A DNA stretch of 64,000 nt from Natrinema saccharevitans (lineage in GTDB: Archaea; Halobacteriota; Halobacteria; Halobacteriales; Natrialbaceae): the NCBI RefSeq assembly GCF_001953745.1, contig NZ_LWLN01000001.1, positions 2,604,001 to 2,668,000 on the forward strand, read 5' to 3'. Positions within the stretch are counted from its first letter, which is position 1. Each line of letters begins with the position of its first letter. Positions 1-64,000 of this stretch are shown here, piece after piece. Below the pieces are notes generated by a model. The model did not search any database. It was given only the letters and a program-made list of their open reading frames with translations, and was not told the origin of the DNA. The translations under genes and the position numbers were made by a program.

Positions 1-1
1 C

Positions 2-349
2 CAGCAAGTCCACGCCGACGCCGGCCGGATCGTCTCCTTCGGCACCGACGGCCGGTTCACCCTCGGCCTCGAGGGCGGTCGCCGGCTCGCGGCCGCGCTC
101 GAGCACCCGGCCTACCGGGTCGTCGTCGACGACGAGAGCGAGCCGTTCGTCCGCGAGGAGAAGAACGTCTTCGCGAAGTTCGTCCTCGAGGTCGGCGACG
201 AGATCCGGCCGGGCGACGAGGTGCTGGTGGTCCACGAGCGCGGCGAGTTGCTCGCGGTCGGGACGGCCGAGCTGGACGCCGACGCCATCCGGGACTTCGA
301 GACGGGGATGGCCGTCAACGTACGCGAGGGTGCGCCCGCAGAGACCTGA
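2..349 (+). CDS. C-terminal part of a PUA-domain tRNA-modification protein (archaeosine synthase ArcS / archaeosine TGT type)
   Basis: The gene enters from the left edge; about 115 codons remain before a TGA stop. The visible part reads as a PUA RNA-binding domain: a block with NVFAKFV, then EIRPGDEVLVV, LLAVGTA and finally GMAVNVREG close to the end, the usual order in the C-terminal PUA of archaeal tRNA-guanine transglycosylase and archaeosine synthase. These enzymes place or convert the base at position 15 of tRNA in the cytoplasm. The catalytic part is outside the window, so the two paralogues cannot be told apart here. The PUA assignment is firm, the enzyme is an inference. Confidence 0.7.
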   Translation, partial: QQVHADAGRIVSFGTDGRFTLGLEGGRRLAAALEHPAYRVVVDDESEPFVREEKNVFAKFVLEVGDEIRPGDEVLVVHERGELLAVGTAELDADAIRDFETGMAVNVREGAPAET

Positions 350-384
350 GGATCGGCGGACCGGCAGCCGATTCGCGAGGACCG

Positions 385-999
385 CTACAGCTGGCACTCC
401 CGGCCGATCTCCCGTTCGTACCGCGTCTTGATCGCCTCGAAGAGTCGCTCGCCGACGGGCGTCCCGAGCCGCGGTGCGGCCGTCGCGAAGAACTCGTCGA
501 GGTCCTCGTACTCGTCGAACGCCTCGTTGCGCTCGGTCTCGTCGTAGCGGTCCCCGCGCTCGTATTTGAGCGCCTGCAGGCAGTTGTCGATCAGGTCCAT
601 GTCCTTGACGAACCGCGCCGTCGGCGTCTCGCGGGCCTCGTACGCCGCCCAGAGCGAGCGAAACTCGTCGTCGCCGTCGAACGGCTCGAGCAGATCCGCG
701 ATCGCGTCCCGCTCGCGGGCGACTTTCTCGCCTGCGTCGACCCGCTGGGTGCCGTCCTCGGCGCGCGTCGCGACGTCGCCGACGCGGGCCTCGCCCAGAT
801 CGTGGAGCAGCGCCATCGACACCGCGCGGTCGCGGTCGACGTCGGCGGCCCGGTCGGCGTAGCACAGACACAGCGTCGCCACGCCCCACGTGTGGGCCGC
901 GACCGACTCCGGGGCATCGATCCCGCGGAGGACCCAGCCGGTCCGGCGCTCGTCTTTCAGTTCGAGGGCCTCGAGCAGGGCGTCGAGTTCGTCGGCCAT
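385..999 (-). CDS. HD domain phosphohydrolase (HDDC2/YfbR-like 5'-deoxynucleotidase)
   Basis: 204 aa starting at MADELDALLEAL. The HD metal-binding signature is clear: His in SVAAHTWG (about residue 36), the HD pair in ALLHDLGE (66-67), and a later Asp in KDMDLIDNC (about 134). This spacing and the Leu-Lys-rich start match the HDDC2/YfbR group, which removes phosphate from deoxynucleoside monophosphates using a divalent metal. The frame is open further upstream, but that stretch lacks family similarity, so the ATG at 999 was chosen. It is divergent from the SDR gene at 1098, and the 98-base gap must hold both promoters. Substrate is not shown by sequence. Confidence 0.85.
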   Translation of the reverse strand: MADELDALLEALELKDERRTGWVLRGIDAPESVAAHTWGVATLCLCYADRAADVDRDRAVSMALLHDLGEARVGDVATRAEDGTQRVDAGEKVARERDAIADLLEPFDGDDEFRSLWAAYEARETPTARFVKDMDLIDNCLQALKYERGDRYDETERNEAFDEYEDLDEFFATAAPRLGTPVGERLFEAIKTRYEREIGRECQL

Positions 1000-1097
1000 T
1001 ACGGTCTCCCACGCGCCGCCGGGGATTGAAAACGTCGATCGTCGGCCCGGGAGTTTGAATGGACTATTATGGGTGCAGGTATGTGTATAGATCACTA

Positions 1098-1955
1098 ATG
1101 CCGCAGAAACCAGACCTGAGCGGACAGGCCGCATTCATAACGGGTACCACGCGTGGAATCGGGAAGCAACTCGCACTCGCGCTGGCCGAACAAGGCTGTG
1201 ACATCGTGTCGACGGGCAAGACCGTCGACGACTCGGACTCGGACCTCGAGGGGACGATCCACAAGACCGCCGAGGCCTGCGCCGAGAAGGGCGTCGAGAC
1301 GCACGCGATCCAACTGGACGTCCGCGACGAGGACGCCATCGAGGCGGCCGTCGAGGAGGCGATCGACGAGATGGGCGAGATCAACATCGTGATCAACAAC
1401 GCCTCGGCCATCCAGATGGGTGCGGTCGAGGACCTGCCGGCCGATCGCTACGACCTCCTGAACGAGGTCAACGTGCGCGGCACCTATCTCGTCTCGCGGG
1501 CGTTCATCGACCACCTCAAGGGCGTCGAGGAAGACGCCTGGATCCTGACGAACGCGCCGCCGGTCGAACTCGACCGCGCTCCGGGGTCGGCCGCCTACTC
1601 CTGGTCGAAGATGGGGATGTCGTTCGTGACGCTGTCGATGGCCCAGGAACTGGCCGACGACGAGATCGGCTGTAACACCTTCTGGCCGGTGACCGCGATC
1701 GACACGCGCGCGACCCGGTACTTCGAGATGGGGACCGAAGACGACTGGCGGACGCCCGACATCGTCTCGGACACCGTCCTCGAGATCCTGACCCGCGACC
1801 CCGCGGAGTTCACCGGGAACCGCGTCTACGACGAGGACTTCCTCCGGGAGGCCGGCGTCGAGGACTTCTCCGGGTACAACCTCACCGAGGGCGATCCCGA
1901 GCCGACGTCGGCGCAGCTGTTCGATCCGGACTACTCGCGGCCGGACGACGCCTGA
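1098..1955 (+). CDS. SDR family NAD(P)-dependent oxidoreductase (HSDL2-like)
   Basis: 285 aa classical short-chain dehydrogenase. The Rossmann cofactor loop TGTTRGIG is at residues 15-22, NNAS near 100, and the catalytic YSWSK (Tyr-x-x-x-Lys) near 180. The form TGTTRGIG with FWPV in place of the usual PG after the active site resembles the HSDL2/citronellol-dehydrogenase-like branch, often annotated in fatty-acid or terpenoid metabolism. The ATG at 1098 fits the N-terminal length of the family; an in-frame start 39 bases earlier is possible. The stop codon is followed at once by a long palindrome (1956-2035). The substrate is unknown. Confidence 0.85.
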   Translation: MPQKPDLSGQAAFITGTTRGIGKQLALALAEQGCDIVSTGKTVDDSDSDLEGTIHKTAEACAEKGVETHAIQLDVRDEDAIEAAVEEAIDEMGEINIVINNASAIQMGAVEDLPADRYDLLNEVNVRGTYLVSRAFIDHLKGVEEDAWILTNAPPVELDRAPGSAAYSWSKMGMSFVTLSMAQELADDEIGCNTFWPVTAIDTRATRYFEMGTEDDWRTPDIVSDTVLEILTRDPAEFTGNRVYDEDFLREAGVEDFSGYNLTEGDPEPTSAQLFDPDYSRPDDA

Positions 1956-2035
1956 TACGGTCTGCTGTAAGTCATTTCCGGTGCGACCGCGACACGGCCT
2001 GCGGTCGCACCGGTAAATCGTTACAGCAAACCGTA
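1956..2035. repeat. Family A palindrome, copy 1
   Basis: An 80-base imperfect palindrome that begins at the base after the SDR stop codon. The outer arms read TACGGTCTGCTGTAA and TTACAGCAAACCGTA; the inner arms are built on CCGGTGCGACCGC and GCGGTCGCACCGG. Two related copies are at 11302-11380 and 60624-60702. As RNA it would form a long stem-loop at the 3' end of the SDR mRNA. Whether it is a terminator, a mobile element or both is not known. Confidence 0.85.
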
Positions 2036-2134
2036 TGAGACGGGCTGCTGTACGATCGGCGACGCGACCGCGGGTCCCGCCGTCGCGCCGGCAACGACGG
2101 GCAGGAGTCCGTCCGGTCGCTTCGGGCGAACGAC

Positions 2135-2144
2135 AAACTAAAAG
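2135..2144 (+). promoter_or_regulatory. TATA-like box for nac-trmI
   Basis: AAACTAAAAG lies in GC-rich DNA 25-34 bases before the ATG at 2169. This is where a haloarchaeal TATA box belongs for a leaderless or nearly leaderless mRNA, and it supports the ATG over the GTG at 2160. Confidence 0.55.
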
Positions 2145-2168
2145 GTCGCCCGCGGCCACGTGTCGAGT

Positions 2169-2549
2169 ATGTTCGGAGGAGGCGGCGGCGGACTCAACCC
2201 GCGCAAGATGGAACAGATGATGGAACAGATGGGCATCGACGTCGAGGACATCGACGCCGAGGAGGTCATCATCCGCACCGACGAGTACGACCTCGTCTTC
2301 GGCGACGCCGAGGTCACCAAGATGGACGCTCGCGGCCAGGAGACCTACCAGGTCATCGGCTCGCCCGAGGAGGTCGAGGCCGGTTCGGCCGGCGGGAGTT
2401 CCGAGGCCGGCAGCGACGCCGGCTCGTCGATCCCCGACGAGGACGTCGAACTCGTCGCCACGCGCGCCGGCGTGAGCGAAGACGAGGCCCGCGAGGCCCT
2501 CGAGGACGCGGACGGCGACCTCGCCGCGGCGGTCGGCTCCCTCGAGTGA
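2169..2549 (+). CDS. nac: Nascent polypeptide-associated complex protein (archaeal NAC)
   Basis: 126 aa. The start is Gly-rich ([22 protein letters not shown]), followed by the NAC beta-barrel core ([22 protein letters not shown] and QETYQVIG, about 30-70), an acidic Ser/Gly linker, and a C-terminal UBA domain ([18 protein letters not shown], about 95-125). Archaeal NAC is a homodimer that binds emerging chains at the ribosome exit. The ATG at 2169 was preferred over a GTG nine bases upstream because archaeal NAC proteins begin with this Gly-rich motif. Its last bases overlap the start of the next gene (GTGA), indicating one operon with the tRNA methyltransferase. Confidence 0.95.
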
Positions 2550-3322
2550 CTCGCGTGAGTGGAGACGAGAGCGCGGCCGACGGGACGGCTCGCGTCCCGG
2601 TCTTGCTCGTCCGCGGCGACCGCGAGTACCTCGTCGAACCCGGCGGCGAACAGGGGACCGACCTCGGCGTGCTCGAGGTCCCCGAGGACGTGCAGTCGGG
2701 CGACACCATCGAGACGCATCTGGGCGACGAGTTTCAGGTACGTCGGCTGCGCGGCCCCGATCTCTTCCATCACTTCGAGCGGACCGGCGCGCCGATGGTG
2801 CCCCGCGACATCGGGCTCGTCATCGGCGAGACCGGCATCGCCGGCGGCGACCGGGTCCTCGACGCCGGTACCGGAACCGGCGTCCTCGCGGCCATGCTGG
2901 CCCGGGCCGGTGCCGAGGTCGTGACCTACGAGCAGGACGGCGAGTTCGCCGACGTGGCCCGCGAGAACATGGCACTTGGTGGCGTCGCCGGCGCCGTCGA
3001 CGTCCGGACCGGCGACGTGACCGACGAGGTCGACGGCCTCGAGCCGTCGTCGTTCGACGTCATGACCCTCGATACGGCCGACGCGCCCGCGATGGTCGAA
3101 CACGCACCCGACCTGCTGGTCGACGGCGGGTTCGTCGCGGTCTACAGCCCCTTCATCGAGTCGACCCGCGAGGTCGCACGGACGGCCCGCGAGGTCGGCC
3201 TCGCGAACGTCACCACTCGAGAGACGATTCAACGCGAAATGCAGTTCGACGAGCGGGGCTCGCGGCCGACGACCGCGCCCGTCGGTCACACCGGTTATCT
3301 GACGATCGCCCGCAACGAATAG
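2546..3322 (+). CDS. trmI: tRNA (adenine-N1)-methyltransferase, TrmI type
   Basis: 258 aa. An N-terminal beta domain (about 1-75) is followed by a Rossmann methyltransferase fold with the SAM-binding motif [13 protein letters not shown] near residue 105, an acidic ribose-contacting residue in VVTYEQD, and MTLDTADAP in the motif IV position. The [16 protein letters not shown] segment before motif I is typical of archaeal TrmI, which methylates A57/A58 in the tRNA T-loop as a tetramer. It starts with GTG overlapping the nac stop by four bases, so the two are probably translated from one mRNA. A slightly downstream GTG is also possible. Confidence 0.9.
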
Positions 3323-3455
3323 GGCGGTTCTCTCCTCGTTCGACGCGACGACGTGTTCGCGTCACAGTCTCTCGTGCGGTCCTCGTTCGATATCGTCGCG
3401 ACTCGAGCAAGCGGCGGCCGAGAGCGAGCGGGCCGTTGCCATCGGTTTGCCAGTG

Positions 3456-3464
3456 AATATTTAT
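3456..3464 (+). promoter_or_regulatory. TATA-like box for the phosphotransferase gene
   Basis: AATATTTAT stands out in GC-rich DNA 26-34 bases before the ATG at 3490, the expected spacing for a leaderless haloarchaeal transcript. Confidence 0.6.
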
Positions 3465-3489
3465 CACGGGCGCCGGACACGGGAACGGT

Positions 3490-4563
3490 ATGGCGGACGA
3501 TGCGAGCGAGACGGCGTATCTCGAGGAACTCGTCGACGAGGACTCGCTGCGGGCGTACTTCGAGTCGGAACTCGGCACCGCCGACCGCTTCGAAGTGACG
3601 TATCACCAGGCAGGCCACTCGAACGAAACGCTGTTCGTCGATTGGGGCGATCGCGAGTTTGTCCTCCGCCGACCGCCGGCGGGAGCGACCGCCGACTCCG
3701 CTCACGACGTGCTTCGGGAGTACCGCGTGATGAACGCCCTTCAGGGCACCGACGTTCCACTCCCCGAGACCGTCCTCGAGTGTGACGATCACGACGTCAT
3801 CGGTTCCGATTTTTACGTGATGGAGCGGCTTCAGGGCGACGTGATCCGCGAAGCGGAGCCGCCCCGATTCGAACGCCCCGAGTACCGTCGGCGGATCGGA
3901 ACGGAACTCATCGACGTCGGCGCAAAGATCCACACGCTCGAGCCCGAGATGATGGGGTTGGGGAACCTCGGTCATCCAGCGGGCTACACCGAACGGCAGG
4001 TCGACCGTTGGACGAAACAGATCGAGTGGGCGAGAGAGGTGACGAGCGACCGGCGGGAGGTCCCGACGCTTTTCGACGTGGCCGACTGGCTGGCTGCCAA
4101 CGCTCCCGAGCCCCCCGCGAACACCCTCGTTCACGGCGATTTCAAACTCGACAACATGATATTCGCGCCGGAGACGCCGCCCGAGATCGTCGGCGTGTTC
4201 GACTGGGAGATGTGTACTCGGGGAAACCCCTTCATGGACCTCGGCTGGCTGCTCGCGTACTGGCCCGACGAGAAGGATCCCGATCGGACGACGGCACTCA
4301 CGCCGTCGCTTCTCGCTCATCCGGAGTATCCGACCCGGCGTCAACTGGTCGACCGGTACGAGGATCTGACGGGCTGGTCGTTCGAGAATCCCCGGTTCTA
4401 TCGGGCGTTCGGCGTCTTCAAGATCGCGTCGGCCTCGGAGATGTTCTTCCGACGGTACCTGGAGGGCAACAGCAACGACCCGACCTATCCCAAAATGGAG
4501 GAACGCGTTCCCGAGTACGCCGCCTGGGCCAAGCGAATCATCGACGGGAACGAACCGCTCTGA
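3490..4563 (+). CDS. APH/ACAD10-type phosphotransferase family protein
   Basis: 357 aa kinase-like fold of the aminoglycoside phosphotransferase superfamily. The catalytic loop LVHGDFKLDNMI is near residue 213-224 and the metal-binding GVFDWEMC near 237; an N-terminal lobe carries QAGHSNETLFVDW and FVLRRPP. The long YTERQVDRWTKQIEWAR segment and overall length match the ACAD10 N-terminal kinase-like group, linked to acyl-CoA metabolism, more than antibiotic-resistance enzymes. It sits alone between trmI and the convergent TFS gene, with its own TATA-like box. Substrate unknown. Confidence 0.8.
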   Translation: MADDASETAYLEELVDEDSLRAYFESELGTADRFEVTYHQAGHSNETLFVDWGDREFVLRRPPAGATADSAHDVLREYRVMNALQGTDVPLPETVLECDDHDVIGSDFYVMERLQGDVIREAEPPRFERPEYRRRIGTELIDVGAKIHTLEPEMMGLGNLGHPAGYTERQVDRWTKQIEWAREVTSDRREVPTLFDVADWLAANAPEPPANTLVHGDFKLDNMIFAPETPPEIVGVFDWEMCTRGNPFMDLGWLLAYWPDEKDPDRTTALTPSLLAHPEYPTRRQLVDRYEDLTGWSFENPRFYRAFGVFKIASASEMFFRRYLEGNSNDPTYPKMEERVPEYAAWAKRIIDGNEPL

Positions 4564-4588
4564 CGGCGGTCAGCGGTCGCGACTCGGA

Positions 4589-4897
4589 CTAATTATCGTC
4601 CTCGCGCCACTTGTGTTCGCACTCGGTGCAGATGAAGAAGCGCGTCTCGGACTCGTCGGCCGAGCGGATCTGTTGCATGTACCAGTGGGCCCGGTCGTTG
4701 CCGCACTCGGGACAGATGGCGTCGGTCTCGGGCAGCGAGGTCTCGCCGGAGGACTCGATGATCTCGCCGACCTCCTGATCGTCGGTGACGGTGTACTGGT
4801 CGGCGTCGCCTTTCGGCTCCGTGTACCCGCAGCTGCCACACTCCCAGAGGCCGTCGTCGGCCTTCATCATCGAACCGCATTCGTCGCAGAATTCCAT
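4589..4897 (-). CDS. tfs: Transcription factor S (TFIIS/RPB9-like RNA cleavage factor)
   Basis: 102 aa with two zinc ribbons. The N-terminal ribbon has MEFCDECGSMM and WECGSCGY; the C-terminal ribbon has ICPECG and FFICTECEHKWRED. The Asp-Glu pair expected at the tip of the C-terminal ribbon is in RSADESETRFFICTEC. Archaeal TFS enters the RNA polymerase secondary channel and stimulates cleavage of backtracked RNA. The ATG at 4897 gives the standard length; an open frame upstream has no family similarity. A TATA-like TTAAGTG (minus strand) is about 27 bases ahead. Confidence 0.93.
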   Translation of the reverse strand: MEFCDECGSMMKADDGLWECGSCGYTEPKGDADQYTVTDDQEVGEIIESSGETSLPETDAICPECGNDRAHWYMQQIRSADESETRFFICTECEHKWREDDN

Positions 4898-5024
4898 ACG
4901 ACTCGGTTGTTGCTCACCCCGGTTAAGTGTGTAGAAAAGAAGTCGCCCCGCGAGCGGAAGGACGACGGCGTCGAGAGCGGGGCGGAAAGCGACGGGACGG
5001 CCGACGGAAGACTCGAGCGTGAAG

Positions 5025-5423
5025 TCATCGCACGGCAAGCCTGTACGTCCGTTCGATCGCTCCGTGGATCGCAAACACGAGACCGACGACGAGAACTACC
5101 GTCTGGTAACCGGAGAGTGAAACGACGTTGGCGTCGATGTATTCGTGGAGGCAGACCGTGGAAACGACCACCAGAATGGAGACCGAGTCGTACGTATCCG
5201 CGAGGGCTTTCTCGCCGTCACCGGTCTCGTCGTCTCGAATCGAGGATCCGGAGAGCGATTCGTATATCCGTTCGGTCGCTCGATGAACACTGACCAAAAC
5301 GAGTACGAGGAGAACGAGAGACCAGACTATCGAAAGTTCGATTACGATCGAGTTGACGTATATGACACAAAATCCAGAGACGAGTAGCGAGAGGATATCG
5401 ATACCGGTTCGTCTCCTGATCAC
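5025..5423 (-). CDS. Small multi-spanning membrane protein, unknown function
   Basis: 132 aa, not recognised. Two hydrophobic hairpins are visible: residues about 8-45 (SLLVSGFCVIYVNSIVIEL, then VWSLVLLVLVLVSV) and about 80-125 (SVSILVVVSTVCLHEY, then VVLVVGLVFAIHGAIER), giving three or four membrane passes. Between them is a charged cytosolic-type loop (SSIRDDETGDGEKALADTY). The DNA here is less GC-biased than in the neighbours, which hints at accessory origin. The upstream flank (5467-5566) carries a degraded family B palindrome. The product may be real but short, and no partner is evident. Confidence 0.5.
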   Translation of the reverse strand: MIRRRTGIDILSLLVSGFCVIYVNSIVIELSIVWSLVLLVLVLVSVHRATERIYESLSGSSIRDDETGDGEKALADTYDSVSILVVVSTVCLHEYIDANVVSLSGYQTVVLVVGLVFAIHGAIERTYRLAVR

Positions 5424-5466
5424 CGTCGATCGTCTCTAGAAACTCCCCGTCATATTATATTTCTAA

Positions 5467-5566
5467 CTATACGGCCCCAGAGATATTGGAAGGCCCACTG
5501 TCCGGGTACGGCCGTTCTCGTCGGGATCGCGATCGGGTGTGCAGTGACTCTCAGTGGTTACTATAG
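5467..5566. repeat. Family B palindrome, degenerate copy
   Basis: The right half, GGTGTGCAGTGACTCTCAGTGG followed by TTACTATAG, matches the right half of copies at 44760-44842 and 54879-54962 (GGTGT-CA-TGAC-TCAGTGGCTAC). The left end, CTATACGGCCCCAGAGA, is only a weak match to CTATAGTAGCCACTGAA. It lies between two divergently transcribed genes, just upstream of the MFS promoter. Confidence 0.55.
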
Positions 5567-5612
5567 CGACGCTCCCGCGGACTGTCCCGTCGACCGGCTG
5601 TTCCGTTCGAAA

Positions 5613-5619
5613 GTATAAT
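5613..5619 (+). promoter_or_regulatory. TATA-like box for the MFS gene
   Basis: GTATAAT occurs 27-33 bases before the ATG at 5646 and favours this start over the GTG and TTG codons just upstream. Confidence 0.55.
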
Positions 5620-5645
5620 CGGTCGGGATCACGCAGGTGTTGCCA

Positions 5646-6935
5646 ATGCCGACCGTCGTCGAGCGACTCGTCGCGCCCTTCGCCGTCGATCGACGGGTCC
5701 TCGCGCTGGCGGGCGCTCGCATGGCCGACGGGATCGGCAACTCGTTTCTGATCATCGTCATCCCGCTGTACGTGACCAGCGGCGTCGTCGGCGGGACGGC
5801 CTTCGGTCTCGGCGAGTCGCTGCTCATCGGGGTGATCCTCTCGCTCTTTGGCTTTCTCAACAGTTCGTTCCAGCCGTTTACCGGCCGGCTGTCGGATCGG
5901 CTCGGCCGGCGCAAGCCGTTCATTCTGGTCGGGCTCGCGGGCCTCGCGATGACCAACGTCGCGTACGTCTTCGCGGAGACTTACCTCTCCTTGCTGGTCA
6001 TCCGGGGGTTGCAGGGCGTCAGCGTCGCCTTCATCATCCCGCCGTCGGTCGCGCTCGTCAACGAACTCGCGACGACGGGCGACCGCGGCGGGAACATGGG
6101 CGTCTACAACACGTTCCGTCTGGTCGGGTTCGGGGCCGGGCCGGCGGTGGCCGGGGCGGTCGTCAGTCGCGGTCCGTACGCGCTCCCCGGCGGTCTGGCG
6201 GTCTCCGGGTTCGACGCCGCCTTCTACGTCGCGACGATCACCGCGACGATCAGCTACGTCATGGTGACGGTGCTGGTGTCCGATCCCGAGTCGACGGCCG
6301 CCAACGCCGGCGCGAACCTCTCGATCCCGATCCTCGATCGGTCGGGCTCGAACCTGCTCGATCCGATCTTCACCCTCGGGATCGCGTCGTTTTTCATGGC
6401 GACCGCCATCGCGCTATTTGCGACCATCCAGCCGCAGGTCAACGCCCGCCTCGAGCAGGGGGCGACCTGGTTCGGCCTGCAGTTCGCGGGGTTTATCATC
6501 GCACAGGTCGCGCTCCAGACGCCGATCGGGCGGGCCTGCGATCGGTACGGCCGGCGGCCGTTCATCGTGACCGGAATGGCGCTGTTGATCCCGACGACGC
6601 TCGTCCAGGGCTTTCTCCTCTCGTCGGCGCTGATGTTCGTCGCGCGCCTGTGCCAGGGAGTCGCCGCCGCGATGGTCTTTGCCCCGTCGCTGGCGCTGGC
6701 CGGCGACCTCGCCGGCGAGGGCGAGTCCGGCTCGAAGCTGTCGGTGCTGACGATGGCCTTCGGCTACGGAATCGCGATCGGGCCGCTCTCCTCGGGCGCG
6801 CTGGTGCGGTTCGGCTTCGAGGTCCCGTTCGTCTTCGGGACCGCACTCGCTGCGCTCGGAACGATCCTCGTCTACACGCAGGTCGAAGAGACCCTCGAGA
6901 CGACGGTCCCGGTTCCGGTCATCGGTGACGACTGA
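5646..6935 (+). CDS. MFS transporter
   Basis: 429 aa with about 12 hydrophobic helices in two halves. The conserved motif A appears after helix 2 as GRLSDRLGRRKPFI (about residues 79-92) and again in the second half as GRACDRYGRRPFIV (about 297-310). These repeats define the major facilitator superfamily; the protein sits in the cytoplasmic membrane. The family covers sugar uptake and drug efflux, and nothing in the sequence fixes the substrate. The gene has its own TATA-like box and is followed after about 90 bases by the epoxide hydrolase gene on the same strand. Confidence 0.88.
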   Translation: MPTVVERLVAPFAVDRRVLALAGARMADGIGNSFLIIVIPLYVTSGVVGGTAFGLGESLLIGVILSLFGFLNSSFQPFTGRLSDRLGRRKPFILVGLAGLAMTNVAYVFAETYLSLLVIRGLQGVSVAFIIPPSVALVNELATTGDRGGNMGVYNTFRLVGFGAGPAVAGAVVSRGPYALPGGLAVSGFDAAFYVATITATISYVMVTVLVSDPESTAANAGANLSIPILDRSGSNLLDPIFTLGIASFFMATAIALFATIQPQVNARLEQGATWFGLQFAGFIIAQVALQTPIGRACDRYGRRPFIVTGMALLIPTTLVQGFLLSSALMFVARLCQGVAAAMVFAPSLALAGDLAGEGESGSKLSVLTMAFGYGIAIGPLSSGALVRFGFEVPFVFGTALAALGTILVYTQVEETLETTVPVPVIGDD

Positions 6936-7022
6936 CGATACGCCTTTGTGACGCGAGCGAGTCGAAGTCCGTATGTGCAGTGGTATCATCCACAGTGGCA
7001 GCACTCGGATCGGGGTGGCGAC

Positions 7023-8186
7023 ATGACGGCGGAGATCGACGACTCGATTCGACCGTTCGAGGTGTCGGTCAGTCGGGACGAGATCGACGACCTCCGGACG
7101 CGCCTCGAGCGGACCCGCTGGCCGGACCAGCTCCCCGAGGCGGGCTGGGAGTACGGGACCGAACGCGAGTCCCTCCGCGATCTCTGTGCGTACTGGCGCG
7201 AGGAGTTCGACTGGGCGGCGTTCGAGGACCGGTGCAACGAGTTCGACCAGTACGTGACGACGATCGACGGCCAGCGGCTGCACTTCTATCACGTCCGCTC
7301 GCCCGAACCGGACGCGACGCCGCTCGTCCTGAGCCACGGCTGGCCCGGCTCCGTCGCGGAGTTTCTCGACGTCCTCGGGCCGCTGACGGACCCGGCGGCC
7401 CACGGCGGCGATCCGGCCGACGCCTTCCACGTCGTCGCGCCCTCGCTGCCCGGCTTCGGCTTCTCCGGCTCGACCGGCGAGCGGGGGTACGACGTGCCGC
7501 GGATCGCCGACGCCGTCGCCGAGCTGATGGCCCGGCTCGGCTACGACCGCTACGTCGCACAGGGCGGGGACTGGGGCGCGCTGGTCGCCGCCCTGCTTGG
7601 CGCGAACTATCCGGACCGCGTCGCGGCGATTCACACGAACATGCTCTTTCTGAACCCGTCGTCGCTCGAGGCCGACGATCCGACCGACCTGCTCGACGAA
7701 CGGGGGCTGGGCGACTACCGGGAGACCGCGGCGTTCCGCGAGACCGAAACCGCCTACCACGAGATCCAGGCGACCAAACCACAGAGTCTGGCCTACGGGC
7801 TCACCGACTCGCCGGCCGGGCTGGCGGCCTGGATCGTCGAGAAGTTCCGGGCCTGGAGCGACTGCGACGGCGACCTCGAGTCGTGGATCGACCGCGACCG
7901 GCTGCTCGACAACCTGAGCGTCTACTGGCTGACCGGCACGATCGGCTCTTCGATGCGACTCTACGCCGAGACGGACGTGAGCGCGGCGACGCCGGATTCG
8001 GTCGACGTGCCGACGGGCCACGCCCGCTATCCGGCGGAGGTGTACAAGACGCCCCGCCGCTGGGCCGAAGCGGTCTACGACGTCGAGTACTGGTCCGAAC
8101 AGCCCGAAGGCGGCCACTTCGCTGCGATGGAGGTGCCGGAACTGTTCGTCGAGGACCTGCGATCGTTCGCCGGCGAGTTCGGCTGA
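7023..8186 (+). CDS. Epoxide hydrolase (microsomal type, EHN domain plus alpha/beta hydrolase)
   Basis: 387 aa. The N-terminal EHN region (IRPFEVSVSRDEIDDLRTRL and TRWPDQ, about 8-110) precedes an alpha/beta hydrolase fold with the oxyanion HGWPGS near 104, the nucleophile Asp in GGDWGA near 182, the lid tyrosine in SVYWLTGT, and the catalytic His in GGHFAAME near 363. All elements of the catalytic set are present, so hydration of an epoxide to a diol through a covalent Asp ester is a sound prediction; the natural substrate is unknown. The start at ATG 7023 fits the EHN family, although the frame is open 75 bases upstream. Confidence 0.9.
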   Translation: MTAEIDDSIRPFEVSVSRDEIDDLRTRLERTRWPDQLPEAGWEYGTERESLRDLCAYWREEFDWAAFEDRCNEFDQYVTTIDGQRLHFYHVRSPEPDATPLVLSHGWPGSVAEFLDVLGPLTDPAAHGGDPADAFHVVAPSLPGFGFSGSTGERGYDVPRIADAVAELMARLGYDRYVAQGGDWGALVAALLGANYPDRVAAIHTNMLFLNPSSLEADDPTDLLDERGLGDYRETAAFRETETAYHEIQATKPQSLAYGLTDSPAGLAAWIVEKFRAWSDCDGDLESWIDRDRLLDNLSVYWLTGTIGSSMRLYAETDVSAATPDSVDVPTGHARYPAEVYKTPRRWAEAVYDVEYWSEQPEGGHFAAMEVPELFVEDLRSFAGEFG

Positions 8187-8227
8187 GGACGGGGCGGAGT
8201 CGCTCGAGTCGCGGCGGGACGCAACGC

Positions 8228-8236
8228 AAAAGTACC
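8228..8236 (+). promoter_or_regulatory. TATA-like box for the 8258 gene
   Basis: AAAAGTACC is 22-30 bases before the ATG at 8258 in otherwise GC-rich spacer, consistent with a leaderless transcript. Confidence 0.45.
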
Positions 8237-8257
8237 GGATCCCCATACGGTTCGACG

Positions 8258-8761
8258 ATGACGCTCTCGGAGGAGGCCCAGGACCGGTTGGCGGACGTGG
8301 TGGAGCTACAGCCGACGAAGAACGGCGAACTGCAGGAGCGGTGGGGGATGGAGAGCGGCAGCGAGGTCCACCAGTACCTCGAGAGCGAACTCGGGGACTA
8401 CTACTTCCGGGACGACAACAGCCTGATTCGAGCGACCGCCGAAGCCGCCGAGCTGGTCGACGTCGAGCCGGGGATCGAGAGCGACCCGGACGACGAGGGG
8501 GTCCCCTCGAAGGTCCGCGTCCCGGAGCTACAGGCGCGGATCGTGGCGGTGCTGGCCGGGCCCGACGAACGCTCCGAGAGCGTCGTCTCGGTGTTACACA
8601 AACTCCGGGACGAGTACGACGTCGACGCCGAGGCCGAGGACGTCCGGTCGGGCCTCCAGAGTCTCCGACGCAAGGGCGTCGTCGAAGTCGAGTACCGCAC
8701 CGTCCCCACGTTCCGGCTAGCCGTCGAGCGTGCGGACCTCGAGGTCGCCGTCTCCGACTGA
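8258..8761 (+). CDS. Uncharacterised haloarchaeal protein (probably DUF5797 family, wHTH-like)
   Basis: 167 aa, acidic. The N-terminus (LADVVELQPTKNGELQERWGMESGSEVHQYL split into two helices) and the C-terminal half (VPELQARIVAVLAGPDE, VLHKLRDEYDVDAEAEDVRSGLQSLRRKGVVEVEYR) both read like small winged-helix modules. The pattern recalls a conserved haloarchaeal family that I believe is DUF5797; no experimental role is known to me. It stands alone, with an upstream TATA-like box and a large hairpin array directly after the stop codon. Confidence 0.8.
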   Translation: MTLSEEAQDRLADVVELQPTKNGELQERWGMESGSEVHQYLESELGDYYFRDDNSLIRATAEAAELVDVEPGIESDPDDEGVPSKVRVPELQARIVAVLAGPDERSESVVSVLHKLRDEYDVDAEAEDVRSGLQSLRRKGVVEVEYRTVPTFRLAVERADLEVAVSD

Positions 8762-9141
8762 CCACCGAACTTTTTCCACCTCGGGTTCGCTCGCTTTGCT
8801 CGCGGCTTCGCCGTTCGCATCGTCGCGGTTCTCGCTCACTCCGTTCGCTCCGAACCGCGCTCCGCTCGCTCACCACTCTCTGCTCACGGGCGCTGCGGGA
8901 CGGCTGCGCCGTCCCGACAGTCGCGGCGCTACGCGCCGCGCATTGCCCGTTCGCACGGCTCGCGGGACCGACGGTCCCGCGCTGGGCGCAAAAACGTCCT
9001 CAGAAATCGAAGATTTCTGATGGGCCCGCGAGAGCTTTGCTCTCGCGGACTTCGATGAAAAAGGCCGACGACGAGGCCGAAGGCCGAGTCGTCGGTGAAC
9101 CGCTCGCTTCGCTCGCGGACTCGTCACGGCCTACCTGTGCA
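8762..9141. repeat. Array of perfect hairpins between two genes
   Basis: This 380-base gap holds no gene but at least six perfect short hairpins. They are at 8897-8915 (GGGACGGC, TGC loop), 8923-8939 (GCGGCGC, TAC loop), 8962-8980 (GCGGGACCG), 9001-9019 (CAGAAATC, GAA loop), 9026-9048 (CCGCGAGAGC, TTT loop) and 9065-9095 (CCGACGAC arms). Loops are mostly three bases. Before them lies a stretch rich in CTCGCTTCGCTCG-type repeats (about 8785-8880). It separates two convergent genes. Confidence 0.85.
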
Positions 9142-10191
9142 CTACAGCCCCGGCCGCCGTCGCCGCCGGCGATCCTCGAGCAACCGCCGGAGCCCTTTTC
9201 CGGGCCCGCCCTCGATCGGCCAGCCGCGGGTGCGCCAGGCGGGCGGCTCGGGCTCGAAGTCGGGGCAGGAGCCGGCGCACTCGGCGGCCGTCTGGCACCG
9301 CCCCTTGGCGGTGCAGTACGGCAGCGCCTGCGAGCCGTCGGGGGCGCGCAGTTCGAAGCGCCGACAGTCGGGCCGCATCGTGTCGATAAAGGACCGCCAG
9401 CCGCGCTCGTAGGCCCGCTCGGCGATCGCGAGGCGCTTGTCGGCCTTCCAGCCGGGATCGGCGTACTCGAATCGGGCCGCCGAGCCGTCCCGGGCCCCGC
9501 CGTCGGGCCGCTCGAGGATGCGGGTCCCCGGTTCCGTCACCGGGAGCGAGCGGGGATACCACGCGACCTCGGCGGTCAGGTCGTCGGGCTCGAGCGCGAG
9601 GACCCCCGCCTCGACCGGCAGGTCCTCGAAGAGGACGGGTTCGACCGGCTCGTCCGTCCGCCGGGTCGCGACCCAGACCGAATCGGCCAGCCCGACGGCG
9701 ACGTCGTACTCGAGCTGTGATCCGAGCGCGCGGGCCGCGCTGGCGTCTAGGTCGGGTTTGTTCTCGATCGCGACGAGCCGCTCGAGCCAGTCGGGGTAGG
9801 GCCAGTTCCGTCGGATCTCGATGCGGTTGCCGCGCTTGCGGGTCTCGAGGATTCCGCGGTCGTCAGCCTCGTGGATCGACTCGCGGACGTACCGCCACGG
9901 GTAGCCGGGATCCGGAAGCGCGTCGCGATAGTAGGTCCACTCCGCGGGGGCGTTGCGAACGACGTGTAACTGGTCGCTATCGAGCCGATCGGGGCCGAAC
10001 CGGGCGCGGCGGCGCAGGCCCTCGGGGTCGCACTCGAGGACGATCGTGTCCCAGCGGCGGCGGGTCGTCCCGAGTTGGCGGGCGACGAGGGTGACGGTGT
10101 CGGCACCGTCGGTTTCGCCGGGCGGCCACTCGCGTTCGGCCCACCGGCAGGTCCGGAGTTCGAACCCGAACTCGGCGGTGTGTACGTCCAC
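9142..10191 (-). CDS. Uncharacterised haloarchaeal protein (probably DUF5787)
   Basis: 349 aa starting with GTG (read MDVHTAEFGFELRTC). The N-terminal part has a cysteine at the start of CRWAERE, then a middle region with YPWRYVRESIHEAD and LVAIENKPDLDASAARALGSQLEYDVAVGLADSVWVATR, which resembles a nuclease-like ENKPD...Q pattern. The C-terminus holds a Cys-rich cluster (YCTAKGRCQTAAECAGSCPDF), possibly a metal or Fe-S site. I recall this as a haloarchaeal family of unknown function. The combination of an E-N-K motif and four C-terminal cysteines suggests nucleic-acid processing, but that is only inference. Confidence 0.75.
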   Translation of the reverse strand: MDVHTAEFGFELRTCRWAEREWPPGETDGADTVTLVARQLGTTRRRWDTIVLECDPEGLRRRARFGPDRLDSDQLHVVRNAPAEWTYYRDALPDPGYPWRYVRESIHEADDRGILETRKRGNRIEIRRNWPYPDWLERLVAIENKPDLDASAARALGSQLEYDVAVGLADSVWVATRRTDEPVEPVLFEDLPVEAGVLALEPDDLTAEVAWYPRSLPVTEPGTRILERPDGGARDGSAARFEYADPGWKADKRLAIAERAYERGWRSFIDTMRPDCRRFELRAPDGSQALPYCTAKGRCQTAAECAGSCPDFEPEPPAWRTRGWPIEGGPGKGLRRLLEDRRRRRRPGL

Positions 10192-10348
10192 GCCTCCCGT
10201 TGGGTTCGGCGGGACAAAAACGCTGCCCGATCGGTCGGTGCCTGCCGCAAGCGATCGCTACGGACGGCGCTACTGACCGGGTCTCGGGGCCGGCCGCGAT
10301 TCCCCGTCGCACAACGGCGAGAGAAGCGACGTCTCGCTGACTGCGGGA

Positions 10349-10786
10349 CTACTCCTCGTCGTCCTCCTCGCGCTCGTCGATGAACTCGTGGGCCTGCTCC
10401 AAGATCTCTCGGGGGCCGTCCTGCGTGACGGTGTTAACCGCCTGTTCGTAGTCGCGCCACTGGAGGTCGCGATGTTCGTTCGATAGTTCCGCACTGGCTT
10501 CGAACGACTTCGCGATGAAGAGGTGAACGGTCTTGTGAATCGTCTTGCCGTTCGCCTCGAAGACGTAGTCGTAGTCCTCGCGGAAGCCGTCGAGTAGTCT
10601 GAACTGTTCGATACCTGCCTCTTCCGTTACTTCGCGGATAGCCGTCTGCTGTAGTTCTTCGTCTCCTTCGACACCGCCCTTGGGAAACTCCCAATCGCCC
10701 GGGCGGCTCTTGAGTAGAAGATACTCGCGCCGGCCCCGCGTGTCGCGGAAGAGGATCGCGCCTGCGCTCGTAGCTTCGACTGCCAT
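10349..10786 (-). CDS. Nudix hydrolase (Ap4A hydrolase-like)
   Basis: 145 aa starting MAVEATSAGAILFRD. The Nudix box is complete: GGVEGDEELQQTAIREVTEEAGI (about residues 36-58), fitting G-x5-E-x7-REUxEExGU. DWEFPKGG just before it is typical of bis(5'-nucleosyl)-tetraphosphatase-like members, which cleave dinucleoside polyphosphates. The ATG at 10786 was chosen because the family begins here and a TATA-like box is about 28 bases upstream; the longer open frame adds unrelated sequence. The C-terminus is acidic (EREEDDEE). Confidence 0.88.
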   Translation of the reverse strand: MAVEATSAGAILFRDTRGRREYLLLKSRPGDWEFPKGGVEGDEELQQTAIREVTEEAGIEQFRLLDGFREDYDYVFEANGKTIHKTVHLFIAKSFEASAELSNEHRDLQWRDYEQAVNTVTQDGPREILEQAHEFIDEREEDDEE

Positions 10787-10810
10787 TAACTGGGATAACA
10801 GGTGCGACGT

Positions 10811-10819
10811 TAAGAGAAT
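10811..10819 (-). promoter_or_regulatory. TATA-like box for the Nudix gene
   Basis: On the minus strand this reads TCTCTTAAC, 25-33 bases before the start at 10786; it decides for the shorter reading of the Nudix gene. Confidence 0.5.
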
Positions 10820-10965
10820 ATCGGACTGTTCGTCCAACGAACACGGATCGGAGCGGATTGTCACGCGCGAAGCGGGCGATCGACTGCAGTCGTTCACCGT
10901 CGGGCGGCGACGCGTCTCAGCAGGTTTTTAGGCCCCCATCGCGGATGTATGCGACAGCACCAGCC

Positions 10966-11301
10966 ATGACCTTCGTCACCCGTCTCACCCTCCAGAGCGG
11001 CGATCGCGCCGCGCTCGATGGCATCGTCGAGGACATCAAGGCCACCGCCGAACGGAAGGGGGCGGCACTGAAAGGACCACACTCCCACCCGCCGGAAAAG
11101 CTGTCGGTCCCCCAGCGCTGTCGGCTCCACGCCGACGACGACCGTCACTTCGATTCCTGGGAGTACACCGTCTTCACCCGCGAACTCGAGATCCACGGCC
11201 ACGACGACCTCGCGCGCAACATCGCCTCGCAGAACTTCCCCGACTCGGTCCACATCGAGGCCGAGGTCGAGCAGATCCACGGGGCCGGCCGCAGCAACTG
11301 A
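10966..11301 (+). CDS. Ribosomal protein S10 (uS10)-like protein
   Basis: 111 aa. The pattern TFVTRLTLQSGDRAALDGIVEDIKATAERKG, then GPHSHPPEKLSVPQRCR and WEYTVFTRELEIHGHDDLARNIASQNFPDSVHIEAEVEQ follows the uS10 fold, including the HPP loop region and an RELEIHG strand. Haloarchaea carry such a paralogue beside the main S10 gene; whether it is in the ribosome is unknown. A TATA-like GTTTTTAGG at about 10923-10931 supports the ATG at 10966 rather than one 21 bases earlier. The stop codon runs directly into family A palindrome copy 2. Confidence 0.8.
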   Translation: MTFVTRLTLQSGDRAALDGIVEDIKATAERKGAALKGPHSHPPEKLSVPQRCRLHADDDRHFDSWEYTVFTRELEIHGHDDLARNIASQNFPDSVHIEAEVEQIHGAGRSN

Positions 11302-11380
11302 TACGGTCTGCTGTAACGGTTTCCCGGTGGGACCGCGACCGTCCTGCGGTCCCACCGGTAATGACTTACAGGAGACCGCA
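11302..11380. repeat. Family A palindrome, copy 2
   Basis: Begins at the base after the S10-like stop codon with TACGGTCTGCTGTAA, the same 15 bases that open copy 1. It continues with CCGGTGGGACCGCGACC, a short turn, GCGGTCCCACCGGTAA, and ends TTACAGGAGACCGCA. The inner arms differ from copy 1 by compensating changes (GTGC/GCAC against GTGG/CCAC), which argues for selection on pairing. Confidence 0.85.
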
Positions 11381-11465
11381 TGAGCGGGCCTCGAGCCGCG
11401 TTCTCCGATCGTCGCGCGCCGAAACCGTCGCGAGGGCTTTTGGTCGTTCACGATGAGATGACGGT

Positions 11466-12794
11466 ATGACCGCGGACGACCTCGTCACGCTGCGTCGCGA
11501 CCTGCACCGTCGACCCGAACCCGCCTGGCGGGAGTTCTACACGACCGCGCGGATCGTCGACGAACTCGAGAGCCGACTGGGCGACGACCTCGCCGAACTC
11601 CACGTCGGCCCCGAGGCCATCGCCGGCGACCACCGGCTGGCGGTCCCCGACGACGCGGAACTCACCCGCTGGTACGAGCAGGCGCGAGAAGCCGGCGTCG
11701 ACGACGACGTCCTCGAGCGACTCGAGGGCGGGTATACGGGTGCAGTGGCCGTCATAGAGCGCGGCGAGGGGCCGACCGTCGGCCTCCGGGTCGACATCGA
11801 CGGCCTGCCCCAGACGGAGTCCGGCGACCCGACCCACCGGCCGGCCGCCGAGGGCTTTCGCTCCGACCACGAGGGCGCGATGCACGCCTGCGGCCACGAC
11901 GCCCACGCGACGATCGGGATCGGCGTTCTCGAGCGGATCGCCGAGAGCGGTGAGGGACTCGACGAGTCGCGATCCTCGTCGGAACAGCGTTCCGACGTAG
12001 GTTTCGAGGGGACGTTCAAGCTCTTCTTCCAGCCCGCCGAGGAGGTCGTCGGCGGCGGCAAGTCGATGGCGGAAAGCGATCACATACGGGACGTCGACTA
12101 CCTGCTCGCGGTTCACATCGGCCTCGACCATCCGACCGGCGAGATCGTCGCCGGCATCGACGGCTTTCTGGCCGTCTCGCACCTCGAGGCCGAGTTCACG
12201 GGCGCGTCGGCCCACGCGGGGGGCCACCCCGAGCAGGGCCGCAACGCCGTGCAGGCGATGGCGACGGCGGTACAGAACCTCTATGGCATTCCGCGACACA
12301 GCGAGGGGAAGACCCGCGTCAACGCCGGCGTCGTCGAGGGCGGCAGCGCCGCCAACGTCATCCCGGCCGAGGCCCGGATCGTCGCCGAAGTCCGGGGCGA
12401 GACGACCGAACTCATGGAGTACATGAAGGGACGAACCCGGCAGGTCCTCCGGAGCGCCGCCGCGATGCACGACTGCGAGGTCGAGATCGGGATCGGTGCG
12501 GAGGCCCCCAGCGCGACCAGCGATCAGGAACTCGTCTCGATCGTCGCCGACGTCGCCGGCGAGACGGCCGGCGTCGAACGCGTCCTCGAGCGCGACGAAC
12601 TGGGCGGCAGCGAAGACGCGACCTACCTGATGCGGGCGGTCCAGGAAAACGGCGGCAGCGCCTGCTACGTCGGCGTCGGGACCGATCACCCCGGCGGCCA
12701 CCACACCGCGACGTTCGACGTCGACGAGGACAGCATCCAACACGGCATCGAGACGCTCGCCGGCGCGATCGAGCGGCTCGGCGACGACCAGTAA
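11466..12794 (+). CDS. M20 family amidohydrolase (AbgA-like)
   Basis: 442 aa metal-dependent hydrolase. Metal ligands are seen in MHACGHDAH (about 137-145), GLRVDIDGLP before it, and FFQPAEEVVGGG (general-base Glu pair) near 188-197; the dimerisation domain contains ASAHAGGHPEQGRNAV. The long insert between the N-terminal helix and the first strand and the pattern LRRDLHRRPEPAWREFYTTARI match the p-aminobenzoyl-glutamate hydrolase A-like group. The natural amide substrate is not shown. A short stretch near residues 164-177 is coded by two perfect hairpins and looks inserted. Confidence 0.85.
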   Translation: MTADDLVTLRRDLHRRPEPAWREFYTTARIVDELESRLGDDLAELHVGPEAIAGDHRLAVPDDAELTRWYEQAREAGVDDDVLERLEGGYTGAVAVIERGEGPTVGLRVDIDGLPQTESGDPTHRPAAEGFRSDHEGAMHACGHDAHATIGIGVLERIAESGEGLDESRSSSEQRSDVGFEGTFKLFFQPAEEVVGGGKSMAESDHIRDVDYLLAVHIGLDHPTGEIVAGIDGFLAVSHLEAEFTGASAHAGGHPEQGRNAVQAMATAVQNLYGIPRHSEGKTRVNAGVVEGGSAANVIPAEARIVAEVRGETTELMEYMKGRTRQVLRSAAAMHDCEVEIGIGAEAPSATSDQELVSIVADVAGETAGVERVLERDELGGSEDATYLMRAVQENGGSACYVGVGTDHPGGHHTATFDVDEDSIQHGIETLAGAIERLGDDQ

Positions 12795-12923
12795 CCGACC
12801 GAGGACGGACTCCAAATATTCTTGGGTATCCTACCAGTACGGATCGGTGACGGTGCAATCCGCTGATCCAGTCCCTGGTTCGCGATCGTCGACGCGAACG
12901 GCCGCGGTCGAGGTGTTCGTTCG

Positions 12924-14150
12924 GTGAGCCGTCCGACGCCCCTCCAACTCGGACTCTGGTTGCGGATGGCGGTCGCCGGAATTCTCGTCGGAGCCGCACA
13001 GCTTGCGGTCCTCGCACTCGAGTTCACCGTCGGCGGGTTCGTCGCGCTGTTTCTCCTCATGGCGCTCGAGGGGTTTCTCTCCTTTTTCTTCGTCCTCTCG
13101 CTACTGTTCGCTGGTGCGTTCGTTTGTTGGCTCGGTGTCGCGATAGTGATCCGCCGCTACTATCCCGACCAGACCCTCTCGGATCGCCTCGCTCACGACG
13201 GCACCGCCGACGCAGTCGAAGCCATCGGTGAGACGCTGCTGTCCGCGGAGGCGATCGCGAACTGGCCGAAAATCCTCGGCCTGCTCGGCGGCGTGGCTCT
13301 CGGGTCGTTCGTCGGGTTCGCATTCACGGAGGCGGTCGCGTGGCGCTCGATTGTCGATCCGCTGTCCGCCGCCGCTGCGGTCGGCGTCCTCGTCGTCCTC
13401 GCACACGTGGCGTGGATCGTCTACTCCGAACGAACCGACGACGCCGCTGCGCTCCGCGATATCGAAGGCGTCGTCCGCGTCCTCGATCGGCCCGACGAGA
13501 CCCTCGAGGAGCGCCGAACAGCCGTCCAACGCCGTGTCGACCGGCTCGCCAAGCAGGCCGATCTCCCCGCACTGACGGTCCGTCTTGGCGTTTCGTCGAC
13601 GCCGACAGCAGCGACCGTCGGCTATCAGGCCGGAGCGTCGACGATCGTCATCTCCGAGGGTCTGCTCGAGGCCGTCGACGACCGCGAACTCGACGCCGTC
13701 CTCGCACACGAACTCGCCCACGCGAAAAACAGGGACGCGGCGGTGCTGACCGCGTTATCAGTGCCCGCAGCTTCCGCGGCCGCGCTCATCGAGCGCTACG
13801 ATTTCCACCCGTTTGTCGCCGTACCGTGTGGTGCGGTCATCGTTCTCGTCCGGTGGTCCGTCGCCGTCGTCAGCCGCTATCGAGAGTACGTCGCCGACCG
13901 CGGTGCCGTCGCGATCACCGGCGACCCTGCGGCGCTGGCCAGCGCCCTCGAGAAACTCGATTCCGACCTCGAGGAGCGGCCCTCGAACGATCTCCGCAAA
14001 CATCGTTCGACGACCGCGTTCTCGATCGTCCCGCCGCCGTGGGAGGAACACCGCTTTTTCGACCGCACCCGTCGCTTCCTCCACCGGCGGCTGTTCGGCA
14101 CGCATCCGCCGACGGCGCGCCGGATCGAACGGCTCCGGGCCCGGTGCTGA
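12924..14150 (+). CDS. M48 family metalloprotease (HtpX-like)
   Basis: 408 aa. Hydrophobic helices at the N-terminus (about 15-75) anchor it in the membrane, a second pair is near residues 110-155, and the zinc motif HELAHAKNRD is near 261 with the third ligand Glu probably in YREYVADRGAV. The C-terminus contains THPPTARRIERLR, as in HtpX and Ste24-like proteases that degrade damaged membrane proteins. The frame begins with GTG; an ATG at codon 15 (MAVAGILVGA) is an alternative that still keeps the first helix. It ends close to the convergent DUF4397 gene. Confidence 0.85.
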   Translation: MSRPTPLQLGLWLRMAVAGILVGAAQLAVLALEFTVGGFVALFLLMALEGFLSFFFVLSLLFAGAFVCWLGVAIVIRRYYPDQTLSDRLAHDGTADAVEAIGETLLSAEAIANWPKILGLLGGVALGSFVGFAFTEAVAWRSIVDPLSAAAAVGVLVVLAHVAWIVYSERTDDAAALRDIEGVVRVLDRPDETLEERRTAVQRRVDRLAKQADLPALTVRLGVSSTPTAATVGYQAGASTIVISEGLLEAVDDRELDAVLAHELAHAKNRDAAVLTALSVPAASAAALIERYDFHPFVAVPCGAVIVLVRWSVAVVSRYREYVADRGAVAITGDPAALASALEKLDSDLEERPSNDLRKHRSTTAFSIVPPPWEEHRFFDRTRRFLHRRLFGTHPPTARRIERLRARC

Positions 14151-14163
14151 CCCGCGGCGTCGA

Positions 14164-14958
14164 TCAGGCATCCACGACGACCTCGAGGTCGAACGCCTCG
14201 TCGGCGGGGGCCGAGCCGGGCTTGAGGTAGCCGACGGCGAAGGCGCTGTAGACGCTACCGCCCTCCGGGGCGACGTCGAAGGTCGCGACCACGTCGCCGT
14301 CGTTGGTCTCGGTCGCGGGTCGGACCTCGAGCGTGTACTCGCCGCCCGGAACCTCGGTCTCGGCCGCGTCGCCGAAGGCGGCGTCCTCGAACAGCACCGT
14401 CTCGCCGTCGCCGACCGTAACGTCGACCGCGGGGGCGTCCGGCGAGGCGTGGACCAGCCGCACCCGGGCGTCGTCGCCGGGGTCGCTGACGTCGTCCTCG
14501 AGGACCGCGGGCTCGAAGGGCCGGTTCTCGTCGGCGAGTTCGCCCAGCGCGGCGATCGTGAACGAGCCCTCGGCGACCTCGAGGTCCTCGTCGTAGACGA
14601 CGGTGTCCGCGTCGCCGGCCGCGGTGATCATCACCGCGTAGGTGCCCGACTCGAGTTCGAGGTAGTCGCTGACGGCCCGGTAGGGCACGTCCTCGAGGAC
14701 GGCGTCGCCGTCGACGTAGACGTCGACGTCGGGGGCGTCGGGCGAGAGGTGCGCGACCCGGACGTTCGACATCGAGGTGTCCATATCGTCGTCCGACTCG
14801 GAGTCGTCCGTGCCGTCGTCGGCTCCCATCCCGTTGCCCGAGTCGTCGCTCGAGTCGTCGTCGCCGTTGCCGTCGCCGCCCATACAGCCGGCGAGCGCGA
14901 CGCCGCCCGCGGTGCCGATCAGTGTCAGTGCGCGTCGGCGCGTGTGGTTCTGTACCAT
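14164..14958 (-). CDS. DUF4397 domain lipoprotein with Tat-type signal
   Basis: 264 aa. The start has twin arginines (TRRRALTLIG) and a lipobox LAGC at about residue 25, so it is probably exported folded by the Tat pathway and lipid-anchored outside the cell. An Asp/Gly/Ser linker (about 27-62) follows, as in haloarchaeal lipoproteins. Two DUF4397 repeats follow, with VRVAHLSPDAPDVDVYVDG and VRLVHASPDAPAVDVTVGDG, each a beta-sandwich-like unit. The function is unknown. The promoter region has a TATA-like GTATTTTT (minus strand) that sits next to an inverted repeat (14994-15014). Confidence 0.88.
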   Translation of the reverse strand: MVQNHTRRRALTLIGTAGGVALAGCMGGDGNGDDDSSDDSGNGMGADDGTDDSESDDDMDTSMSNVRVAHLSPDAPDVDVYVDGDAVLEDVPYRAVSDYLELESGTYAVMITAAGDADTVVYDEDLEVAEGSFTIAALGELADENRPFEPAVLEDDVSDPGDDARVRLVHASPDAPAVDVTVGDGETVLFEDAAFGDAAETEVPGGEYTLEVRPATETNDGDVVATFDVAPEGGSVYSAFAVGYLKPGSAPADEAFDLEVVVDA

Positions 14959-15291
14959 CGTAACTCGTTACCCCGCGAACAGGAAAGCAAAAATACCCTA
15001 ATAACGTAGGGATATTTTCACGAGAATCGACAGTACGGTTGACCGAACTGTACGCCGGCGACCGAATCGGACGAATCGCCCGGAATCAGTCGGACGGAGA
15101 CGGGTCGAACGGTCATCGGCCGGGAGTGCGTCTCGAGCATCGGCGAGAGACGCACGACCCGGGGGAGGGAAGGCCGCTACCCGACGCCGACCGCGAGCGA
15201 CCGAAGGGAGCGAGCGGCCTTTTTTGGTCGAGATTTTTTGCGCGAGTGGTGGCTCGCATAGCGAGCCACCCGAGCGGAAAAAAGGTCGGTG
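14959..15291. other. Gene-free spacer with an operator-like inverted repeat and a terminator-like hairpin
   Basis: This 333-base gap lies before the lipoprotein gene and after the end of the lipid reductase gene. Near the lipoprotein start it holds TACCCTA (14994-15000), a six-base spacer, and TAGGGATA (15007-15014). At its right end there is a perfect 10-base-stem hairpin, GGTGGCTCGC/GCGAGCCACC (15248-15270), flanked by T-runs and A-runs. The middle shows no credible gene. Confidence 0.6.
15248..15270. terminator. Hairpin downstream of the lipid reductase gene
   Basis: A perfect 10-base stem with an ATA loop, located 22 bases past the stop of the reductase gene (minus strand). A run of T on the minus strand lies between the stop and the hairpin and a T-rich run follows on its other side. 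It could end transcription or be one of the short hairpins scattered in this genome. Confidence 0.45.
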
Positions 15292-16698
15292 TTAGTACTT
15301 GGGATCGGCCCCGGTCGTCTCGTAGACCTGCTCCATCAGCTCGTCGCGGCGGTCCTGCCAGCCCGCCAGCCCCTCGGGGCTGGTCGGGTAGTTCTCGTAG
15401 TGGGCCAGGAGCTCGTCGGCGCGGCGCTTGGTCTTGTAGAGGTTCCAGATGGTGCCCCAGTGACCCCGGCTCTTGACCAGCGCCTCGAGCTTGAGTTTGA
15501 GCCCGATGTCGGTACTGCCGGAGTACAGCGCCTCGGCGAGTTTGTCGCCGGGCATCGCCGCGAGCAGGCTCATCAGGTCGTCGACGTCGACGGCCGTCGA
15601 GAGGATGTTGTAGACGTCCAGCGCGGCGTAGCGCGCACCGAAGTGGTCCATCACCTGCTGGTTGTACTCCCAGAGGACGCCCTCGCCGAACTCGCCCGTC
15701 TCGAGGGCCTCGATCGCCCGCTCGGCGGCGTACTTGCCGCCGTAGGCGGCCCCGGCGATGCCGCCGCCGGTGGTGGGGTTGACGTGGCCGGCGGCGTCGC
15801 CGATGGCCATGTAGCCCGGATGCACGGCCGAGTCGTAGGGTCGCCGGGTGGGCAGCGCCGCGCCGAGTTTGTCCTCGACCGTCGCGCCCTCGAACTCGGG
15901 ACGGTTCTCGAGGTCGCGTTTGAGGTCGTCAACGAGTTTCATCGGCTCCTCGGTCATCTGGAAGCCCAGCCCGGCGTTGATCTCGGTCTCGGTCCGCGGG
16001 AAGTACCAGAGATAGCCAGCCGCGCGCTCGGTCGGCTTGAAGACCAGCGCGTCGTCCCACTCGACGGGCTCCTCGACCTCGACGATCTCGCGGTAGGCCG
16101 AACAGAAGTGGCTGTAGTCGACGTTGGTGTCGAACGTGGAGTCCGAGAAGTCGACGTGGTCCTGCAGCACCGACAGCGAGCCGGCGGCGTCGATGACGAT
16201 GTCGGCCTCGTAGGTGATCGGGTCGCCCTTGCGAATCGCCTCGACGCCCGTGACGCGGCCGTCGTCGTTCTGGAGGACGTTCTGGACGACGGTATCGTAA
16301 CGGAACTCGACGCCCCGATCCTCGGCCCCGTCGATGATCCGGCGGCCGTACTCCCAGCGGTCGATGACGGCGAGTTCCCCGGGGACGGGAATCTCGAGGA
16401 CGGTATCCTCCTGCGGGATCTCGAACCGGCCGTGGTCGACGTCGGTGTTCGTAAAGGCGGGCTCGAGCTTGGACTTCGGGATCGCTTCGGGGAAGGCGTC
16501 GGCACCCTTCAGCGCGTCGCCACAGGCGATGTGGCCCGCCTCTTTCTCGTCCTTTCGCTCGAGGACGACGACATCGTACCCCGCCCGTGCGATGGTCGCT
16601 GCCGCGTAACACCCTGACGTTCCGGCACCGACGACGACGGCGTCCGGCGACCGGGTCGTCGCCGCCGCACCCGCGGCCGACTGCTCCTGCGTACTCAT
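15292..16698 (-). CDS. Digeranylgeranylglycerophospholipid reductase (geranylgeranyl reductase family)
   Basis: 468 aa flavoprotein. An FAD-binding Rossmann motif VVVGAGTSGCYAAATIARAG is near residues 21-40; a Cys-Gly-Asp motif (HIACGDALKG) near 60 is typical of archaeal GGR; a second flavin motif GDAAGHVNPTTGGGIAGAAYGG is near 305-326. Such enzymes saturate the geranylgeranyl chains of archaeal ether lipids at the membrane, using reduced electron carriers. The length and order fit the family. The ferredoxin gene at 16867, divergent from it across a shared promoter region, may be a donor, but that is inference. Confidence 0.92.
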   Translation of the reverse strand: MSTQEQSAAGAAATTRSPDAVVVGAGTSGCYAAATIARAGYDVVVLERKDEKEAGHIACGDALKGADAFPEAIPKSKLEPAFTNTDVDHGRFEIPQEDTVLEIPVPGELAVIDRWEYGRRIIDGAEDRGVEFRYDTVVQNVLQNDDGRVTGVEAIRKGDPITYEADIVIDAAGSLSVLQDHVDFSDSTFDTNVDYSHFCSAYREIVEVEEPVEWDDALVFKPTERAAGYLWYFPRTETEINAGLGFQMTEEPMKLVDDLKRDLENRPEFEGATVEDKLGAALPTRRPYDSAVHPGYMAIGDAAGHVNPTTGGGIAGAAYGGKYAAERAIEALETGEFGEGVLWEYNQQVMDHFGARYAALDVYNILSTAVDVDDLMSLLAAMPGDKLAEALYSGSTDIGLKLKLEALVKSRGHWGTIWNLYKTKRRADELLAHYENYPTSPEGLAGWQDRRDELMEQVYETTGADPKY

Positions 16699-16728
16699 AC
16701 CAACACTCTGGACACCGCGGTAAGAAAA

Positions 16729-16737
16729 CGTTTTATG
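16729..16737 (-). promoter_or_regulatory. TATA-like box for the lipid reductase gene
   Basis: Minus-strand CATAAAACG lies 31-39 bases before the ATG at 16698, in an AT-rich island of the 168-base divergent promoter region. Confidence 0.5.
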
Positions 16738-16837
16738 GTTGGTTTGTCCGACCGCCAGGAAACCGGATCGGCGATCGGCTCGGCGCTCGAGCGAAGAGAA
16801 GAACCGACCGCTCCGTTTCTCGAAGTGAAATAAAGAG

Positions 16838-16845
16838 TTTTAGTG
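16838..16845 (+). promoter_or_regulatory. TATA-like box for the ferredoxin gene
   Basis: TTTTAGTG (preceded by TAAAGAG) is 22-29 bases before the ATG at 16867 and favours this start over an upstream in-frame codon. Confidence 0.5.
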
Positions 16846-16866
16846 AGGTCTTGCGTATCGGGCCGT

Positions 16867-17202
16867 ATGACTGAGTACACCATCGAGTTCGTCGGGACGG
16901 GTGAGACCATCACCTGTACCGACAAAGAGACCATCCTGAGCCGGTGCCTCGAGGAGGGTATCGCCCAGGAGTACTCCTGCCGAGTGGGGATGTGTCTGGC
17001 GTGTTCGGCCGAGATCGTCGAGGGGGAGGTCACCCAGCCCGCCGCCCGCGGATTCACCGAGGAAGAGGCCGAGAACTACGCGCTGACCTGTATGGCGCGC
17101 CCGCAGTCGGACCTGAAACTCGACCGCGGAAAGTACCCGCCGAGCATCGAGGGCGACCTCGAGGCCGGGGGAGCGAGCGACGGCGCGGTCGCCGACGACT
17201 GA
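16867..17202 (+). CDS. Plant-type 2Fe-2S ferredoxin
   Basis: 111 aa. The cluster ligands are clear: YSCRVGMCLAC (Cys-x4-Cys-x2-Cys, about residues 40-47) and a fourth Cys in YALTCMARP near 79. The start TEYTIEFVGTGETITC is the usual first beta hairpin. It is shorter than the classical halophilic ferredoxin, lacking the acidic N-terminal insertion, so it belongs to the smaller paralogue group. It carries electrons in the cytoplasm; the partner is unknown. It ends four bases before the stop of the convergent rhodanese/MBL gene. Confidence 0.93.
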   Translation: MTEYTIEFVGTGETITCTDKETILSRCLEEGIAQEYSCRVGMCLACSAEIVEGEVTQPAARGFTEEEAENYALTCMARPQSDLKLDRGKYPPSIEGDLEAGGASDGAVADD

Positions 17203-17206
17203 CCGA

Positions 17207-18391
17207 TCAGTCCGCGACGGCGCAGTTGTTCGGCCCCAGTTCGAGTTCGAACGCCGTTTCCTCGTCGATCGCCTCGCGCCCGAGGTTCGCCGCCACGATG
17301 CGCTCGTGGTTGGCGGGCCGGGGCGGCAGGTCGTCCGTCGCGTGTGCGACGAACGCCGTTTCGGCTATCGAGAGCGCCTCGAGCCGGTCTCGGAGATCCT
17401 CGATCCGGGACGCGTAGGTCCCGTCCTCGCGCGGGTCGGTGCCGTCGCTGTAGTGGCCCGGCGCGATCGTCGTCTCGTCGGGGTACTCGAGGACGCGGTC
17501 CCGTAGCGTCTCGTACAACGCCTCGGCAGCGGCGGCCGCGCCCTCGTCGCCGCGTTCGAGATCCGGTCGGCCGACGCCCTCGAGAAAGAGCGTATCGCCG
17601 GTGAACAGAGTGCCGGCGTCGCCGCCCTCGAGTCGAATCGAAATCGATTCGCTCGTGTGACCGGGCGTCGCGACGACGGAGAAGGTCGCGTCGCCGACTC
17701 GCAGTTCGTCCCCACCGGCGACGGTCGCGGCGTCGAACGTCAGCCCGCGGTCGGTCGCGCCCGCGGGGAGGACGGCCGTCGCGTCGGCCTGCTTCGCGAG
17801 CGTTCGAACCCCGCTGACGTGGTCGGCGTGGACGTGGGTGTCGATCGCGTACTCGAGGGTTGCGCCCCAGTCGTCGGCGTCGGCGGCGTATCGGTCGGCG
17901 AAGGCGCGAAGCGGGTCGATCACCGCGGCTTCGCCGTCGCTGTAGATCGCGTAGGCGAGACAGCCGCTCGAGGGGCGGTCGTACTGGACGACCGTCGCGG
18001 GTGCGTCGACGGCCAGTTCGCGGGCGACGTACAGGTCCGCCCAGGCGTCCATTCCGCCGGCGAGGTTTTCCGCGTCGATACCCGCCTCCCTGAGGAGGGA
18101 AACGGCGTGGGCACTCGCCTCGCCGTGTCCACAGACCGCAAGGATCGGCTCCTCGAGGTCGGCCGCGAGGTCGGTCGCCCCGCCGGTCGCCTGTGCCTGG
18201 ATGAACTTCGCGTGCGGGATCTGGACGGCGTCGACGCCCTCGCCCGTGAGGTGCCAGCGCTCGAACTCGTCGCGGTCGCGGACGTCGAGGACGGTCAGAT
18301 CGTCGCCGGCTCGCAGCCGCTCGGCCAGCGTCTCGGGATCGATCGAGGGGGTCTCGGCGGTCGGCTCGTCGGCATCGCTCCGGTCGGCCAT
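17207..18391 (-). CDS. Rhodanese-metallo-beta-lactamase fusion (ETHE1-like persulfide dioxygenase)
   Basis: 394 aa in two parts. The rhodanese domain (about 15-120) has LDVRDRDEFERWH and an active-site loop with Cys in AVCGHGEAS near 85. The metallo-hydrolase domain (about 130-340) has THVHADHVSG near 183, a metal His in ATPGHTSES, FTGDTLF and APGHYSDG. ETHE1-type enzymes oxidise glutathione or other persulfides to sulfite; a fused rhodanese moves sulfane sulfur. The order rhodanese then MBL is reversed relative to some known fusions. Role in sulfide detoxification is a family-based inference. Confidence 0.88.
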   Translation of the reverse strand: MADRSDADEPTAETPSIDPETLAERLRAGDDLTVLDVRDRDEFERWHLTGEGVDAVQIPHAKFIQAQATGGATDLAADLEEPILAVCGHGEASAHAVSLLREAGIDAENLAGGMDAWADLYVARELAVDAPATVVQYDRPSSGCLAYAIYSDGEAAVIDPLRAFADRYAADADDWGATLEYAIDTHVHADHVSGVRTLAKQADATAVLPAGATDRGLTFDAATVAGGDELRVGDATFSVVATPGHTSESISIRLEGGDAGTLFTGDTLFLEGVGRPDLERGDEGAAAAAEALYETLRDRVLEYPDETTIAPGHYSDGTDPREDGTYASRIEDLRDRLEALSIAETAFVAHATDDLPPRPANHERIVAANLGREAIDEETAFELELGPNNCAVAD

Positions 18392-18474
18392 GGTGATCGG
18401 TACGTGATTGCCGCGGTTAAACGCGGGGCCGGATCGTCACCAACGTTCAACACGCTCCGCGGTGTCGTCGGTGT

Positions 18475-19110
18475 ATGGACGCCGACGGATTCCGTGACGC
18501 GGTCGAGGAATCGATGGCCACCGAACTCGAGCGGCTCGGCTCGTCGAAGCGCCTCGTCGCGCTGACCGACGCGGACCTGAGCGAGGAACGGGTCCTCCGG
18601 TCCGCCGCCGACAGCGAGTACACCGCCGCGAAGACCCTCGAGGGATGGGCCGACGAAGCGGACCACGACGGGGCGCGCGAGGCCTTCGCCGAGTTCGGCG
18701 AGCAAGAGCGCGACCACTACGACCGCATTGCGGACCTGCTCGAGGGGGATCACGAGTTCGAAACCGACGGGATCGATCCGATGCACGCCGAGCTTCGCTC
18801 GCTCGAGTCGACGGCGGCCCGGCTCGGCGGGCTCGCCGGGCGGGCGCTGGTCGGGGACCGGACCCACCTGCAGGTGGTGAGTTTCTTCGTCAACGAGGGC
18901 GACGAGTCGCGGGCCGACTGCTTCCGGGAGTTGCGAACCGAGACGGTCGCGCAGGGCGAGCGGGCGGCCGCGTTGCTCGCCGAGATCACCGCGGACGAGG
19001 GCGAGTGGGACGAGGCTCGAGCGGCCGCCGAGGCCGTGATCGACGCCGCGTACGGGGCGTACGCGGACTCGCTGGACGAGCTGGGACTCGATCCGAAACC
19101 GATCTGTTGA
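18475..19110 (+). CDS. Rubrerythrin-like ferritin-fold protein
   Basis: 211 aa, nearly all helical. Acidic helices contain Glu-x-x-His pairs as used for diiron sites: EQERDHYDRI near 80, and ESRADCFREL near 145 is the matching later helix with fewer obvious ligands. The first helix carries SEYTAAKTLEGWADE. Haloarchaeal relatives are annotated as rubrerythrin family, linked to peroxide handling, but no rubredoxin domain is present. Metal binding is therefore likely but not certain. It is divergent from the persulfide dioxygenase gene. Confidence 0.7.
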   Translation: MDADGFRDAVEESMATELERLGSSKRLVALTDADLSEERVLRSAADSEYTAAKTLEGWADEADHDGAREAFAEFGEQERDHYDRIADLLEGDHEFETDGIDPMHAELRSLESTAARLGGLAGRALVGDRTHLQVVSFFVNEGDESRADCFRELRTETVAQGERAAALLAEITADEGEWDEARAAAEAVIDAAYGAYADSLDELGLDPKPIC

Positions 19111-19214
19111 GGCCGCTCACGCGGACACCGCCCCCGCGGCTGCGGGCGGGCCGGCGAAGCGAAAAGACGAACCGCGGCTGGGACTCGAATCGGCGACGCA
19201 GCGCGACGGGCCGA

Positions 19215-20381
19215 TCACTCGACGAAGTCGATGTCGTTGCCCTGTGCGGGCTCGGGCTGAACCGGCTCCTCGCCGTCCGGCCGGCCGTAGATCTGGGGCG
19301 ACTGGACGCCCGTGACGACGATCATGGTGCGCATGCTGCCCTCGAGGCTCTCGTCGATGGAGGTCCCCCAGATGATGCGGGCGTCGGGGTCGATCCGGTC
19401 GTAGATCTCCTCGACGACGCCCTCGGCCTCCTCGATGGCCATGTCGTTGCCGCCGGTGACGTTGACGAGGGCGGAACTTGCACCCGAGATGTCGACGTCG
19501 AGCAGCGGGGAACGAAGCGCGGTCTTGACCGAGTCCTCGGCTTTCGCTTCGGAGTCGGCCTCGCCGAGGCCGATCATGGCGACGCCGCCCCGTTCCATGA
19601 CGGTCCGGACGTCGGCGAAGTCGAGGTTGACGAGGCCGGGCTTCGTGATGAGTTCCGTGATGCCCTTCACCGAGCGCATCAGCACCTCGTCGGAAACTTT
19701 GAACGCCTGTCGGACGGGGAGTTTGCCGACGGAATCGAGCAGGCGGTCGTTGGGGACGACGATCACGGTGTCGCTGACGTCGCGCAGGCGCTCGAGGCCG
19801 GCCTCGGCGTTCGTTCGCCGGACCTCGCCCTCCGCGGTAAAGGGTGTCGTGACGATCGAGATCGTCAGCGCGCCGGCCTCGCGGGCGGCCTTGGCGACGA
19901 CGGGGGCGGACCCGGTCCCGGTACCCCCGCCCAGTCCGGCCGTGACGAAGACCATGTCCGAGCCGTCGATGGCGTCGTAGATGTCCTGCTGGCTCTCGAG
20001 GGCGGCCTCCTCGCCGACCTGCGGGAGCGAACCGGCTCCGCGGCCGCCGGTCTTGTCCTCGCCCATGAGGATCTTGGTGTCGGCCTCGATCTCGACGAGG
20101 TGCTGGACGTCGGTGTTGGCCGCGACGAGTTTCGCGCCGTGGATCCCCTCCTCGTGCATGCGGTTGATGGTATTCCCACCGGCACCGCCACAGCCGACGA
20201 CGGTGATGTCGGTCTGGAGGTCCTGGAGAACGTCCTCGAGTTCGTCGTCGGTCATCGTGCCGGTCTGTCGGCCGTCCGACCCGGCGTCGTCGGCCGTCCC
20301 CCCGTCGTCGAGAGCCTCGTCAGGGACCGTGGCCGCCCCATCCTCGGCCTCGTCGATCGCGTCGTCGATTATAGAGTCCAT
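19215..20381 (-). CDS. ftsZ1: Cell division protein FtsZ, FtsZ1 type
   Basis: 388 aa tubulin-like GTPase. An acidic N-terminal extension (about 1-55) begins [14 protein letters not shown], as in haloarchaeal FtsZ1. Then come the nucleotide loop [11 protein letters not shown] near 62, the tubulin signature [12 protein letters not shown] near 149, and the catalytic T7 loop [11 protein letters not shown] near 250. A short Pro/Glu tail ends in NDIDFVE. FtsZ1 polymerises at mid-cell and recruits the division machinery in Haloferax, acting with FtsZ2, which is not in this window. It is a single gene with an AT-rich promoter just upstream. Confidence 0.95.
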
Positions 20382-20406
20382 TCTTGGCCCTGTCTAAACA
20401 ATGGAG

Positions 20407-20416
20407 CATAATTACC
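20407..20416 (-). promoter_or_regulatory. TATA-like box for ftsZ1
   Basis: Minus-strand GGTAATTATG ends 26 bases before the ATG at 20381, the expected place for a haloarchaeal TATA box. Confidence 0.55.
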
Positions 20417-20539
20417 TTTCCCCTACACGTCAGCCACACGTCTGACACGGTAATAGATTCTTACGTATCGAACGCAGGATACGACGAAAGCCGCTACAGG
20501 AGGCGTATATAATCCTCTTACTGTCGAGTTTCGTTTCGG

Positions 20540-21982
20540 TCAGATCGGGAACCGTCGCGTGCGATCGGTCAGAACTCTCTCGGGACTGACCGTTTCGCCG
20601 TCGACGGTCACCGGCTCGCCGTCGGCGAGCGCGCCGAACTTCGGCCCCTCCGGAACGCCGGCTTCGCGTGCTAACTGGGGATCGAAGGCCGTCTCCTCGG
20701 CGACGACGGCCTCGTTCTCGAGCCGGACGGCGTCGAACTTCTCCTCGAGGACCGCGGCCAGCCCGTCGACGATGGCTCGCCGCGGCTCGCCCGAGTCGGC
20801 GTCGCGAGCGGCGTCGCGTTCGTCCGCTGCGTCGCTCTCACGTCCGTCCGCGCTCGCGGGAACTGCCGCCCGTGAGCCGACGCGCGTCCCGCCGTTGTCC
20901 GTCGTGAAGGCGACGGCGTGGGCCTCGACGACCGCCCGGACCCGGTCGGGGTCGATCCCCTGTGCGGTCTCGAGGAGGTCGGTCGGGAGATCGACGACGC
21001 GGATCTCGTCCGCGCGACGGTCGCCGAAGCGAACGCCGTCGGCGATCGGGCCGAGGTCGGCCTCGACCCGATCGACCAGTTCGAGCGGCCGGTCGTCGAC
21101 CTCCCGCAGCCACGTCTCGCCGACGAGCCGGCAGTCGAGGTCGGCGAGCGTCTCCTCGAGGACCGGCCACTCGCCGTCCAGCAGCGCGATCTCGGCGTCG
21201 CTTGCGTCGAACGCGCGCTCGAGGACGGCGCGGTGGGCCGTCGGGTGATCCATCGCCTCGAGGGCCCAGTCGGGGGCGACGTGGCCGATCGCCCAGTCGG
21301 TCTCGCGGACGATCCGCTCGAACCGCGGGGCGTAGTGGTTGCCGCCGAAGCCGACGATCTGTCTTCTCGGAATCGTATCGCGATTCCGACGGCTCGCGAG
21401 AGCGTCGCTCTCGCGTCGCTGGCGGTGGGGGTCGACGCCCCGAAGGTCGAGGATGGCCCGGGCGACGGCCTCGGCACCGGCTGGATCGTCCCACTGCTCG
21501 TCGCCGCTGCCGAGTTCGGCAAAGAGCGACGGACAGCCCACGTCGGTGGGGCCGTGGTGAGTCCCCTCCATGCCGACCTCGTACGCCGCCGGTGCGTACT
21601 CGTCGAAGGCCTCGAGCAGGCGGGCCAGCGCGTTCGGGGCGGCCTCGGCCAGCGTGTCCGGCTCGCCGCCGAACTCGGCGGGACCGAAGTTGCCCGTGAA
21701 ATGACCCGTCAGCAGCGGGCCGGTGTCGCCGGAGTGTCTCGAGGCGAACACGAGCAGGTCGGGGTCGCAGTCGAAGGCCTCGGCGGGGGCCTCGAGTTCG
21801 ATGTGGAGGTCGTCGAACGAGCGGAGTTCGGCCCCGTCGATCCGGTAGTACGTGCCGCCGCCGTCTTCGGCCGGCCGGGCGTCGTCCTCGCGTCGCTCCC
21901 AGTCGGCGTCCGCGCGGAGGTACTCGCAGATGTGTTCCGAAGCGCGGTCGGCGCGGCTCTCGACGATCGCGAGCGTCGTCAT
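20540..21982 (-). CDS. dtdA: D-aminoacyl-tRNA deacylase (archaeal DtdA/DTD2)
   Basis: 480 aa starting MTTLAIVESRADRASEHI. The family pattern is seen in FASRHSGDTGPLLTGHFTGNFGPAEFGG (about 92-120, split), EGTHHGPTDVG near 145, and GFGGNHYAPRF near 205. The enzyme clears D-amino acids from mischarged tRNA, with zinc bound by the His-rich motifs. Two stretches look inserted: about 190-204, coded by two perfect hairpins (21369-21414), and an Asp/Arg-rich linker near residues 370-405. The frame is open upstream but without family similarity, so the ATG at 21982 was used. Confidence 0.9.
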   Translation of the reverse strand: MTTLAIVESRADRASEHICEYLRADADWERREDDARPAEDGGGTYYRIDGAELRSFDDLHIELEAPAEAFDCDPDLLVFASRHSGDTGPLLTGHFTGNFGPAEFGGEPDTLAEAAPNALARLLEAFDEYAPAAYEVGMEGTHHGPTDVGCPSLFAELGSGDEQWDDPAGAEAVARAILDLRGVDPHRQRRESDALASRRNRDTIPRRQIVGFGGNHYAPRFERIVRETDWAIGHVAPDWALEAMDHPTAHRAVLERAFDASDAEIALLDGEWPVLEETLADLDCRLVGETWLREVDDRPLELVDRVEADLGPIADGVRFGDRRADEIRVVDLPTDLLETAQGIDPDRVRAVVEAHAVAFTTDNGGTRVGSRAAVPASADGRESDAADERDAARDADSGEPRRAIVDGLAAVLEEKFDAVRLENEAVVAEETAFDPQLAREAGVPEGPKFGALADGEPVTVDGETVSPERVLTDRTRRFPI

Positions 21983-22134
21983 ACCGTCCCGTCGGTGGGT
22001 GACCCCGTTAACCTCGCCGGTTCGGACCCGTCGGAGGGTGCGTCCCGCTCGGATCTTAAAAGTTCGCAGCAAACGCGTCCCGTAGCTTTTCGTTCGTGGG
22101 TGTCGATGGCGTGGCACACCGTGGTTGGGGAGCA

Positions 22135-24573
22135 ATGATCGACGAGTCGCCCGACGAAGCAGGGTCGGGGAACGGAAGCGACCGCGACGGGACACGGGAG
22201 GGTCGGCGTATCGCCGACCGACTCGGTATCCGCGAACTGAGCGGAGTCGTCAGCGACGTCGCCGTCGCGGTACTCGACGGCGAGGGGCGGTTCACCGCGT
22301 GGAACGACGGCGCGCGGGCGCTGCTCGGATACGACGCGGAAACGGTCGTCGGCTCGCAGTACCGCCTCCTCTTCCAGGCGGCCGAACGCGAAGCGGACGA
22401 TCCGGAGCGACTGCTCGAGGCCGCACGTTCGAACGGGAGCGTCGAGTCCGAGGGGTGGCGCGTCGCGAGCGACGGCGACCGGGTGTGGGTCCGCGAAGTA
22501 CTGGCGACGGTCGATGGCGACGACGTCGGCGTCGCAGTGGGAGCGGACGCCGAGCCGGCCGGCTACGTCTGGGTCGTCGACGACCGCACCGACGCCCGCG
22601 AGCGCGAACGGCGGCTTCGCGAGGAGAAACACGTCGCCGAACGAGTCGTCGAGGCCCAGCCGGACGTCGTCTACGCGTTCGACACCGACGGGGAGTTCAT
22701 CGAGTGGAGCGATCGAGTGCCGGACGTGACCGGCTACACCGAGTTGGAACTGCTCGAAATGAACCCCCTCGAGTTCGCCGCGCCGGACGACCGGGACCGG
22801 GTCGAGGCGGCGATCGATCGGGTCCTCGAGCGCGAGACGGCCGTCACCGTCGAAGCCGACCTCCTCACGAAAGACGGCGAGCGCATCCCCTACGAGTTCA
22901 ACAGCGCCCGCATCACCGACGACGACGGGACCGTTCTGGGTTTTACCGGCATCGGTCGCGACGTCAGCGACCGCAAGGCCCGCGAGCGCGAACTCCGCGA
23001 GGAGAAGGCCTTCACCGAGAGCGTCCTCGAGGCCCAGCCGGACATCCTCTACGCCTACGACGCCGAGGGGAACCTGATCGAGTGGAACGACCAGTTCCGG
23101 CGCATGACCGGCTACGAATCGGACGACCTCGTCGGCATGCATCCGCTCCGATTCATCGCGCCGGCTGACCGGGACCACATCGGGGCGGCGATCGATCGCA
23201 TCCTCGAGGCCGGCGAGCGCGTGACCGCCGAGGGGCGACTCCTCACCGCGGACGGCGAGCGGATCCCATACGAGTTCAACAGCGCCCGCATCACCGACGA
23301 CGACGGCACCGTCCTCGGGTTTACCGGCGTCGGCCGCGACATCAGCGACCGCAAGGCCCGCGAGCGCGAACTCGAGCGACTCGAGCGACTCAACGCGATC
23401 GTCCGGACGATCGACGAGACGATGGTCGCCGCCGAGACCCGCGACGAGATTGAGCGGGCGATCGTCGAGGCGTTCGCGGCGGCCGACGCCTACCGGTTCG
23501 CCGTCATCGGTCGGGCCGATCCCGGCGGGACGAACGGCTACGACTGGACGCCGGAGGCGGGGGCGGGGATCGACGCGACGGCCGACGCGGACCTCCTCTC
23601 GTCGTTCGTCGATCCGCCGGCCGACGCGGACGGCTCGCCGGCGCTCGAGGCGCGGGCCGTCCAGCGCTACCGGACCCTCCCGGAGAGCGTGGTTGAGGCG
23701 TGGCGAACCCACGCGGAGGCCCGCGAGTACGCGTCGGTCGCGGTCGTCCCCATCGTCGCGAGCGATCGGCCCTTCGGCGCGCTCGTGATCGGCGCCCGTG
23801 AGCCGTCGGCGTTCGCCGACCGGGAGCGGGAGGTATTACAGGAGTTCGGCGGCACCATCGGACACGCGATCAACGCGATGGCGGTCCGACGACTCCTCTA
23901 TCACGACACCGTCGTCGAACTCGAACTCGAGTCGACCGATCGCGGGGACGTCTGTATCGACCTCTCGCGGGCGGCCGGCTGCGATCTCTCGATCGACCAC
24001 GTGTTGCCGCTGACCGACGAGGTGTTCGTCTACTATCTCACCGTGTCCGGCGTCGACCCCGAAACGCTCCGGGCGGCGGCGACCGAATCGACCGCGATCA
24101 CGGAACTGCGTCTCATCGACGCCGACGACGACGAGAGCTACTGGGAGGTCGTCGTCCGGGGCTCGACGATCACCGAGCTACTCGGGGAGTACGGGGCGCG
24201 CCTCGAGTCGACGGTCGTCCGGGACGGGACGGCCGAGTTGACCGTCCAGGCCAGCCCCGACGCGGACCTCCGGGAACTCGTCGGCGCGATCACCTCGGCC
24301 TACCCCGATACCCGGCTCGTCTCGAAACGGACCGTCGAGCGGCCGGTCCGGACCCGCGGGGACTTCCGGCGAGCCGTCGAGTCGGCGCTGACCGAGAAAC
24401 AACGCCTCGCCCTCGAGACGGCCTATCACGGCGGGTACTTCGAGTGGCCGACGCGAAACAGCGACGCCTCGGAGATCGCCGATCGGCTCGGCATCGCCCG
24501 CCAGACCTTCCACCAGCACCTCCGGGTCGCACAGGCGAAACTGCTCTCGGCGTACTTCGGCGACGGGGAGTGA
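22135..24573 (+). CDS. PAS-PAS-PAS-GAF regulator with Bat-type helix-turn-helix
   Basis: 812 aa. Order: a first PAS (about 35-160, VAVLDGEGRFTAWNDGARALLGY), two nearly repeated PAS units (about 165-285 and 291-411), a GAF-like domain (about 415-590), a bacterio-opsin activator beta region (about 595-745, with ELELESTDRGDVCIDLS) and a C-terminal HTH_10 domain (LTEKQRLALETAYHGGYFEWPTR then EIADRLGIARQTFHQHL). No kinase domain is present, so it probably senses a small ligand, redox or light state and binds DNA directly. The target is unknown; the neighbour at 24648 is another regulator. An ATG 39 bases upstream is less likely. Confidence 0.85.
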   Translation: MIDESPDEAGSGNGSDRDGTREGRRIADRLGIRELSGVVSDVAVAVLDGEGRFTAWNDGARALLGYDAETVVGSQYRLLFQAAEREADDPERLLEAARSNGSVESEGWRVASDGDRVWVREVLATVDGDDVGVAVGADAEPAGYVWVVDDRTDARERERRLREEKHVAERVVEAQPDVVYAFDTDGEFIEWSDRVPDVTGYTELELLEMNPLEFAAPDDRDRVEAAIDRVLERETAVTVEADLLTKDGERIPYEFNSARITDDDGTVLGFTGIGRDVSDRKARERELREEKAFTESVLEAQPDILYAYDAEGNLIEWNDQFRRMTGYESDDLVGMHPLRFIAPADRDHIGAAIDRILEAGERVTAEGRLLTADGERIPYEFNSARITDDDGTVLGFTGVGRDISDRKARERELERLERLNAIVRTIDETMVAAETRDEIERAIVEAFAAADAYRFAVIGRADPGGTNGYDWTPEAGAGIDATADADLLSSFVDPPADADGSPALEARAVQRYRTLPESVVEAWRTHAEAREYASVAVVPIVASDRPFGALVIGAREPSAFADREREVLQEFGGTIGHAINAMAVRRLLYHDTVVELELESTDRGDVCIDLSRAAGCDLSIDHVLPLTDEVFVYYLTVSGVDPETLRAAATESTAITELRLIDADDDESYWEVVVRGSTITELLGEYGARLESTVVRDGTAELTVQASPDADLRELVGAITSAYPDTRLVSKRTVERPVRTRGDFRRAVESALTEKQRLALETAYHGGYFEWPTRNSDASEIADRLGIARQTFHQHLRVAQAKLLSAYFGDGE
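22873..23372 (+). repeat. Tandem duplication of a PAS unit inside the regulator gene
   Basis: The segment 22873-22994 recurs at 23251-23372, offset by 378 bases (126 codons), with only scattered third-position and a few other differences; both contain GAGTTCAACAGCGCCCGCAT. The similarity extends more weakly over the whole preceding 378-base unit. This is a recent in-frame duplication or a region kept alike by gene conversion. Confidence 0.85.
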
Positions 24574-24647
24574 CCCGGTGGCACCACCGAGCGATACCAG
24601 AGTATGCTGGTACAGTTCTTTCCACCGCTCGCTGTCTCTATCCCCCA

Positions 24648-25982
24648 ATGAGTTTACCCCCGGCCCTCGAGCCGACGACGACCGCGGCGGACGTCCTCGC
24701 GGACCCGCACCGGCGGGCGCTCCTCGCCGTGTTGCGCGACCGCGAGGGGCAGTCCCCAGCGGCCGCCACGGCGGTGGGACCCGCCATGCCGATCGCCGAC
24801 CTCGGGACCGAGGTCGCGGCCGTGGAACGGGGCACTCCGATCGTTCCCGACGACCACTGCGAGCGCCGCCACATCGAACTGGTTCACCGACACGTCCCGC
24901 GGCTGGTCGACCACGGTGTCCTGACACGGGACGCCGAGGGCGACGAGCCGACGGTCGCGCTCACCGCCCACCCGATCCTCGATCTCGAGTGGGTCCGTAC
25001 CCTCCTCGCCGATCCGACCGGGGACGCCATTCCGCTGGACGAGGAGACCCTAACCCGAACCCTCGAGGCGCTCCGGGAACCGCGGCGTCTGACCGTGTGT
25101 ACCGAACTCGCGAGTCGGGGCGGATCGATCGCCGTCGACGACCTCGCCGCCGGCGTCCTCGTCCGGGAGGGCGAGGCGGACCGCCCGGCCGACGCGGCCG
25201 ACCCGCAGCGGACGGCCGTGGCGACGGAACTGGCCCACAAACAGCTCCCCGCGCTCGCGGCCGCGGGGCTCGCGACCCACGACGACGAGTCGGGGCGGGC
25301 CGCGCTCGGAACCGACGCGCCACACTGGGACGTCGACTGGCTCGCCGACGGGCCGCTCGCCGAGGCCGCCGCGTTCGTTCGGTCCGACTCGACGCGACGA
25401 GCGCGACTCGAGCGCGAGCCGTCGGTCCCGGCGCGGGCGATCGCCCGGGACCCTGACGAGAGCCGGCGTGCGGGGACGGACGTCGAGAGCTGCTGGACGC
25501 TCGAGGGCGAGGCGAACGTCGCCGAGCGGGGCGACGAGATCGCCGCCGGAGCCGACCAGGAACTGTTCGTCATGGCGCCAAGCGCCGTGTTGCTCGGGAC
25601 GACCTGCCTCGAGAACATGCGGAACGCCGCCGACCGCGGGGTCGACGTCTACGCGGCGTCGCGGTCGCCCCGCGTGCGCGACACGGTTCGGTCGACGATA
25701 CCGACCGCGACGGTCTGTGAACCGCGGTTCGACTGGTTCAGTTTCCCGGTGGACGCGCCCCAGTGCGGGTACGTCCTCCTCGCGGACCGCGAGGCGGCTA
25801 TGCTCGTGACGGCCGAGAGCGGGGCGGACGACGAGGACGACGAGTCGATACGAACGGGCGCGATCACCGGCGAGGGACGCGAGAACGCGCTCGTGTCGCT
25901 CGTCCGCGCCAAGCTCGGACCGCGGCTGGATCGACTGGCGACCGCCGGCGACGAGACCGACGGGACGCCCCTGCCGATGTGA
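24648..25982 (+). CDS. Winged-helix regulator with two DUF7344-like domains and a TrmB-like C-terminal domain
   Basis: 444 aa. Two winged-helix units are visible: about 10-125 (VLADPHRRALLAVLRD, LVHRHVPRLVDHGVLTRD) and about 135-245 (ALREPRRLTVCTELASRGG, ELAHKQLPALAAAGLATHDDES). The C-terminal part (about 285-420) has DQELFVMAPSAVLLG and YVLLADREAAMLVTAESG, the layout of a TrmB/PLD-like sensor domain. Such proteins act as transcription regulators in haloarchaea; the ligand is unknown. It follows the PAS regulator by 74 bases on the same strand, so co-transcription is possible. The ATG at 24648 was chosen; the longer frame overlaps the previous gene. Confidence 0.75.
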   Translation: MSLPPALEPTTTAADVLADPHRRALLAVLRDREGQSPAAATAVGPAMPIADLGTEVAAVERGTPIVPDDHCERRHIELVHRHVPRLVDHGVLTRDAEGDEPTVALTAHPILDLEWVRTLLADPTGDAIPLDEETLTRTLEALREPRRLTVCTELASRGGSIAVDDLAAGVLVREGEADRPADAADPQRTAVATELAHKQLPALAAAGLATHDDESGRAALGTDAPHWDVDWLADGPLAEAAAFVRSDSTRRARLEREPSVPARAIARDPDESRRAGTDVESCWTLEGEANVAERGDEIAAGADQELFVMAPSAVLLGTTCLENMRNAADRGVDVYAASRSPRVRDTVRSTIPTATVCEPRFDWFSFPVDAPQCGYVLLADREAAMLVTAESGADDEDDESIRTGAITGEGRENALVSLVRAKLGPRLDRLATAGDETDGTPLPM

Positions 25983-26069
25983 CGGCGCAAACGGTTCGCC
26001 GTCCCGATGTCTCCGCTGGGTCCGCAGGACGGGTCGCGGCCGCGCGACGGTGACTCACGGTAGTTCGTC

Positions 26070-27014
26070 TCACAGAACCAGCAACGAGATGAACCCGGCG
26101 TAGCCGGCGATGAGGACCGCGCCGTCGAGCCGCGTGAGCCGCCGGCCGTAGCTCATCATGCCGACCAACACGAGCGTGAAGGCGACCATGACCGGGAGTT
26201 CGAACCGGAGCGTCGCCGGTGCGATCTCGATCGGCGTGATCAGCGCCACGACCCCGAGTACCGCGAGGACGTTGTAGATGTTCGAGCCGACGACGTTCCC
26301 GACCGCGAACTCCGTCTCGCCGCGGACGGCACCCACGACCGAGGCCGCCAGTTCGGGCAACGACGTCCCCAGGGCCAGCACCGTCAGCCCGATGATGAGA
26401 TCCGGAACGCCCAGCGCCGACAACAGCCCCGTCCCGCCGGCGACGAGCCACCGCGAGCCGACCACCAGCGCGATCAGGCCGGCGACGACGAGCGCCACGT
26501 CGCGGGCCGAGACGCCCGCGCCGGCGTCCGGATCGTCGGCCACCGACGGCGGATCCGCGTTCACGTAGTAGAGAAGGAAGGCCGTAAAGCCGGCCAGCAC
26601 CAGCAGGAAGATCGCGCCCTCGAGGCGGCCGATCCGCCCGTTCGCGCCCAGTCCGAGTAGGAGCAGGGCCGCGAGTACCATCGTGGGGACGTGCCGTCGG
26701 AGGACCCGCTCGCCGATCGGGAGCGGTTTGATCAGCGCGGACACCCCCAGTACGAGTCCGATGTTGGCCACGTTCGAACCGACGACCGTTCCCAGCCCCA
26801 CGTCGCTCGAGACGTTCAGCGCACCGATAGTCGAGACGAACAGTTCGGGCGCGGTCGTCGCGAAGGCGATGACGGTCACGCCGACGGTCGTCGCTCGCAG
26901 CCCGATCCCGAGCGCCAGCCGTCCCGCCCCGGAAACCAACAGTTCGGCACCGCCGTACAGCGCGACGATACCGGCCGCGAGCAGGAGGACGTACAGCGGC
27001 GTCCCGGAGAGCAT
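26070..27014 (-). CDS. Calcium/sodium antiporter (YrbG-like, CaCA superfamily)
   Basis: 314 aa with about ten hydrophobic helices in two inverted halves. Each half has the paired alpha-repeat motifs: TTAPELFVS with GSNVANIGLVLG in the first, and TSLPELAAS with GSNIYNVLAVLG in the second. The two acidic residues (the Glu of APEL and of LPEL) are the ion-binding ones in this family, so cation exchange across the membrane is well supported; whether Ca is the physiological ion is not. The ATG at 27014 starts at the first helix, and a TATA-like CTTTTAGG is about 27 bases upstream. Confidence 0.92.
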   Translation of the reverse strand: MLSGTPLYVLLLAAGIVALYGGAELLVSGAGRLALGIGLRATTVGVTVIAFATTAPELFVSTIGALNVSSDVGLGTVVGSNVANIGLVLGVSALIKPLPIGERVLRRHVPTMVLAALLLLGLGANGRIGRLEGAIFLLVLAGFTAFLLYYVNADPPSVADDPDAGAGVSARDVALVVAGLIALVVGSRWLVAGGTGLLSALGVPDLIIGLTVLALGTSLPELAASVVGAVRGETEFAVGNVVGSNIYNVLAVLGVVALITPIEIAPATLRFELPVMVAFTLVLVGMMSYGRRLTRLDGAVLIAGYAGFISLLVL

Positions 27015-27406
27015 GGAGTCGGCTACTCGCGAGGGGCCTAAAAGCGCCGCGAAACGCCCGTCGTCGCGGCGGCATCGATCGCTCACGATCGACCCCGCCT
27101 CACTGCGGTGGCGCGCGCTGTCGCCTGTCCTCACTCATCGTTCGGACGGGCGGTGACTTGCGCGAGGGATGAGCGCGCGAGCGGCAGCGAACGGCCAGCG
27201 GCCGTGAGCCAGCGAGTGAGCGAATCGGCTGGGGAGGGCGTGGCCACGCCGTGTTGCCACGATTGCGGGACGGTCGGGTCCGTCGTCCCGTGAGAGTTCG
27301 CCGCTCAATTCATCGATCGAAGGCCGGTCCGACGTGAGACGGGACCGACGACGCCCTGCCGGAGCCGGTCCCATTATAGGTCCCCCGCGCCGACTACCGG
27401 GAAACG
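27015..27406. other. Divergent intergenic region between antiporter and aroE
   Basis: 392 bases without a credible gene. Frames open on both strands are Arg/Ser-rich and look like GC-rich noise. It holds the antiporter TATA-like box (about 27038-27045), a 6-base-stem hairpin ACGGCC/GGCCGT near 27190-27204, and the aroE TATA-like box ATTATAGG (27373-27380). Confidence 0.55.
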
Positions 27407-28216
27407 ATGGCAATGGACGTGTACGGCCTCCTCGGGAACCCGGTGGGACACTCCCTGTCCCCGCCGATGCACGAGGCGGCCTACGACGAACTCGGACTCG
27501 AGGCCCGCTACGTGACCTTCGAACCCGGTCGGGACGCTCTCGAGACCGCGATCGAGGGCGCCGACGCCCTCGGGGTCGCGGGGCTGAACGTGACGATCCC
27601 GTTCAAACAGGAGGCCCTCGAGATCGTCGCACCCGAGGACCTGGCGACCCGGATCGGCGCGGTCAACACGATCGACTTCTCCGGCTCGGGGCCGCCGACG
27701 GGCTACAACACCGACGCCGTCGGCGCGTTGCGCGCGCTCCGGGATCACGACGTCGACCTCGAGGACGCGCGGGCGGTCGTCGTCGGGGCCGGCGGGGCCG
27801 GCCGGGCGGTCGCGTTCGGGCTGGCCGACGCCGGCGCGACGGTCGCGATCGCCAACCGGACCGAGCCGAAGGCCCGCCAGCTGGCCGAGGCGGTCCCCCG
27901 GGCGAGCGGCCACGGGCTGGCGGACGTAGAGCGGCTGCTGGCCGAGGCCGACGTGCTGGTCAACGCCACCAGCGTCGGGATGGAGGAGGACGCGACGCCG
28001 GTGCCGGCCGACGCGCTCCACGGCGACCTGGCCGTCCTCGACGCGGTGTATCGGCCCCTCGAGACACGACTGCTGCGCGACGCCGCCGAGGCGGGAGCCA
28101 CGACGGTCGACGGCGCGTGGATGCTGCTCTACCAGGGCGTCGAGGCGTTCGAGATCTGGACCGGCCGGGACGCACCGGTCGCGGCGATGAACGAGGCGCT
28201 GCGCTCGCGGCTGTAA
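27407..28216 (+). CDS. aroE: Shikimate dehydrogenase
   Basis: 269 aa. The shikimate-binding SLSPPMH is near residues 16-22, the catalytic Lys in NVTIPFK near 67, and Asn/Asp ligands in AVNTI and YNTDAVG; the NADP loop GAGGAGRA is near 126-133 with ANRTEPKA after it. It reduces 3-dehydroshikimate in the aromatic pathway. ATG 27407 and ATG 27413 are both possible ([10 protein letters not shown] against MDVYGLLG); the TATA-like box at 27373 fits either. It functions with the ADH synthase gene at 59791 and feeds the chorismate enzymes at 29-34 kb. Confidence 0.95.
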
Positions 28217-28253
28217 CGCGGCGCCAGCACCGCCGGACCGACAGTATCAGGCG

Positions 28254-28261
28254 AATTTAAG
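28254..28261 (+). promoter_or_regulatory. TATA-like box for the HhH protein gene
   Basis: AATTTAAG is 26-33 bases before the ATG at 28287. Confidence 0.55.
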
Positions 28262-28286
28262 TGTCGGAACCAACTACGACCAGATA

Positions 28287-28997
28287 ATGGCAATCCTCCA
28301 AAAACTGAAGTCCCTGTTAGGGTTCGACGAGTCGGACTCGGAGCGCAGGGGCGCTCGAGAGGTCGGGGTCACGGTCGAGCGAGAACGGTCGGACGACGAC
28401 GGCAGCGACGACACGGGCGCGGCGGACGAGGGAGTCGCCGAGCCGCCCCAGTCGGCCGCGACCGGCTCGACGGCGTCGGGGTCGACGGAGTCGCTGACGG
28501 ACGAACCCGACCGCCCGGAGGAGGCCGCCGAACCAGCGGAGGCGACCGGACCGGATGCCGAGGACGCGGCACCGACGACCGAGACGACGGCCGAGCCCGC
28601 GTCGCCCGTCGAGGAGGCCGAACCCGACGCCGACGCGACGGCCGAGTCCGAGCCGGCGGAACCCGAGTCCGAAACCGCCGCCGAAGACGAGGGGACCGAG
28701 TCGTCCGAATCCGACGCTGCGGACGAAAACGACACCGGACCCGAACTCGAGGAGCCGGTCGCCGGATCGGAGACCGACGACGAAGTCGACGACGCCGAGG
28801 GCGAGCCCGAACCGGAGAACCAGGAACCGGTCGACTCCATCAAGGGGATCGGCCCGGCCTACGCCGACCGGCTGGCCGGCGCGGGCGTCGAGACCGTCGG
28901 CGAACTCGCCGTCGCCGACGCCGCCGACCTGGCCGAGCAGACCGACATCTCCGAGAAGCGCATCCAGGGCTGGATCGACCGCGCCGAAGTCAGATAG
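28287..28997 (+). CDS. Acidic protein with C-terminal helix-hairpin-helix domain
   Basis: 236 aa. A short basic-hydrophobic start ([13 protein letters not shown]) is followed by about 150 residues of low-complexity Glu/Asp/Ala/Thr sequence, surely disordered, and then a compact C-terminal domain (about 180-236) with [34 protein letters not shown] in segments. [10 protein letters not shown] is a helix-hairpin-helix motif of the type that binds DNA non-specifically or mediates protein contacts. The extreme acidity suits a high-salt cytosol. The function is unknown; it precedes the chorismate cluster by about 160 bases. Confidence 0.8.
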
Positions 28998-29123
28998 CCC
29001 ACCGACCTCTCCCCGCGCCGTTTCCCGAGTCCCTTCTTCCTGCTCCGACGAGTTCCCGCCGCCGGGCCGTGAGCGCCGATCCTGCCGCGACCGCCCCTCG
29101 AGTCCGGGGTCCCGAATCGCAAG

Positions 29124-29132
29124 CGAATTATC
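29124..29132 (+). promoter_or_regulatory. TATA-like box for the chorismate synthase-type operon
   Basis: CGAATTATC occurs 23-31 bases before the ATG at 29155 and fits a leaderless start. Confidence 0.5.
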
Positions 29133-29154
29133 CGCTCGATCCGTCCCGGGCCAC

Positions 29155-30750
29155 ATGAGCGATCCGCGCGTCGTCACGACGCTCGACTCGTTTCGCGCCG
29201 CCGCTCGAGATCCCGAGCCCGGCGCGTCGACCCCCCGTGACGCCCCGGCGACGCGCACCGGACGCCGCGTTCCCGTCGAGGTGCGACTCGCCGTCGACGA
29301 CCCCTTCGCCGCCTACCGCCGCGCCCGCGACGACGAGGGCGGTGCCTTCCTCGAGACGACCGGCGGCCAGCCCGGCTGGGGCTACTTCGGCGTCGACCCG
29401 GTCGACCGGCTCACCGTCGGCCCCGACGCGGTGGCGCGATCCGAAGACGGCTCCCCGACGCTGGCCGCGCTCGAGGGCCTGCTCGCGACGGACCGACTGG
29501 TCCGGGGCGACTGCGACGTGCCCTACCCCTGCGGGGCCGTCGGCTGGCTCTCCTACGACGTCGCCCGCGAACTCGAGGGCCTCCCCGAGTCGGCCGTCGA
29601 CGACCGGGGACTGCCGCGGCTCGAGGCCGGGGTCTACGACCGGCTGGCCGCGTGGGAGGCCCCGACCGACGGCGCGGCGACGCTGCGGATCACGGCCTGC
29701 CCGCGAGTCGGGGCCGACGACGCGGAGGGGACGCCGTCCGACGACGCCATCGAGGCCGCCTACGACCGCGGCCGCGAACGGGCGCTCGACCTCGCCGCGC
29801 GGATTCTCGAGGGCGATCCGGCAGTCGGTGAACCGCCGGTCTCGAGCCCCGAGGCGACCTTCGAGAGCGACTGCGGCCGCGAGGCCTTCGCCGACCGCGT
29901 GCGCCGGGTCAAGGCGTACGTCCGCGACGGCGACACCTTCCAGGCGAACGTCTCCCAGCGGCTGGTCGCGCCCGCCGCGGTCCACCCCGTCGCCGCCTAC
30001 GACGCCCTGCGGCGAGTGAATCCAGCGCCGTACTCCTGTCTGCTCGAGTTCCGGGCGGCCGAACTGGTCAGTGCGAGCCCCGAGTTGCTGTTAGCGCGCG
30101 ACGGCGAGTTCGTCCGGACCGAGCCGATCGCGGGCACCCGGCCCCGCGGCGAGACGCCCGCCGAGGACGACGCGCTCGAGGCCGACCTGCTGGCCGACGA
30201 GAAGGAGCGGGCCGAACACGCGATGTTGGTCGACCTCGAGCGCAACGACCTCGGGAAGGTCTGTGCGTACGGCTCGGTCGACGTCGCGGAGTATCGCCGG
30301 ATCGACCGCTACTCCGAAGTGATGCACCTCGTCTCGAACGTCACGGGGGAACTCCGACCCGACGCCACGCTCTCGGACGCCGTCGGGGCGGTCTTCCCCG
30401 GCGGGACGATCACCGGCGCGCCCAAGCCCCGGACCATGGCGATCATCGACGAACTCGAGGCGACCCGGCGCGGCCCCTACACCGGCAGCGTGGGGATCTT
30501 CGGCTTCGACGGCAAAGCGACGCTGAACATCGTCATCCGGACGCTGGTCAGGCAGGCCGAGGAGTACCACCTCCGGGTGGGCGCGGGGATCGTCCACGAC
30601 TCCGACCCACAGCGCGAGTACGACGAGACGCTGGACAAAGCACGGGCGCTCATCGCGGCCGTCGACGAGGCGCTGGGCGAGCGGGCCGCGCTGGGGCTCG
30701 AGGCCGGCGACGACGCAACGGACCCGAACGGAGGTGACGCGAGTGACTGA
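29155..30750 (+). CDS. pabB: Chorismate-binding synthase component I (aminodeoxychorismate synthase PabB, or anthranilate synthase TrpE)
   Basis: 531 aa. The chorismate-binding fold is complete: [11 protein letters not shown] near 265, [22 protein letters not shown] near 323, [20 protein letters not shown] near 350, [11 protein letters not shown] near 415 and YTGSVG. It acts with the glutaminase subunit that follows. Gene context (component II, then a class IV lyase at 33505, remote from trpCBA) points to p-aminobenzoate synthesis for folate. However, the motif reads PIAGT, the form usual in anthranilate synthase, where PabB normally has PIKGT. The N-terminus (FLETTGG) lacks the usual LLES of Trp-feedback-inhibited TrpE. 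Enzyme class is certain, product is not. Confidence 0.8.
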
Positions 30751-31423
30751 GACGCGCGTTCTGGTGATCGACAACTACGACTCGTTCGCCTACAACCTCG
30801 TCCAGTACGTTGCCGAAGCGATCGCTTCGACAGGCCCTGCGGCGTCGCCGCAGGACGTGGGCGAAGTCGCGGACGACGTCGTGGTCCGCCGGAACGACGA
30901 GATCGACCTCGCGGACGTTCGGGCCCTCGAGCCGGCGGGGATCGTCGTCTCGCCGGGCCCCGGAACGCCCGAGGAGGCGGGGATCTCGATGTCGCTGTTC
31001 GCCGAGACCGAGTACCCGATTCTGGGGGTCTGTCTGGGCCATCAGGCGCTGTGTGCGGCCCACGGCGCGCCGGTGGGCCACGCGTCCGAGGTCGTCCACG
31101 GGAAGCCCTCGACGATCCGCCACGACGGCCGGGGGATCTTCGACGGGCTGCCCGAGACGTTTCAGGTGGGCCGGTATCACTCGCTCGCGGTCGATCGCGC
31201 GGATCTGCCGGACGCGCTCGAGGAGACCGCCCGAACGACCGACGAGCGCGGCGTCCTGATGGCGGTCCGCCACCGCGAGCGGCCCCAGCTCGGGGTGCAG
31301 TTCCACCCCGAGAGCATTCTCACGCGCGAGCGCGGGGCCGCGGACGGCGACGGCATCTCGCTGGCGGTCGGCAAGCGACTGATCGCGAACTTCTGTCGGT
31401 TCGCAGCCCGCGCCGACGCGTGA
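30743..31423 (+). CDS. pabA: Glutamine amidotransferase component II (PabA/TrpG)
   Basis: 226 aa class I glutaminase. The start is [17 protein letters not shown]; the oxyanion region [13 protein letters not shown] is near 68; the catalytic Cys is in [10 protein letters not shown] near 94; the His-Glu pair is in [10 protein letters not shown] near 192. It supplies ammonia to component I and overlaps it by eight bases (GTG at 30743; GTG 30734 is also possible), so the two are co-translated. Residues about 24-37 are coded by two perfect hairpins (30814-30854) and look like an insertion in a surface loop. The gene is followed by a 16-base palindrome. Confidence 0.88.
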
Positions 31424-31426
31424 TCG

Positions 31427-31442
31427 GGCCGCTCGAGCGGCC
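31427..31442. terminator. Perfect palindrome between convergent genes
   Basis: GGCCGCTCGAGCGGCC is a 16-base perfect palindrome starting three bases after the component II stop and touching the opposing HalOD1 gene's stop codon. It may terminate both transcripts. Confidence 0.4.
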
Positions 31443-31661
31443 TCAGCACTCCCGTTCGATCACCGTGACCGCGTCGGGGTCGGGACCCAACACGACGCGA
31501 TAGCCCGCGTACTCGAAGCGGACGGTGACGGTCCGGTTCGACTCGAGGACCGCGGCCAGCGCCTCGGCGTCGACCGCCTCGGAGAGGGGCGGCAGGCCCG
31601 TCACCGCACGATCCTCACGGGCCGCAATATACGTGAGTGCCGTGGCGAGTGCTGGGTGCAT
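31443..31661 (-). CDS. HalOD1 output-domain protein (small)
   Basis: 72 aa. The segments LATALTYIAAREDRAVTGLPPLSEAVDAEAL and VRFEYAGYRVVLGPDPDAVTV match the HalOD1 pattern (helix, PPL..A.D..AL, then F.Y.GY.V). HalOD1 is a haloarchaeal output domain found alone or attached to response-regulator receivers; its mechanism is unknown. The start overlaps the end of the zinc-ribbon gene by 47 bases in another frame, so the two are probably translated from one message. The longer in-frame reading upstream is Arg/Ser-rich and was rejected. Confidence 0.75.
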   Translation of the reverse strand: MHPALATALTYIAAREDRAVTGLPPLSEAVDAEALAAVLESNRTVTVRFEYAGYRVVLGPDPDAVTVIEREC

Positions 31662-31794
31662 GGTGATCGGTGGGGCGCTCGAGGAGCGTGAGTTCGAACG
31701 TCGTCTCGCAGTCCGGACACGTGGTCGGACCGTCGGTCGGTACGATACGGTTGTCTGTCCCACAATCGCAGTGGATGGTGATGCTCGAGACCAT
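31615..31794 (-). CDS. Small zinc-ribbon protein
   Basis: 59 aa, starting MVSSITIHCDCGTDNR and containing Cys-x-Cys near 9-11 and Cys-x2-Cys (TTCPDCETTFEL) near 26-29. This gives four candidate zinc ligands, with the second pair followed by hydrophobic strand residues as in haloarchaeal mini zinc ribbons. It overlaps the HalOD1 gene downstream, which supports it as real, since short zinc-finger proteins are frequent in this class. The codon use is GC-rich at third positions. The function is unknown; a role in regulation or protein-protein binding is possible. Confidence 0.6.
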   Translation of the reverse strand: MVSSITIHCDCGTDNRIVPTDGPTTCPDCETTFELTLLERPTDHHAPSTRHGTHVYCGP

Positions 31795-32224
31795 AGGTCG
31801 TTCTCTGTGGCCCCACGGCGGCGGTTCACAACCCGGCGAGGGAGTCGGCGACGGGCGCGACTGGTCGGCGAGACGTCGGCACTTCTTTATTTCGCCAACG
31901 TCAATGGCGGATTGCTCCCGCGACGCGGGGGCGATGTGCGAGCCGGAGTGCGTGGCTCCAACCTAGCACTCCGGCTCAGCGCACTTTCGTGCGCGTCTGT
32001 ACATTACGGAATCTATCCTAAAGAACGTTAGGATATTGACTGATTGGGTGGTAGGTGTTGGCTCGAGAGGTGGGTTGCGGCCACGGTTCGTCCTTGCTAT
32101 CTGCAAAAATGGGGTGCCCCTAAGGGGGCAGGGCAATTGCGCGGCGCGCAGAGCGCGACACACTCACGGAAACTAATTAACCTCTATGAAGATTTTTGCC
32201 AACCGATGAATATCCTTTCATAAG
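31795..32224. other. Left border of an AT-rich insert, no gene seen
   Basis: 430 bases in which base composition falls from GC-rich to AT-rich. It holds the perfect inverted repeat TATCCTAA/TTAGGATA (32014-32035), a TGCCCC/GGGGCA hairpin (32115-32130) and a pair of GGAGTG/CACTCC arms near 31940-31976. No protein frame looks genuine and no tRNA gene was found to act as an integration site. Confidence 0.55.
32014..32035. repeat. Perfect inverted repeat TATCCTAA-N6-TTAGGATA
   Basis: Eight-base arms with the spacer AGAACG. A related arrangement, CCCTA-ATAACG-TAGGG, occurs upstream of the lipoprotein gene (14996-15011). Confidence 0.6.
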
Positions 32225-33106
32225 ATGCCGAATGTCCTCAGCGGTGAATTTGCTAATCTCCGTGCAGCAGGATATTATCTACCACCACTCTTGTCCTTTT
32301 ATATAGGAGTACAGCTGTTGTCTTGGCCCTACCTCACCATCAGCATCCTTTCTCTGTTAGGTGCTATCGGGTTACATGGGGGAGTTCGTGCAGTTCATGG
32401 GCCTGCTGGTCCAGAAGAGAATCCTCTTGAGACGAAAACACAAAAGCAGCGCTTTCTTGTATTACTTTTTGGAGTTGGGCCTGCAAAGAACCACCCTGCC
32501 AATTTCTTAGATATTGGTCTGAACTATGAAGCCTATTCTAAATATTATCAACGGCCAAGACCCATAATCATAACATCCATCATAATTACTGGTGCGGTAT
32601 CTTGGATAATATCTGTGGGAATCTCACTGATTAACCTCCCAAATCAATTACCGAATCCGGAATTCCCCGTCTTGGTGCTATATTTTGCACTATTTGCGTG
32701 GCTATTGCAGAATTTTATAATATGGAAGGCATTCCTTCCCGTTTATTTCCTTGAAGACAATATCGAGGACGGATATGACATTCATGAGGGAGATCGTAGT
32801 CTCAATCCAGACAGACCTGCCAACTGGATGGTCTCTGGTGATGCGCTTATCCTGAAAATCATCCATCAGAAATCTTTTCCAGTAAGCCCTCTGCTCATCA
32901 CTCACTATTATGCTCGATATCACGCAGAATCGACTTCTGAGATGATTCTTTGGACGTTTGATGGTGCCGCTGAGATTAGCGAACGTCTTCAGGAACTTTC
33001 TTCCCACGGTTTAGTTAAAAAGTATGACGATGGTCGGTATGAACTCTCTGTGATGGGAAGAGACTATCTCTTCGGGAAACTTGGTGCAGAGTTCTTCGAA
33101 AATTGA
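32225..33106 (+). CDS. AT-rich membrane protein with cytosolic winged-helix-like tail
   Basis: 293 aa, not recognised. The N-terminal half has four hydrophobic helices in two hairpins: about 15-55 (YLPPLLSFYIGVQLLSW, LTISILSLLGAIGLHGG) and about 112-175 (IIITSIIITGAVSWIIS, VLVLYFALFAWLLQN). The C-terminal part (about 200-293) contains ILKIIHQKSFPVSPLLITHYY, EISERLQELSSHGLVKKYDDGRYELSVMGRDYL, which reads like a winged helix. Its base composition and codon use (AAA, ATA, TTA) are unlike every neighbour and the protein is less acidic, so it is probably acquired. It sits between two genes that normally belong together. Confidence 0.7.
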   Translation: MPNVLSGEFANLRAAGYYLPPLLSFYIGVQLLSWPYLTISILSLLGAIGLHGGVRAVHGPAGPEENPLETKTQKQRFLVLLFGVGPAKNHPANFLDIGLNYEAYSKYYQRPRPIIITSIIITGAVSWIISVGISLINLPNQLPNPEFPVLVLYFALFAWLLQNFIIWKAFLPVYFLEDNIEDGYDIHEGDRSLNPDRPANWMVSGDALILKIIHQKSFPVSPLLITHYYARYHAESTSEMILWTFDGAAEISERLQELSSHGLVKKYDDGRYELSVMGRDYLFGKLGAEFFEN

Positions 33107-33504
33107 TTTTGGGTTAAATACACTGCATATCCTACACTCCCTCCCCCTCTAGTTGTACATCGAAGAATACCGCTCCACGAATATGCACACGAGATGCGAA
33201 ACGCGTGTGCATCTCAACTGACGGTCGGGTCGACGACCCAGCCGATTACGACAACGGACAAGGGAAACTCTCCAGTCACGGGCCGATAGGCTACTCGAGA
33301 AAACTCAAAAGCGACGCCTCGAGCGTTCGTGTGTACGAGAACACGAACCCGAACGATGGGCAAATAGAAGCGGTATCGAACGTCAGAAACTCCGCTTCGT
33401 GAAGTCCCTCGCAAGCCCCGTACGCGAGAGCGGCGCGCTCGAGCAGCAGCCAGCAGCTTCATACCCCTCCGAGTGCCACGACGAGACAATCCGAGCCCAC
33501 TGCC
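33107..33504. other. Right border of the AT-rich insert, no gene seen
   Basis: 398 bases. It contains two overlapping inverted repeats at 33183-33215: ATGCACACG/CGTGTGCAT (33183-33191 and 33204-33212) and GAGATGC/GCATCTC (33191-33197 and 33209-33215). The remaining sequence becomes GC-rich toward the lyase gene. A short open frame (33205-33402) has no recognisable product. Confidence 0.5.
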
Positions 33505-34377
33505 ATGACCGACGACCCCATCTACCACGTCGACGGCGACCTCGTCCCCGCCAGCGAGGCGACCGTCAGCGTCGACGACCGGGGCTTTCGCTACGGCGAC
33601 GCCGCCTTCGAGACGCTGCGGGCCTACGGCGGGACGGTCTTCGCGTGGGACGCCCACCTCGAGCGCCTCGAGCGGACCTGCGAGGCGCTCGCGCTCGAGC
33701 ACGGGCTCGCCGCCGCCGACCTCCGCGAACGGGTCGACGAGACGCTGGCGGCCAACGACCTCGCGGACGCCTACGTCCGGCTGTCGATCACCCGCGGCGT
33801 CCAGCCGGGAAAGCTCACGCCCGCTCCCGCGGTCGACCCCACCGTCGTCGTCTACGCCAAACCCCTCCCGCGGGGCGGGCTCAAGGGCGAGCCCGTCTGG
33901 GACGGCCCGGCGACCGTCGAAACCGTCGAGACCCGTCGGGTACCCGACGAGTCGATCCCCGCCGCCGCCAAGACCCACAACTACCTGAACGGGATCCTCG
34001 CGCGCGCGGAACTCGAGGCCGACAGCGACGAGGCGCTGCTGTGCGACCTCGAGGGCCGGATCGGCGAGGGCGCGACGAGCAACCTGTTTTTCGTCCGCAA
34101 CGGCACGGTCCACACGCCGACGACCGACGGCCCGGTGTTGCCGGGGATCACCCGCGAGATCGTCCTCGAACTCGCCCGCGAGGCCGGGATTCCGATCCGC
34201 GAGGGGCGATACGAGCCGGCGGCTGTCCGCGCGGCCGACGAGGCGTTTCTCACGAACCGAACGTGGGAGCTCCGGCCGATCGGGACGCTGGACGGCCGCG
34301 CGATCGGCGGCGGCCCGGTCACGGACCGGCTCGCGCGGCTGTACGACGAGCGGGTCGAGCGGACCTGTTACGAGTGA
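33505..34377 (+). CDS. pabC: Aminodeoxychorismate lyase / branched-chain-type class IV aminotransferase (PabC-like)
   Basis: 290 aa PLP enzyme of fold type IV. The start YHVDGDLVPASEATVSVDDRGFRYGDAAFETLR is typical; the PLP lysine is in AAAKTHNYLNG near 156; the phosphate-binding Glu-Gly-x-x-Ser is in GRIGEGATSNLFFV near 190; then GITREIVLELA. The short length and its place after pabB-pabA suggest the lyase that makes p-aminobenzoate from aminodeoxychorismate, but D-amino-acid or branched-chain transamination cannot be excluded. In other haloarchaea the three genes are adjacent, here they are separated by the insert. Confidence 0.82.
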   Translation: MTDDPIYHVDGDLVPASEATVSVDDRGFRYGDAAFETLRAYGGTVFAWDAHLERLERTCEALALEHGLAAADLRERVDETLAANDLADAYVRLSITRGVQPGKLTPAPAVDPTVVVYAKPLPRGGLKGEPVWDGPATVETVETRRVPDESIPAAAKTHNYLNGILARAELEADSDEALLCDLEGRIGEGATSNLFFVRNGTVHTPTTDGPVLPGITREIVLELAREAGIPIREGRYEPAAVRAADEAFLTNRTWELRPIGTLDGRAIGGGPVTDRLARLYDERVERTCYE

Positions 34378-34386
34378 CGGCGGTCG

Positions 34387-34781
34387 TCACCGGTCCCGTC
34401 GAATCGCCCACGACAGCGACCAGCCGCCGAGGCAGGTCACGGCGAAGGCGATCGCCGCGCGATGGGTCGGGTCGGCGACCGGGATTCCGACGAGCAGATA
34501 CGTGACGGCGAACAGCCCGCCGCGACGGCGGACGCGGCGACGGTCCACAGAACGTCGGTCGACCAGGGCCGATCCTGTGGCCGGTGTGCCTCGCGAACGG
34601 AGGGCAGTATCACGCCAATCGTCACGAGCAGCAGGAATCCGCCGGCGAACTCGTCCCAGTACCACGTACTTCCGAGCCCGACCGCCATCGCGATCGGCAC
34701 CGCGGTCAGCAGAACCGGCAGCGAGCCGGCGCGGATATCCGCCCGAAACCGCTCGCGAAGGGTAGGTCGATCGGAGGACAT
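34387..34781 (-). pseudogene. Frameshifted small membrane protein gene
   Basis: Read from the ATG at 34781, the first 88 or so residues are a credible membrane protein (SLPVLLTAVPIAMAVGLGS, FAGGFLLLVTIGVILPSV, VLWTVAASAVAAG). The frame then turns Ser/Arg-rich. In the next frame the sequence continues as LFAVTYLLVGIPVADPTHR and AIAFAVTCLGGWSLSWAIRRDR up to a stop at 34387. Adding one G to the GGG at 34516-34518 (minus strand) would join both parts, so one base was lost there, in nature or in sequencing. The intact product would be about 130 aa with four membrane helices; function unknown. Confidence 0.7.
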
Positions 34782-34895
34782 CGATAGCTACCGGCTCGAG
34801 CCGGACGCACAAAAGCGTGGTTGGGTATCCGAGAGGTCCGCGGTCGTCGGGATCGCCCCGTCGGGAGTCGCCGGCCTCGTCGAACCGAGCCGCTC

Positions 34896-36023
34896 TCACC
34901 GCGGTTCGACCGGCGACGGCCGCTCGGAATCGCCGCCCGCCGCCGCGTGTGCGCCGGGTTCGGTCGGTGTATCGACCAGTTCCCGCTCCGTCTCCGACAG
35001 CTCGAGGGCGAACTCGCTGCCGAAGGCCGACGCGGGCGTCTGGAAGCCGGCCGGGACCCGGTCGCCCTCGAGAACCCGCTGAGCGGCCGCGACCGCCGAC
35101 TCGGCCGTCAGGGCGTAGGGATTCGGTGTGCGGAGCCGGGCGCACGCCCGCCGGCCGGTCGCCTCGTCGGCGACCTCGCCCCAGACGACGGCGCTGCCGG
35201 TCGCCAGCTGGCGCTCGTCCGGCCCCTCGAGCCGGGCGTCGATCAGGCGTTTCAGGAGCCGTTCGGCGGGACCGCGCTCGAGGAGCCAGCCCAGCGAGTC
35301 GACCGCCGAGAGGGCTCGATCGGCCCACGGCGGCGCGGCGGCGTAGACCTCGATCGATTCGATGCCGGTGCTGTGGGCGGCGGTGACGACGTCGCCCCAC
35401 GGGATCGTGACGGCGTGTTCGGGGCCGTCGCCGAAGTCGATCTCGCGGCTCCGGAACGCGGTCGGCACCCGAATGAGCCGGCCGTTGCGGCGCACGACGC
35501 CGCCGTCACCGAGGTGTTCGATCATCGTTCGGGCGGTCCCCCGCGAGAGGCCGCCCCCGCCTTTGATCCCGAGTCGCAACTGATCGGCTGCGGGCAGTTG
35601 CTCGCCGAGAAAGGCCGCCAGACAGTCCGAGGGGACGACGTCGAAGCCGACGCCGGGCAACAGCGTGATCCCCGCCTCGCGGGCGTGCGCGTCGCGCTGG
35701 CGGAGCCGCTCGAAGACCGGGAACTCGCCGGTGATGTCGAGGTAGTCGGTTCCCGTCTCGAGGCAGGCCTCGACCAGCGGCCCGGCCGTGTCGACGAACG
35801 GCCCCGCGCAGTTGAGGACGGCGTCGAAGGGGCGGAGTCGGCTCGCGAGATCGTCGGCCGCGAGATCGACGGTCCGGCCCTCGACCCGGAGCGCGTCGGC
35901 CTGCTCTGCGACCGCGCGGCCGTCGCGACCGGCGACGACGGGTGAGCCGCCGCGAGCGACCGCCTCGCGGGCGATCAGCCGGCCGGTGTAGCCGTAGGAG
36001 CCGTAGACGAGAAGGGAGTCCAT
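34896..36023 (-). CDS. Saccharopine dehydrogenase family NAD(P)-binding protein (trans-acting enoyl reductase-like)
   Basis: 375 aa. The start LLVYGSYGYTGRLIAREAVARG contains the glycine-rich NAD(P) loop GSYGYTG (residues 8-14), followed by VVAGRDGRAVAEQA; NCAGPFVDTAGPLVEACLETGTDYLDITGE near 70-100 is the signature of the saccharopine-dehydrogenase-like reductase group that includes mycobacterial trans-acting enoyl reductases. Saccharopine itself is an unlikely substrate; a role in lipid or isoprenoid reduction is possible. Upstream there is a TATA-like TTTTAACC on the minus strand about 25 bases before the ATG. Confidence 0.85.
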   Translation of the reverse strand: MDSLLVYGSYGYTGRLIAREAVARGGSPVVAGRDGRAVAEQADALRVEGRTVDLAADDLASRLRPFDAVLNCAGPFVDTAGPLVEACLETGTDYLDITGEFPVFERLRQRDAHAREAGITLLPGVGFDVVPSDCLAAFLGEQLPAADQLRLGIKGGGGLSRGTARTMIEHLGDGGVVRRNGRLIRVPTAFRSREIDFGDGPEHAVTIPWGDVVTAAHSTGIESIEVYAAAPPWADRALSAVDSLGWLLERGPAERLLKRLIDARLEGPDERQLATGSAVVWGEVADEATGRRACARLRTPNPYALTAESAVAAAQRVLEGDRVPAGFQTPASAFGSEFALELSETERELVDTPTEPGAHAAAGGDSERPSPVEPR

Positions 36024-36119
36024 AGGCGGCGTTGGACGGAGAGGTGGTTAAAACTCCGTCAGACATATGGACGCTCGTTGTCGAAACGTTCAGGGCGGCC
36101 GACTGGTAATCGAGACTCG

Positions 36120-36584
36120 ATGGACGCAGAACGGATTACGGCGCTGTCGGACGTGCCCGCCGACTCGACGGTGCTGTTTCGCGTCGCCGACGACGCGGGC
36201 GACGAGCGGGAAGCCATTCTGGTCAGGACCGCGCGGACCGAGAGCGACGGCGGCGAGCCGGCCGCCGGCGACGACTCGAGCGACGACGGCGTGGCCTGCT
36301 GGCTCAACTACTGTCAACATCTCACGCACATCAAACTGGACAAGGGGTCGGGCGCGCCGATTCGGAACGGCGAACTCGTCTGTGCGAACCACGGCGCGTA
36401 CTTCGAACCCGACTCCGGCCGCTGTACCTTCGGCCCCTGCGAGGGGGCCTACCTCACCGACCTCGAGATCACCGTCGCGGACGGCGACGTCTACCTGACC
36501 GACGACGACTACGAGTTCGTCGGCCCCGGCCCGCTCGAGACCGACGACTTCGACCGGACGTCGACCTCGAACGTCGAGTTCTAG
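36120..36584 (+). CDS. Rieske 2Fe-2S domain protein
   Basis: 154 aa. The two cluster motifs are present: Cys-x-His in NYCQHLTHIKL near 65-67 and Cys-x2-His in LVCANHGAYF near 87-90, with FGPCEGAYL after it. The first motif is followed by THIKLD instead of the usual disulfide Cys, as in soluble Rieske ferredoxins rather than cytochrome bc proteins. It likely carries electrons for an oxygenase or reductase. Its stop codon TAG shares CTAG with the stop of the convergent regulator gene. ATG 36120 is preferred; the frame extends 42 bases upstream. Confidence 0.88.
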   Translation: MDAERITALSDVPADSTVLFRVADDAGDEREAILVRTARTESDGGEPAAGDDSSDDGVACWLNYCQHLTHIKLDKGSGAPIRNGELVCANHGAYFEPDSGRCTFGPCEGAYLTDLEITVADGDVYLTDDDYEFVGPGPLETDDFDRTSTSNVEF

Positions 36585-36940
36585 ATGTCGTCGGGCGCGA
36601 CGAGGTCCCGCTCCTGGTCGTACGCGAGCAGGCCGGCGTCGACCAGCCGCGGCAGGTGATCGTGATAGAGCGAGAGATAGACCTCGGTGACTCGCTCCGC
36701 CGAGATGTTCGTCACGCTGTGGCCCGTCTCGCGGACGGCGACCTCTTCCGCGGCGTCGGGTAGTGTCACCTCCTCGTCGTAGGTACGCATGACCCGCAAC
36801 AGCAGTCGGCGACGCTGGTCGGCAAGCAGCGCGAACGCGTCGTCGATCGTCTCCGTCGACGCGTCGGGTTCGTCGAGCCATTCGAGAACGGTCTGGACGA
36901 ACTCGGCGCGATCGGGTTCCGGGTGTGATTCGGGACTCAT
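36581..36940 (-). CDS. DUF7344-type winged-helix regulator
   Basis: 119 aa. After an acidic start, the segment DDAFALLADQRRRLLLRVMRTYDEEVTLPDAAEEVA gives a first helix pair, and VYLSLYHDHLPRLVDAGLLAYDQERDLV the recognition wing, which is the haloarchaeal DUF7344 pattern (LSLYH.HLP.L...G...YD). Such proteins are predicted DNA-binding regulators. The ATG at 36940 starts the acidic segment; the longer open frame adds unrelated residues. It is convergent with the Rieske gene and overlaps it by four bases. Confidence 0.82.
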   Translation of the reverse strand: MSPESHPEPDRAEFVQTVLEWLDEPDASTETIDDAFALLADQRRRLLLRVMRTYDEEVTLPDAAEEVAVRETGHSVTNISAERVTEVYLSLYHDHLPRLVDAGLLAYDQERDLVAPDDI

Positions 36941-37125
36941 ATCTGTTCGATGAACTCGAGTCGAACGGCCGAGACGACGCCCGGACACGCGGGGGTTCGT
37001 CGACCGGGACACGACCGCTCGCTCGAGGGGACTATCGGGTTTGCTCCTGCCCGACAAATATTAGTGTCGAATCGAGGGCGGAATTATACACCGACGATGA
37101 CAGTCCTCGAGGGTGGACGGTCCGG

Positions 37126-37416
37126 TCACTCGATCGTAAACGTCGGTTCGTCGATCGACTCGCTCTTGCAGTCGGGACATCGCGAGGGGAGGTTCAGCAG
37201 GTCGTCGTAGTCGTCGAACCCGCAGTCCCGACACGTCGGCGGGGCGACGAGGAACTGCTCGTCGCCGTCGGCCACCGACTGGGAGACGTGTTCGACGTGA
37301 CCCACCACCGCGTGGGGCGTGAGATCGAACCGCGTCGCGAGTTCGCTCGGCGTCGCCGGTTCGGCCCTGAGGGCGTCGGCGAGTTTCTGTCGGGTGGTTT
37401 CGTCGGCCTCGCGCAT
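37126..37416 (-). CDS. HTH plus zinc-ribbon transcription regulator (COG3357-like)
   Basis: 96 aa. The N-terminal helix-turn-helix (TRQKLADALRAEPATPSELATRFDLTPHAVVGHVEHV, about 7-45) precedes a zinc ribbon with Cys-x2-Cys in PTCRDCGF near 61-64 and Cys-x2-Cys in SRCPDCKSE near 79-82. This arrangement is a conserved small archaeal regulator family. A TATA-like GTAAAAGCG (minus strand) is 18-27 bases upstream of the ATG. Target genes unknown. The neighbouring DUF7344 regulator lies upstream on the same strand. Confidence 0.85.
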   Translation of the reverse strand: MREADETTRQKLADALRAEPATPSELATRFDLTPHAVVGHVEHVSQSVADGDEQFLVAPPTCRDCGFDDYDDLLNLPSRCPDCKSESIDEPTFTIE

Positions 37417-37550
37417 ACGGAGTCAACGGCGGGTTCGCTTTTACCGTTTGCTCTCTGCCCGTCGCCTCGAGGGCGTCGTCCGCGCCCGGCGTTTACCCGA
37501 AAGTCCGTGAAAGGACAAGTGACTTAGACCCCGCAGGAGAACACCGCCCC

Positions 37551-38522
37551 ATGAAGGCCGTCGTCCTTGCAGGCGGGTACGCGACTCGGATGTGGCCGAT
37601 TACCAAACACCGGCCCAAGATGTTCCTCCCGATCGGCGAGACGACCGTCGTCGATCGCATCTTCGCGGAACTCGAGGCCGACGAGCGGATCGACGAGGTC
37701 TACGTCAGCACCAACGAGCGGTTCGCCCCCGACTTCGAGGCCCACCTCGCCGACAGCGAGTTCGACAAACCCCAGCTCTCGGTCGAGGAGACGACCGCGG
37801 AAGACGACAAGTTCGGCGTCGTCGGCGCGCTCGCCCAGTTGATCGACCGCGAGAACGTCGACGACGACCTGCTGATCATCGCCGGCGACAACCTGATTAG
37901 CTTCGACGTCGCCGACTTCCTCGACGCGTTCGAAGCGCGGGACGCGCCGACGCTGGCCGCCTACGACGTCGGCTCCCGTGAAAAGGCCAAATCCTACGGC
38001 CTCGTCGAACTCGAGGGCGACCGCGTCGTCGACTTCCAGGAGAAACCCGACGATCCCAAGAGTACGCTCGTCTCCATCGCCTGCTACGCGTTCCCGAAGG
38101 AATCGCTCGACCTCCTGCCGACCTACCTCGAGGACGGCAACAACCCCGACGAGCCCGGCTGGTTCGTCCAGTGGCTCCAGAACCGCGAGCCCACCTACGC
38201 CTACACCTTCGAGGGCGCGTGGTTCGACATTGGGACCCCCGAGAGCTATCTCGACGCCGTCGCCTGGCACCTCGATGGCGACTCGCTGGTCGCCGACTCC
38301 GCGACGCTTGAAGGCGCCACGATCGGCGAGAACGTCCACGTCATGGACGACGTGACTCTCGAGGGAACTGACCTCGATCACACCGTCATCTTCCCCGAGG
38401 CGACGGTTCGCGACGGCGACATCCGCCGCTCGATCATCGATCGGGGGACCACCCTCGAGGAGTTAGACCTCGCGGGGGCGCTCATCGGAGCCCACACGAC
38501 GATCACGAACGGCGGCACGTAG
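37551..38522 (+). CDS. NDP-sugar nucleotidyltransferase (glucose-1-phosphate thymidylyltransferase-like)
   Basis: 323 aa. The nucleotide-binding start AVVLAGGYATRMWPITKHRPKMFLPIG (about 3-29) with Lys in PKMFLPIG, the metal-binding Asp in IIAGDNLISF near 110, and the sugar-contacting VDFQEKPDDP near 160 and FEGAWFDIGTPESYLDA near 220 are all present. A C-terminal left-handed helix segment (ADSATLEGATIGENVHVMDDVTLEGTDL) follows. The enzyme makes an activated sugar for glycan or S-layer glycosylation; which base and sugar is unknown. Confidence 0.9.
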   Translation: MKAVVLAGGYATRMWPITKHRPKMFLPIGETTVVDRIFAELEADERIDEVYVSTNERFAPDFEAHLADSEFDKPQLSVEETTAEDDKFGVVGALAQLIDRENVDDDLLIIAGDNLISFDVADFLDAFEARDAPTLAAYDVGSREKAKSYGLVELEGDRVVDFQEKPDDPKSTLVSIACYAFPKESLDLLPTYLEDGNNPDEPGWFVQWLQNREPTYAYTFEGAWFDIGTPESYLDAVAWHLDGDSLVADSATLEGATIGENVHVMDDVTLEGTDLDHTVIFPEATVRDGDIRRSIIDRGTTLEELDLAGALIGAHTTITNGGT

Positions 38523-38602
38523 CGTCGGGCGGCCGCCGATCGCGAGAATCGGGCGAGACATCTATTGACGTTCCGTATGTCACCCGTGATCAACGCACAC
38601 GT

Positions 38603-39299
38603 GTGTCGACGAGACTGCTCGGGCAGCCCTCGAGTCCCGCGCCGACGGCGTGCCGGCCGCGGACCTCGCGGCCGCGTTCCTCGAGTTCCGGCGCTGGACC
38701 GGCTCGGACCAATCGTTGCTCGTCGCCGAGGCCGCCGCGGCCGCGACCGGCCAGCGTTTTCTCGACGGGGTCAAGCCGGCCGTCGAGCGGTTTCGCGACG
38801 CGTTCGTCGCGACCGGCCGAGTCGCGGCGGTTTCCGACCTCGCCGCCCTCGAGCGCGATGGCGACGACCTCGTGGCGGCCCTCGGTGCTCGGCGCACGCG
38901 CGCAGTCTGCTGTGACATCGCGGCCGTCCTCGCCGACTCCCCGGCGGAAGACGACCTCGCGGCGCTGATCGACTGGGCCGAAACCGCGGATCACTACCGC
39001 CACGAGTCGGACCCGATCGGGTCGATCGCCGGCGTCGGCCCCGGGACCTTCCAGTACCTGCGATAACTGGCGAGGGTCGATACCCCGCGACCGGATCCGA
39101 CCCTCGAAAACCTGCTGTCGGCCATCGACGACCTCGAGCGCTCGTCGATCGACACCGCGAGCCCCGGCGGACGATCGCCTCCTGTGAGTGGCTCGCCGTC
39201 GTCTCGGGGTATCGCCCGCTCGAGATCGATCGGATCGCGTGGTGGCGAGCGACGGAACCGGCCGAACGGGAGGCGGTCCTCGAGGTCGCTCGTCCGTAG
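38603..39299 (+). pseudogene. Multiply broken haloarchaeal gene of unknown function
   Basis: A coherent protein is spread over shifted frames. One frame gives ARAALESRADGVPAADL, FLEFRRWTGSDQSLLVAEAA, GQRFLDGVKPAVERFRDAF and DPIGSIAGVGPGTFQYLR, then meets TAA at 39064, continuing in the same frame as LARVDTPRPDPTLENLLSAIDDLERSS. After about 39165 sense resumes in another frame as TIASCEWLAVVSGYRPLEIDRIAWW and AEREAVLEVARP to TAG at 39297. The GTG at 38603 (VST...) is also out of frame with the body. So there are a start-region shift, a stop and a second shift. I recall similar intact haloarchaeal proteins but no function. Confidence 0.72.
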
Positions 39300-39376
39300 A
39301 AGCGACGGAAGTCGCGCTGAACCCCGTCGAACCGCCGCTACGGACTGGATCTCGCTCGACCACCTTTTTCCTCTCG

Positions 39377-39395
39377 GGTCAGCCGAAGGCTGACC
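39377..39395. repeat. Short perfect hairpin
   Basis: GGTCAGCC, loop GAA, GGCTGACC, followed by CTCGCTTCGCTCG-type sequence. It is the same hairpin style as the array at 8762-9141 and lies between the broken gene and the stop of the diphthine ligase gene. Confidence 0.6.
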
Positions 39396-39452
39396 ACTCG
39401 CGAAAAAATCTGGACCAAAAAGCCGCTCACTCGCTTCGCTCGCTCGCGGTAC

Positions 39453-40178
39453 TTACGACAGCTCCGCATCGGTGATCCGCAACCGGCCCCGCGTTCCCTC
39501 CCACTCGCGCTCGTACTCGAGGTCGATCCGCCGGTCCATGTGCGGTCCGTCCACGACGAACGTCTCGAACTCGCCGCCCTCACCCAAAATGTGGACGCCG
39601 TACTCCTCGTGCAGCGCCTCGAGGTCCGCGATGGCCTCGCGGTCGAGCGTCCGCCCGAGCCACGACTCGTCCAACCCGCGGGCTGCGACCTGGATGATCG
39701 CGATCTCGAAGCCTGCCTCGAGCATCGCGTCGGCGAGTTCGCGGGGGTCTTCCTGCCAGAGCGGGGCGAACAGGTCACAGCCGAGGCGGTCGCACAGCCC
39801 CTGAATGCGACTCGTCTGGAACTCGCTCTCGACGGCACCGGCGGTGACGCCCGCGATCCCGCCGGGGAGATCGGCGTCGAGGTCCTCGAGAGCGGCCTCG
39901 AGCGGTTCGAGTTCGGCGTCGCCCTGCGTGCCCGAATCGGTGGCCGCCTCGGCCGCGAAGTCGTCGGGTTCGACGTCGACCAGTTCGATACCGATGCTCT
40001 CGGCCGCCAGCGTCGCCAGTTCCGTCGCGGGGACGTGATACATGTACGAGTCGCCCGCGGGGTGGACGGTCACGAGTCGCTCGACGGGCAGTCCCGCCTC
40101 GAGGGCCCGGTACAGCGCCCACGAGGAGTCCTTGCCGCCCGAAAAGAGGCTCACCCACGCGCCGTCTACGTCGCTCAT
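39453..40178 (-). CDS. dph6: Diphthine--ammonia ligase (Dph6, ATP pyrophosphatase family)
   Basis: 241 aa. The PP-loop FSGGKDSSWAL is at about residues 12-22. The motifs VGVT-like IAGVTAGAVESEFQTSR near 110, LFAPLWQEDPRELADAML near 138 and HILGEGGEFETFVVDGPHM near 198 follow the Dph6/DUF71 pattern. The enzyme amidates diphthine to diphthamide on elongation factor 2, using ATP. An Asp/Glu-rich stretch (about 75-100) is extra relative to shorter family members. A TATA-like box lies about 25 bases upstream of the ATG. Confidence 0.9.
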   Translation of the reverse strand: MSDVDGAWVSLFSGGKDSSWALYRALEAGLPVERLVTVHPAGDSYMYHVPATELATLAAESIGIELVDVEPDDFAAEAATDSGTQGDAELEPLEAALEDLDADLPGGIAGVTAGAVESEFQTSRIQGLCDRLGCDLFAPLWQEDPRELADAMLEAGFEIAIIQVAARGLDESWLGRTLDREAIADLEALHEEYGVHILGEGGEFETFVVDGPHMDRRIDLEYEREWEGTRGRLRITDAELS

Positions 40179-40225
40179 GATCGGTCGTCGGCCGGCGCGG
40201 GTAAATGGATACCGAGTCGGAGCGG

Positions 40226-41536
40226 TCAGCGGTCGCGATCGGCGGGCGAGTCGGAGCCGGCGGCCGCGTCCGCACCGCCGTCGGTGAGTTCGGGATCGCT
40301 CCGGTCCGGGACCGCGCCGGGATCGGGGGCCGCGGCCGCGGACTCGCCGTCTGCCGCGTCGATCGTCGCCCCGTCGGGCGGTCCCCCGTCGGAGCCGCCG
40401 TCGTTGCGTTCGTCTTCGTCGCTCGAGCCGCTGAGCGAGGCCGCGATCTGTGCGCCGACGAGGCTAACGACGATCGCGGTGACGACGAACAGCGCGAGGC
40501 GTTCGCCCGCGCCCATCACGAACCGCTCGTTCGAGAAGATGAGGAACTCGTTGGCCGGGACGACGAAAGGCTCCATCTGTCCCTGTTGCTCGAGGAAGTA
40601 CGCGGAGAACCCGCGGACGACCAGCCCAACCGCGACGACGATGAAGGGGAGGTTGAGAAAGGAGGTGCGGATTGGATCGTCACCGATCGCCTCGTCGAGC
40701 AGGCGACCGGCGCTGGCCGTCAGCGCGGCCATCGCCAGCCACGGGACGCTGTCGAACGCGAACCGGGTCGCCGGGATCACCACGCCGGAGGTATCCTCGA
40801 GTCCGGAGACGCCGAGCGCGCCGACGAACAGACCGACGAACGTCAACCCGGCCGCGACGACGTAGGTGACGACCGACACCTGCCCGGAGTACAGCGACTC
40901 GCGGGTCCCCCGGGCGAGTCGGGTCAGGCGTTCGTCGATGTTGAAGCCCTTGTAGAGCAGGAAGAGGCCGATGACGGTCGTGATCGCGGCCGCGCCCTCC
41001 GCCGGACCGACGGTCGTCGCGAGCAGCGGGAAGACCAGCAGCGTCAGCCCGAGCGGGACGAGGATCGTCTGGCGCAGTTCCTCGTCGGCGAGGAACTGCT
41101 TGAGCAGGTAGTAGGTCGACTCGATGTCTCTGGCCTGTCGGACGACGACCCGGTCGACCGAATCGACCTGCACGCGACTTTCGACGATCGGGATCAGCCG
41201 CTCGTCCTCCGCACTGTCGGTCACGACGACCGCCGAGTCCGGGTCGTAGTCCGCGATGAGGTCGTCGAGCTGCTCGGCGACCGCCCGATCGGCCGACACC
41301 ATCGACTCGTGGTCCCCCGAGACGACCGCGACGACGACCTCCTCGTTCTCGTCGCGCAAGTCCTGGGCGACCCGCAGCGACTCGAGCAGAGTGTTGACTC
41401 CCGAGTCCTCCGGATCCGCGAGGCCGACGTCGGTCACGAGCGCGCGGACTGCCTCCCAGCCGACGACCGGCGAGCGCAGGCCGGTCTTGCGGCCCACGTC
41501 GTCGGTCCGGTCGAGACAGACGACCAGCGTTGTCAC
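40226..41536 (-). CDS. DUF373 family membrane protein
   Basis: 436 aa. The soluble N-terminal part (about 1-150) begins TTLVVCLDRTDDVGRKTG and has AVVSGDHESMVSADRAVAEQLD and VDRVVVRQARDIESTYYLLKQFL. About six hydrophobic helices follow (150-380), and a disordered acidic tail of about 60 residues ends the protein. This is the archaeal DUF373 layout. The N-terminal LDRTDDVG and D-rich loops suggest a nucleotide- or metal-binding domain, but no function is known. A TATA-like GTTTTATCG (minus strand) is about 27-35 bases upstream. Confidence 0.88.
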   Translation of the reverse strand: MTTLVVCLDRTDDVGRKTGLRSPVVGWEAVRALVTDVGLADPEDSGVNTLLESLRVAQDLRDENEEVVVAVVSGDHESMVSADRAVAEQLDDLIADYDPDSAVVVTDSAEDERLIPIVESRVQVDSVDRVVVRQARDIESTYYLLKQFLADEELRQTILVPLGLTLLVFPLLATTVGPAEGAAAITTVIGLFLLYKGFNIDERLTRLARGTRESLYSGQVSVVTYVVAAGLTFVGLFVGALGVSGLEDTSGVVIPATRFAFDSVPWLAMAALTASAGRLLDEAIGDDPIRTSFLNLPFIVVAVGLVVRGFSAYFLEQQGQMEPFVVPANEFLIFSNERFVMGAGERLALFVVTAIVVSLVGAQIAASLSGSSDEDERNDGGSDGGPPDGATIDAADGESAAAAPDPGAVPDRSDPELTDGGADAAAGSDSPADRDR

Positions 41537-41641
41537 GGTAGCCGATGCATTCTGTGCAACGATAAAACCACTTACTCGTTCGACCGCTCCCGGGCCCGTC
41601 TCGACCGTGAGATGGGGCCTCGAGCGGGCGAACCCGTTCAG

Positions 41642-42643
41642 TTAGCTTCGGAGTCGGAAGCCACGGCCGTCACCGAGGCCGGCGATACCGGCCCCGAAGG
41701 CGTAGGCGACCTTCTGGGCACCCGCGCCGACGCGGGCCATTAGCGGGCGTTCGGGCTCGAACTCCTCGACGACGACTTCGTCGGTATCGAGCCGGTCGGC
41801 CAGTTCGGCCTCGATCTCCTGGCGGGTGCCGAGGTGATCGACCAGCTCCAGTTCGTGGGCCTGTTCCCCGAGATAGATCCGCGCCTCCGTGTCGCGGACG
41901 AACTCCGGCTCTAAGTCGCGGCCGTCGCTGACCCGTTCGACGAACGTGTCGTAGTAGTCGTCGATGATCCCCTGGAGGTACTCGCGTTCCTCGTCCTCGA
42001 GGTCCTTCAGGGGGGTACCGGCGTCCTTGAACTCACCCGCGGCGAAGCGCTCGTAGGAGAGACCGACTTTCTCGGCCAGATCACTGGCGTTGACCCGGGA
42101 GCCGATGACGCCGATCGAGCCGACGATCGATCCCTCGCGGGCCCAGAGTTCGTCGCAGCCGCTGGCGATCCAGTAGCCGCCGCTGGCACAGACGTCGGTC
42201 GCGTAGGCGACGGTCGGCCCGTCGAAGCGCTCGGCCGCGAGGCGAATGTCGTCGCTGGGGACGACCTCGCCGCCGGGCGTGTTCAGCTTCAACAGCAACG
42301 CGTCGACGCTGTCGTCCTCGTCGGCGCGATCGATCTGGTCGACGACGTCGTCGGCCGGCGTCGCGCCCGGATTCGTCGGCAGGGGCCCACCGCCGCCGTC
42401 GCGGCTGATCGGCCCCTCGACGGCGACCTCGGCGACATCGTAGCTCGGGTACAGCGAGCCGGCGATATTGCTCGTGAATCGCAGTCCCACGAGGACGGCG
42501 GCGATCGCGAACAGCACGCCGAACAAATCCGTCAGCGTCTGCGGATAGACGACGAACAGCGCGACCGCGACCGCCGCGGACGCGAGCCCGCCGAGGGCGA
42601 CCGTCAAGAGTCGCTCGGTCTCGTTACTGACCACGGGAAACAC
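41642..42643 (-). CDS. sppA: Signal peptide peptidase SppA (S49)
   Basis: 333 aa. Two N-terminal helices (about 12-60) anchor it in the membrane. The S49 core follows: LKLNTPGGEVVPSD near 115, the nucleophile Ser in DVCASGGYWIAS near 153, and GSIGVIGSRVNASDL near 175, with the likely catalytic Lys in AGEFKDAGTPLKD near 205. Such serine-lysine proteases degrade leftover signal peptides or membrane proteins. It starts with GTG (42643); a second GTG three codons downstream (giving VSNETERLL) is equally possible. Confidence 0.9.
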   Translation of the reverse strand: MFPVVSNETERLLTVALGGLASAAVAVALFVVYPQTLTDLFGVLFAIAAVLVGLRFTSNIAGSLYPSYDVAEVAVEGPISRDGGGGPLPTNPGATPADDVVDQIDRADEDDSVDALLLKLNTPGGEVVPSDDIRLAAERFDGPTVAYATDVCASGGYWIASGCDELWAREGSIVGSIGVIGSRVNASDLAEKVGLSYERFAAGEFKDAGTPLKDLEDEEREYLQGIIDDYYDTFVERVSDGRDLEPEFVRDTEARIYLGEQAHELELVDHLGTRQEIEAELADRLDTDEVVVEEFEPERPLMARVGAGAQKVAYAFGAGIAGLGDGRGFRLRS

Positions 42644-42722
42644 CTCGAGTCATATTGATAGCTGCGTGTGCGCTCCGTTAAGCGTTGGTGGTCCAAACTG
42701 AAGTACAGTCAGTTAAACCTAG

Positions 42723-43085
42723 ATGACTGATCACACACCACACATAAACACTAAGTTCACCGTGATTTTATCCGGGTTGGTGGCAACGGGGCTATATACG
42801 ATCGCTACGGGGCAGATAGTCGAAGTCGTGACGCCATTGCATTACTTACTCGTCGCGGCCGCACTCGGAACTCTCGGCGCTCTTATCGAGTACACACGAG
42901 AGAATCCGATCCTGAAAGCGATATGGGCAGTCGTAGCCGGCGGGACGATAGGCGTACTCATTTCCGATGAAACGTGGTCCGAACTCCTTTTTGCGTTCTT
43001 CTTAGGCGATTTACTCGTCATGATTACGCTGTACGTGCTCGACGTACGGCGCTCGAACTCGTCACCGAGCACGACTGACTCCTGA
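42723..43085 (+). CDS. Small membrane protein, unknown function
   Basis: 120 aa, not recognised. Hydrophobic segments: about 11-30 (TVILSGLVATGLYTIATG), 37-55 (PLHYLLVAAALGTLGALI), 65-85 (ILKAIWAVVAGGTIGVLI) and 88-108 (LLFAFFLGDLLVMITLYVL), so probably four passes with a polar tail. The DNA is less GC-biased than its neighbours and codons such as AAA, ATA and TTA are used, which hints at accessory origin. It is divergent from sppA. No partner gene or motif is seen. Confidence 0.6.
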   Translation: MTDHTPHINTKFTVILSGLVATGLYTIATGQIVEVVTPLHYLLVAAALGTLGALIEYTRENPILKAIWAVVAGGTIGVLISDETWSELLFAFFLGDLLVMITLYVLDVRRSNSSPSTTDS

Positions 43086-43207
43086 GACTCCCGCTTCGCG
43101 ATCTATTTTACCGTGAACTCGAGTCAGCGACGAACACCGTGTTCGGATTGTGATGTGTTTCCGATCTGATGCAGTTACGTCGACGTTTCGTTCTGGTGGC
43201 GTGTCGG

Positions 43208-44557
43208 TCACCGCGTCCCGCCGTCCGAACTGTCGGACTGCGGTCCGGTCGGGCCGCCGTCGGTCTGGGCCGGTTCCGTCGGCTCCGTCGCCGGGCGATC
43301 GATCGTCGGCGTGGAACCGGTCGGCTCCGTCGCGTCGTCTCCCGCCTCGGCCGTCGCCGACCGATCCCCCAGCCACGTCCGAACGAGGTTGACGCCGTCC
43401 TGCACGAACGGCACCGGATCGTCGGCGACGGCGTAATCGAACCGCGGGTGGGCGACGAGCGACGTCGCGACCTCGCGGACGGCGGCCCCGAGCGCCGGCC
43501 GCTCGACCAGCGGATACTCCTCGGTGGCGACGCTGTGCAGGTAGCTGAGTTCTCCCCGCAGCAGATGGCCGCCCATTCCGACCTCGTAGGTCGACTCCGA
43601 CGTGATCGGCTCGCCGGTCGCCAGCTGCCAGTAGTAGTAGGGAAAGTCCGCGCCCGCCCGAACCGAAAACGGCAGCGAGGACCAGAACCGCGGGTTGACC
43701 TCCATCAGCTTGAACTCGCCGTCGGCCGGATCCCGCAGGAACTCCACCATCGCGAGCCCGTGCCACTCGAGTTCGTCGAGCAGCGCCCGCCCCGCGTCCT
43801 CGAGTTCGGGAATGTGGACCGACTCCCGGTAGGCGCTCGGCCCGCCGCAGTACTTCCAGCCCCGTCGCTGGCAGTGCTGGAAGGTCGCGACCGGGTCGCC
43901 GCGGTCGTACAGCGCGAAGAACCCGTACTCTCGCGAGTCCGGGATCCGCTCTTGGACCAGCGGCACGTGCCCGCGAGTGGCGATTTCCGCTTCTCGATCC
44001 GGTTCCGTCCTCGGGGGCTGATACTCGGTCGAGCCGACCGTCGCGTGCGCCGCGCTCGAGCCGAGGTAGGCCGGCGCTGCGACGGTGTAACGTGGTTTGA
44101 CGATCGTCTCGCGATCCCAGTCGTCCCACTCGTCGAGGAGGGCGGTCTCGGGGGCCGCGACGCCGGCCGCGTCGGCGGCGGCGAAGAGTTCGACCCGGTC
44201 CTGGACGCGACGGAGCGTCTCGAACGTCGGCCACGGGGTCGCGACGTCCGTCGCGAACTCGTCCCTGCGGTTCGCGAGGACGTAGACGTCTTCCTCGCGG
44301 ACGGGGACGATCGTCTCGATATCGGCCCGTTCGGCGAGCGAGCGGAGGGCGTCGCCGTACGCGGTGAGACCGCTCTCGGGGTCGGGCAGCCCCACGAACT
44401 CGTCGCGGTAGGCCGACGTCGCTGCCGGCGTCGATCGCGACTCGGAGCCGACGACGGTCCGAACGCCGCGCGGTCGAAGCGAGCGGAGACAGGCAACCGT
44501 ACTCGGGGCGGCGATTCCCGGCACGAGAACGCCCGCGTCTTCCCTGTGACGTTGCAT
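43208..44557 (-). CDS. ATP-grasp enzyme (carboxylate-amine ligase-like)
   Basis: 449 aa. The start VLVPGIAAPSTVACLRSLRPRGVRTVVGS is the pre-ATP-grasp domain; IVPVREEDVYVLANRRDEF near 85 and ATP-grasp core motifs IVKPRY near 150, VPLVQERIPDSREYGFFALYD near 205, and LMEVNPRFWSSLPFSVRAGADFPYYYWQLA near 285 follow. ENP-type residues (EVNPR) bind magnesium. Substrates are unknown; relatives include carbamoyl-phosphate-synthase-like and peptide ligases. The last 55 residues are a Pro/Thr/Asp-rich disordered tail. TATA-like CTATAACAA (minus strand, about 44586-44594) supports the ATG at 44557. Confidence 0.85.
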   Translation of the reverse strand: MQRHREDAGVLVPGIAAPSTVACLRSLRPRGVRTVVGSESRSTPAATSAYRDEFVGLPDPESGLTAYGDALRSLAERADIETIVPVREEDVYVLANRRDEFATDVATPWPTFETLRRVQDRVELFAAADAAGVAAPETALLDEWDDWDRETIVKPRYTVAAPAYLGSSAAHATVGSTEYQPPRTEPDREAEIATRGHVPLVQERIPDSREYGFFALYDRGDPVATFQHCQRRGWKYCGGPSAYRESVHIPELEDAGRALLDELEWHGLAMVEFLRDPADGEFKLMEVNPRFWSSLPFSVRAGADFPYYYWQLATGEPITSESTYEVGMGGHLLRGELSYLHSVATEEYPLVERPALGAAVREVATSLVAHPRFDYAVADDPVPFVQDGVNLVRTWLGDRSATAEAGDDATEPTGSTPTIDRPATEPTEPAQTDGGPTGPQSDSSDGGTR

Positions 44558-45088
44558 GACAAACGACTGAGGGCGGCCGGTTCCATTGTTATAGATCGAG
44601 TACAGTGTTCGGACGACGTCCCCGTCGAACCGATTCCCGCCCGGCGGCTGTAGGTCTCGACTACCCGCCTTCGAGGATGAGGGCAGTTCGCTCGAACGCC
44701 GATGGCGAGCCACGCGGCCGGGCCCACCGATCTCGGCGGCTGGCTGGCAACGAACCCGGCTATAGTAGCCACTGAAACGAGTCACGTGATCCAAACGGCA
44801 GCGTGCGATCAGGTGTACAGTGACGTTCAGTGGCTACTATAGGACGGCATTACAGCGACGGTACGGTGATGCTATCGCCGTCACCACAGGCCAGTGACAG
44901 CTACTCGCACACGGCGTTTGGATCGGAACTCGTTTCGTGGCACTCCGGCGATGCTGTCGACTCGACCGCTCCGTTCGCACCGCTCTCGAGCGACCGCCAA
45001 CTGTGATGGCGGCTCGCCGTGGCCGTCGCTCGATGGGCTCGAGAGCCCCGAAGACTCGGGGAAAAACCGCGGGGTAGACGGAATCGGG
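44558..45088. other. Intergenic region with a family B palindrome
   Basis: 531 bases with no credible gene on either strand. It contains the ATP-grasp promoter at its left end and family B copy 44760-44842. The rest shows no feature I can name. Confidence 0.55.
44760..44842. repeat. Family B palindrome, intact copy
   Basis: 83 bases with perfect 17-base terminal inverted repeats, CTATAGTAGCCACTGAA (44760-44776) and TTCAGTGGCTACTATAG (44826-44842). Inner sequence GTGCGATCAGGTGTACAGTGAC matches the other copies. No reading frame inside; a MITE-like or hairpin-RNA element is likely. Confidence 0.85.
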
Positions 45089-45970
45089 TTAGAGCAGTCC
45101 CGTCTTCTGGAGTTTCATCAGGTCCTCGGTGTCGAGGGTCTCGCCTTCCTTGAACTTCTGGTAGATCTCTTCGGCCTCTTCCTTGGCCTCCTCTTTCTTC
45201 TTGTCGCGCTCGGACTTGCGCTCTTCTTCCTCTTTCTTGTCCAGTTCGCGCAGGCGCTTCTGGACGCGGACGAAGTCCTCGTGGTGGCGGTCGGCGGCCT
45301 CCTGGGCCTCGACGAACTTCTCGTGCATCTCGTCGGCCTCGTCACGGATGTCGTCGGCCTCCCGATAGGCCTCGATCATCTGGTTGTGATGTTCCTGGGC
45401 CTTGTCGGCGAGTTCCGTGACCTTCTGGTGGTGCTGGGAGGCTTCCGATCGTACTTCCTCGGCCTCCTCGACGAGTTCTTCTAAGTCCTCGTTCTGATCG
45501 AGTTTCTGCTTGCGCTCCTCGTACTCCTCGCGCTTGCTCTCGATCTTCTCGATCAGTTCCTGCTCTTCCTCGCTTGAGAGGACCTCGGTCTGCTGTTTGA
45601 ACTCGAGGTCTTCGATCTCCTCCTCGAGTTCCTCGAGGTCCTTGCCCTCGTCGAGCTCCATGTCCGATTTGAGCTGTTCGACCTTGTCGAACAGTTCGTT
45701 GGCCTCGGCGTTGAGCTCGTTACGGCTCTCCTTGTGTTCCTGGACCTGTTCGTTGAGCTCGTCGCGTTTCTCGCGGTGTTCCTGGGCCTCGTCGACTTTC
45801 TCGCGAGTCTTCGCGTTGAGCTCGTCGCGTTTGGAAGCCCGGTCAGAAGCCATCTGGTTCAGCTCGTTGCGCCGGTCTCGCAGTTGACCGGCCATCTTGA
45901 TGAGCTGTCCTTTCGATTTGTTTTCTAGGTCGTCCTCTGTCAGTTCGATGTTCTTCGATTCGTCTACCAT
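45089..45970 (-). CDS. Coiled-coil protein (archaeal COG1340-like)
   Basis: 293 aa, almost entirely charged helical sequence with heptad-like spacing. Segments: LKSKGQL-like start, then about 30-100 (LRDRRNELNQMASDRASKRDELN, EQVQEHKESRNELNAEANELFDKVEQLK), about 110-180 and 190-265 (KVTELADKAQEHHNQMIEAYREADDIRDEADEMH in parts). It ends DTEDLMKLQKTGLL. This long coiled coil is conserved in archaea with no known role; it may be structural or tie to chromosome or membrane. The ATG at 45970 (MVDESKNIEL) is used. Confidence 0.85.
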   Translation of the reverse strand: MVDESKNIELTEDDLENKSKGQLIKMAGQLRDRRNELNQMASDRASKRDELNAKTREKVDEAQEHREKRDELNEQVQEHKESRNELNAEANELFDKVEQLKSDMELDEGKDLEELEEEIEDLEFKQQTEVLSSEEEQELIEKIESKREEYEERKQKLDQNEDLEELVEEAEEVRSEASQHHQKVTELADKAQEHHNQMIEAYREADDIRDEADEMHEKFVEAQEAADRHHEDFVRVQKRLRELDKKEEEERKSERDKKKEEAKEEAEEIYQKFKEGETLDTEDLMKLQKTGLL

Positions 45971-46283
45971 GTTAGTCAAACCTCTGTGCCATACCCGCAC
46001 CGGGAAGCCGACCGGCCGGCCGTCCGAGCCGATCGCCGGCGATTCGGCGATCGGTTCGGCAGTAGCCGGCGGGCCGTTCGAAGCGACTGCTCACGATCTG
46101 CGAAACCTCGGTGAATAAGATTTCCTGTCATCGATCGTCGAGCGATACGCGCCCCGGTGGCGTTCTGGTGACTGGTACTACTGTCGCCTCTAATTTAAAG
46201 CTACCGGTACCCCAACCCCTGAAAACGGTTCGCAGGGCCCTCTTCTCGCCCCGTTAGCCCGTGGCATGGAGAGACGAACGTAT
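45971..46283. other. Intergenic region upstream of the coiled-coil gene
   Basis: 313 bases. A 9-base-stem hairpin, CCGATCGCC/GGCGATCGG, is near 46029-46055; an AT-rich TAATTTAAAG near 46193-46202 and the palindrome TATTTATAAATA near 46273-46284 are the only other marks. No credible gene. The promoter of the coiled-coil gene must be here. Confidence 0.5.
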
Positions 46284-48206
46284 TTATAAATAGTACCGGT
46301 TACGGACCGTCCGATCGTCGACGGCGACCTCGAGGACGACCCGTTCGGCGTCGGCGGGAATCCGAGCAGTCCCGGCGCTGGTCGTCTCGAGTGGGCCGAC
46401 ATCCACCGTCGTCACGGCCGTCTCGTCGCCGGCCCGCCAGCCGACGGTGGTCTCGAGGGCCTCGTTGCGGTCGTTACAGAGCGTGATCCCGACGGTCCCG
46501 GGCGTCGGCGGCCCGTCGAGGGCGGCCTGGACCGGCTCGTAGGACTGCGCGATCGCTTCGGCGGCCCGCTTTGGCTCCCCGTCGGCGGCGTACACGCCCA
46601 TGCCGCCGCCCGGTGCGGGGTCGCGAAGCGTCGACGCCGCGAGGACGCCACAGTCTCGCCGGCGAAGCGTCTCGGCGACCGTCTTCAGGATCCGTGCCTG
46701 CTCGCGCTGTGAGCCCTCGACGTCGGCCCCGTCGGCGAGCAGCGCCGGCTCGAGCCCGGGCACCGTCGCCGGGTCGGCGTCGTCGGCCGCGAGCGATCCA
46801 GCGCCGAACCGACCGACGACCTCACCGAGCGACGGGTACGTCTCGAGCAGCCAGTCGGTGTCGGCGGCCGCGAGGTATCGCCAGCCCGGGAAGAGATGCG
46901 CCGCGTCGGCGTCGGTTCCCGGCGGCCCCGCCACCGGCACGATCGGCAGGTCGTCGGGGAGACGCTCGGCGACTGCGTCCGCAGGTTCTCGATCGACCGA
47001 CGTCCGCCACGCTCGGTACCTGACGGCGAATCTCGCGAGCAGCCCCTTGCCCACCGGCTCCGCGTACGGGTCGGTCGGCCGGTCCTGGACGCCGTACATC
47101 GCGAGGCTGGGATAGCGGCCGTACGTCTCGGCCAGCGCCGTCGTCAGTTCGATCCCCCGGTCGATCGGGAGGTCGGAGCCGCACGCGGGCAGGTCCTGCC
47201 AGACCAGCAGCCCCGCCTCGTCGCAGGCCTCGTAGAACGACCGCGGCGGGACGTGCCCGCGTGCGCGAAGGAGCGTCGCGTTCGCGTCGACGGCCCGGTC
47301 GACGTCCGCGCGGGGATCGCCGCCGGGGAGCCGCGTGAACCCGCGGGCCCGAACCCGCCGGCCGTTGACCAGCAGGCCGTCGCCGTCGCGCTCGACGTGG
47401 CGGAGACCGACCGTCCGCTCGAGGGTGTCGCCCTCGAGTTTCGCCCGCACGGTGTAGCGGTCCTGCGGGCCGTACTCGCGGGGCCACCACAGCGACGGCT
47501 CCCGAACCGAAAGCGTCCGCGAGACGGTGGTCCGCTCGCCGGCCTCGGCCTGTACGGGGACCCGTTCCATGGCCGCGCCACCGCGAAAGCCCTCGGGCCG
47601 CAGCGATAGCGTCACCGCGTCGTCGACGGCCGCGCCCGCATCGACCTCGAGGGTCACGTCGATCGCGGCACCCGCGCCGTCCGCGGTCGCGTTCGCGGCC
47701 GACGGAGCGTCCCCGTCCGTTTCGCCATCGGATTCCGATGCCGGCCCCAGCCGCGGCCGCACGTCGAACTCCCGCAGAAAGGTCCGGGGGCGAGACTCGA
47801 CGGCGACGCCGCGCCGGATCCCGGGCACCGCGAGCCGGTCGGGGACCTCGTCGGTGCCGCGGATCCCCGCGAACGCGTCCGGGCGCTCGCAGACGACGAG
47901 GAGTTCGTTCTCCGGGCGGGGCTCGAACTCGAAGCGGGCCGGGACGAACCCGACGTCGCTCGCGCCCAGCCGCGACCCGTTCAGCCAGACCTCGGCCGGA
48001 CCGTCCGTGCCGCCGATCTCGAGGACGGCCCGTTCGGCGGCGTCGACGCGCGGGTCCGCGAACGTCGTTCGGTAAGCGATCGGCCCGTCGGCGTCGACGA
48101 ACGCGGCGGGATAGCGGGGGACCGGCACCGGTCGCCAGTCCTCGACGGTCGGGAGATCGCCACCGCCGGCATCCGTGACGACCCCGGCAGTCCACTCGTC
48201 GGTCAT
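46284..48206 (-). CDS. Glycoside hydrolase family 2-like protein lacking the usual catalytic residues
   Basis: 640 aa with the GH2 layout: a jelly-roll sugar-binding domain (about 20-180, with AEVWLNGSRLG), an immunoglobulin-like domain (about 180-290, with SLWWPREYGPQ), and a barrel starting GLRHVERDGDGLLVNGRRVRARGFTRL near 290. In active beta-mannosidases, Asn-Glu at the acid/base position and Ser-Glu-Phe-Gly at the nucleophile are expected. Here the corresponding segments read AMYGVQDRP (about 372) and VVGRFGAGS (about 465), with neither Glu. It may bind sugar without cutting it. A linker near residue 160 is coded by a perfect hairpin. Confidence 0.78.
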   Translation of the reverse strand: MTDEWTAGVVTDAGGGDLPTVEDWRPVPVPRYPAAFVDADGPIAYRTTFADPRVDAAERAVLEIGGTDGPAEVWLNGSRLGASDVGFVPARFEFEPRPENELLVVCERPDAFAGIRGTDEVPDRLAVPGIRRGVAVESRPRTFLREFDVRPRLGPASESDGETDGDAPSAANATADGAGAAIDVTLEVDAGAAVDDAVTLSLRPEGFRGGAAMERVPVQAEAGERTTVSRTLSVREPSLWWPREYGPQDRYTVRAKLEGDTLERTVGLRHVERDGDGLLVNGRRVRARGFTRLPGGDPRADVDRAVDANATLLRARGHVPPRSFYEACDEAGLLVWQDLPACGSDLPIDRGIELTTALAETYGRYPSLAMYGVQDRPTDPYAEPVGKGLLARFAVRYRAWRTSVDREPADAVAERLPDDLPIVPVAGPPGTDADAAHLFPGWRYLAAADTDWLLETYPSLGEVVGRFGAGSLAADDADPATVPGLEPALLADGADVEGSQREQARILKTVAETLRRRDCGVLAASTLRDPAPGGGMGVYAADGEPKRAAEAIAQSYEPVQAALDGPPTPGTVGITLCNDRNEALETTVGWRAGDETAVTTVDVGPLETTSAGTARIPADAERVVLEVAVDDRTVRNRYYL

Positions 48207-48326
48207 TACCCCCGACAGCGAACCCGAAGTAAAAAGCAGTTCCGACGGTTCAGACGGTTCGCTGTCGGTCGGTCCCGGCCCGACCCACCCTCCGGGATCG
48301 CGCCGGAACCCGTACAGGGAGCCGTC

Positions 48327-49409
48327 TCAAAAGAGGTTCTCGAGTCGGTCGTCGGCGAACTCCTCGGCGTGGTCGGTCGACTCCGCCTCCTGGGCCTCCG
48401 TGGCCTCGCGGGCACGTTCCATGAACGCCTGCACTCGGTCGGACCGCTCCGCGCCGCCGAGCAGTACCAGCGCGCCCAGTCGCTCGCTGTCCAGCGGGAA
48501 GTCACCGCCCCGGACCTGCATGCTGCCGGTCTCGTCCTCGAGCCAGCGCCGGGCGCGCTCGACGCCCTTGCGCGGGATGGCGTCGGGCCGGCCGGCGATG
48601 ACCAGCAGCGCGGAGTCGGCCGTGGTGGCGTCGGGCAGACTCGTCCCCGTCAACAGCGCCTGCCGCGAGACGGTCATCGCGGTGTTTACGTTCTCGGCGC
48701 TGTCGTCGCTGGCCGCCTCGGTCGCGTAGCCGAGCGCCGCGACCCCGCCCGCGCGGAGAGTGTTGATGACCTCGCTCGAGTCGACGACGCTTTCGCCGAC
48801 GCCCTCGACGGCCTCCCCCGAAGCGAACAGCAGGCCGACCCGCTTGGCGATCCGGTCGTTGATCGTCTCGAAGGCTCCCTCGACGCTCTCGCCCTGTTCG
48901 TGCCAGGCGTCGTTGTCGATCAGCAGCGTCGAGTCGGCCTCCCGCAGCAGCGTCTTCAGCGAGCGGCCGGCGTTTGCCTGATAGAGCGCCCCCTCGTTGC
49001 GGCCGGGCAACACGCCCAGCGCGTAGACCGGCACGTCGTAGACCTGCTGGAGGTTGTGGACTAACACCGGCGCGCCGCCGCTGCCGGTCCCGCCGCCCAG
49101 TCCGGCGACGACGACGATCGCCTCGGCACTCGAGGTCACGCGGCCGTCGAGCGCGCCGAGTACTTGCTGGACGTCGGCCTGCATCACGTCCGTGCCGAGT
49201 TCGTTGTCGCCGCCGACGCCGTGGCCGTTGACGCGGTCGGCACCGATCAGCTTCGTATCGACGAACTGGAGGGACTGGAGGTCGGGTTTCGCGGAGTTGA
49301 CGGCCAGGGCACCCTGGACGGCTCCGAAGTCCATGTTCGCGTCGAACTTCGCGAGCCGCTCGGTGATCCTTCCACCGGCCTGACCGACCCCGATCAGGGC
49401 TACTTTCAT
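48327..49409 (-). CDS. CetZ tubulin-like GTPase
   Basis: 360 aa. The start MKVALIGVGQAGGRITERLAKFD holds the nucleotide-binding loop; VKGH-like RVNGHGVGGDNELG near 60, the tubulin signature GLGGGTGSGGAPV near 105, ALGVLPGRNEG near 130 and a helix-7 region INDRIAKRVGLLFASGE near 190 fit the haloarchaeal CetZ family. CetZ proteins control cell shape and motility rather than division. The sequence is not a close match to the Haloferax CetZ1 start, so it may be the CetZ2-like group. The ATG at 49409 is supported by a TATA-like box upstream. Confidence 0.88.
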   Translation of the reverse strand: MKVALIGVGQAGGRITERLAKFDANMDFGAVQGALAVNSAKPDLQSLQFVDTKLIGADRVNGHGVGGDNELGTDVMQADVQQVLGALDGRVTSSAEAIVVVAGLGGGTGSGGAPVLVHNLQQVYDVPVYALGVLPGRNEGALYQANAGRSLKTLLREADSTLLIDNDAWHEQGESVEGAFETINDRIAKRVGLLFASGEAVEGVGESVVDSSEVINTLRAGGVAALGYATEAASDDSAENVNTAMTVSRQALLTGTSLPDATTADSALLVIAGRPDAIPRKGVERARRWLEDETGSMQVRGGDFPLDSERLGALVLLGGAERSDRVQAFMERAREATEAQEAESTDHAEEFADDRLENLF

Positions 49410-49433
49410 ATCATTTGCATATGGGAGGGGGCT

Positions 49434-49442
49434 GTTTAACGT
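49434..49442 (-). promoter_or_regulatory. TATA-like box for the CetZ gene
   Basis: Minus-strand ACGTTAAAC is 25-33 bases before the start at 49409; the region to 49570 is shared with a divergent gene. Confidence 0.5.
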
Positions 49443-49535
49443 TCCGGTAATTTGAGACGTGGATCGGAGTGCGGCGACCGCGCGACCGATGCGCCCGAGA
49501 CGGGGGATATCGACGGGCCGATCGCCGCAGTTCAC

Positions 49536-49544
49536 AATACATTT
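49536..49544 (+). promoter_or_regulatory. TATA-like box for the 49570 gene
   Basis: AATACATTT is 26-34 bases before the ATG at 49570 and fixes that start against the longer upstream frame. Confidence 0.5.
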
Positions 49545-49569
49545 GTGGGGCATTCCCGTCGGATCGGGT

Positions 49570-49995
49570 ATGTTCCACGAACAGCGGATGACCGTCCCCG
49601 ACTCGCCCGCCGCGCTCCGGGCCGAGTACGCGGACGACCTCGCGTCGATCGTCGAGGAACGGGGCCCGGCCGAGGCGGCCGCCGAAACCGGCCTCGAGCG
49701 GGAGCGACTCGAGGCGGTCGCCGCGGGCGACCTGCCGGAACTGACCCTCGAGGAGGCCGCGGCGATCCAGTCGCTGGCCGAGGGCGCGCCCGATCCCGAG
49801 ACGACGGAGACGATGGCACTTGAACACCTGCTCTTGGGGATGTCGACGGCGGTACTCGACGTCGACGCCGTCGAGAGCGAACTCGAGATCGACTTAGACG
49901 CCAAGGAAATCCAACAGAAGATAGAGGGTCGCGCGCCGATGTCGTTCGACGAGTTCGTCCACGTCCAGTACGTGATCGCGGACGGCGCGCCGTAG
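49570..49995 (+). CDS. Uncharacterised haloarchaeal protein (probably DUF5791)
   Basis: 141 aa, acidic. The N-terminal half contains LASIVEERGPAEAAAETGLERERLEAVAAGDLPELTLEEAAAI in parts, which reads like a small helix-turn-helix; the second half has LEHLLLGMSTAVLDVDAVESELEIDLDAKEIQQKIEGRAPM in parts. I believe this is the haloarchaeal DUF5791 family, function unknown. It is divergent from cetZ, sharing about 160 bases of promoter region with it. Confidence 0.78.
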   Translation: MFHEQRMTVPDSPAALRAEYADDLASIVEERGPAEAAAETGLERERLEAVAAGDLPELTLEEAAAIQSLAEGAPDPETTETMALEHLLLGMSTAVLDVDAVESELEIDLDAKEIQQKIEGRAPMSFDEFVHVQYVIADGAP

Positions 49996-50087
49996 CTCGG
50001 CGTGCGGTCGTTCGGTCGAGAATTCCAGTCCGACGGACGGGTACCCTCGAGCGGTGACATTATGTACGACCGACCGCGAGTCGAGGT

Positions 50088-50981
50088 ATGCAAGTCGCAA
50101 TCCTGGGCTGTGGATACGTCGGCCTCGAGCTGGGTCGCCAGCTCGTGGCCCGCGGCCACGAGCCGATCGGCGTTCGCCGGTCGGCCGAGGGCATCGAGCG
50201 GGTCGAGACAGCCGGCTTCGAGGGTGTTCGGGCGGACGTCACCGACCCCGAGGCACTGGCGGCGGTGCCCGACGTCGACGCCGTCGTCTTCGCCGCCAGC
50301 AGCGGCGGTCGCGGTGCCGAGGCCGCCCGCGAGGTCTACGTCGAGGGGCTACGGACCGCGATCGAAGCCTTCGGCGAGCGCGAGGACGCGCCGGATCGGC
50401 TGGTCTATACCTCCTCGACGGGAGTTCACGGCGATCACGACGGCGACTGGGTCGACGAGGAGACGGCTCTCGAGCCCGCCACCGCAAAGACCGAGGTACT
50501 GGCCGAGGCCGAGCGGATCGCCCTCGAGTTGCCCCCGGAGTTCGGGTTCGACGGTACCGTCGCCCGCTATGCGGGGCTGTACGGCCCCGACCGCTATCGC
50601 CTCGAGCGCTACCTCGAGGGACCGGTAACGGAGGGGTATCTCAACATGGTCCACCGCGACGACGCCGCCGGCGCGGTCCGGTACCTGCTCACCGAGGACC
50701 TCGCGCGCGGGGAGGTCGTCCAGGTCGTCGACGACGAACCGGCCTCGAAGTGGGCGTTCGCGGACTGGCTGGCCGAGGAGTGCGGCGTCGATCGGCCGTC
50801 CAAGCGGACGAAAGCCGAGCGGCTCGAAGACGCCGATCTCTCCGAGGCGGGACGGCGGCGGATCCTGACGAGCAAACGCTGTTCGAACGGGAAGCTGCGC
50901 GATCTCGGCTACGAGTTCGCGTATCCGACCTTCCGCGAGGGCTATCGCGACGCGATCGAGCGCTATCGCGGCGGCGAGTAA
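50088..50981 (+). CDS. NAD-dependent epimerase/dehydratase-like protein (YeeZ-type SDR)
   Basis: 297 aa extended SDR. The NAD(P) loop is VAILGCGYVGLELGRQL (GxGYVG, about residues 3-19); AVVFAASSGG near 62, YTSSTGVHGDHDGDWVDEE near 105, and ARYAGLYGPDR near 158 mark the fold. The Tyr-x-x-x-Lys pair of classical SDRs is not obvious (PATAKTEVLAEAERIA instead), as in YeeZ-like atypical members. Function unknown; the context with glycan enzymes suggests a sugar substrate but only weakly. Confidence 0.8.
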   Translation: MQVAILGCGYVGLELGRQLVARGHEPIGVRRSAEGIERVETAGFEGVRADVTDPEALAAVPDVDAVVFAASSGGRGAEAAREVYVEGLRTAIEAFGEREDAPDRLVYTSSTGVHGDHDGDWVDEETALEPATAKTEVLAEAERIALELPPEFGFDGTVARYAGLYGPDRYRLERYLEGPVTEGYLNMVHRDDAAGAVRYLLTEDLARGEVVQVVDDEPASKWAFADWLAEECGVDRPSKRTKAERLEDADLSEAGRRRILTSKRCSNGKLRDLGYEFAYPTFREGYRDAIERYRGGE

Positions 50982-51001
50982 CAACGCGCCGGAATCGGGG
51001 G

Positions 51002-51011
51002 AAAATTCTTG
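51002..51011 (+). promoter_or_regulatory. TATA-like box for the DHH phosphoesterase gene
   Basis: AAAATTCTTG is an AT-rich element 24-33 bases before the ATG at 51035. Confidence 0.45.
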
Positions 51012-51034
51012 AGGGTTCGATCTGATTTCCGGGT

Positions 51035-52222
51035 ATGAGCTATCGGAGCGCCCCGATCGACGGTGGTGTCGTCGGGGCGACACCGCTCGCGACCGAGTCG
51101 ATCGGCGACTCGGTCCGCTCCCTCGAGCCGCTCGTTCTCTCCTTGCTGGTGCTTGCCGTCGTCGGGCTCGCCGTCGGCGGTTGGTGGGTGGTACGGTGGT
51201 TCCGGCGGCCGCCGGGCGCGCAGCTACAGCGGCTGCTCGCGACCCACGACGAGGTGACGGTGTTGATGCACCCGAACCCGGACCCCGACGCCATGTCGTG
51301 TGCGATGGGCGTCGCGGCGATCGCGGACTCGGTCGACACCGACGCCGAACTGCAGTACGCCGGTGAGATCCGCCATCAGGAGAACCGGGCGTTCCGGACC
51401 GTTCTCGAGTTGGAGATGGACGCGATCGACGCCAGCTCCCAGCTCGCCGCGGACCCGGTCGTCCTGGTCGATCACAACACGCCGCGTGGCTTCACCGGGG
51501 CCCAGACCGTCGAGCCGATCGCGGTCGTCGACCACCACCCCGGCAACGGTGCCGGCACGAAGTTCACCGACGTCCGGACCGACTACGGCGCGGCCTCGAC
51601 GATCGTCGTCGAGTACCTAGAGGAGATCGGGGCGACGCTGGGCGACGAGGACGGAAGCGGCCCCGAGGTATCGCCGGAACTCGCGACCGGGCTGCTCTAC
51701 GGCATCCAGTCGGACACGAACCACCTGACCAACGGCTGCTCGCGGGCGGAGTTCGACGCCTGTGCGACACTGTTTTCCGGGATCGACGAGGATCTGCTCG
51801 ATCGGATCGCCAACCCGCAGGTCAGCGACGACGTCCTCCGGGTCAAGGCGACGGCGATCACCGAAAAGCGGATCGAGGGCCCCTTCGCCGTCTGCGACGT
51901 CGGCGAGATCGGCAACGTCGACGCCATCCCGCAGGCCGCCGACGAACTCATGCACCTCGAGGGGGTGACGGCCGTCGTCGTCTACGGCGAACACGACGGC
52001 ACGATCCACCTCTCGGGGCGCTCCCGGGACGACCGGGTCCACATGGGCGAGGCGCTTCGTCACGCCATCAGCGACATTCCGATGGCGAGCGCGGGCGGCC
52101 ACGCGCGGATGGGTGGCGGCCAGCTCTCGATCGATCACATGAACGGGATCGGCCCCTCCGACGGGATCAGCCGCGAGGAGTTCGAAGAACGTCTTTTCTC
52201 GGCGATGGCCGGCGAACGCTAG
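51035..52222 (+). CDS. Membrane-anchored DHH phosphoesterase (NrnA-like)
   Basis: 395 aa. One hydrophobic helix (about 32-56, LVLSLLVLAVVGLAVGGWWVV) precedes the DHH domain: HPNPDPDAMS near 78 in place of H-x-D-x-D-x-x-x-S, LVDHNTP near 146 and the diagnostic DHHPG near 165. A DHHA1 domain follows with SGRSRDDRVHMGEALRHA and GGHARMGGGQLSI. Such enzymes degrade short oligonucleotides or cyclic dinucleotides; membrane tethering recalls GdpP but no sensor domain is present. The stop TAG shares CTAG with the stop of the convergent kinase gene. Confidence 0.87.
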   Translation: MSYRSAPIDGGVVGATPLATESIGDSVRSLEPLVLSLLVLAVVGLAVGGWWVVRWFRRPPGAQLQRLLATHDEVTVLMHPNPDPDAMSCAMGVAAIADSVDTDAELQYAGEIRHQENRAFRTVLELEMDAIDASSQLAADPVVLVDHNTPRGFTGAQTVEPIAVVDHHPGNGAGTKFTDVRTDYGAASTIVVEYLEEIGATLGDEDGSGPEVSPELATGLLYGIQSDTNHLTNGCSRAEFDACATLFSGIDEDLLDRIANPQVSDDVLRVKATAITEKRIEGPFAVCDVGEIGNVDAIPQAADELMHLEGVTAVVVYGEHDGTIHLSGRSRDDRVHMGEALRHAISDIPMASAGGHARMGGGQLSIDHMNGIGPSDGISREEFEERLFSAMAGER

Positions 52223-53238
52223 TCCTCGAGCAGCGCCCGGACGGCCGCCGGGTCGGCCGTGTCGCCCGTCCCGACGAAGTGTGCCGCACAGGCGTTGGCG
52301 AGCGACAGCGCCGACTCGAGGGAGTACCCGCGGGCCAGCGCGCAGGTCAGCCCGGCCGAGAACCGGTCGCCGGCACCGGTCGTTCGGCGCGGCTCGCCGG
52401 TGTCGTACATCTCCGCGACGGCGGTCTCGGCCCGCGTCGCGCCGACGGCCGCGTCCGCGCCGTGGAAGACGACGCCGGTGAGACCGAGCGCAGCGCGAAG
52501 CGCGGCCAGCGATTCGGCGATGGGGTCGGCGTCGACGTCGACTGCGCGCGCGGCGGCCCGAAACTCCGTCGAGTTCACGCTCAGGACCACCTCGAGCGAG
52601 CCGTCGGCCCGGTCGACCCGCGAGAGCGCGTCGAACAGCCCCTCGAGCGCGGCCGGGTCGACGGTCTCGATCGGTCCGGGATCGACGACGATCGGAAGCG
52701 GATCCGCGGGCGGGGTCGCCGCCAGCCGGTCGAAGACGGTGGTGAGGCCCCGGACCGAAACCCAGTTCGTACAGCACAGCGCGTCCGCGGCGACGAGCCG
52801 GTCCCAGTCGACGACCGCGAGCAGCTCCGCGAGTCCCCAGTCCTCGGCCGGCCCCGGTTCGGCGAGCTGGAGTTCGTCCCCGCCGACGTCGACGACGCGG
52901 ACCGTCGCCGGCGATCCCATCGAGCGCGTCTCGAACGGAAAGTCGGACAACACCGGATGATCGAGGTGGCCGATAAGCGTCGCCCGATCGCCGAGGGCGT
53001 GTACCTGCCGCGCCGCGTTGACCGCCTGCCCGCCCGGCCGAACGGCCGTCGGCTCGAGCGAGAACGTGCGGTCGCCGGCCGCGAGCCGGTCGGCGAACGC
53101 GTCGGCCGATTCGAAGCGGTCGCCGCCCGAGCCACCCAGCGCGTACCAGCGATCGACGCTGCCGTCGGGAAGCGCGACGACGCGTCTGGGGTCGTCGTGT
53201 TCGAGGGTTGCCGGACGGTCGCGACGGTCGTCGCTCAC
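52219..53238 (-). CDS. PfkB family carbohydrate kinase
   Basis: 339 aa. The first PfkB signature is AVRPGGQAVNAARQVHALGDRATLIGHLG-like (about 65-92), and the ATP/catalytic signature RRTTGAGDRFSAGLTCALARG near 285 holds the catalytic Asp. The N-terminus has VVALPDGSVDRWYALGGSGGDRFESADAF. The substrate may be a sugar, nucleoside or keto-deoxy sugar acid; the sequence does not say. It begins with GTG at 53238; the frame is open further upstream but is Arg-rich there. It ends in a four-base CTAG overlap with the DHH gene. Confidence 0.85.
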   Translation of the reverse strand: MSDDRRDRPATLEHDDPRRVVALPDGSVDRWYALGGSGGDRFESADAFADRLAAGDRTFSLEPTAVRPGGQAVNAARQVHALGDRATLIGHLDHPVLSDFPFETRSMGSPATVRVVDVGGDELQLAEPGPAEDWGLAELLAVVDWDRLVAADALCCTNWVSVRGLTTVFDRLAATPPADPLPIVVDPGPIETVDPAALEGLFDALSRVDRADGSLEVVLSVNSTEFRAAARAVDVDADPIAESLAALRAALGLTGVVFHGADAAVGATRAETAVAEMYDTGEPRRTTGAGDRFSAGLTCALARGYSLESALSLANACAAHFVGTGDTADPAAVRALLED

Positions 53239-53352
53239 GGTCGGAACTCGTCGCCCGCGGCCAAAAGACACCGGCCGGCGCGGCGAAGGTCGGTTCGAAC
53301 GGCGGCCCGTCCGGTCCTCGCGGACCGGCCGCAACGGCACGCGTGACGGCCG

Positions 53353-53523
53353 TTACCGGATCTCTTTCCACTCATCCGCACAGTCGGGACAGATACGGAC
53401 CGTCTTGATCTCGTCCGGGTCGTTTTCGGTCTTCAGGGGCTTCTCGCACTCGCCACAGACGAGCCGGTCGTAGGTGTCCTTCTCGAGTTCGCCGTCGCGG
53501 AGTGCCTTCCGGACAGATTTCAT
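53353..53523 (-). CDS. Small zinc finger protein (HVO_0758 family)
   Basis: 56 aa. MKSVRKALRDGELEKDTYD is a basic amphipathic start; Cys-x2-Cys in RLVCGECEKPLK near 22-25 and Cys-x2-Cys in RICPDCADEW near 44-47 form the zinc site. This is the haloarchaeal mini zinc-finger family named after HVO_0758 in Haloferax. Its role is unknown; related tiny proteins affect biofilm or swarming. The ATG at 53523 gives a compact protein, and the longer open frame in this region is Arg/Ser-rich and rejected. Confidence 0.88.
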   Translation of the reverse strand: MKSVRKALRDGELEKDTYDRLVCGECEKPLKTENDPDEIKTVRICPDCADEWKEIR

Positions 53524-53639
53524 GTTCGCCCTGTAGGAAGGTGGGGAAGAAAAAGACCCGTGCTTTCTCGAGTGTCGGTGCGGCGACCGCTTCGGAAACC
53601 GTGACGACGGCGGCGTTCGTCGCCCGCTCGCGACTCGCC

Positions 53640-53721
53640 GATAGTAGCCGCTGCGAGTCACTCCCCACCGGATCGCACGACTGCGCCGCGATCGGTGTGG
53701 CAATCGTTTCAGTGGCGCCAC
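53640..53721. repeat. Family B palindrome, inverted copy
   Basis: Read on the minus strand it matches the copy at 54879-54962 over its whole length (ACTGAAACGATTGCCAC, then GTCGTGCGATC), with the left end TGGCGCCACTGAA. On the plus strand it starts GATAGTAGCCGCTG. It lies upstream of the GT81-like gene, facing the copy at that gene's end. Confidence 0.8.
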
Positions 53722-53743
53722 GACACCTGGCCGGATCCGTGGC

Positions 53744-53752
53744 CGTTTTACC
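53744..53752 (+). promoter_or_regulatory. TATA-like box for the GT81-like gene
   Basis: CGTTTTACC lies 23-31 bases before the ATG at 53775, between the family B repeat and the gene. Confidence 0.45.
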
Positions 53753-53774
53753 GATCCGGCCGAAGACCTCACCG

Positions 53775-54893
53775 ATGGAGTACGTCCAGGAGCGGATCGC
53801 GACGCTCCACGAGTTCGGCGAGGCGGGGACGGCCGAGGGGGCCCGCTCGAGCGCGGCCGACGCGGTCGCCGAGACGGCCGTCGTCGTCCCCATGGCCGGC
53901 CGCGAACTGGAGAGCCCCGCCGCCGCGCGTGTCCTCGACGAACTCGAGCGCCTCGAGCCCGCGCCGGCCGCGGTCTTCGTTCCGGTCCGCGCCGAGCCTA
54001 ACCGGATCGGGCCGTTCCGGGAGTGGCTGGCCTCGTTTTCCCTGCCGATCCGGCTCCTCTGGTGTAACGCACCGGGCGTGGAGACGCTGTTCGCCGAGGC
54101 GGGGCTCGACGGCGGGTTCGGTAAGGGCCGTGACGTCTGGCTGGCGCTTGGCCCCGCCGCCGAGGTCGGCGACGCGGTCGTCGTCCACGACGCCGACGCC
54201 CGTAGCTACGAGGCCGAACACGTCCGCCGCTTGCTCGCGCCGCTGCAACTGGAGTTCGACTTCGCGAAGGGGTACTACGCCCGCGTCGAAGACGGGCGAC
54301 TCTACGGGCGGCTCTTCCGGCTGTTCTACGCGCCGCTCGTGCGGGCGCTGGCCGACGCCCACGACGCCCCGATCCTCGACTATCTCGGAGCGTTTCGCTA
54401 CGCACTGGCCGGCGAGTTCGCCGCAACCGCGTCGCTGGCCCGCCGACTGCGCGCCCCGCGGGCGTGGGGACTCGAGGTCGGGACGCTGGGCGACGCCTTC
54501 GGAGTCGCCGGGTTCGACGGCTCCGCGCAGGTCGATCTGGGCCGGCACGTCCACGACCACCGCGCGGTCGCCGGCGACGCCGGCCTCGAGGGGATGAGCA
54601 GGGAGGTGGCCGCGACGCTCCTCGGCGTCCTCGAGGACCACGGCGTCGAGCCCGCTTACGGGAGCCTGTCGGAGCGCTACCGGGCCGCGGGCGAGGAACT
54701 GATCGCCCAGTATCGGGCCGACGCGGCGTTCAACGGGCTCGACTACGAGCCCGCGGCCGAGCGGGACCAGCTCGCCCGCTACGCCGAGTCGATCGCACCG
54801 CCGGGGGCCGACGCGCGGCTGCCGCGCTGGACCGAGGCCCCGTTCGCGCCGGCCGACGTGCTGGCAGCGGCCCGTCCTTATCGTAGCCACTGA
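53775..54893 (+). CDS. GT81-like glycosyltransferase (glucosyl-3-phosphoglycerate synthase-like)
   Basis: 372 aa. The nucleotide-sugar fold has TAVVVPMAGRELESP near 36, VFVPVRAEPNRIGPFREWL near 66, a DxD-type motif in VVVHDADARSYEAEHV near 137, FAKGYYARVEDGRLYGRLFRLFYAPLVRAL near 162, and LGAFRYALAGEFAATAS and RAWGLEVGTLGDAF, which match the GT81 family. It would join a sugar to a phosphoglycerate or similar acceptor, for compatible solutes or glycans. The final codons (TATCGTAGCCACTGA) and the stop come from a family B repeat, so its natural C-terminus may have been changed. Confidence 0.75.
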   Translation: MEYVQERIATLHEFGEAGTAEGARSSAADAVAETAVVVPMAGRELESPAAARVLDELERLEPAPAAVFVPVRAEPNRIGPFREWLASFSLPIRLLWCNAPGVETLFAEAGLDGGFGKGRDVWLALGPAAEVGDAVVVHDADARSYEAEHVRRLLAPLQLEFDFAKGYYARVEDGRLYGRLFRLFYAPLVRALADAHDAPILDYLGAFRYALAGEFAATASLARRLRAPRAWGLEVGTLGDAFGVAGFDGSAQVDLGRHVHDHRAVAGDAGLEGMSREVAATLLGVLEDHGVEPAYGSLSERYRAAGEELIAQYRADAAFNGLDYEPAAERDQLARYAESIAPPGADARLPRWTEAPFAPADVLAAARPYRSH

Positions 54894-54962
54894 AACGATT
54901 GCCACGCCGATCGCGACGGCGTCGTGCGATCTGGTGTGCAATGACTGTCAGTGGCTACGATA
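54879..54962. repeat. Family B palindrome, copy overlapping the glycosyltransferase end
   Basis: 84 bases with terminal arms TATCGTAGCCACTGA (54879-54893) and TCAGTGGCTACGATA (54948-54962). The left arm encodes the last four residues (YRSH) and the stop of the preceding gene. The centre holds GTCGTGCGATC and GGTGTGCA. Confidence 0.85.
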
Positions 54963-55025
54963 CCGGGACCGTCGTACCGATTCGCGCTCGCAAGACTAAT
55001 CCACTCACCGCTCCTTGCACCCCGT

Positions 55026-55517
55026 ATGGACGCGACCGCCGACGAACTGGCCGGCGTGGTCGATCTCTTCGGCGGGCTGACCCGCACGGAACTCGAGCGG
55101 GCGCTCGCCGAGGCCGCCTACCGCGCCGACGGGGGGTCGATCGAGGCGGCGGCCCTCGAGACGGCGATCGAGGACGCCCTCGAGTCGTTCGCGCTCGTGC
55201 GGTACGAGCCCGACGGGGACGACGTGGGACCCGACGGCGAGGCGCTGCTGGTCGCCGGCCCGACTGCCTTTCCGACGGTTCCGGAGTACGCCGAGGACGT
55301 CCCCCACATCCTCGAGGTCGATCGCCGACGGCCCGACCGCGAGCCGCTCGGCGAGGCCGCCGGCGAACGGCTTCGCGAGGCCGTCGATTCGGCCGTCGAC
55401 GCGGAGAACGCCGAACGGATCCGGACCCTGATCGACGTCACCTACGACCTCGAGGCGTGGGCCCCGATCGATTGCACCGACGAACGCCGGCGACTGGAGG
55501 CGCGACTCGAGGAATGA
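55026..55517 (+). CDS. Uncharacterised haloarchaeal protein (probably DUF7109)
   Basis: 163 aa, acidic and helical. The start LAGVVDLFGGLTRTELERALAEAAYRADGGS is followed by ALETAIEDALESFALVRYE, then VAGPTAFPTVPEYAEDVPHILEVDRRRPDREPLG in parts. A helix-turn-helix-like first segment suggests nucleic-acid or protein binding; function unknown. It overlaps the Nudix gene by four bases (ATGA), so the two are co-translated, a linkage I recall in other haloarchaea. ATG 55026 is used; the frame is open into the repeat upstream. Confidence 0.78.
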   Translation: MDATADELAGVVDLFGGLTRTELERALAEAAYRADGGSIEAAALETAIEDALESFALVRYEPDGDDVGPDGEALLVAGPTAFPTVPEYAEDVPHILEVDRRRPDREPLGEAAGERLREAVDSAVDAENAERIRTLIDVTYDLEAWAPIDCTDERRRLEARLEE

Positions 55518-56104
55518 CGCGGCGTTTGACCCTCGGTCCGGTCGCGAGCTACGAGCCGACGGGGATCACCGATCAGGAGTACGACGCGGCCGTCCTCGCG
55601 CCGATCGTCGACCGCGACGGCGAGGATCACCTCCTCTTTACCCGGCGGGCCGACGACCTCGGCGAACACCCCGGGCAGATGAGTTTCCCCGGCGGCGGGG
55701 CCGAACCCAAAGACGGGACGATCCTCGACACCGCGCTCCGGGAGGCCAACGAGGAGATCGGCCTCGAGCGAAGCGAGGCCGAGGTCGTCGGCCAACTCGA
55801 CGACATCCGAACGGTCACCGAGTACGCCGTCACCCCCTTCGTCGCACACGTCCCCGACCGGGAGTACGTCCGCGAGGAGAGCGAGGTCGCCGAGATCGTC
55901 GTCCTCCCGCTGTCGGGGCTGCTCGACCGCTCGAACTACGAGTACGAGCGCCGTTCACATCCCTACTACGGCGAGATCGTCATTCACTACTTCCACGTGA
56001 ACGGCTACACCGTCTGGGGCGCGACCGGCCGGATTCTGGTGCAGCTGCTCGAGCTGGCGACGGACTTCGAAGCGCCCGAGAAGGTCGACCGGTCGGAGTT
56101 CTGA
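55514..56104 (+). CDS. CoA pyrophosphatase (Nudix)
   Basis: 196 aa. The Nudix box lies near residues 58-82: GGGAEPKDGTILDTALREANEEIGL, matching G-x5-E-x7-REUxEExGU with a small offset, and LLFTRRADDLGEHPGQMSFPGG just before it is the CoA-pyrophosphatase signature (LxxTxR..L..H.GQ.SFPGG). It hydrolyses CoA or its degradation products to 4'-phosphopantetheine. The end WGATGRILVQLLELATDF is also typical. Start ATG at 55514 overlaps the stop of the previous gene. Confidence 0.9.
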   Translation: MTRRLTLGPVASYEPTGITDQEYDAAVLAPIVDRDGEDHLLFTRRADDLGEHPGQMSFPGGGAEPKDGTILDTALREANEEIGLERSEAEVVGQLDDIRTVTEYAVTPFVAHVPDREYVREESEVAEIVVLPLSGLLDRSNYEYERRSHPYYGEIVIHYFHVNGYTVWGATGRILVQLLELATDFEAPEKVDRSEF

Positions 56105-56119
56105 GACGGCGACCGACGC

Positions 56120-56590
56120 TCAGAGGCCCTCGAGCGAGCGGACCTTCTGTTCGACGTCCGGCGGGGCGGCGCTGGGCCCGTCGCGGACGCGGTGGTCGGG
56201 GATCAACAGCGGGGCCGGGTTCTCGTCGAGGGCGGTCCGGACGAGGATCAGGTCGTCCTCGTCCTCGTGGTCGAGCCCCGAGGTCATCCGGGCGAGCGTC
56301 TCGACGGAGACCTGCTCGCCGTAGGGGACCGACTGGACGCTCTCGAGGACCGCCCGCCGGTCGGTGGGCATCGTCATCGCGACCTGGACGTCCTCGAAGG
56401 AGACCTGCTCGACGGTGTCGAGGTACTCGAAGATCCGGTCGAGGACGGGGTGGTCGTCCTCGGCGTCGTCGGCCGATATCTCGGGGAACGAGACGCTCAG
56501 GACGCGTCCGCTCGCGGCACCGAGCTGGACGTAGCGATCGAGGTACGACGATTCCCGCGCGTAGATTCCGGCCTCCGTGACGTCGTCCAT
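56120..56590 (-). CDS. MGMT-family protein without the active Cys (alkyltransferase-like)
   Basis: 156 aa. The C-terminal half has the O6-alkylguanine DNA alkyltransferase DNA-binding fold: VPYGEQVSVETLARMTSG near 90 and VRTALDENPAPLLIPDHRVRDG near 118-139. In active enzymes the motif is PCHR with the acceptor Cys; here it is IPDHRV, Asp instead of Cys. So it cannot transfer alkyl groups in the usual way and belongs with alkyltransferase-like proteins that may flag damage for repair. The N-terminal part (about 1-80, VTEAGIYARESSYLDRYVQLG) is a haloarchaeal type. Confidence 0.8.
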   Translation of the reverse strand: MDDVTEAGIYARESSYLDRYVQLGAASGRVLSVSFPEISADDAEDDHPVLDRIFEYLDTVEQVSFEDVQVAMTMPTDRRAVLESVQSVPYGEQVSVETLARMTSGLDHEDEDDLILVRTALDENPAPLLIPDHRVRDGPSAAPPDVEQKVRSLEGL

Positions 56591-56744
56591 AGCCGTCCGT
56601 AGGCGAGCCGGGCTTGAATAGCCGCCGGTCCCGACCGATCGGAGCCGAGTCGCGACATCGCGGTCGATCGGACGCCGGCCCGCCTCCGTCCTCGACGCCG
56701 TTCCGTTCGCCATCGACCGTCGACGCCGTCGGGATGGCGCAAGC

Positions 56745-56774
56745 CTTATGTACATATGAGTACGTCGATGTACA
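56745..56774 (+). promoter_or_regulatory. trp operon promoter with two TGTACA sites
   Basis: TATA-like CTTATGTA (56745-56752) overlaps the first of two inverted 7-base half sites, TGTACAT (56749-56755) and ATGTACA (56768-56774), spaced 12 bases apart, just before the trpC ATG at 56778. TGTACA is the TRP-box sequence bound by the archaeal repressor TrpY, so an autoregulated or tryptophan-dependent operator is plausible. No regulator gene next to it was seen. Confidence 0.6.
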
Positions 56775-56777
56775 ATA

Positions 56778-57569
56778 ATGAACTCCAATACGGAACTCGC
56801 CCCGGCAGTACGATCGATCCTCGAGGCCGCTCGGGACCGGTCGGGCGGGGACGGCGTCGTCGACGTCGACGCGCGCTCGCTTCCCGACGCGCTGGCGGCG
56901 GCCGAAGCCGACGGGCGGGTCCCGGTGATCGCAGAGGTGAAGCCGACGAGTCCGACGGCGGCGGGTACCCGCGCCGACGATCCGGTCGAACTCGCGCGGG
57001 CGATGGTCGCGGGCGGCGCGGCGGCGATCTCGGTACTGACCGAGCCGACCCACTTCGACGGCTCGCCGGCGGCGCTGACCCGCGTCCGTGAAGCCGTCGA
57101 CGTCCCCGTGTTGCGCAAGGACTTCGTCCTCGAGGAGGACGGGATGGACGTCGTCGACGCCGACCTGCTCCTGCTGATCGCGCGGTTCGTCGACGACCTC
57201 GATGGGCTGGTCGCCGCGGCCCGCGATCGGGGCTTCCAGCCGCTCGTCGAGGTCCACGACCGGGCGGAACTCGAGCGGGCGATCGACGCGGGCGCGGAGA
57301 TCGTCGGCGTGAACAACCGCGATCTGGCGCGGCTCGAGGTGGACCTCGAAACCTTCGAGTCGGTCGCGCCCGAGGTACCGGACGACGTGACGCTGATCGC
57401 CGAGAGCGGGATTTCGTCGCCGGCCGACGCCCGGCGGATGCGCGCGGCGGGTGCCGACGCCCTGCTGGTCGGCAGCGCGATCATGGACCACGGTGCGGGC
57501 GACAGCGACGTGACCGAGAACACGCGGCGGCTCGCGCGGGCGGAATCGACGGAGACGGAGCAGATATGA
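56778..57569 (+). CDS. trpC: Indole-3-glycerol phosphate synthase
   Basis: 263 aa TIM barrel. Motifs: [16 protein letters not shown] near 53 (catalytic Glu and Lys), [14 protein letters not shown] near 85, [12 protein letters not shown] near 112 (second catalytic Lys), [12 protein letters not shown] near 158, [15 protein letters not shown] near 178 and [16 protein letters not shown] near 205. It closes the indole ring in tryptophan synthesis. It starts just after two TGTACA half sites and overlaps trpB by four bases (ATGA), so trpCBA is one operon. Confidence 0.96.
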
Positions 57570-58900
57570 GCAGTGACACAGACATGAGTACGGAACGCGA
57601 ACACGACGACGGCGACTCCGGACGGACGGGCACCTTCGGCGACTACGGCGGCCAGTACGTCCCCGAAGCGTTGATGCCGGCCCTGCAGGAACTCGAGGAC
57701 GCCTACGAGCGGTACGTCCTCGAGAACGAGGACGGCTTCATGGACGAGTTCCGCGAGCGGATGCGCGATTTCGGCGGGCGGCCGACGCCGCTCCAGCGCG
57801 CGGACCGACTGAGCGAGCGCTACGACCGCGAGGTCTATCTCAAGCGCGAGGACCTGCTCCACGGCGGGGCCCACAAGCTCAACAACGCGCTGGGACAGGT
57901 CCTGCTCGCCAAGTACATGGGCAAAGAGCGGATCATCGCCGAGACCGGCGCGGGCCAACACGGCACCGCGACGGCGATGGCCGCGGCCCACCTGGACATG
58001 CCCTGCGAGATCTACATGGGCCGGACCGACGTCAACCGCCAGCGCCCGAACGTCTACCGGATGCGGATGAACGGGGCCGAGGTCACCCCCGTCGAGGCCG
58101 GCAGCGCCACGTTGAAGGAGGCGATCAACGAGACGATGCGCGACTGGGCGACGACCGTCGAACGGACCCACTACGTCATCGGCTCCGTCGTCGGCCCGCA
58201 TCCGTTCCCGAAGATGGTCCGGGACTTCCAGGCGGTCATCGGCGACGAGATCCGCGAGCAGATCCGGGAGACGGCGGGGCGACTGCCCGACAGCGTCGTC
58301 GCCTGCGCCGGCGGCGGCTCGAACACGATGGGCACCTTCCACGCGTTCGTCCCCGACGAGGATGTGGATCTCGTCGCCGTCGAGGCCGGCGGCTCGAGCC
58401 TCGAGATCGACGAGGCGGAAGGGCTCGCGCCAAACTCCGCGACGCTGTCGACGGGTACCGACGGCGTCCTCCACGGCGCGATGACGAAGCTCCTGCAGGC
58501 CGGCGACGGCCAGATCGTCGAGTCCCACAGCGTCAGCGCGGGGCTCGACTACGCCGGCGTCGGGCCCGAACTGTCCCATCTCGTCGAGACCGGGCGCGTG
58601 ACGCCCGCGAACGTCGACGACGAGGCCGCGCTCGACGGCTTCCACCGGCTCTCGCGGCTCGAGGGGATCATCCCGGCCCTCGAGTCGAGTCACGCGCTGG
58701 GGTACCTCGAGCGCGCGGCGGGAACCGCCGCGGACGGAGCGAGCGGCGACGAGCCGCGAGCGGAAGCGAACGACGAACTCGGCGACCTCGTCGTCGTCAA
58801 CGTCTCCGGCCGCGGCGACAAGGACCTCGAGACCGTCCTCGAGGAGACCGAGAAGCGCGACCTCGAGGCCGCGCCGGACGTGGAGGTGTTCGACCAGTGA
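57566..58900 (+). CDS. trpB: Tryptophan synthase beta chain
   Basis: 444 aa. A short disordered acidic start precedes [23 protein letters not shown] near 22. The PLP lysine is in GGAHKLNN near 103, the phosphate loop in [10 protein letters not shown] near 250, and [11 protein letters not shown] and [10 protein letters not shown] near the end. It joins indole and serine. A few acidic and Ala/Asp-rich loops (about 405-420) are typical of haloarchaea. It overlaps trpC and trpA by four bases each, allowing translational coupling. Confidence 0.96.
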
Positions 58901-59766
58901 GCGACGAGCCGACCGAGTACGACAGCGACGTCGAGGCCGCGATCCGCGAGAACCATCCCGCGCTGATCACCTACATCACCGCGGGCGACCCCTCGCTCGA
59001 GGATACCGAGGCCTACGTCGAAGCCCTCGATCGCGGCGGCTCGGACCTGATCGAACTCGGGCTGCCGTTCTCGGAGCCGATCGCGGAGGGCCGGACGATT
59101 CAGGACGCCATCAACCGCGCGCTGGCGGCCGGAACGACCCCCGAGGGCTTCTTCGAACTGGTCGACGACCTCGAGACCGAGGCCCCGCTGCTGGTGATGA
59201 CCTACTATAACATGATCCTCCAGTATGGCGATGAGCCGGACGTTCGGCCCTTCGTCGAGCGGGCCGCCGAAGCCGGTCTCTCGGGGATCATCGTCCCCGA
59301 CCTGCCCGCAGAGGAGGCCGAGCCGCTGCGGCGGGCCTGCGACGACAACGGGCTCGACCTCGTCTTCATCATCGCGCCGACGACCGAGGGCGAGCGCCTG
59401 GATCGGATCATGTCACACGTCTCGGGCTTTGCCTACGTGCAGGCCCGACTCGGGACGACGGGCGCACGCGAGAACGTCTCGGGCGCGACCCACGAGAGCC
59501 TCGAGCGCCTCTCCGAGTACGACGTCCCGAAGGCAGTCGGGTTCGGCGTCAGTACGGGCGACCACGCCGCGGAGATCGTCGAGGCCGGGGCCGACGGCGT
59601 CATCGTCGGCAGCGCGCTGGTCGACATCGTAGCCTCGAGCGAGACGCCCGAGGCGGCGGTGGACCGACTCGAGGCCAAAGCCCGGGAACTCAAGCGGGGC
59701 GCACGCCGTGGCGCGGAAACCGTCACGATCGATCCGGAAGATGCACCGGAACCAGAACAGCCATAA
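58897..59766 (+). CDS. trpA: Tryptophan synthase alpha chain
   Basis: 289 aa TIM barrel. [14 protein letters not shown] near 22, [21 protein letters not shown] near 50 (catalytic Glu), the catalytic Asp region in [13 protein letters not shown] near 132, and [29 protein letters not shown] near 212 match the family. It releases indole from indole-3-glycerol phosphate to TrpB. It starts with GTG overlapping the trpB stop (GTGA). Confidence 0.96.
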
Positions 59767-59790
59767 CCGATAGCTTGCTACACTCCCGCA

Positions 59791-60585
59791 ATGACCACAG
59801 GAATCGACGCACGACTCGAGCGAATCGGGACGGACGACTCGTACGTGATCGTCCCGATGGACCACGGTATCACGATGGGTCCCGTCCAGGGGCTGAAAGA
59901 CATCGAATCGACGATCGACGGGGTAACCAGCGGCGGGGCCGACGCCGTCCTCACGCAGAAGGGGATCGCGCCCCGCGTTCACGAGAACAAAAACGGGAAG
60001 GGCTACATCGTCCATCTCAACGGCTCGACGACGATCGGGCCGGACGAGCAGGACAAGCGACTGACCGGGACCGTCGAAGAAGCGGTCCGAGTCGGTGCCG
60101 ACGCCGTCTCCTTCCACATCAACGTCGGCTCGAACCACGAGCCCGATCAGATCAGTCAGCTCTCGGAGGTTACCGAGCGGGCCCGCCAGCTCGGGATGCC
60201 GGTGCTGGCGATGGCCTACGCCCGCGGCCCCGGCGTCGACTCGACGGACCCCGAAGCGCTGGGGCACGCGGTTCGGCTCGCCGAGGAACTCGGCGCTGAT
60301 CTCGTCAAGACGGGCTACAGCGGCGACGCCGAGAGCTTCCAGCACGTCGTCGAATCGACCCGGCTGCCGGTCGTCATCGCCGGCGGCTCGAAGGGCAGCG
60401 ACCGCGAGACGATCGAGATGGTCCGCGGCACGATCGACGCCGGCGGTGCCGGCATCTCCATGGGCCGATCGATCTTCCAGCACGAGGACCCCGAAGCCAT
60501 CGCTCGGGCCGTCTCGGGGGTCGTCCACGACGATCTCTCGGTCGACGACGCGCTGGCCGAGGCGGGGCTGGCGCTCGAGGCCTGA
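59791..60585 (+). CDS. 2-amino-3,7-dideoxy-D-threo-hept-6-ulosonate synthase (ADH synthase, class I aldolase family)
   Basis: 264 aa. Class I aldolase barrel: [16 protein letters not shown] near 20, the Schiff-base lysine in [10 protein letters not shown] near 174, and [18 protein letters not shown] near 193. The archaeal AroA'-type aldolases with this signature begin the archaeal route to dehydroquinate from aspartate semialdehyde, so with aroE (27407) and trpCBA it belongs to aromatic amino-acid synthesis. It follows trpA by 24 bases, so it may be in the same operon. A plain fructose-bisphosphate aldolase role is less likely in this context. Confidence 0.88.
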
Positions 60586-60623
60586 TTCTCGGTTTTCTCT
60601 CCCCGTCGCGTCCGATCGTCTGA

Positions 60624-60702
60624 GACGGTTTACTGTCAGGCAGTACCGGTATACCCGCGACTGTCCTGCGGGGACACCGGGAAACAGTGACGATAATCCG
60701 TA
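60624..60702. repeat. Family A palindrome, diverged copy 3
   Basis: 79 bases starting GACGGTTTACTGTC and ending AATCCGTA, with CCGGTATACCCGCGACTGTCCTGCGGGGACACCGG in parts. It shares the ACTGTCCTGCGG turn with copy 2 (CCGTCCTGCGG). It lies 38 bases after the ADH synthase stop, between convergent genes. Confidence 0.7.
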
Positions 60703-60738
60703 TGACAGCGCTGGTCGGACCGGTTGCGACGCGCAGTT

Positions 60739-61689
60739 TCAGTGACAGTGCGTGTCCAGATGCACGTCCCGGTCGGCATAGCGCGGACTCAGTTCGACAG
60801 TGGCGTGATCGACGCCGTGGCCGGCGAGTTCGTCGTGGACCCGCCCGACGACCGCCTCGGCCTCGGCCATCGTCTCGACGCCGGTCTCGACGTGGACCGT
60901 CGCGACCGTGATCCGACTGCAGATCTGCCACGCGTGGAAGTCGTCGACGCGGTCGACGCCGTCGATCGCCTCGAGGTCCGCCCGGATCGCCTCGCTCGCC
61001 AGCGGCGTCTTGAGGAAGAAGATCGCGCCGCTGCCCCGCAGGACCCGAACCGCCGACCACGCGACCACGGCCGCGATCAGCCCCGCGGTGATGGGGTCGA
61101 CGACGCGGACCCCGGTGACCTCGATCACGAGGACGGAGACGATGACGGCGATCGAGCCGCCGGCGTCGCCCAGCAGGTGGTAGAACGCGCCCTTCTCGTT
61201 GAGGCTCATCGCGTCGTCGTGGAGGATATAGACCGAGCCGACGTTGATCAGCAGGCCGCCGACGGCGATGGCGATCGTCGGGCCGGTCCCGATGGCGACC
61301 GGTTCGAGGAACCGCTGATAGGACTCCCAGAGAATGAAGCCGACCATCGGCAGGAGGAGCAGGCCGTTCAGGAACGCGGCGAACGGCTCGAGGCGGTGGA
61401 GCCCGTAGGACCAGCGGTCGCCGTTGCCGTACCCCTCGGCGACGCGGGCCGCGGCGAAGGCCATCACGTACGCCAGCGCGTCGAACAGCATGTGGACGGC
61501 GTCGCTGACGAGCGCGACCGAGCCGAACGCCAGCCCGCCCGCGAGTTCGACGAGGAAACCGACGACGTTGACGACGGAGACGGCGGCGAGTTTGCGACTG
61601 CTCGTGGAACCGCCGCCGTGGCCGTGATCGTGGTCGTGACCCGCGTGTGAACTCGAGTCGCGAGCGCGGGTCGACTCGTTGTGACCCAT
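60739..61689 (-). CDS. Cation diffusion facilitator metal transporter
   Basis: 316 aa. A His-rich N-terminal tail (SSHAGHDHDHGHGG) binds metal; six hydrophobic helices follow. Helix II has LVSDAVHMLFDALAY and helix V HLLGDAGGSIAVIV, which supply the paired Asp/His metal ligands of zinc-type CDF proteins. The C-terminal cytosolic domain (about 225-316) contains IDGVDRVDDFHAWQICSRITVATVHV, the usual metallochaperone-like fold. It exports Zn or a similar divalent ion in exchange for protons. A TATA-like TGATAAGTC is about 25 bases upstream. Confidence 0.92.
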   Translation of the reverse strand: MGHNESTRARDSSSHAGHDHDHGHGGGSTSSRKLAAVSVVNVVGFLVELAGGLAFGSVALVSDAVHMLFDALAYVMAFAAARVAEGYGNGDRWSYGLHRLEPFAAFLNGLLLLPMVGFILWESYQRFLEPVAIGTGPTIAIAVGGLLINVGSVYILHDDAMSLNEKGAFYHLLGDAGGSIAVIVSVLVIEVTGVRVVDPITAGLIAAVVAWSAVRVLRGSGAIFFLKTPLASEAIRADLEAIDGVDRVDDFHAWQICSRITVATVHVETGVETMAEAEAVVGRVHDELAGHGVDHATVELSPRYADRDVHLDTHCH

Positions 61690-61873
61690 CGTAGGTCAGT
61701 CTCGGGGAGCGCGACTTATCAAATCAGCTGCTATAAAACGGCGTTTCGACGGCAATTATTAGTAAACTATTGTGATTGAGTTAGTAACTGATCCCCCGTC
61801 GATCGGTCTGGGGCGGGCCCGGTCTCGTCGAGCGTGCCAAGAGTTACCCCGGAACCCGTCGTAACCCGCGTCC

Positions 61874-62476
61874 GTGTCGGACCCGATGCTCACGACGCGG
61901 CCCGTAGCGCGAACCGCGACGGGACACTGTACGGAACTGCTGTACGACGACGGCGCGAACGACGACGTGTTGGTCTGTGCGGCCCACGGCGGCGGGGTCG
62001 AGCCGGGGACCGGAGAGCAAGCCCTCGAACTCGCGACCCGGCTGCCCGACGCCAGTTGTTGGGCCTGCCTCGGCTACGACGAGGAGGACGCGTTCGAGGC
62101 GTGGCATCCGCCCTCGTCGGCCATCGAACCGGCCGACTACCCGCTGTTGTCGGCGATCGCCGGCCGCGGCTTCGAGACCGTCATCAGCCTCCACGGGCTC
62201 GCCGACGATCGGATCGTCGTCGGCGGCGGGATCGACGCCGCCGTCAAGCGACGCGTGCGCCGCCGCCTCGAGGACGTGGTCTCTCCCCCCGTCGAGGCGG
62301 CGTCGGACGGTCCCTACGCCGGCGTCAGTCCGGCCAACTTCGTCAACTGGCTCGCCGACGGGGACCGGGGCGGGCTCCAGCTCGAGCAGGGGCCCGCGGT
62401 CCGCGACGGCGAGCGCGAGGCGGTCGTCGCCGCGCTCGAGGCCCTCGTCGAAGACGGCGGCTGTCGACCGGACTGA
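61874..62476 (+). CDS. Poly-gamma-glutamate hydrolase-like protein (PF05908 type)
   Basis: 200 aa. The zinc-site pattern AAHGGGVEPGTGEQALELA near 36 and the later TVISLHGLADDRIVVGGG near 103 match the phage/Bacillus poly-gamma-glutamate hydrolase family (YmaC-like). GVSPANFVNWLAD and GGLQLEQGPAVR toward the end are also typical. Natural substrate in haloarchaea unknown; some make poly-gamma-glutamate. GTG at 61874 is used; an ATG 12 bases later is equally good. No signal peptide is seen, so it acts inside the cell. Confidence 0.8.
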   Translation: MSDPMLTTRPVARTATGHCTELLYDDGANDDVLVCAAHGGGVEPGTGEQALELATRLPDASCWACLGYDEEDAFEAWHPPSSAIEPADYPLLSAIAGRGFETVISLHGLADDRIVVGGGIDAAVKRRVRRRLEDVVSPPVEAASDGPYAGVSPANFVNWLADGDRGGLQLEQGPAVRDGEREAVVAALEALVEDGGCRPD

Positions 62477-62493
62477 GAGTCGGGCGCGTCGCG

Positions 62494-63441
62494 TCAGCCG
62501 TCGAGTCCGAGCGGGTCCGCGGCGACGAGGTCGTCGACGACCGCACCGGCGGCCCGGGCGGCGTTGTCGATCGCCAGCTCGAGGCTCGCGTCGCTACCGT
62601 CGAAGCTCTCCGCGGCCGACTGATCGGGTGCCGGCCGGTCGTAGTTGGCCACCGCCCGGACGCTCAGGTAGCGCTCGAACCGGTCGAACCGCTCGAGGGC
62701 GGTCGCCGTCGCCGCGTCCTCCATCTGGGTCGCGAGGTAGGGGGCGACGCCGTACTGCTCGCAGAGCCACGCGACCTCGCGTGCGCGCTCGCGACCGTGC
62801 CAGAACTCGTCGCCGCAGACGCTGGTCCCCGTCTCGACGGTCGGGCCCGCATTCGGCGCGTCGGAATACCGCCGCTGGTAGGCCCGGACGTCGTCGGCTT
62901 CGCGCAGATCGACGGTCGCGGCGGCCGATCGCGCGCGCTCGACGAGGCGAGGCTCGAGGCGGTGGACGTAGTCGCGGGGCCGGTACGCGAGGAGGTCGAG
63001 CCGGTCTGCCGGCTCGTCGGCCGCTGGAGTCGCGTCGCCGTCGCCGCGGTCCCAGCGGTGTTTCCGGTCCCAGTCGACGATCGCGTCGGCGACGACGGCC
63101 GAGCCGAGCGCGGTCCGAGCGGGCGGCCCGCCGGCGATTCCCGTCGAGACGACGTACGCCGACGAGAGGTCGACGCTGGGGGCCGCCAGCAGGGCGGTGA
63201 CGGTCGTCGCGGCGTCGCTCTTGCCGATCCCGGTCGTCGTGACGGCGACGCCGTCCTCGGCCACGTACAGCGGCGTGTCCGTCCCGGGGACCGCGACGGC
63301 GTCGGTGATCTCGGCGCGCTCGAGCCACGGGCGGCGTTCGGTAAGCGGCGGGTCGGCGACGGCCGGCAGCACGAGCGCGGCCGGCCGGACGGGCGCGTCG
63401 GGATCGGGATCGCGGGGCGTCGGGAGATCGCGGTCGCTCAT
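62494..63441 (-). CDS. Purine nucleoside permease/phosphorylase-like protein (NUP family)
   Basis: 315 aa. ALVLPAVADPPLTERRPWLE starts the domain; VAVTTTGIGKSDAATTVTALLA near 65, VVSTGIAGGPPARTALGSAVVAD near 97 and ATQMEDAATATAL near 238 match the nucleoside-permease/phosphorylase family (PF06516), which has a phosphorylase-like fold despite its name. No membrane helices are present, so it is a soluble enzyme, perhaps a nucleosidase. It is convergent with the hydrolase gene at 61874. Confidence 0.82.
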   Translation of the reverse strand: MSDRDLPTPRDPDPDAPVRPAALVLPAVADPPLTERRPWLERAEITDAVAVPGTDTPLYVAEDGVAVTTTGIGKSDAATTVTALLAAPSVDLSSAYVVSTGIAGGPPARTALGSAVVADAIVDWDRKHRWDRGDGDATPAADEPADRLDLLAYRPRDYVHRLEPRLVERARSAAATVDLREADDVRAYQRRYSDAPNAGPTVETGTSVCGDEFWHGRERAREVAWLCEQYGVAPYLATQMEDAATATALERFDRFERYLSVRAVANYDRPAPDQSAAESFDGSDASLELAIDNAARAAGAVVDDLVAADPLGLDG

Positions 63442-63520
63442 CGCGTTCGACTCAGTGCCGGCGGCGCAAGTATTTCGCCGTTCCGGAAGGGTTTCGGCCT
63501 CGCCGGTCGTCCGTCGGCCC

Positions 63521-64000
63521 GTGACGGACGACGCGGACCTCTCCCTCGCGGACGAGATCCTCGCCCGGGCGCGGATTCACGCCCGCGAGGTCGTCGCCGA
63601 GTACGACCTGCCGGTCGCGCTCGAGGCCCTCGAGTGGGCGATCTCGACGCGGGCCAGACGGCGGGCGGGCGCGTGTCGGTGGGACGCCGAGACGGAGACG
63701 GCGACGATCGTGCTGGCGCGGCGGGCCTACGAGGCGTACGACTGGCCCGCCTTCGCTGGGATCGTCAGGCACGAGCTCGTCCACGCCTGGGAGTTCCAGC
63801 GGTTCGGCGAGTCGGGTCACGGCCCCCGATTTCGAGAGCGGGCCGCCGCGCTCGAGGCACCGCGGCACTGCGAGGAGTTCGCCGACCCGCGCTATATCCT
63901 GCGGTGTCTCGAGCCGGGGTGTGACTGGCGCGCGAAGCGCCACCGGGCGTCGAAGCCGGTCAAATCGCCCGGCGGCTACCGTTGTGGGGCCTGTGGCGGG
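63521..64000 (+). CDS. SprT-like zinc metalloprotease, cut by the window edge
   Basis: 160 codons are visible from GTG 63521. The zinc protease motif is HELVHAWEF near 83, with the third ligand expected in HGPRF near 100. The C-terminal zinc ribbon begins with LRCLEPGCDW near 127-132 and YRCGACGG at the window's end. This is the SprT/Spartan layout of enzymes that cleave DNA-protein crosslinks in eukaryotes; archaeal roles are unproven. The stop codon is outside the window. Confidence 0.85.
   Translation, partial: MTDDADLSLADEILARARIHAREVVAEYDLPVALEALEWAISTRARRRAGACRWDAETETATIVLARRAYEAYDWPAFAGIVRHELVHAWEFQRFGESGHGPRFRERAAALEAPRHCEEFADPRYILRCLEPGCDWRAKRHRASKPVKSPGGYRCGACGG

Follow-up and report, generated by a model that had tools for sequence, protein, structure and literature searches.

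The window analysed here is a 64,000-nt stretch of the Natrinema saccharevitans genome (GCF_001953745.1, contig NZ_LWLN01000001.1, positions 2,604,001–2,668,000). The gene under study, which we call GH2L, lies at 46284..48206 on the minus strand and encodes, from ATG to stop, a protein of 640 aa that is assigned as a GH2-fold pseudoenzyme from Pfam, profile, AlphaFold2 and fold searches. Its frame is intact, with exactly the strand and coordinates given by a first-pass annotation of the sequence, and the genome holds a single copy. Upstream lies a CetZ tubulin-like gene (48327..49409, minus strand; 360 aa from the start MKVALIGVG; Pfam CetZ_C, 7.2e-63), and downstream a gene for a DUF7121 coiled-coil protein (45089..45970, minus strand; PF23435, 1.5e-145). 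A TATA-like CTTTTTA (48230..48236, minus strand) stands about 28 nt before the GH2L ATG and is found at the same place in the window and in the relatives L002–L006, L008 and L010, 16 upstream regions having been examined; to judge from this element, GH2L probably has its own leaderless promoter.

Genes and a structured RNA around GH2L

In 83 of 85 loci, and again in 19 of 20 further ones, GH2L is followed downstream by DUF7121 on the same strand. The two genes thus adjoin in 102 of 105 loci, the exceptions being L104, where the contig ends, and L090 and L148, which belong to one genus. DUF7121 is present in 292/292 genomes of the class and was also matched in the Haloferax, Sulfolobus and Methanosarcina controls. 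A literature search found no paper naming it, and its matches in the PDB are weak only (best, 0.0018). A functional tie between GH2L and DUF7121 is plausible from their linkage. A tight operon of the two was rejected, as the gap between them measures about 200–450 nt and has within it both a structured RNA and a separate, promoter-like element (TTTAAATTA); given this wide gap with its own elements, the adjacency may merely reflect an old, stable locus. CetZ was also considered as a functional partner and set aside, being a neighbour in only 17 of the 85 loci.

The structured RNA element occupies 45983-46199 (minus strand); the TATA-like sequence lies at about 46190-46199, and a GAGG stands shortly ahead of the DUF7121 ATG. 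The block in the gap looks more conserved than GH2L and occurs also in congeners that have no GH2L. An iterated profile recovered the element from 123/123 DUF7121 upstream regions and from 0/123 shuffled ones; the window's genome carries one copy, which folds with a z-score of −3.76. Across 35 diverse copies, 9 of the 15 pairs in two helices change on both sides. Such double-sided changes fill 40 cells, where shuffling gives 14.7 and none of 500 shuffles reaches that count; the helices were placed manually on an alignment broader than the first, and their pair list was chosen after inspection of the sequences. Selection of rows for this count drew on the 81 of 106 cut elements short enough to enter, and 35 of the 41 selected rows were aligned, six that were badly cut or long-armed being left out. 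On the first RNA alignment, RNAalifold had detected almost no covariation. Some copies bear an extra variable arm. No credible Rfam match was obtained for three copies up to an E-value of 1, and scans for terminators and sigma-70 promoters are uninformative for an archaeal host. Since it occurs once in the genome and ends at the GAGG shortly before the DUF7121 ATG, the element looks like a structured mRNA leader of DUF7121.

Fold and catalytic positions of the GH2L protein

Pfam matches the window protein to PF00703, the GH2 Ig-like domain (1.1e-6, above the cut-off), and to PF22666, a sugar-binding domain (5.9e-5, below the cut-off). It lists no match to the GH2 TIM-barrel model, so support for the barrel comes from a profile of orthologs and an AlphaFold2 model. 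The profile, made from 72 relatives and compared with solved structures, matches the beta-mannosidase 5N6U over nearly its full length (2.4e-101) and 6BYE at 1.5e-99. The AlphaFold2 model (pLDDT 93.0, pTM 0.93) has 6BYC as its top Foldseek match (8.1e-37), and VIA-align places it on CapGH2b (Z 32.7, 555 residues, rmsd 3.6) and on the Bacteroides thetaiotaomicron beta-mannosidase (Z 28.8, 573 residues, rmsd 3.5). By fold and sequence (jelly-roll, Ig-like domain and (beta/alpha)8 barrel) the window protein is a member of GH2, and the sandwich, Ig, TIM-barrel and C-terminal layout of beta-mannosidase-type GH2 is kept. Pfam, the 5N6U match, AlphaFold2, Foldseek and VIA-align thus all bear out the first-pass claim that the GH2 fold is retained. 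An acidic, Ala-rich insert at residues 160–173 is modelled with low confidence and is missing from most orthologs. No signal peptide is apparent from the sequence and the net charge is −37; the protein is best read as cytosolic.

Both catalytic glutamates of GH2 are absent. Alignment columns place Arg376 (codon 47079..47081, minus strand) at the position of the acid/base Glu, Asp375 (47082..47084, minus strand) at that of the Asn preceding it, and Arg466 (46809..46811, minus strand) at that of the nucleophile Glu. The V-Q-D-R-P of the window protein shares columns with the C-H-N-E-P of the bacterial GH2 relatives L038 and L041, and its G-R-F-G with their S-E-[YF]-G (alignment A1). In HMMER alignments, the N-N-[C/E] and S-E-[FY]-G of 5N6U and 6BYE fall on these same columns. 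The residue of 5N6U at the acid/base position is a Cys, presumably an engineered mutant; PDB titles of the 6BY series name E477 as acid-base and E575 as nucleophile, and we infer that the aligned motifs contain these two residues. The bacterial sequences L038–L054 served as references only, 8 of the 17 in alignment A1 and 6 in the tree. The alignment was the sole basis for judging the shape of the pocket and the carboxylates near it. The first-pass annotation had proposed that both glutamates were missing and had named the two positions, which these alignments confirm to within one residue. It had also stated that the proposal would be refuted if other acidic residues occupied the catalytic positions; both are Arg, and D375 falls on the Asn position.

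Of the features that mark an active GH2, the window protein has the conserved Arg on barrel strand 2 (R314), and it has Asp375-Arg376 in place of Asn-Glu on loop 4 and Arg466 in place of the Glu nucleophile on strand/loop 7. Its loop/strand 2 reads L-R-A-R-G-H, as against V-R-V-W or similar in the mannosidase-type references, so that neither the loop-2 Trp nor the catalytic Glu pair of GH2_13 beta-mannosidases is present. The GH2 beta-mannosidases (5N6U, 6BYC/6BYE and 2JE8; GH2_13 in the available text of PMC12243196) match the protein nearly full length in profile and fold, and share with it the strand-2 Arg and a WQD motif. The window protein differs from them in lacking the nucleophile, the acid/base and the loop-2 Trp, in having Asp for Asn, and in its length of 640 aa against 811–861 in the solved chains.

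R466 is also present in the congeneric relatives L002, L003 and L004, and since the same fold is kept within the genus, chance or error is an unlikely source of the substitution. A frameshift or misassembly behind the missing residues was rejected, the frame being intact and the feature common to congeners. A shift of the acid/base function to D375 was likewise rejected, this residue being aligned with the Asn, and not the Glu, of bacterial and solved relatives.

Residue series in the haloarchaeal family

In the class, 123 of 292 genomes have a match at an E-value of 1e-3, part of these being other GH2 proteins; at 1e-60 or better the figure is 102 of 292, about a third of the class by hand count of the listing. 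Within the window's genus, a strong match was counted by hand in 7 of 16 genomes and none in the other 9. In a phylum-wide sample, an ortholog was matched at 1e-8 in 24 of 392 genomes, 23 of them strongly, and all 24 lie in the window's order or nearer. The family is haloarchaea-specific and vertically inherited, and a literature search found no description of it.

For residue counts we aligned 104 orthologs, comprising the window protein, 99 from the class set and 4 from named contigs. Left out were L001 (the window itself), L031–L033 (taken as repeats of L003–L005), L127–L132 (repeats), L098 (a split frame) and L104, of which only the C-terminus matched the window protein, a closer query later matching over the full length. 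L098 is an ortholog split over two frames and a possible pseudogene.

The canonical Asn-Glu together with the nucleophile Glu is found in 0/104 orthologs. Glu at both 376 and 466 occurs in three (L081, L084 and L095), but with Asp before the acid/base; 33 combine Asp376 with Glu466 and two have Asp at both positions. Glu376 without an acidic 466 is found in 33, Asp376 without one in 16, the nucleophile Glu alone in one, and no acidic residue at either position in 16. Overall, Glu466 is kept in 37/104 and an acidic 376 in 87/104, the two together in 36/104, counts to be read with the alignment register near 466 uncertain in some rows and a gap there in 7/104. R314 and R515 are invariant (104/104), and D338 and D529 are found in 98/104 and 95/104, respectively.

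In orthologs of the H-D-[DE]-P / E-F-G kind (L064, L016, L084 and others), Asp-Asp or Asp-Glu replaces Asn-Glu and is all but fixed across roughly one third of the family. Similar pairs are described among exo-beta-D-glucosaminidases: in CsxA (GH2_16; 2VZS) the acid/base is an Asp, and in GlmA (GH35) the C2 amine of glucosamine is bound by an Asp that precedes the acid/base Glu (both in the available text of PMC6566704). Among the haloarchaeal relatives that bear the nucleophile, the D-D and D-E pairs are similar to those of CsxA and GlmA (PMC6566704 and PMC12243196, as far as their accessible text goes), and 2VZS is in the match list of the ortholog profile (7.6e-43). Residues that could supply an Asp acid/base and a carboxylate for a C2 amine are present in the EFG-type rows (D375, D/E376 and E466). 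The relatives with HDDP and Glu may still be active enzymes, and those with D375, D/E376 and E466 are predicted by this analogy to prefer 2-amino sugars. The analogy is limited to the relatives; the window protein, unlike CsxA and GlmA, has Arg at both the acid/base and the nucleophile position.

To describe constraint, variability was ranked over 276 barrel positions in 84 rows, made up of a 31-row clade that contains the window protein and 53 others. Both catalytic sites are among the more variable barrel positions of the 31-row clade (percentile 88 for 376, percentile 77 for 466), in which several buried residues are fixed. R314, R515 and Y444 do not vary there at all, and W442 and D529 hardly do. 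In the other 53 rows, variability is low at positions 374–377 (H-D-D/E-P), which rank between percentiles 8 and 21, and 466 is found at percentile 60. Among 33 rows chosen for an acidic 466, in which conservation of 466 itself is circular, H316, H318, D338, H374–P377, W442, G468, R528 and D529 are nearly fixed. The close relatives L002–L006 have R, G or W at 466 and R or W at 376, and parsimony on a quick tree requires at least 10 changes at 466 and at least 5 at 376. Because the catalytic sites are variable in the clade, the pattern suggests relaxed constraint more than a newly conserved catalytic set. For part of the family, these alignments suggest a modified active site under constraint; in the window's part that constraint looks released.

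Selection on GH2L and the likely role of its product

The reading that we favour, with a probability of roughly 0.7, is that the window protein is a maintained, non-cutting GH2 pseudoenzyme that keeps its fold for a binding or scaffold role. Retaining GH2 enzymes require both catalytic carboxylates. With both glutamates missing, the window protein is no ordinary retaining glycosidase. Inactivity does not follow from a missing acid/base alone, since the accessible text of a GH2-wide survey includes an active GH2_21 beta-glucuronidase with Trp at this position and Lys, Arg or Asn in its relatives (PMC12243196). In the same text, members of GH2_21 and GH2_19 with an altered NE pair have the acid/base replaced (Trp, Lys, Arg, Asn; TV, NA, NQ) and keep the nucleophile Glu, which is described there as invariant across subfamilies (PMC12243196); the window protein has lost the nucleophile too. 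As the nucleophile is described as invariant and the acid/base as replaceable, loss of the nucleophile is the decisive point. With neither residue, the classical two-step retaining hydrolysis could not run, and we infer that the protein is catalytically dead.

Estimates of dN/dS (Nei-Gojobori) range from 0.148 to 0.313 for GH2L over 12 pairs, from 0.009 to 0.170 for DUF7121 over the same pairs, and from 0.061 to 0.161 for CetZ over the 7 pairs that have it. The GH2L values are about 2–33 times those of DUF7121 and remain well below 1 overall and in four domains (10 pairs), as expected of a gene that is maintained but fast evolving. The fold is thus kept, the catalytic residues are lost and the gene is under purifying selection, a combination that characterizes a pseudoenzyme.

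The higher dN/dS of GH2L relative to both neighbours could also mean that it is a relic under relaxed selection, that is, a former intracellular glycosidase with no present function and heading for loss. Its patchy presence within the genus and the split frame of L098 would agree with this. At 20 loci lacking GH2L, picked from the listing and not at random, CetZ is still upstream of DUF7121 in 13, and no GH2L remnant was detected in any of the 20 by tblastn with 84 orthologs at 1e-3. Presence and absence of GH2L change 14 times on the DUF7121 tree, at least 6 of these changes being forced by well supported branches. We nevertheless consider a relic possible but rather unlikely, in view of the purifying selection seen overall and in all four domains, the 104 intact reading frames with their two invariant Arg, and the TATA box retained in close relatives.

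A distinctly unlikely alternative is that the pocket has been repurposed as a cationic site sensing an anionic ligand, such as a sugar phosphate or nucleotide sugar, and that the protein is a regulator. Summed over 13 loop positions, which were chosen by alignment and not by structure, the charge is +3 in the window protein and averages +0.42 in the 31-row clade and −2.1 in the other 73 rows. However, Arg is conserved at neither 376 nor 466, and the trait is confined to one clade, so it may represent one evolutionary event. A new mechanism was among the options raised in the first-pass annotation. An active enzyme with a non-classical mechanism, in which D338, D375 or D529 replaces the lost Glu, is very improbable: the conserved D338 and D529 have counterparts in intact GH2s (the WQD Asp and an Asp of beta-mannosidases, respectively) and so are not replacements, and both catalytic sites vary freely among close relatives and throughout the 31-row clade.

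For the maintained pseudoenzyme, the following course may be proposed. The ancestral haloarchaeal protein was probably an enzyme whose site was already altered (His-Asp-Asp/Glu-Pro with Glu-Phe-Gly), and the window's lineage would have lost the catalytic residues and retained the scaffold. The most likely use of the protein would be non-catalytic binding or scaffolding, via the former pocket or the surface; a role as sugar sensor or lectin, raised in the first-pass annotation, is a possibility. Klotho, a GH1 pseudo-glycosidase, and certain glycosidase pseudoenzymes of beetles come from animals and belong to families other than GH2. Like the window protein, both keep a glycosidase fold and have lost catalytic residues (for the beetle proteins, the available text of PMC6549527). 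A more elaborate scenario is speculative and, taken whole, improbable: in a haloarchaeal GH2 subfamily Asn-Glu would first have become a glucosaminidase-like Asp-Asp/Glu, a change absent from the NE variants in the accessible text of the survey (PMC12243196); the nucleophile would then have been lost and the pocket become cationic, yielding a cytosolic ligand-binding partner of DUF7121, whose mRNA would start with an undescribed structured RNA.

The family forms a natural series, with almost every member at the same locus, that runs from an acidic pair (33/104 D/E and 3 E/E) through single losses to none (16/104), the window protein most likely standing at its far end. The loss of glycosidase catalysis with retention of the fold can be studied directly in this series. 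It also urges caution, as the catabolic potential of haloarchaea may be overstated where it is read from GH2 annotations. The ligand of GH2L, if identified, could give a first clue to DUF7121, a protein universal in the haloarchaeal genomes compared here.
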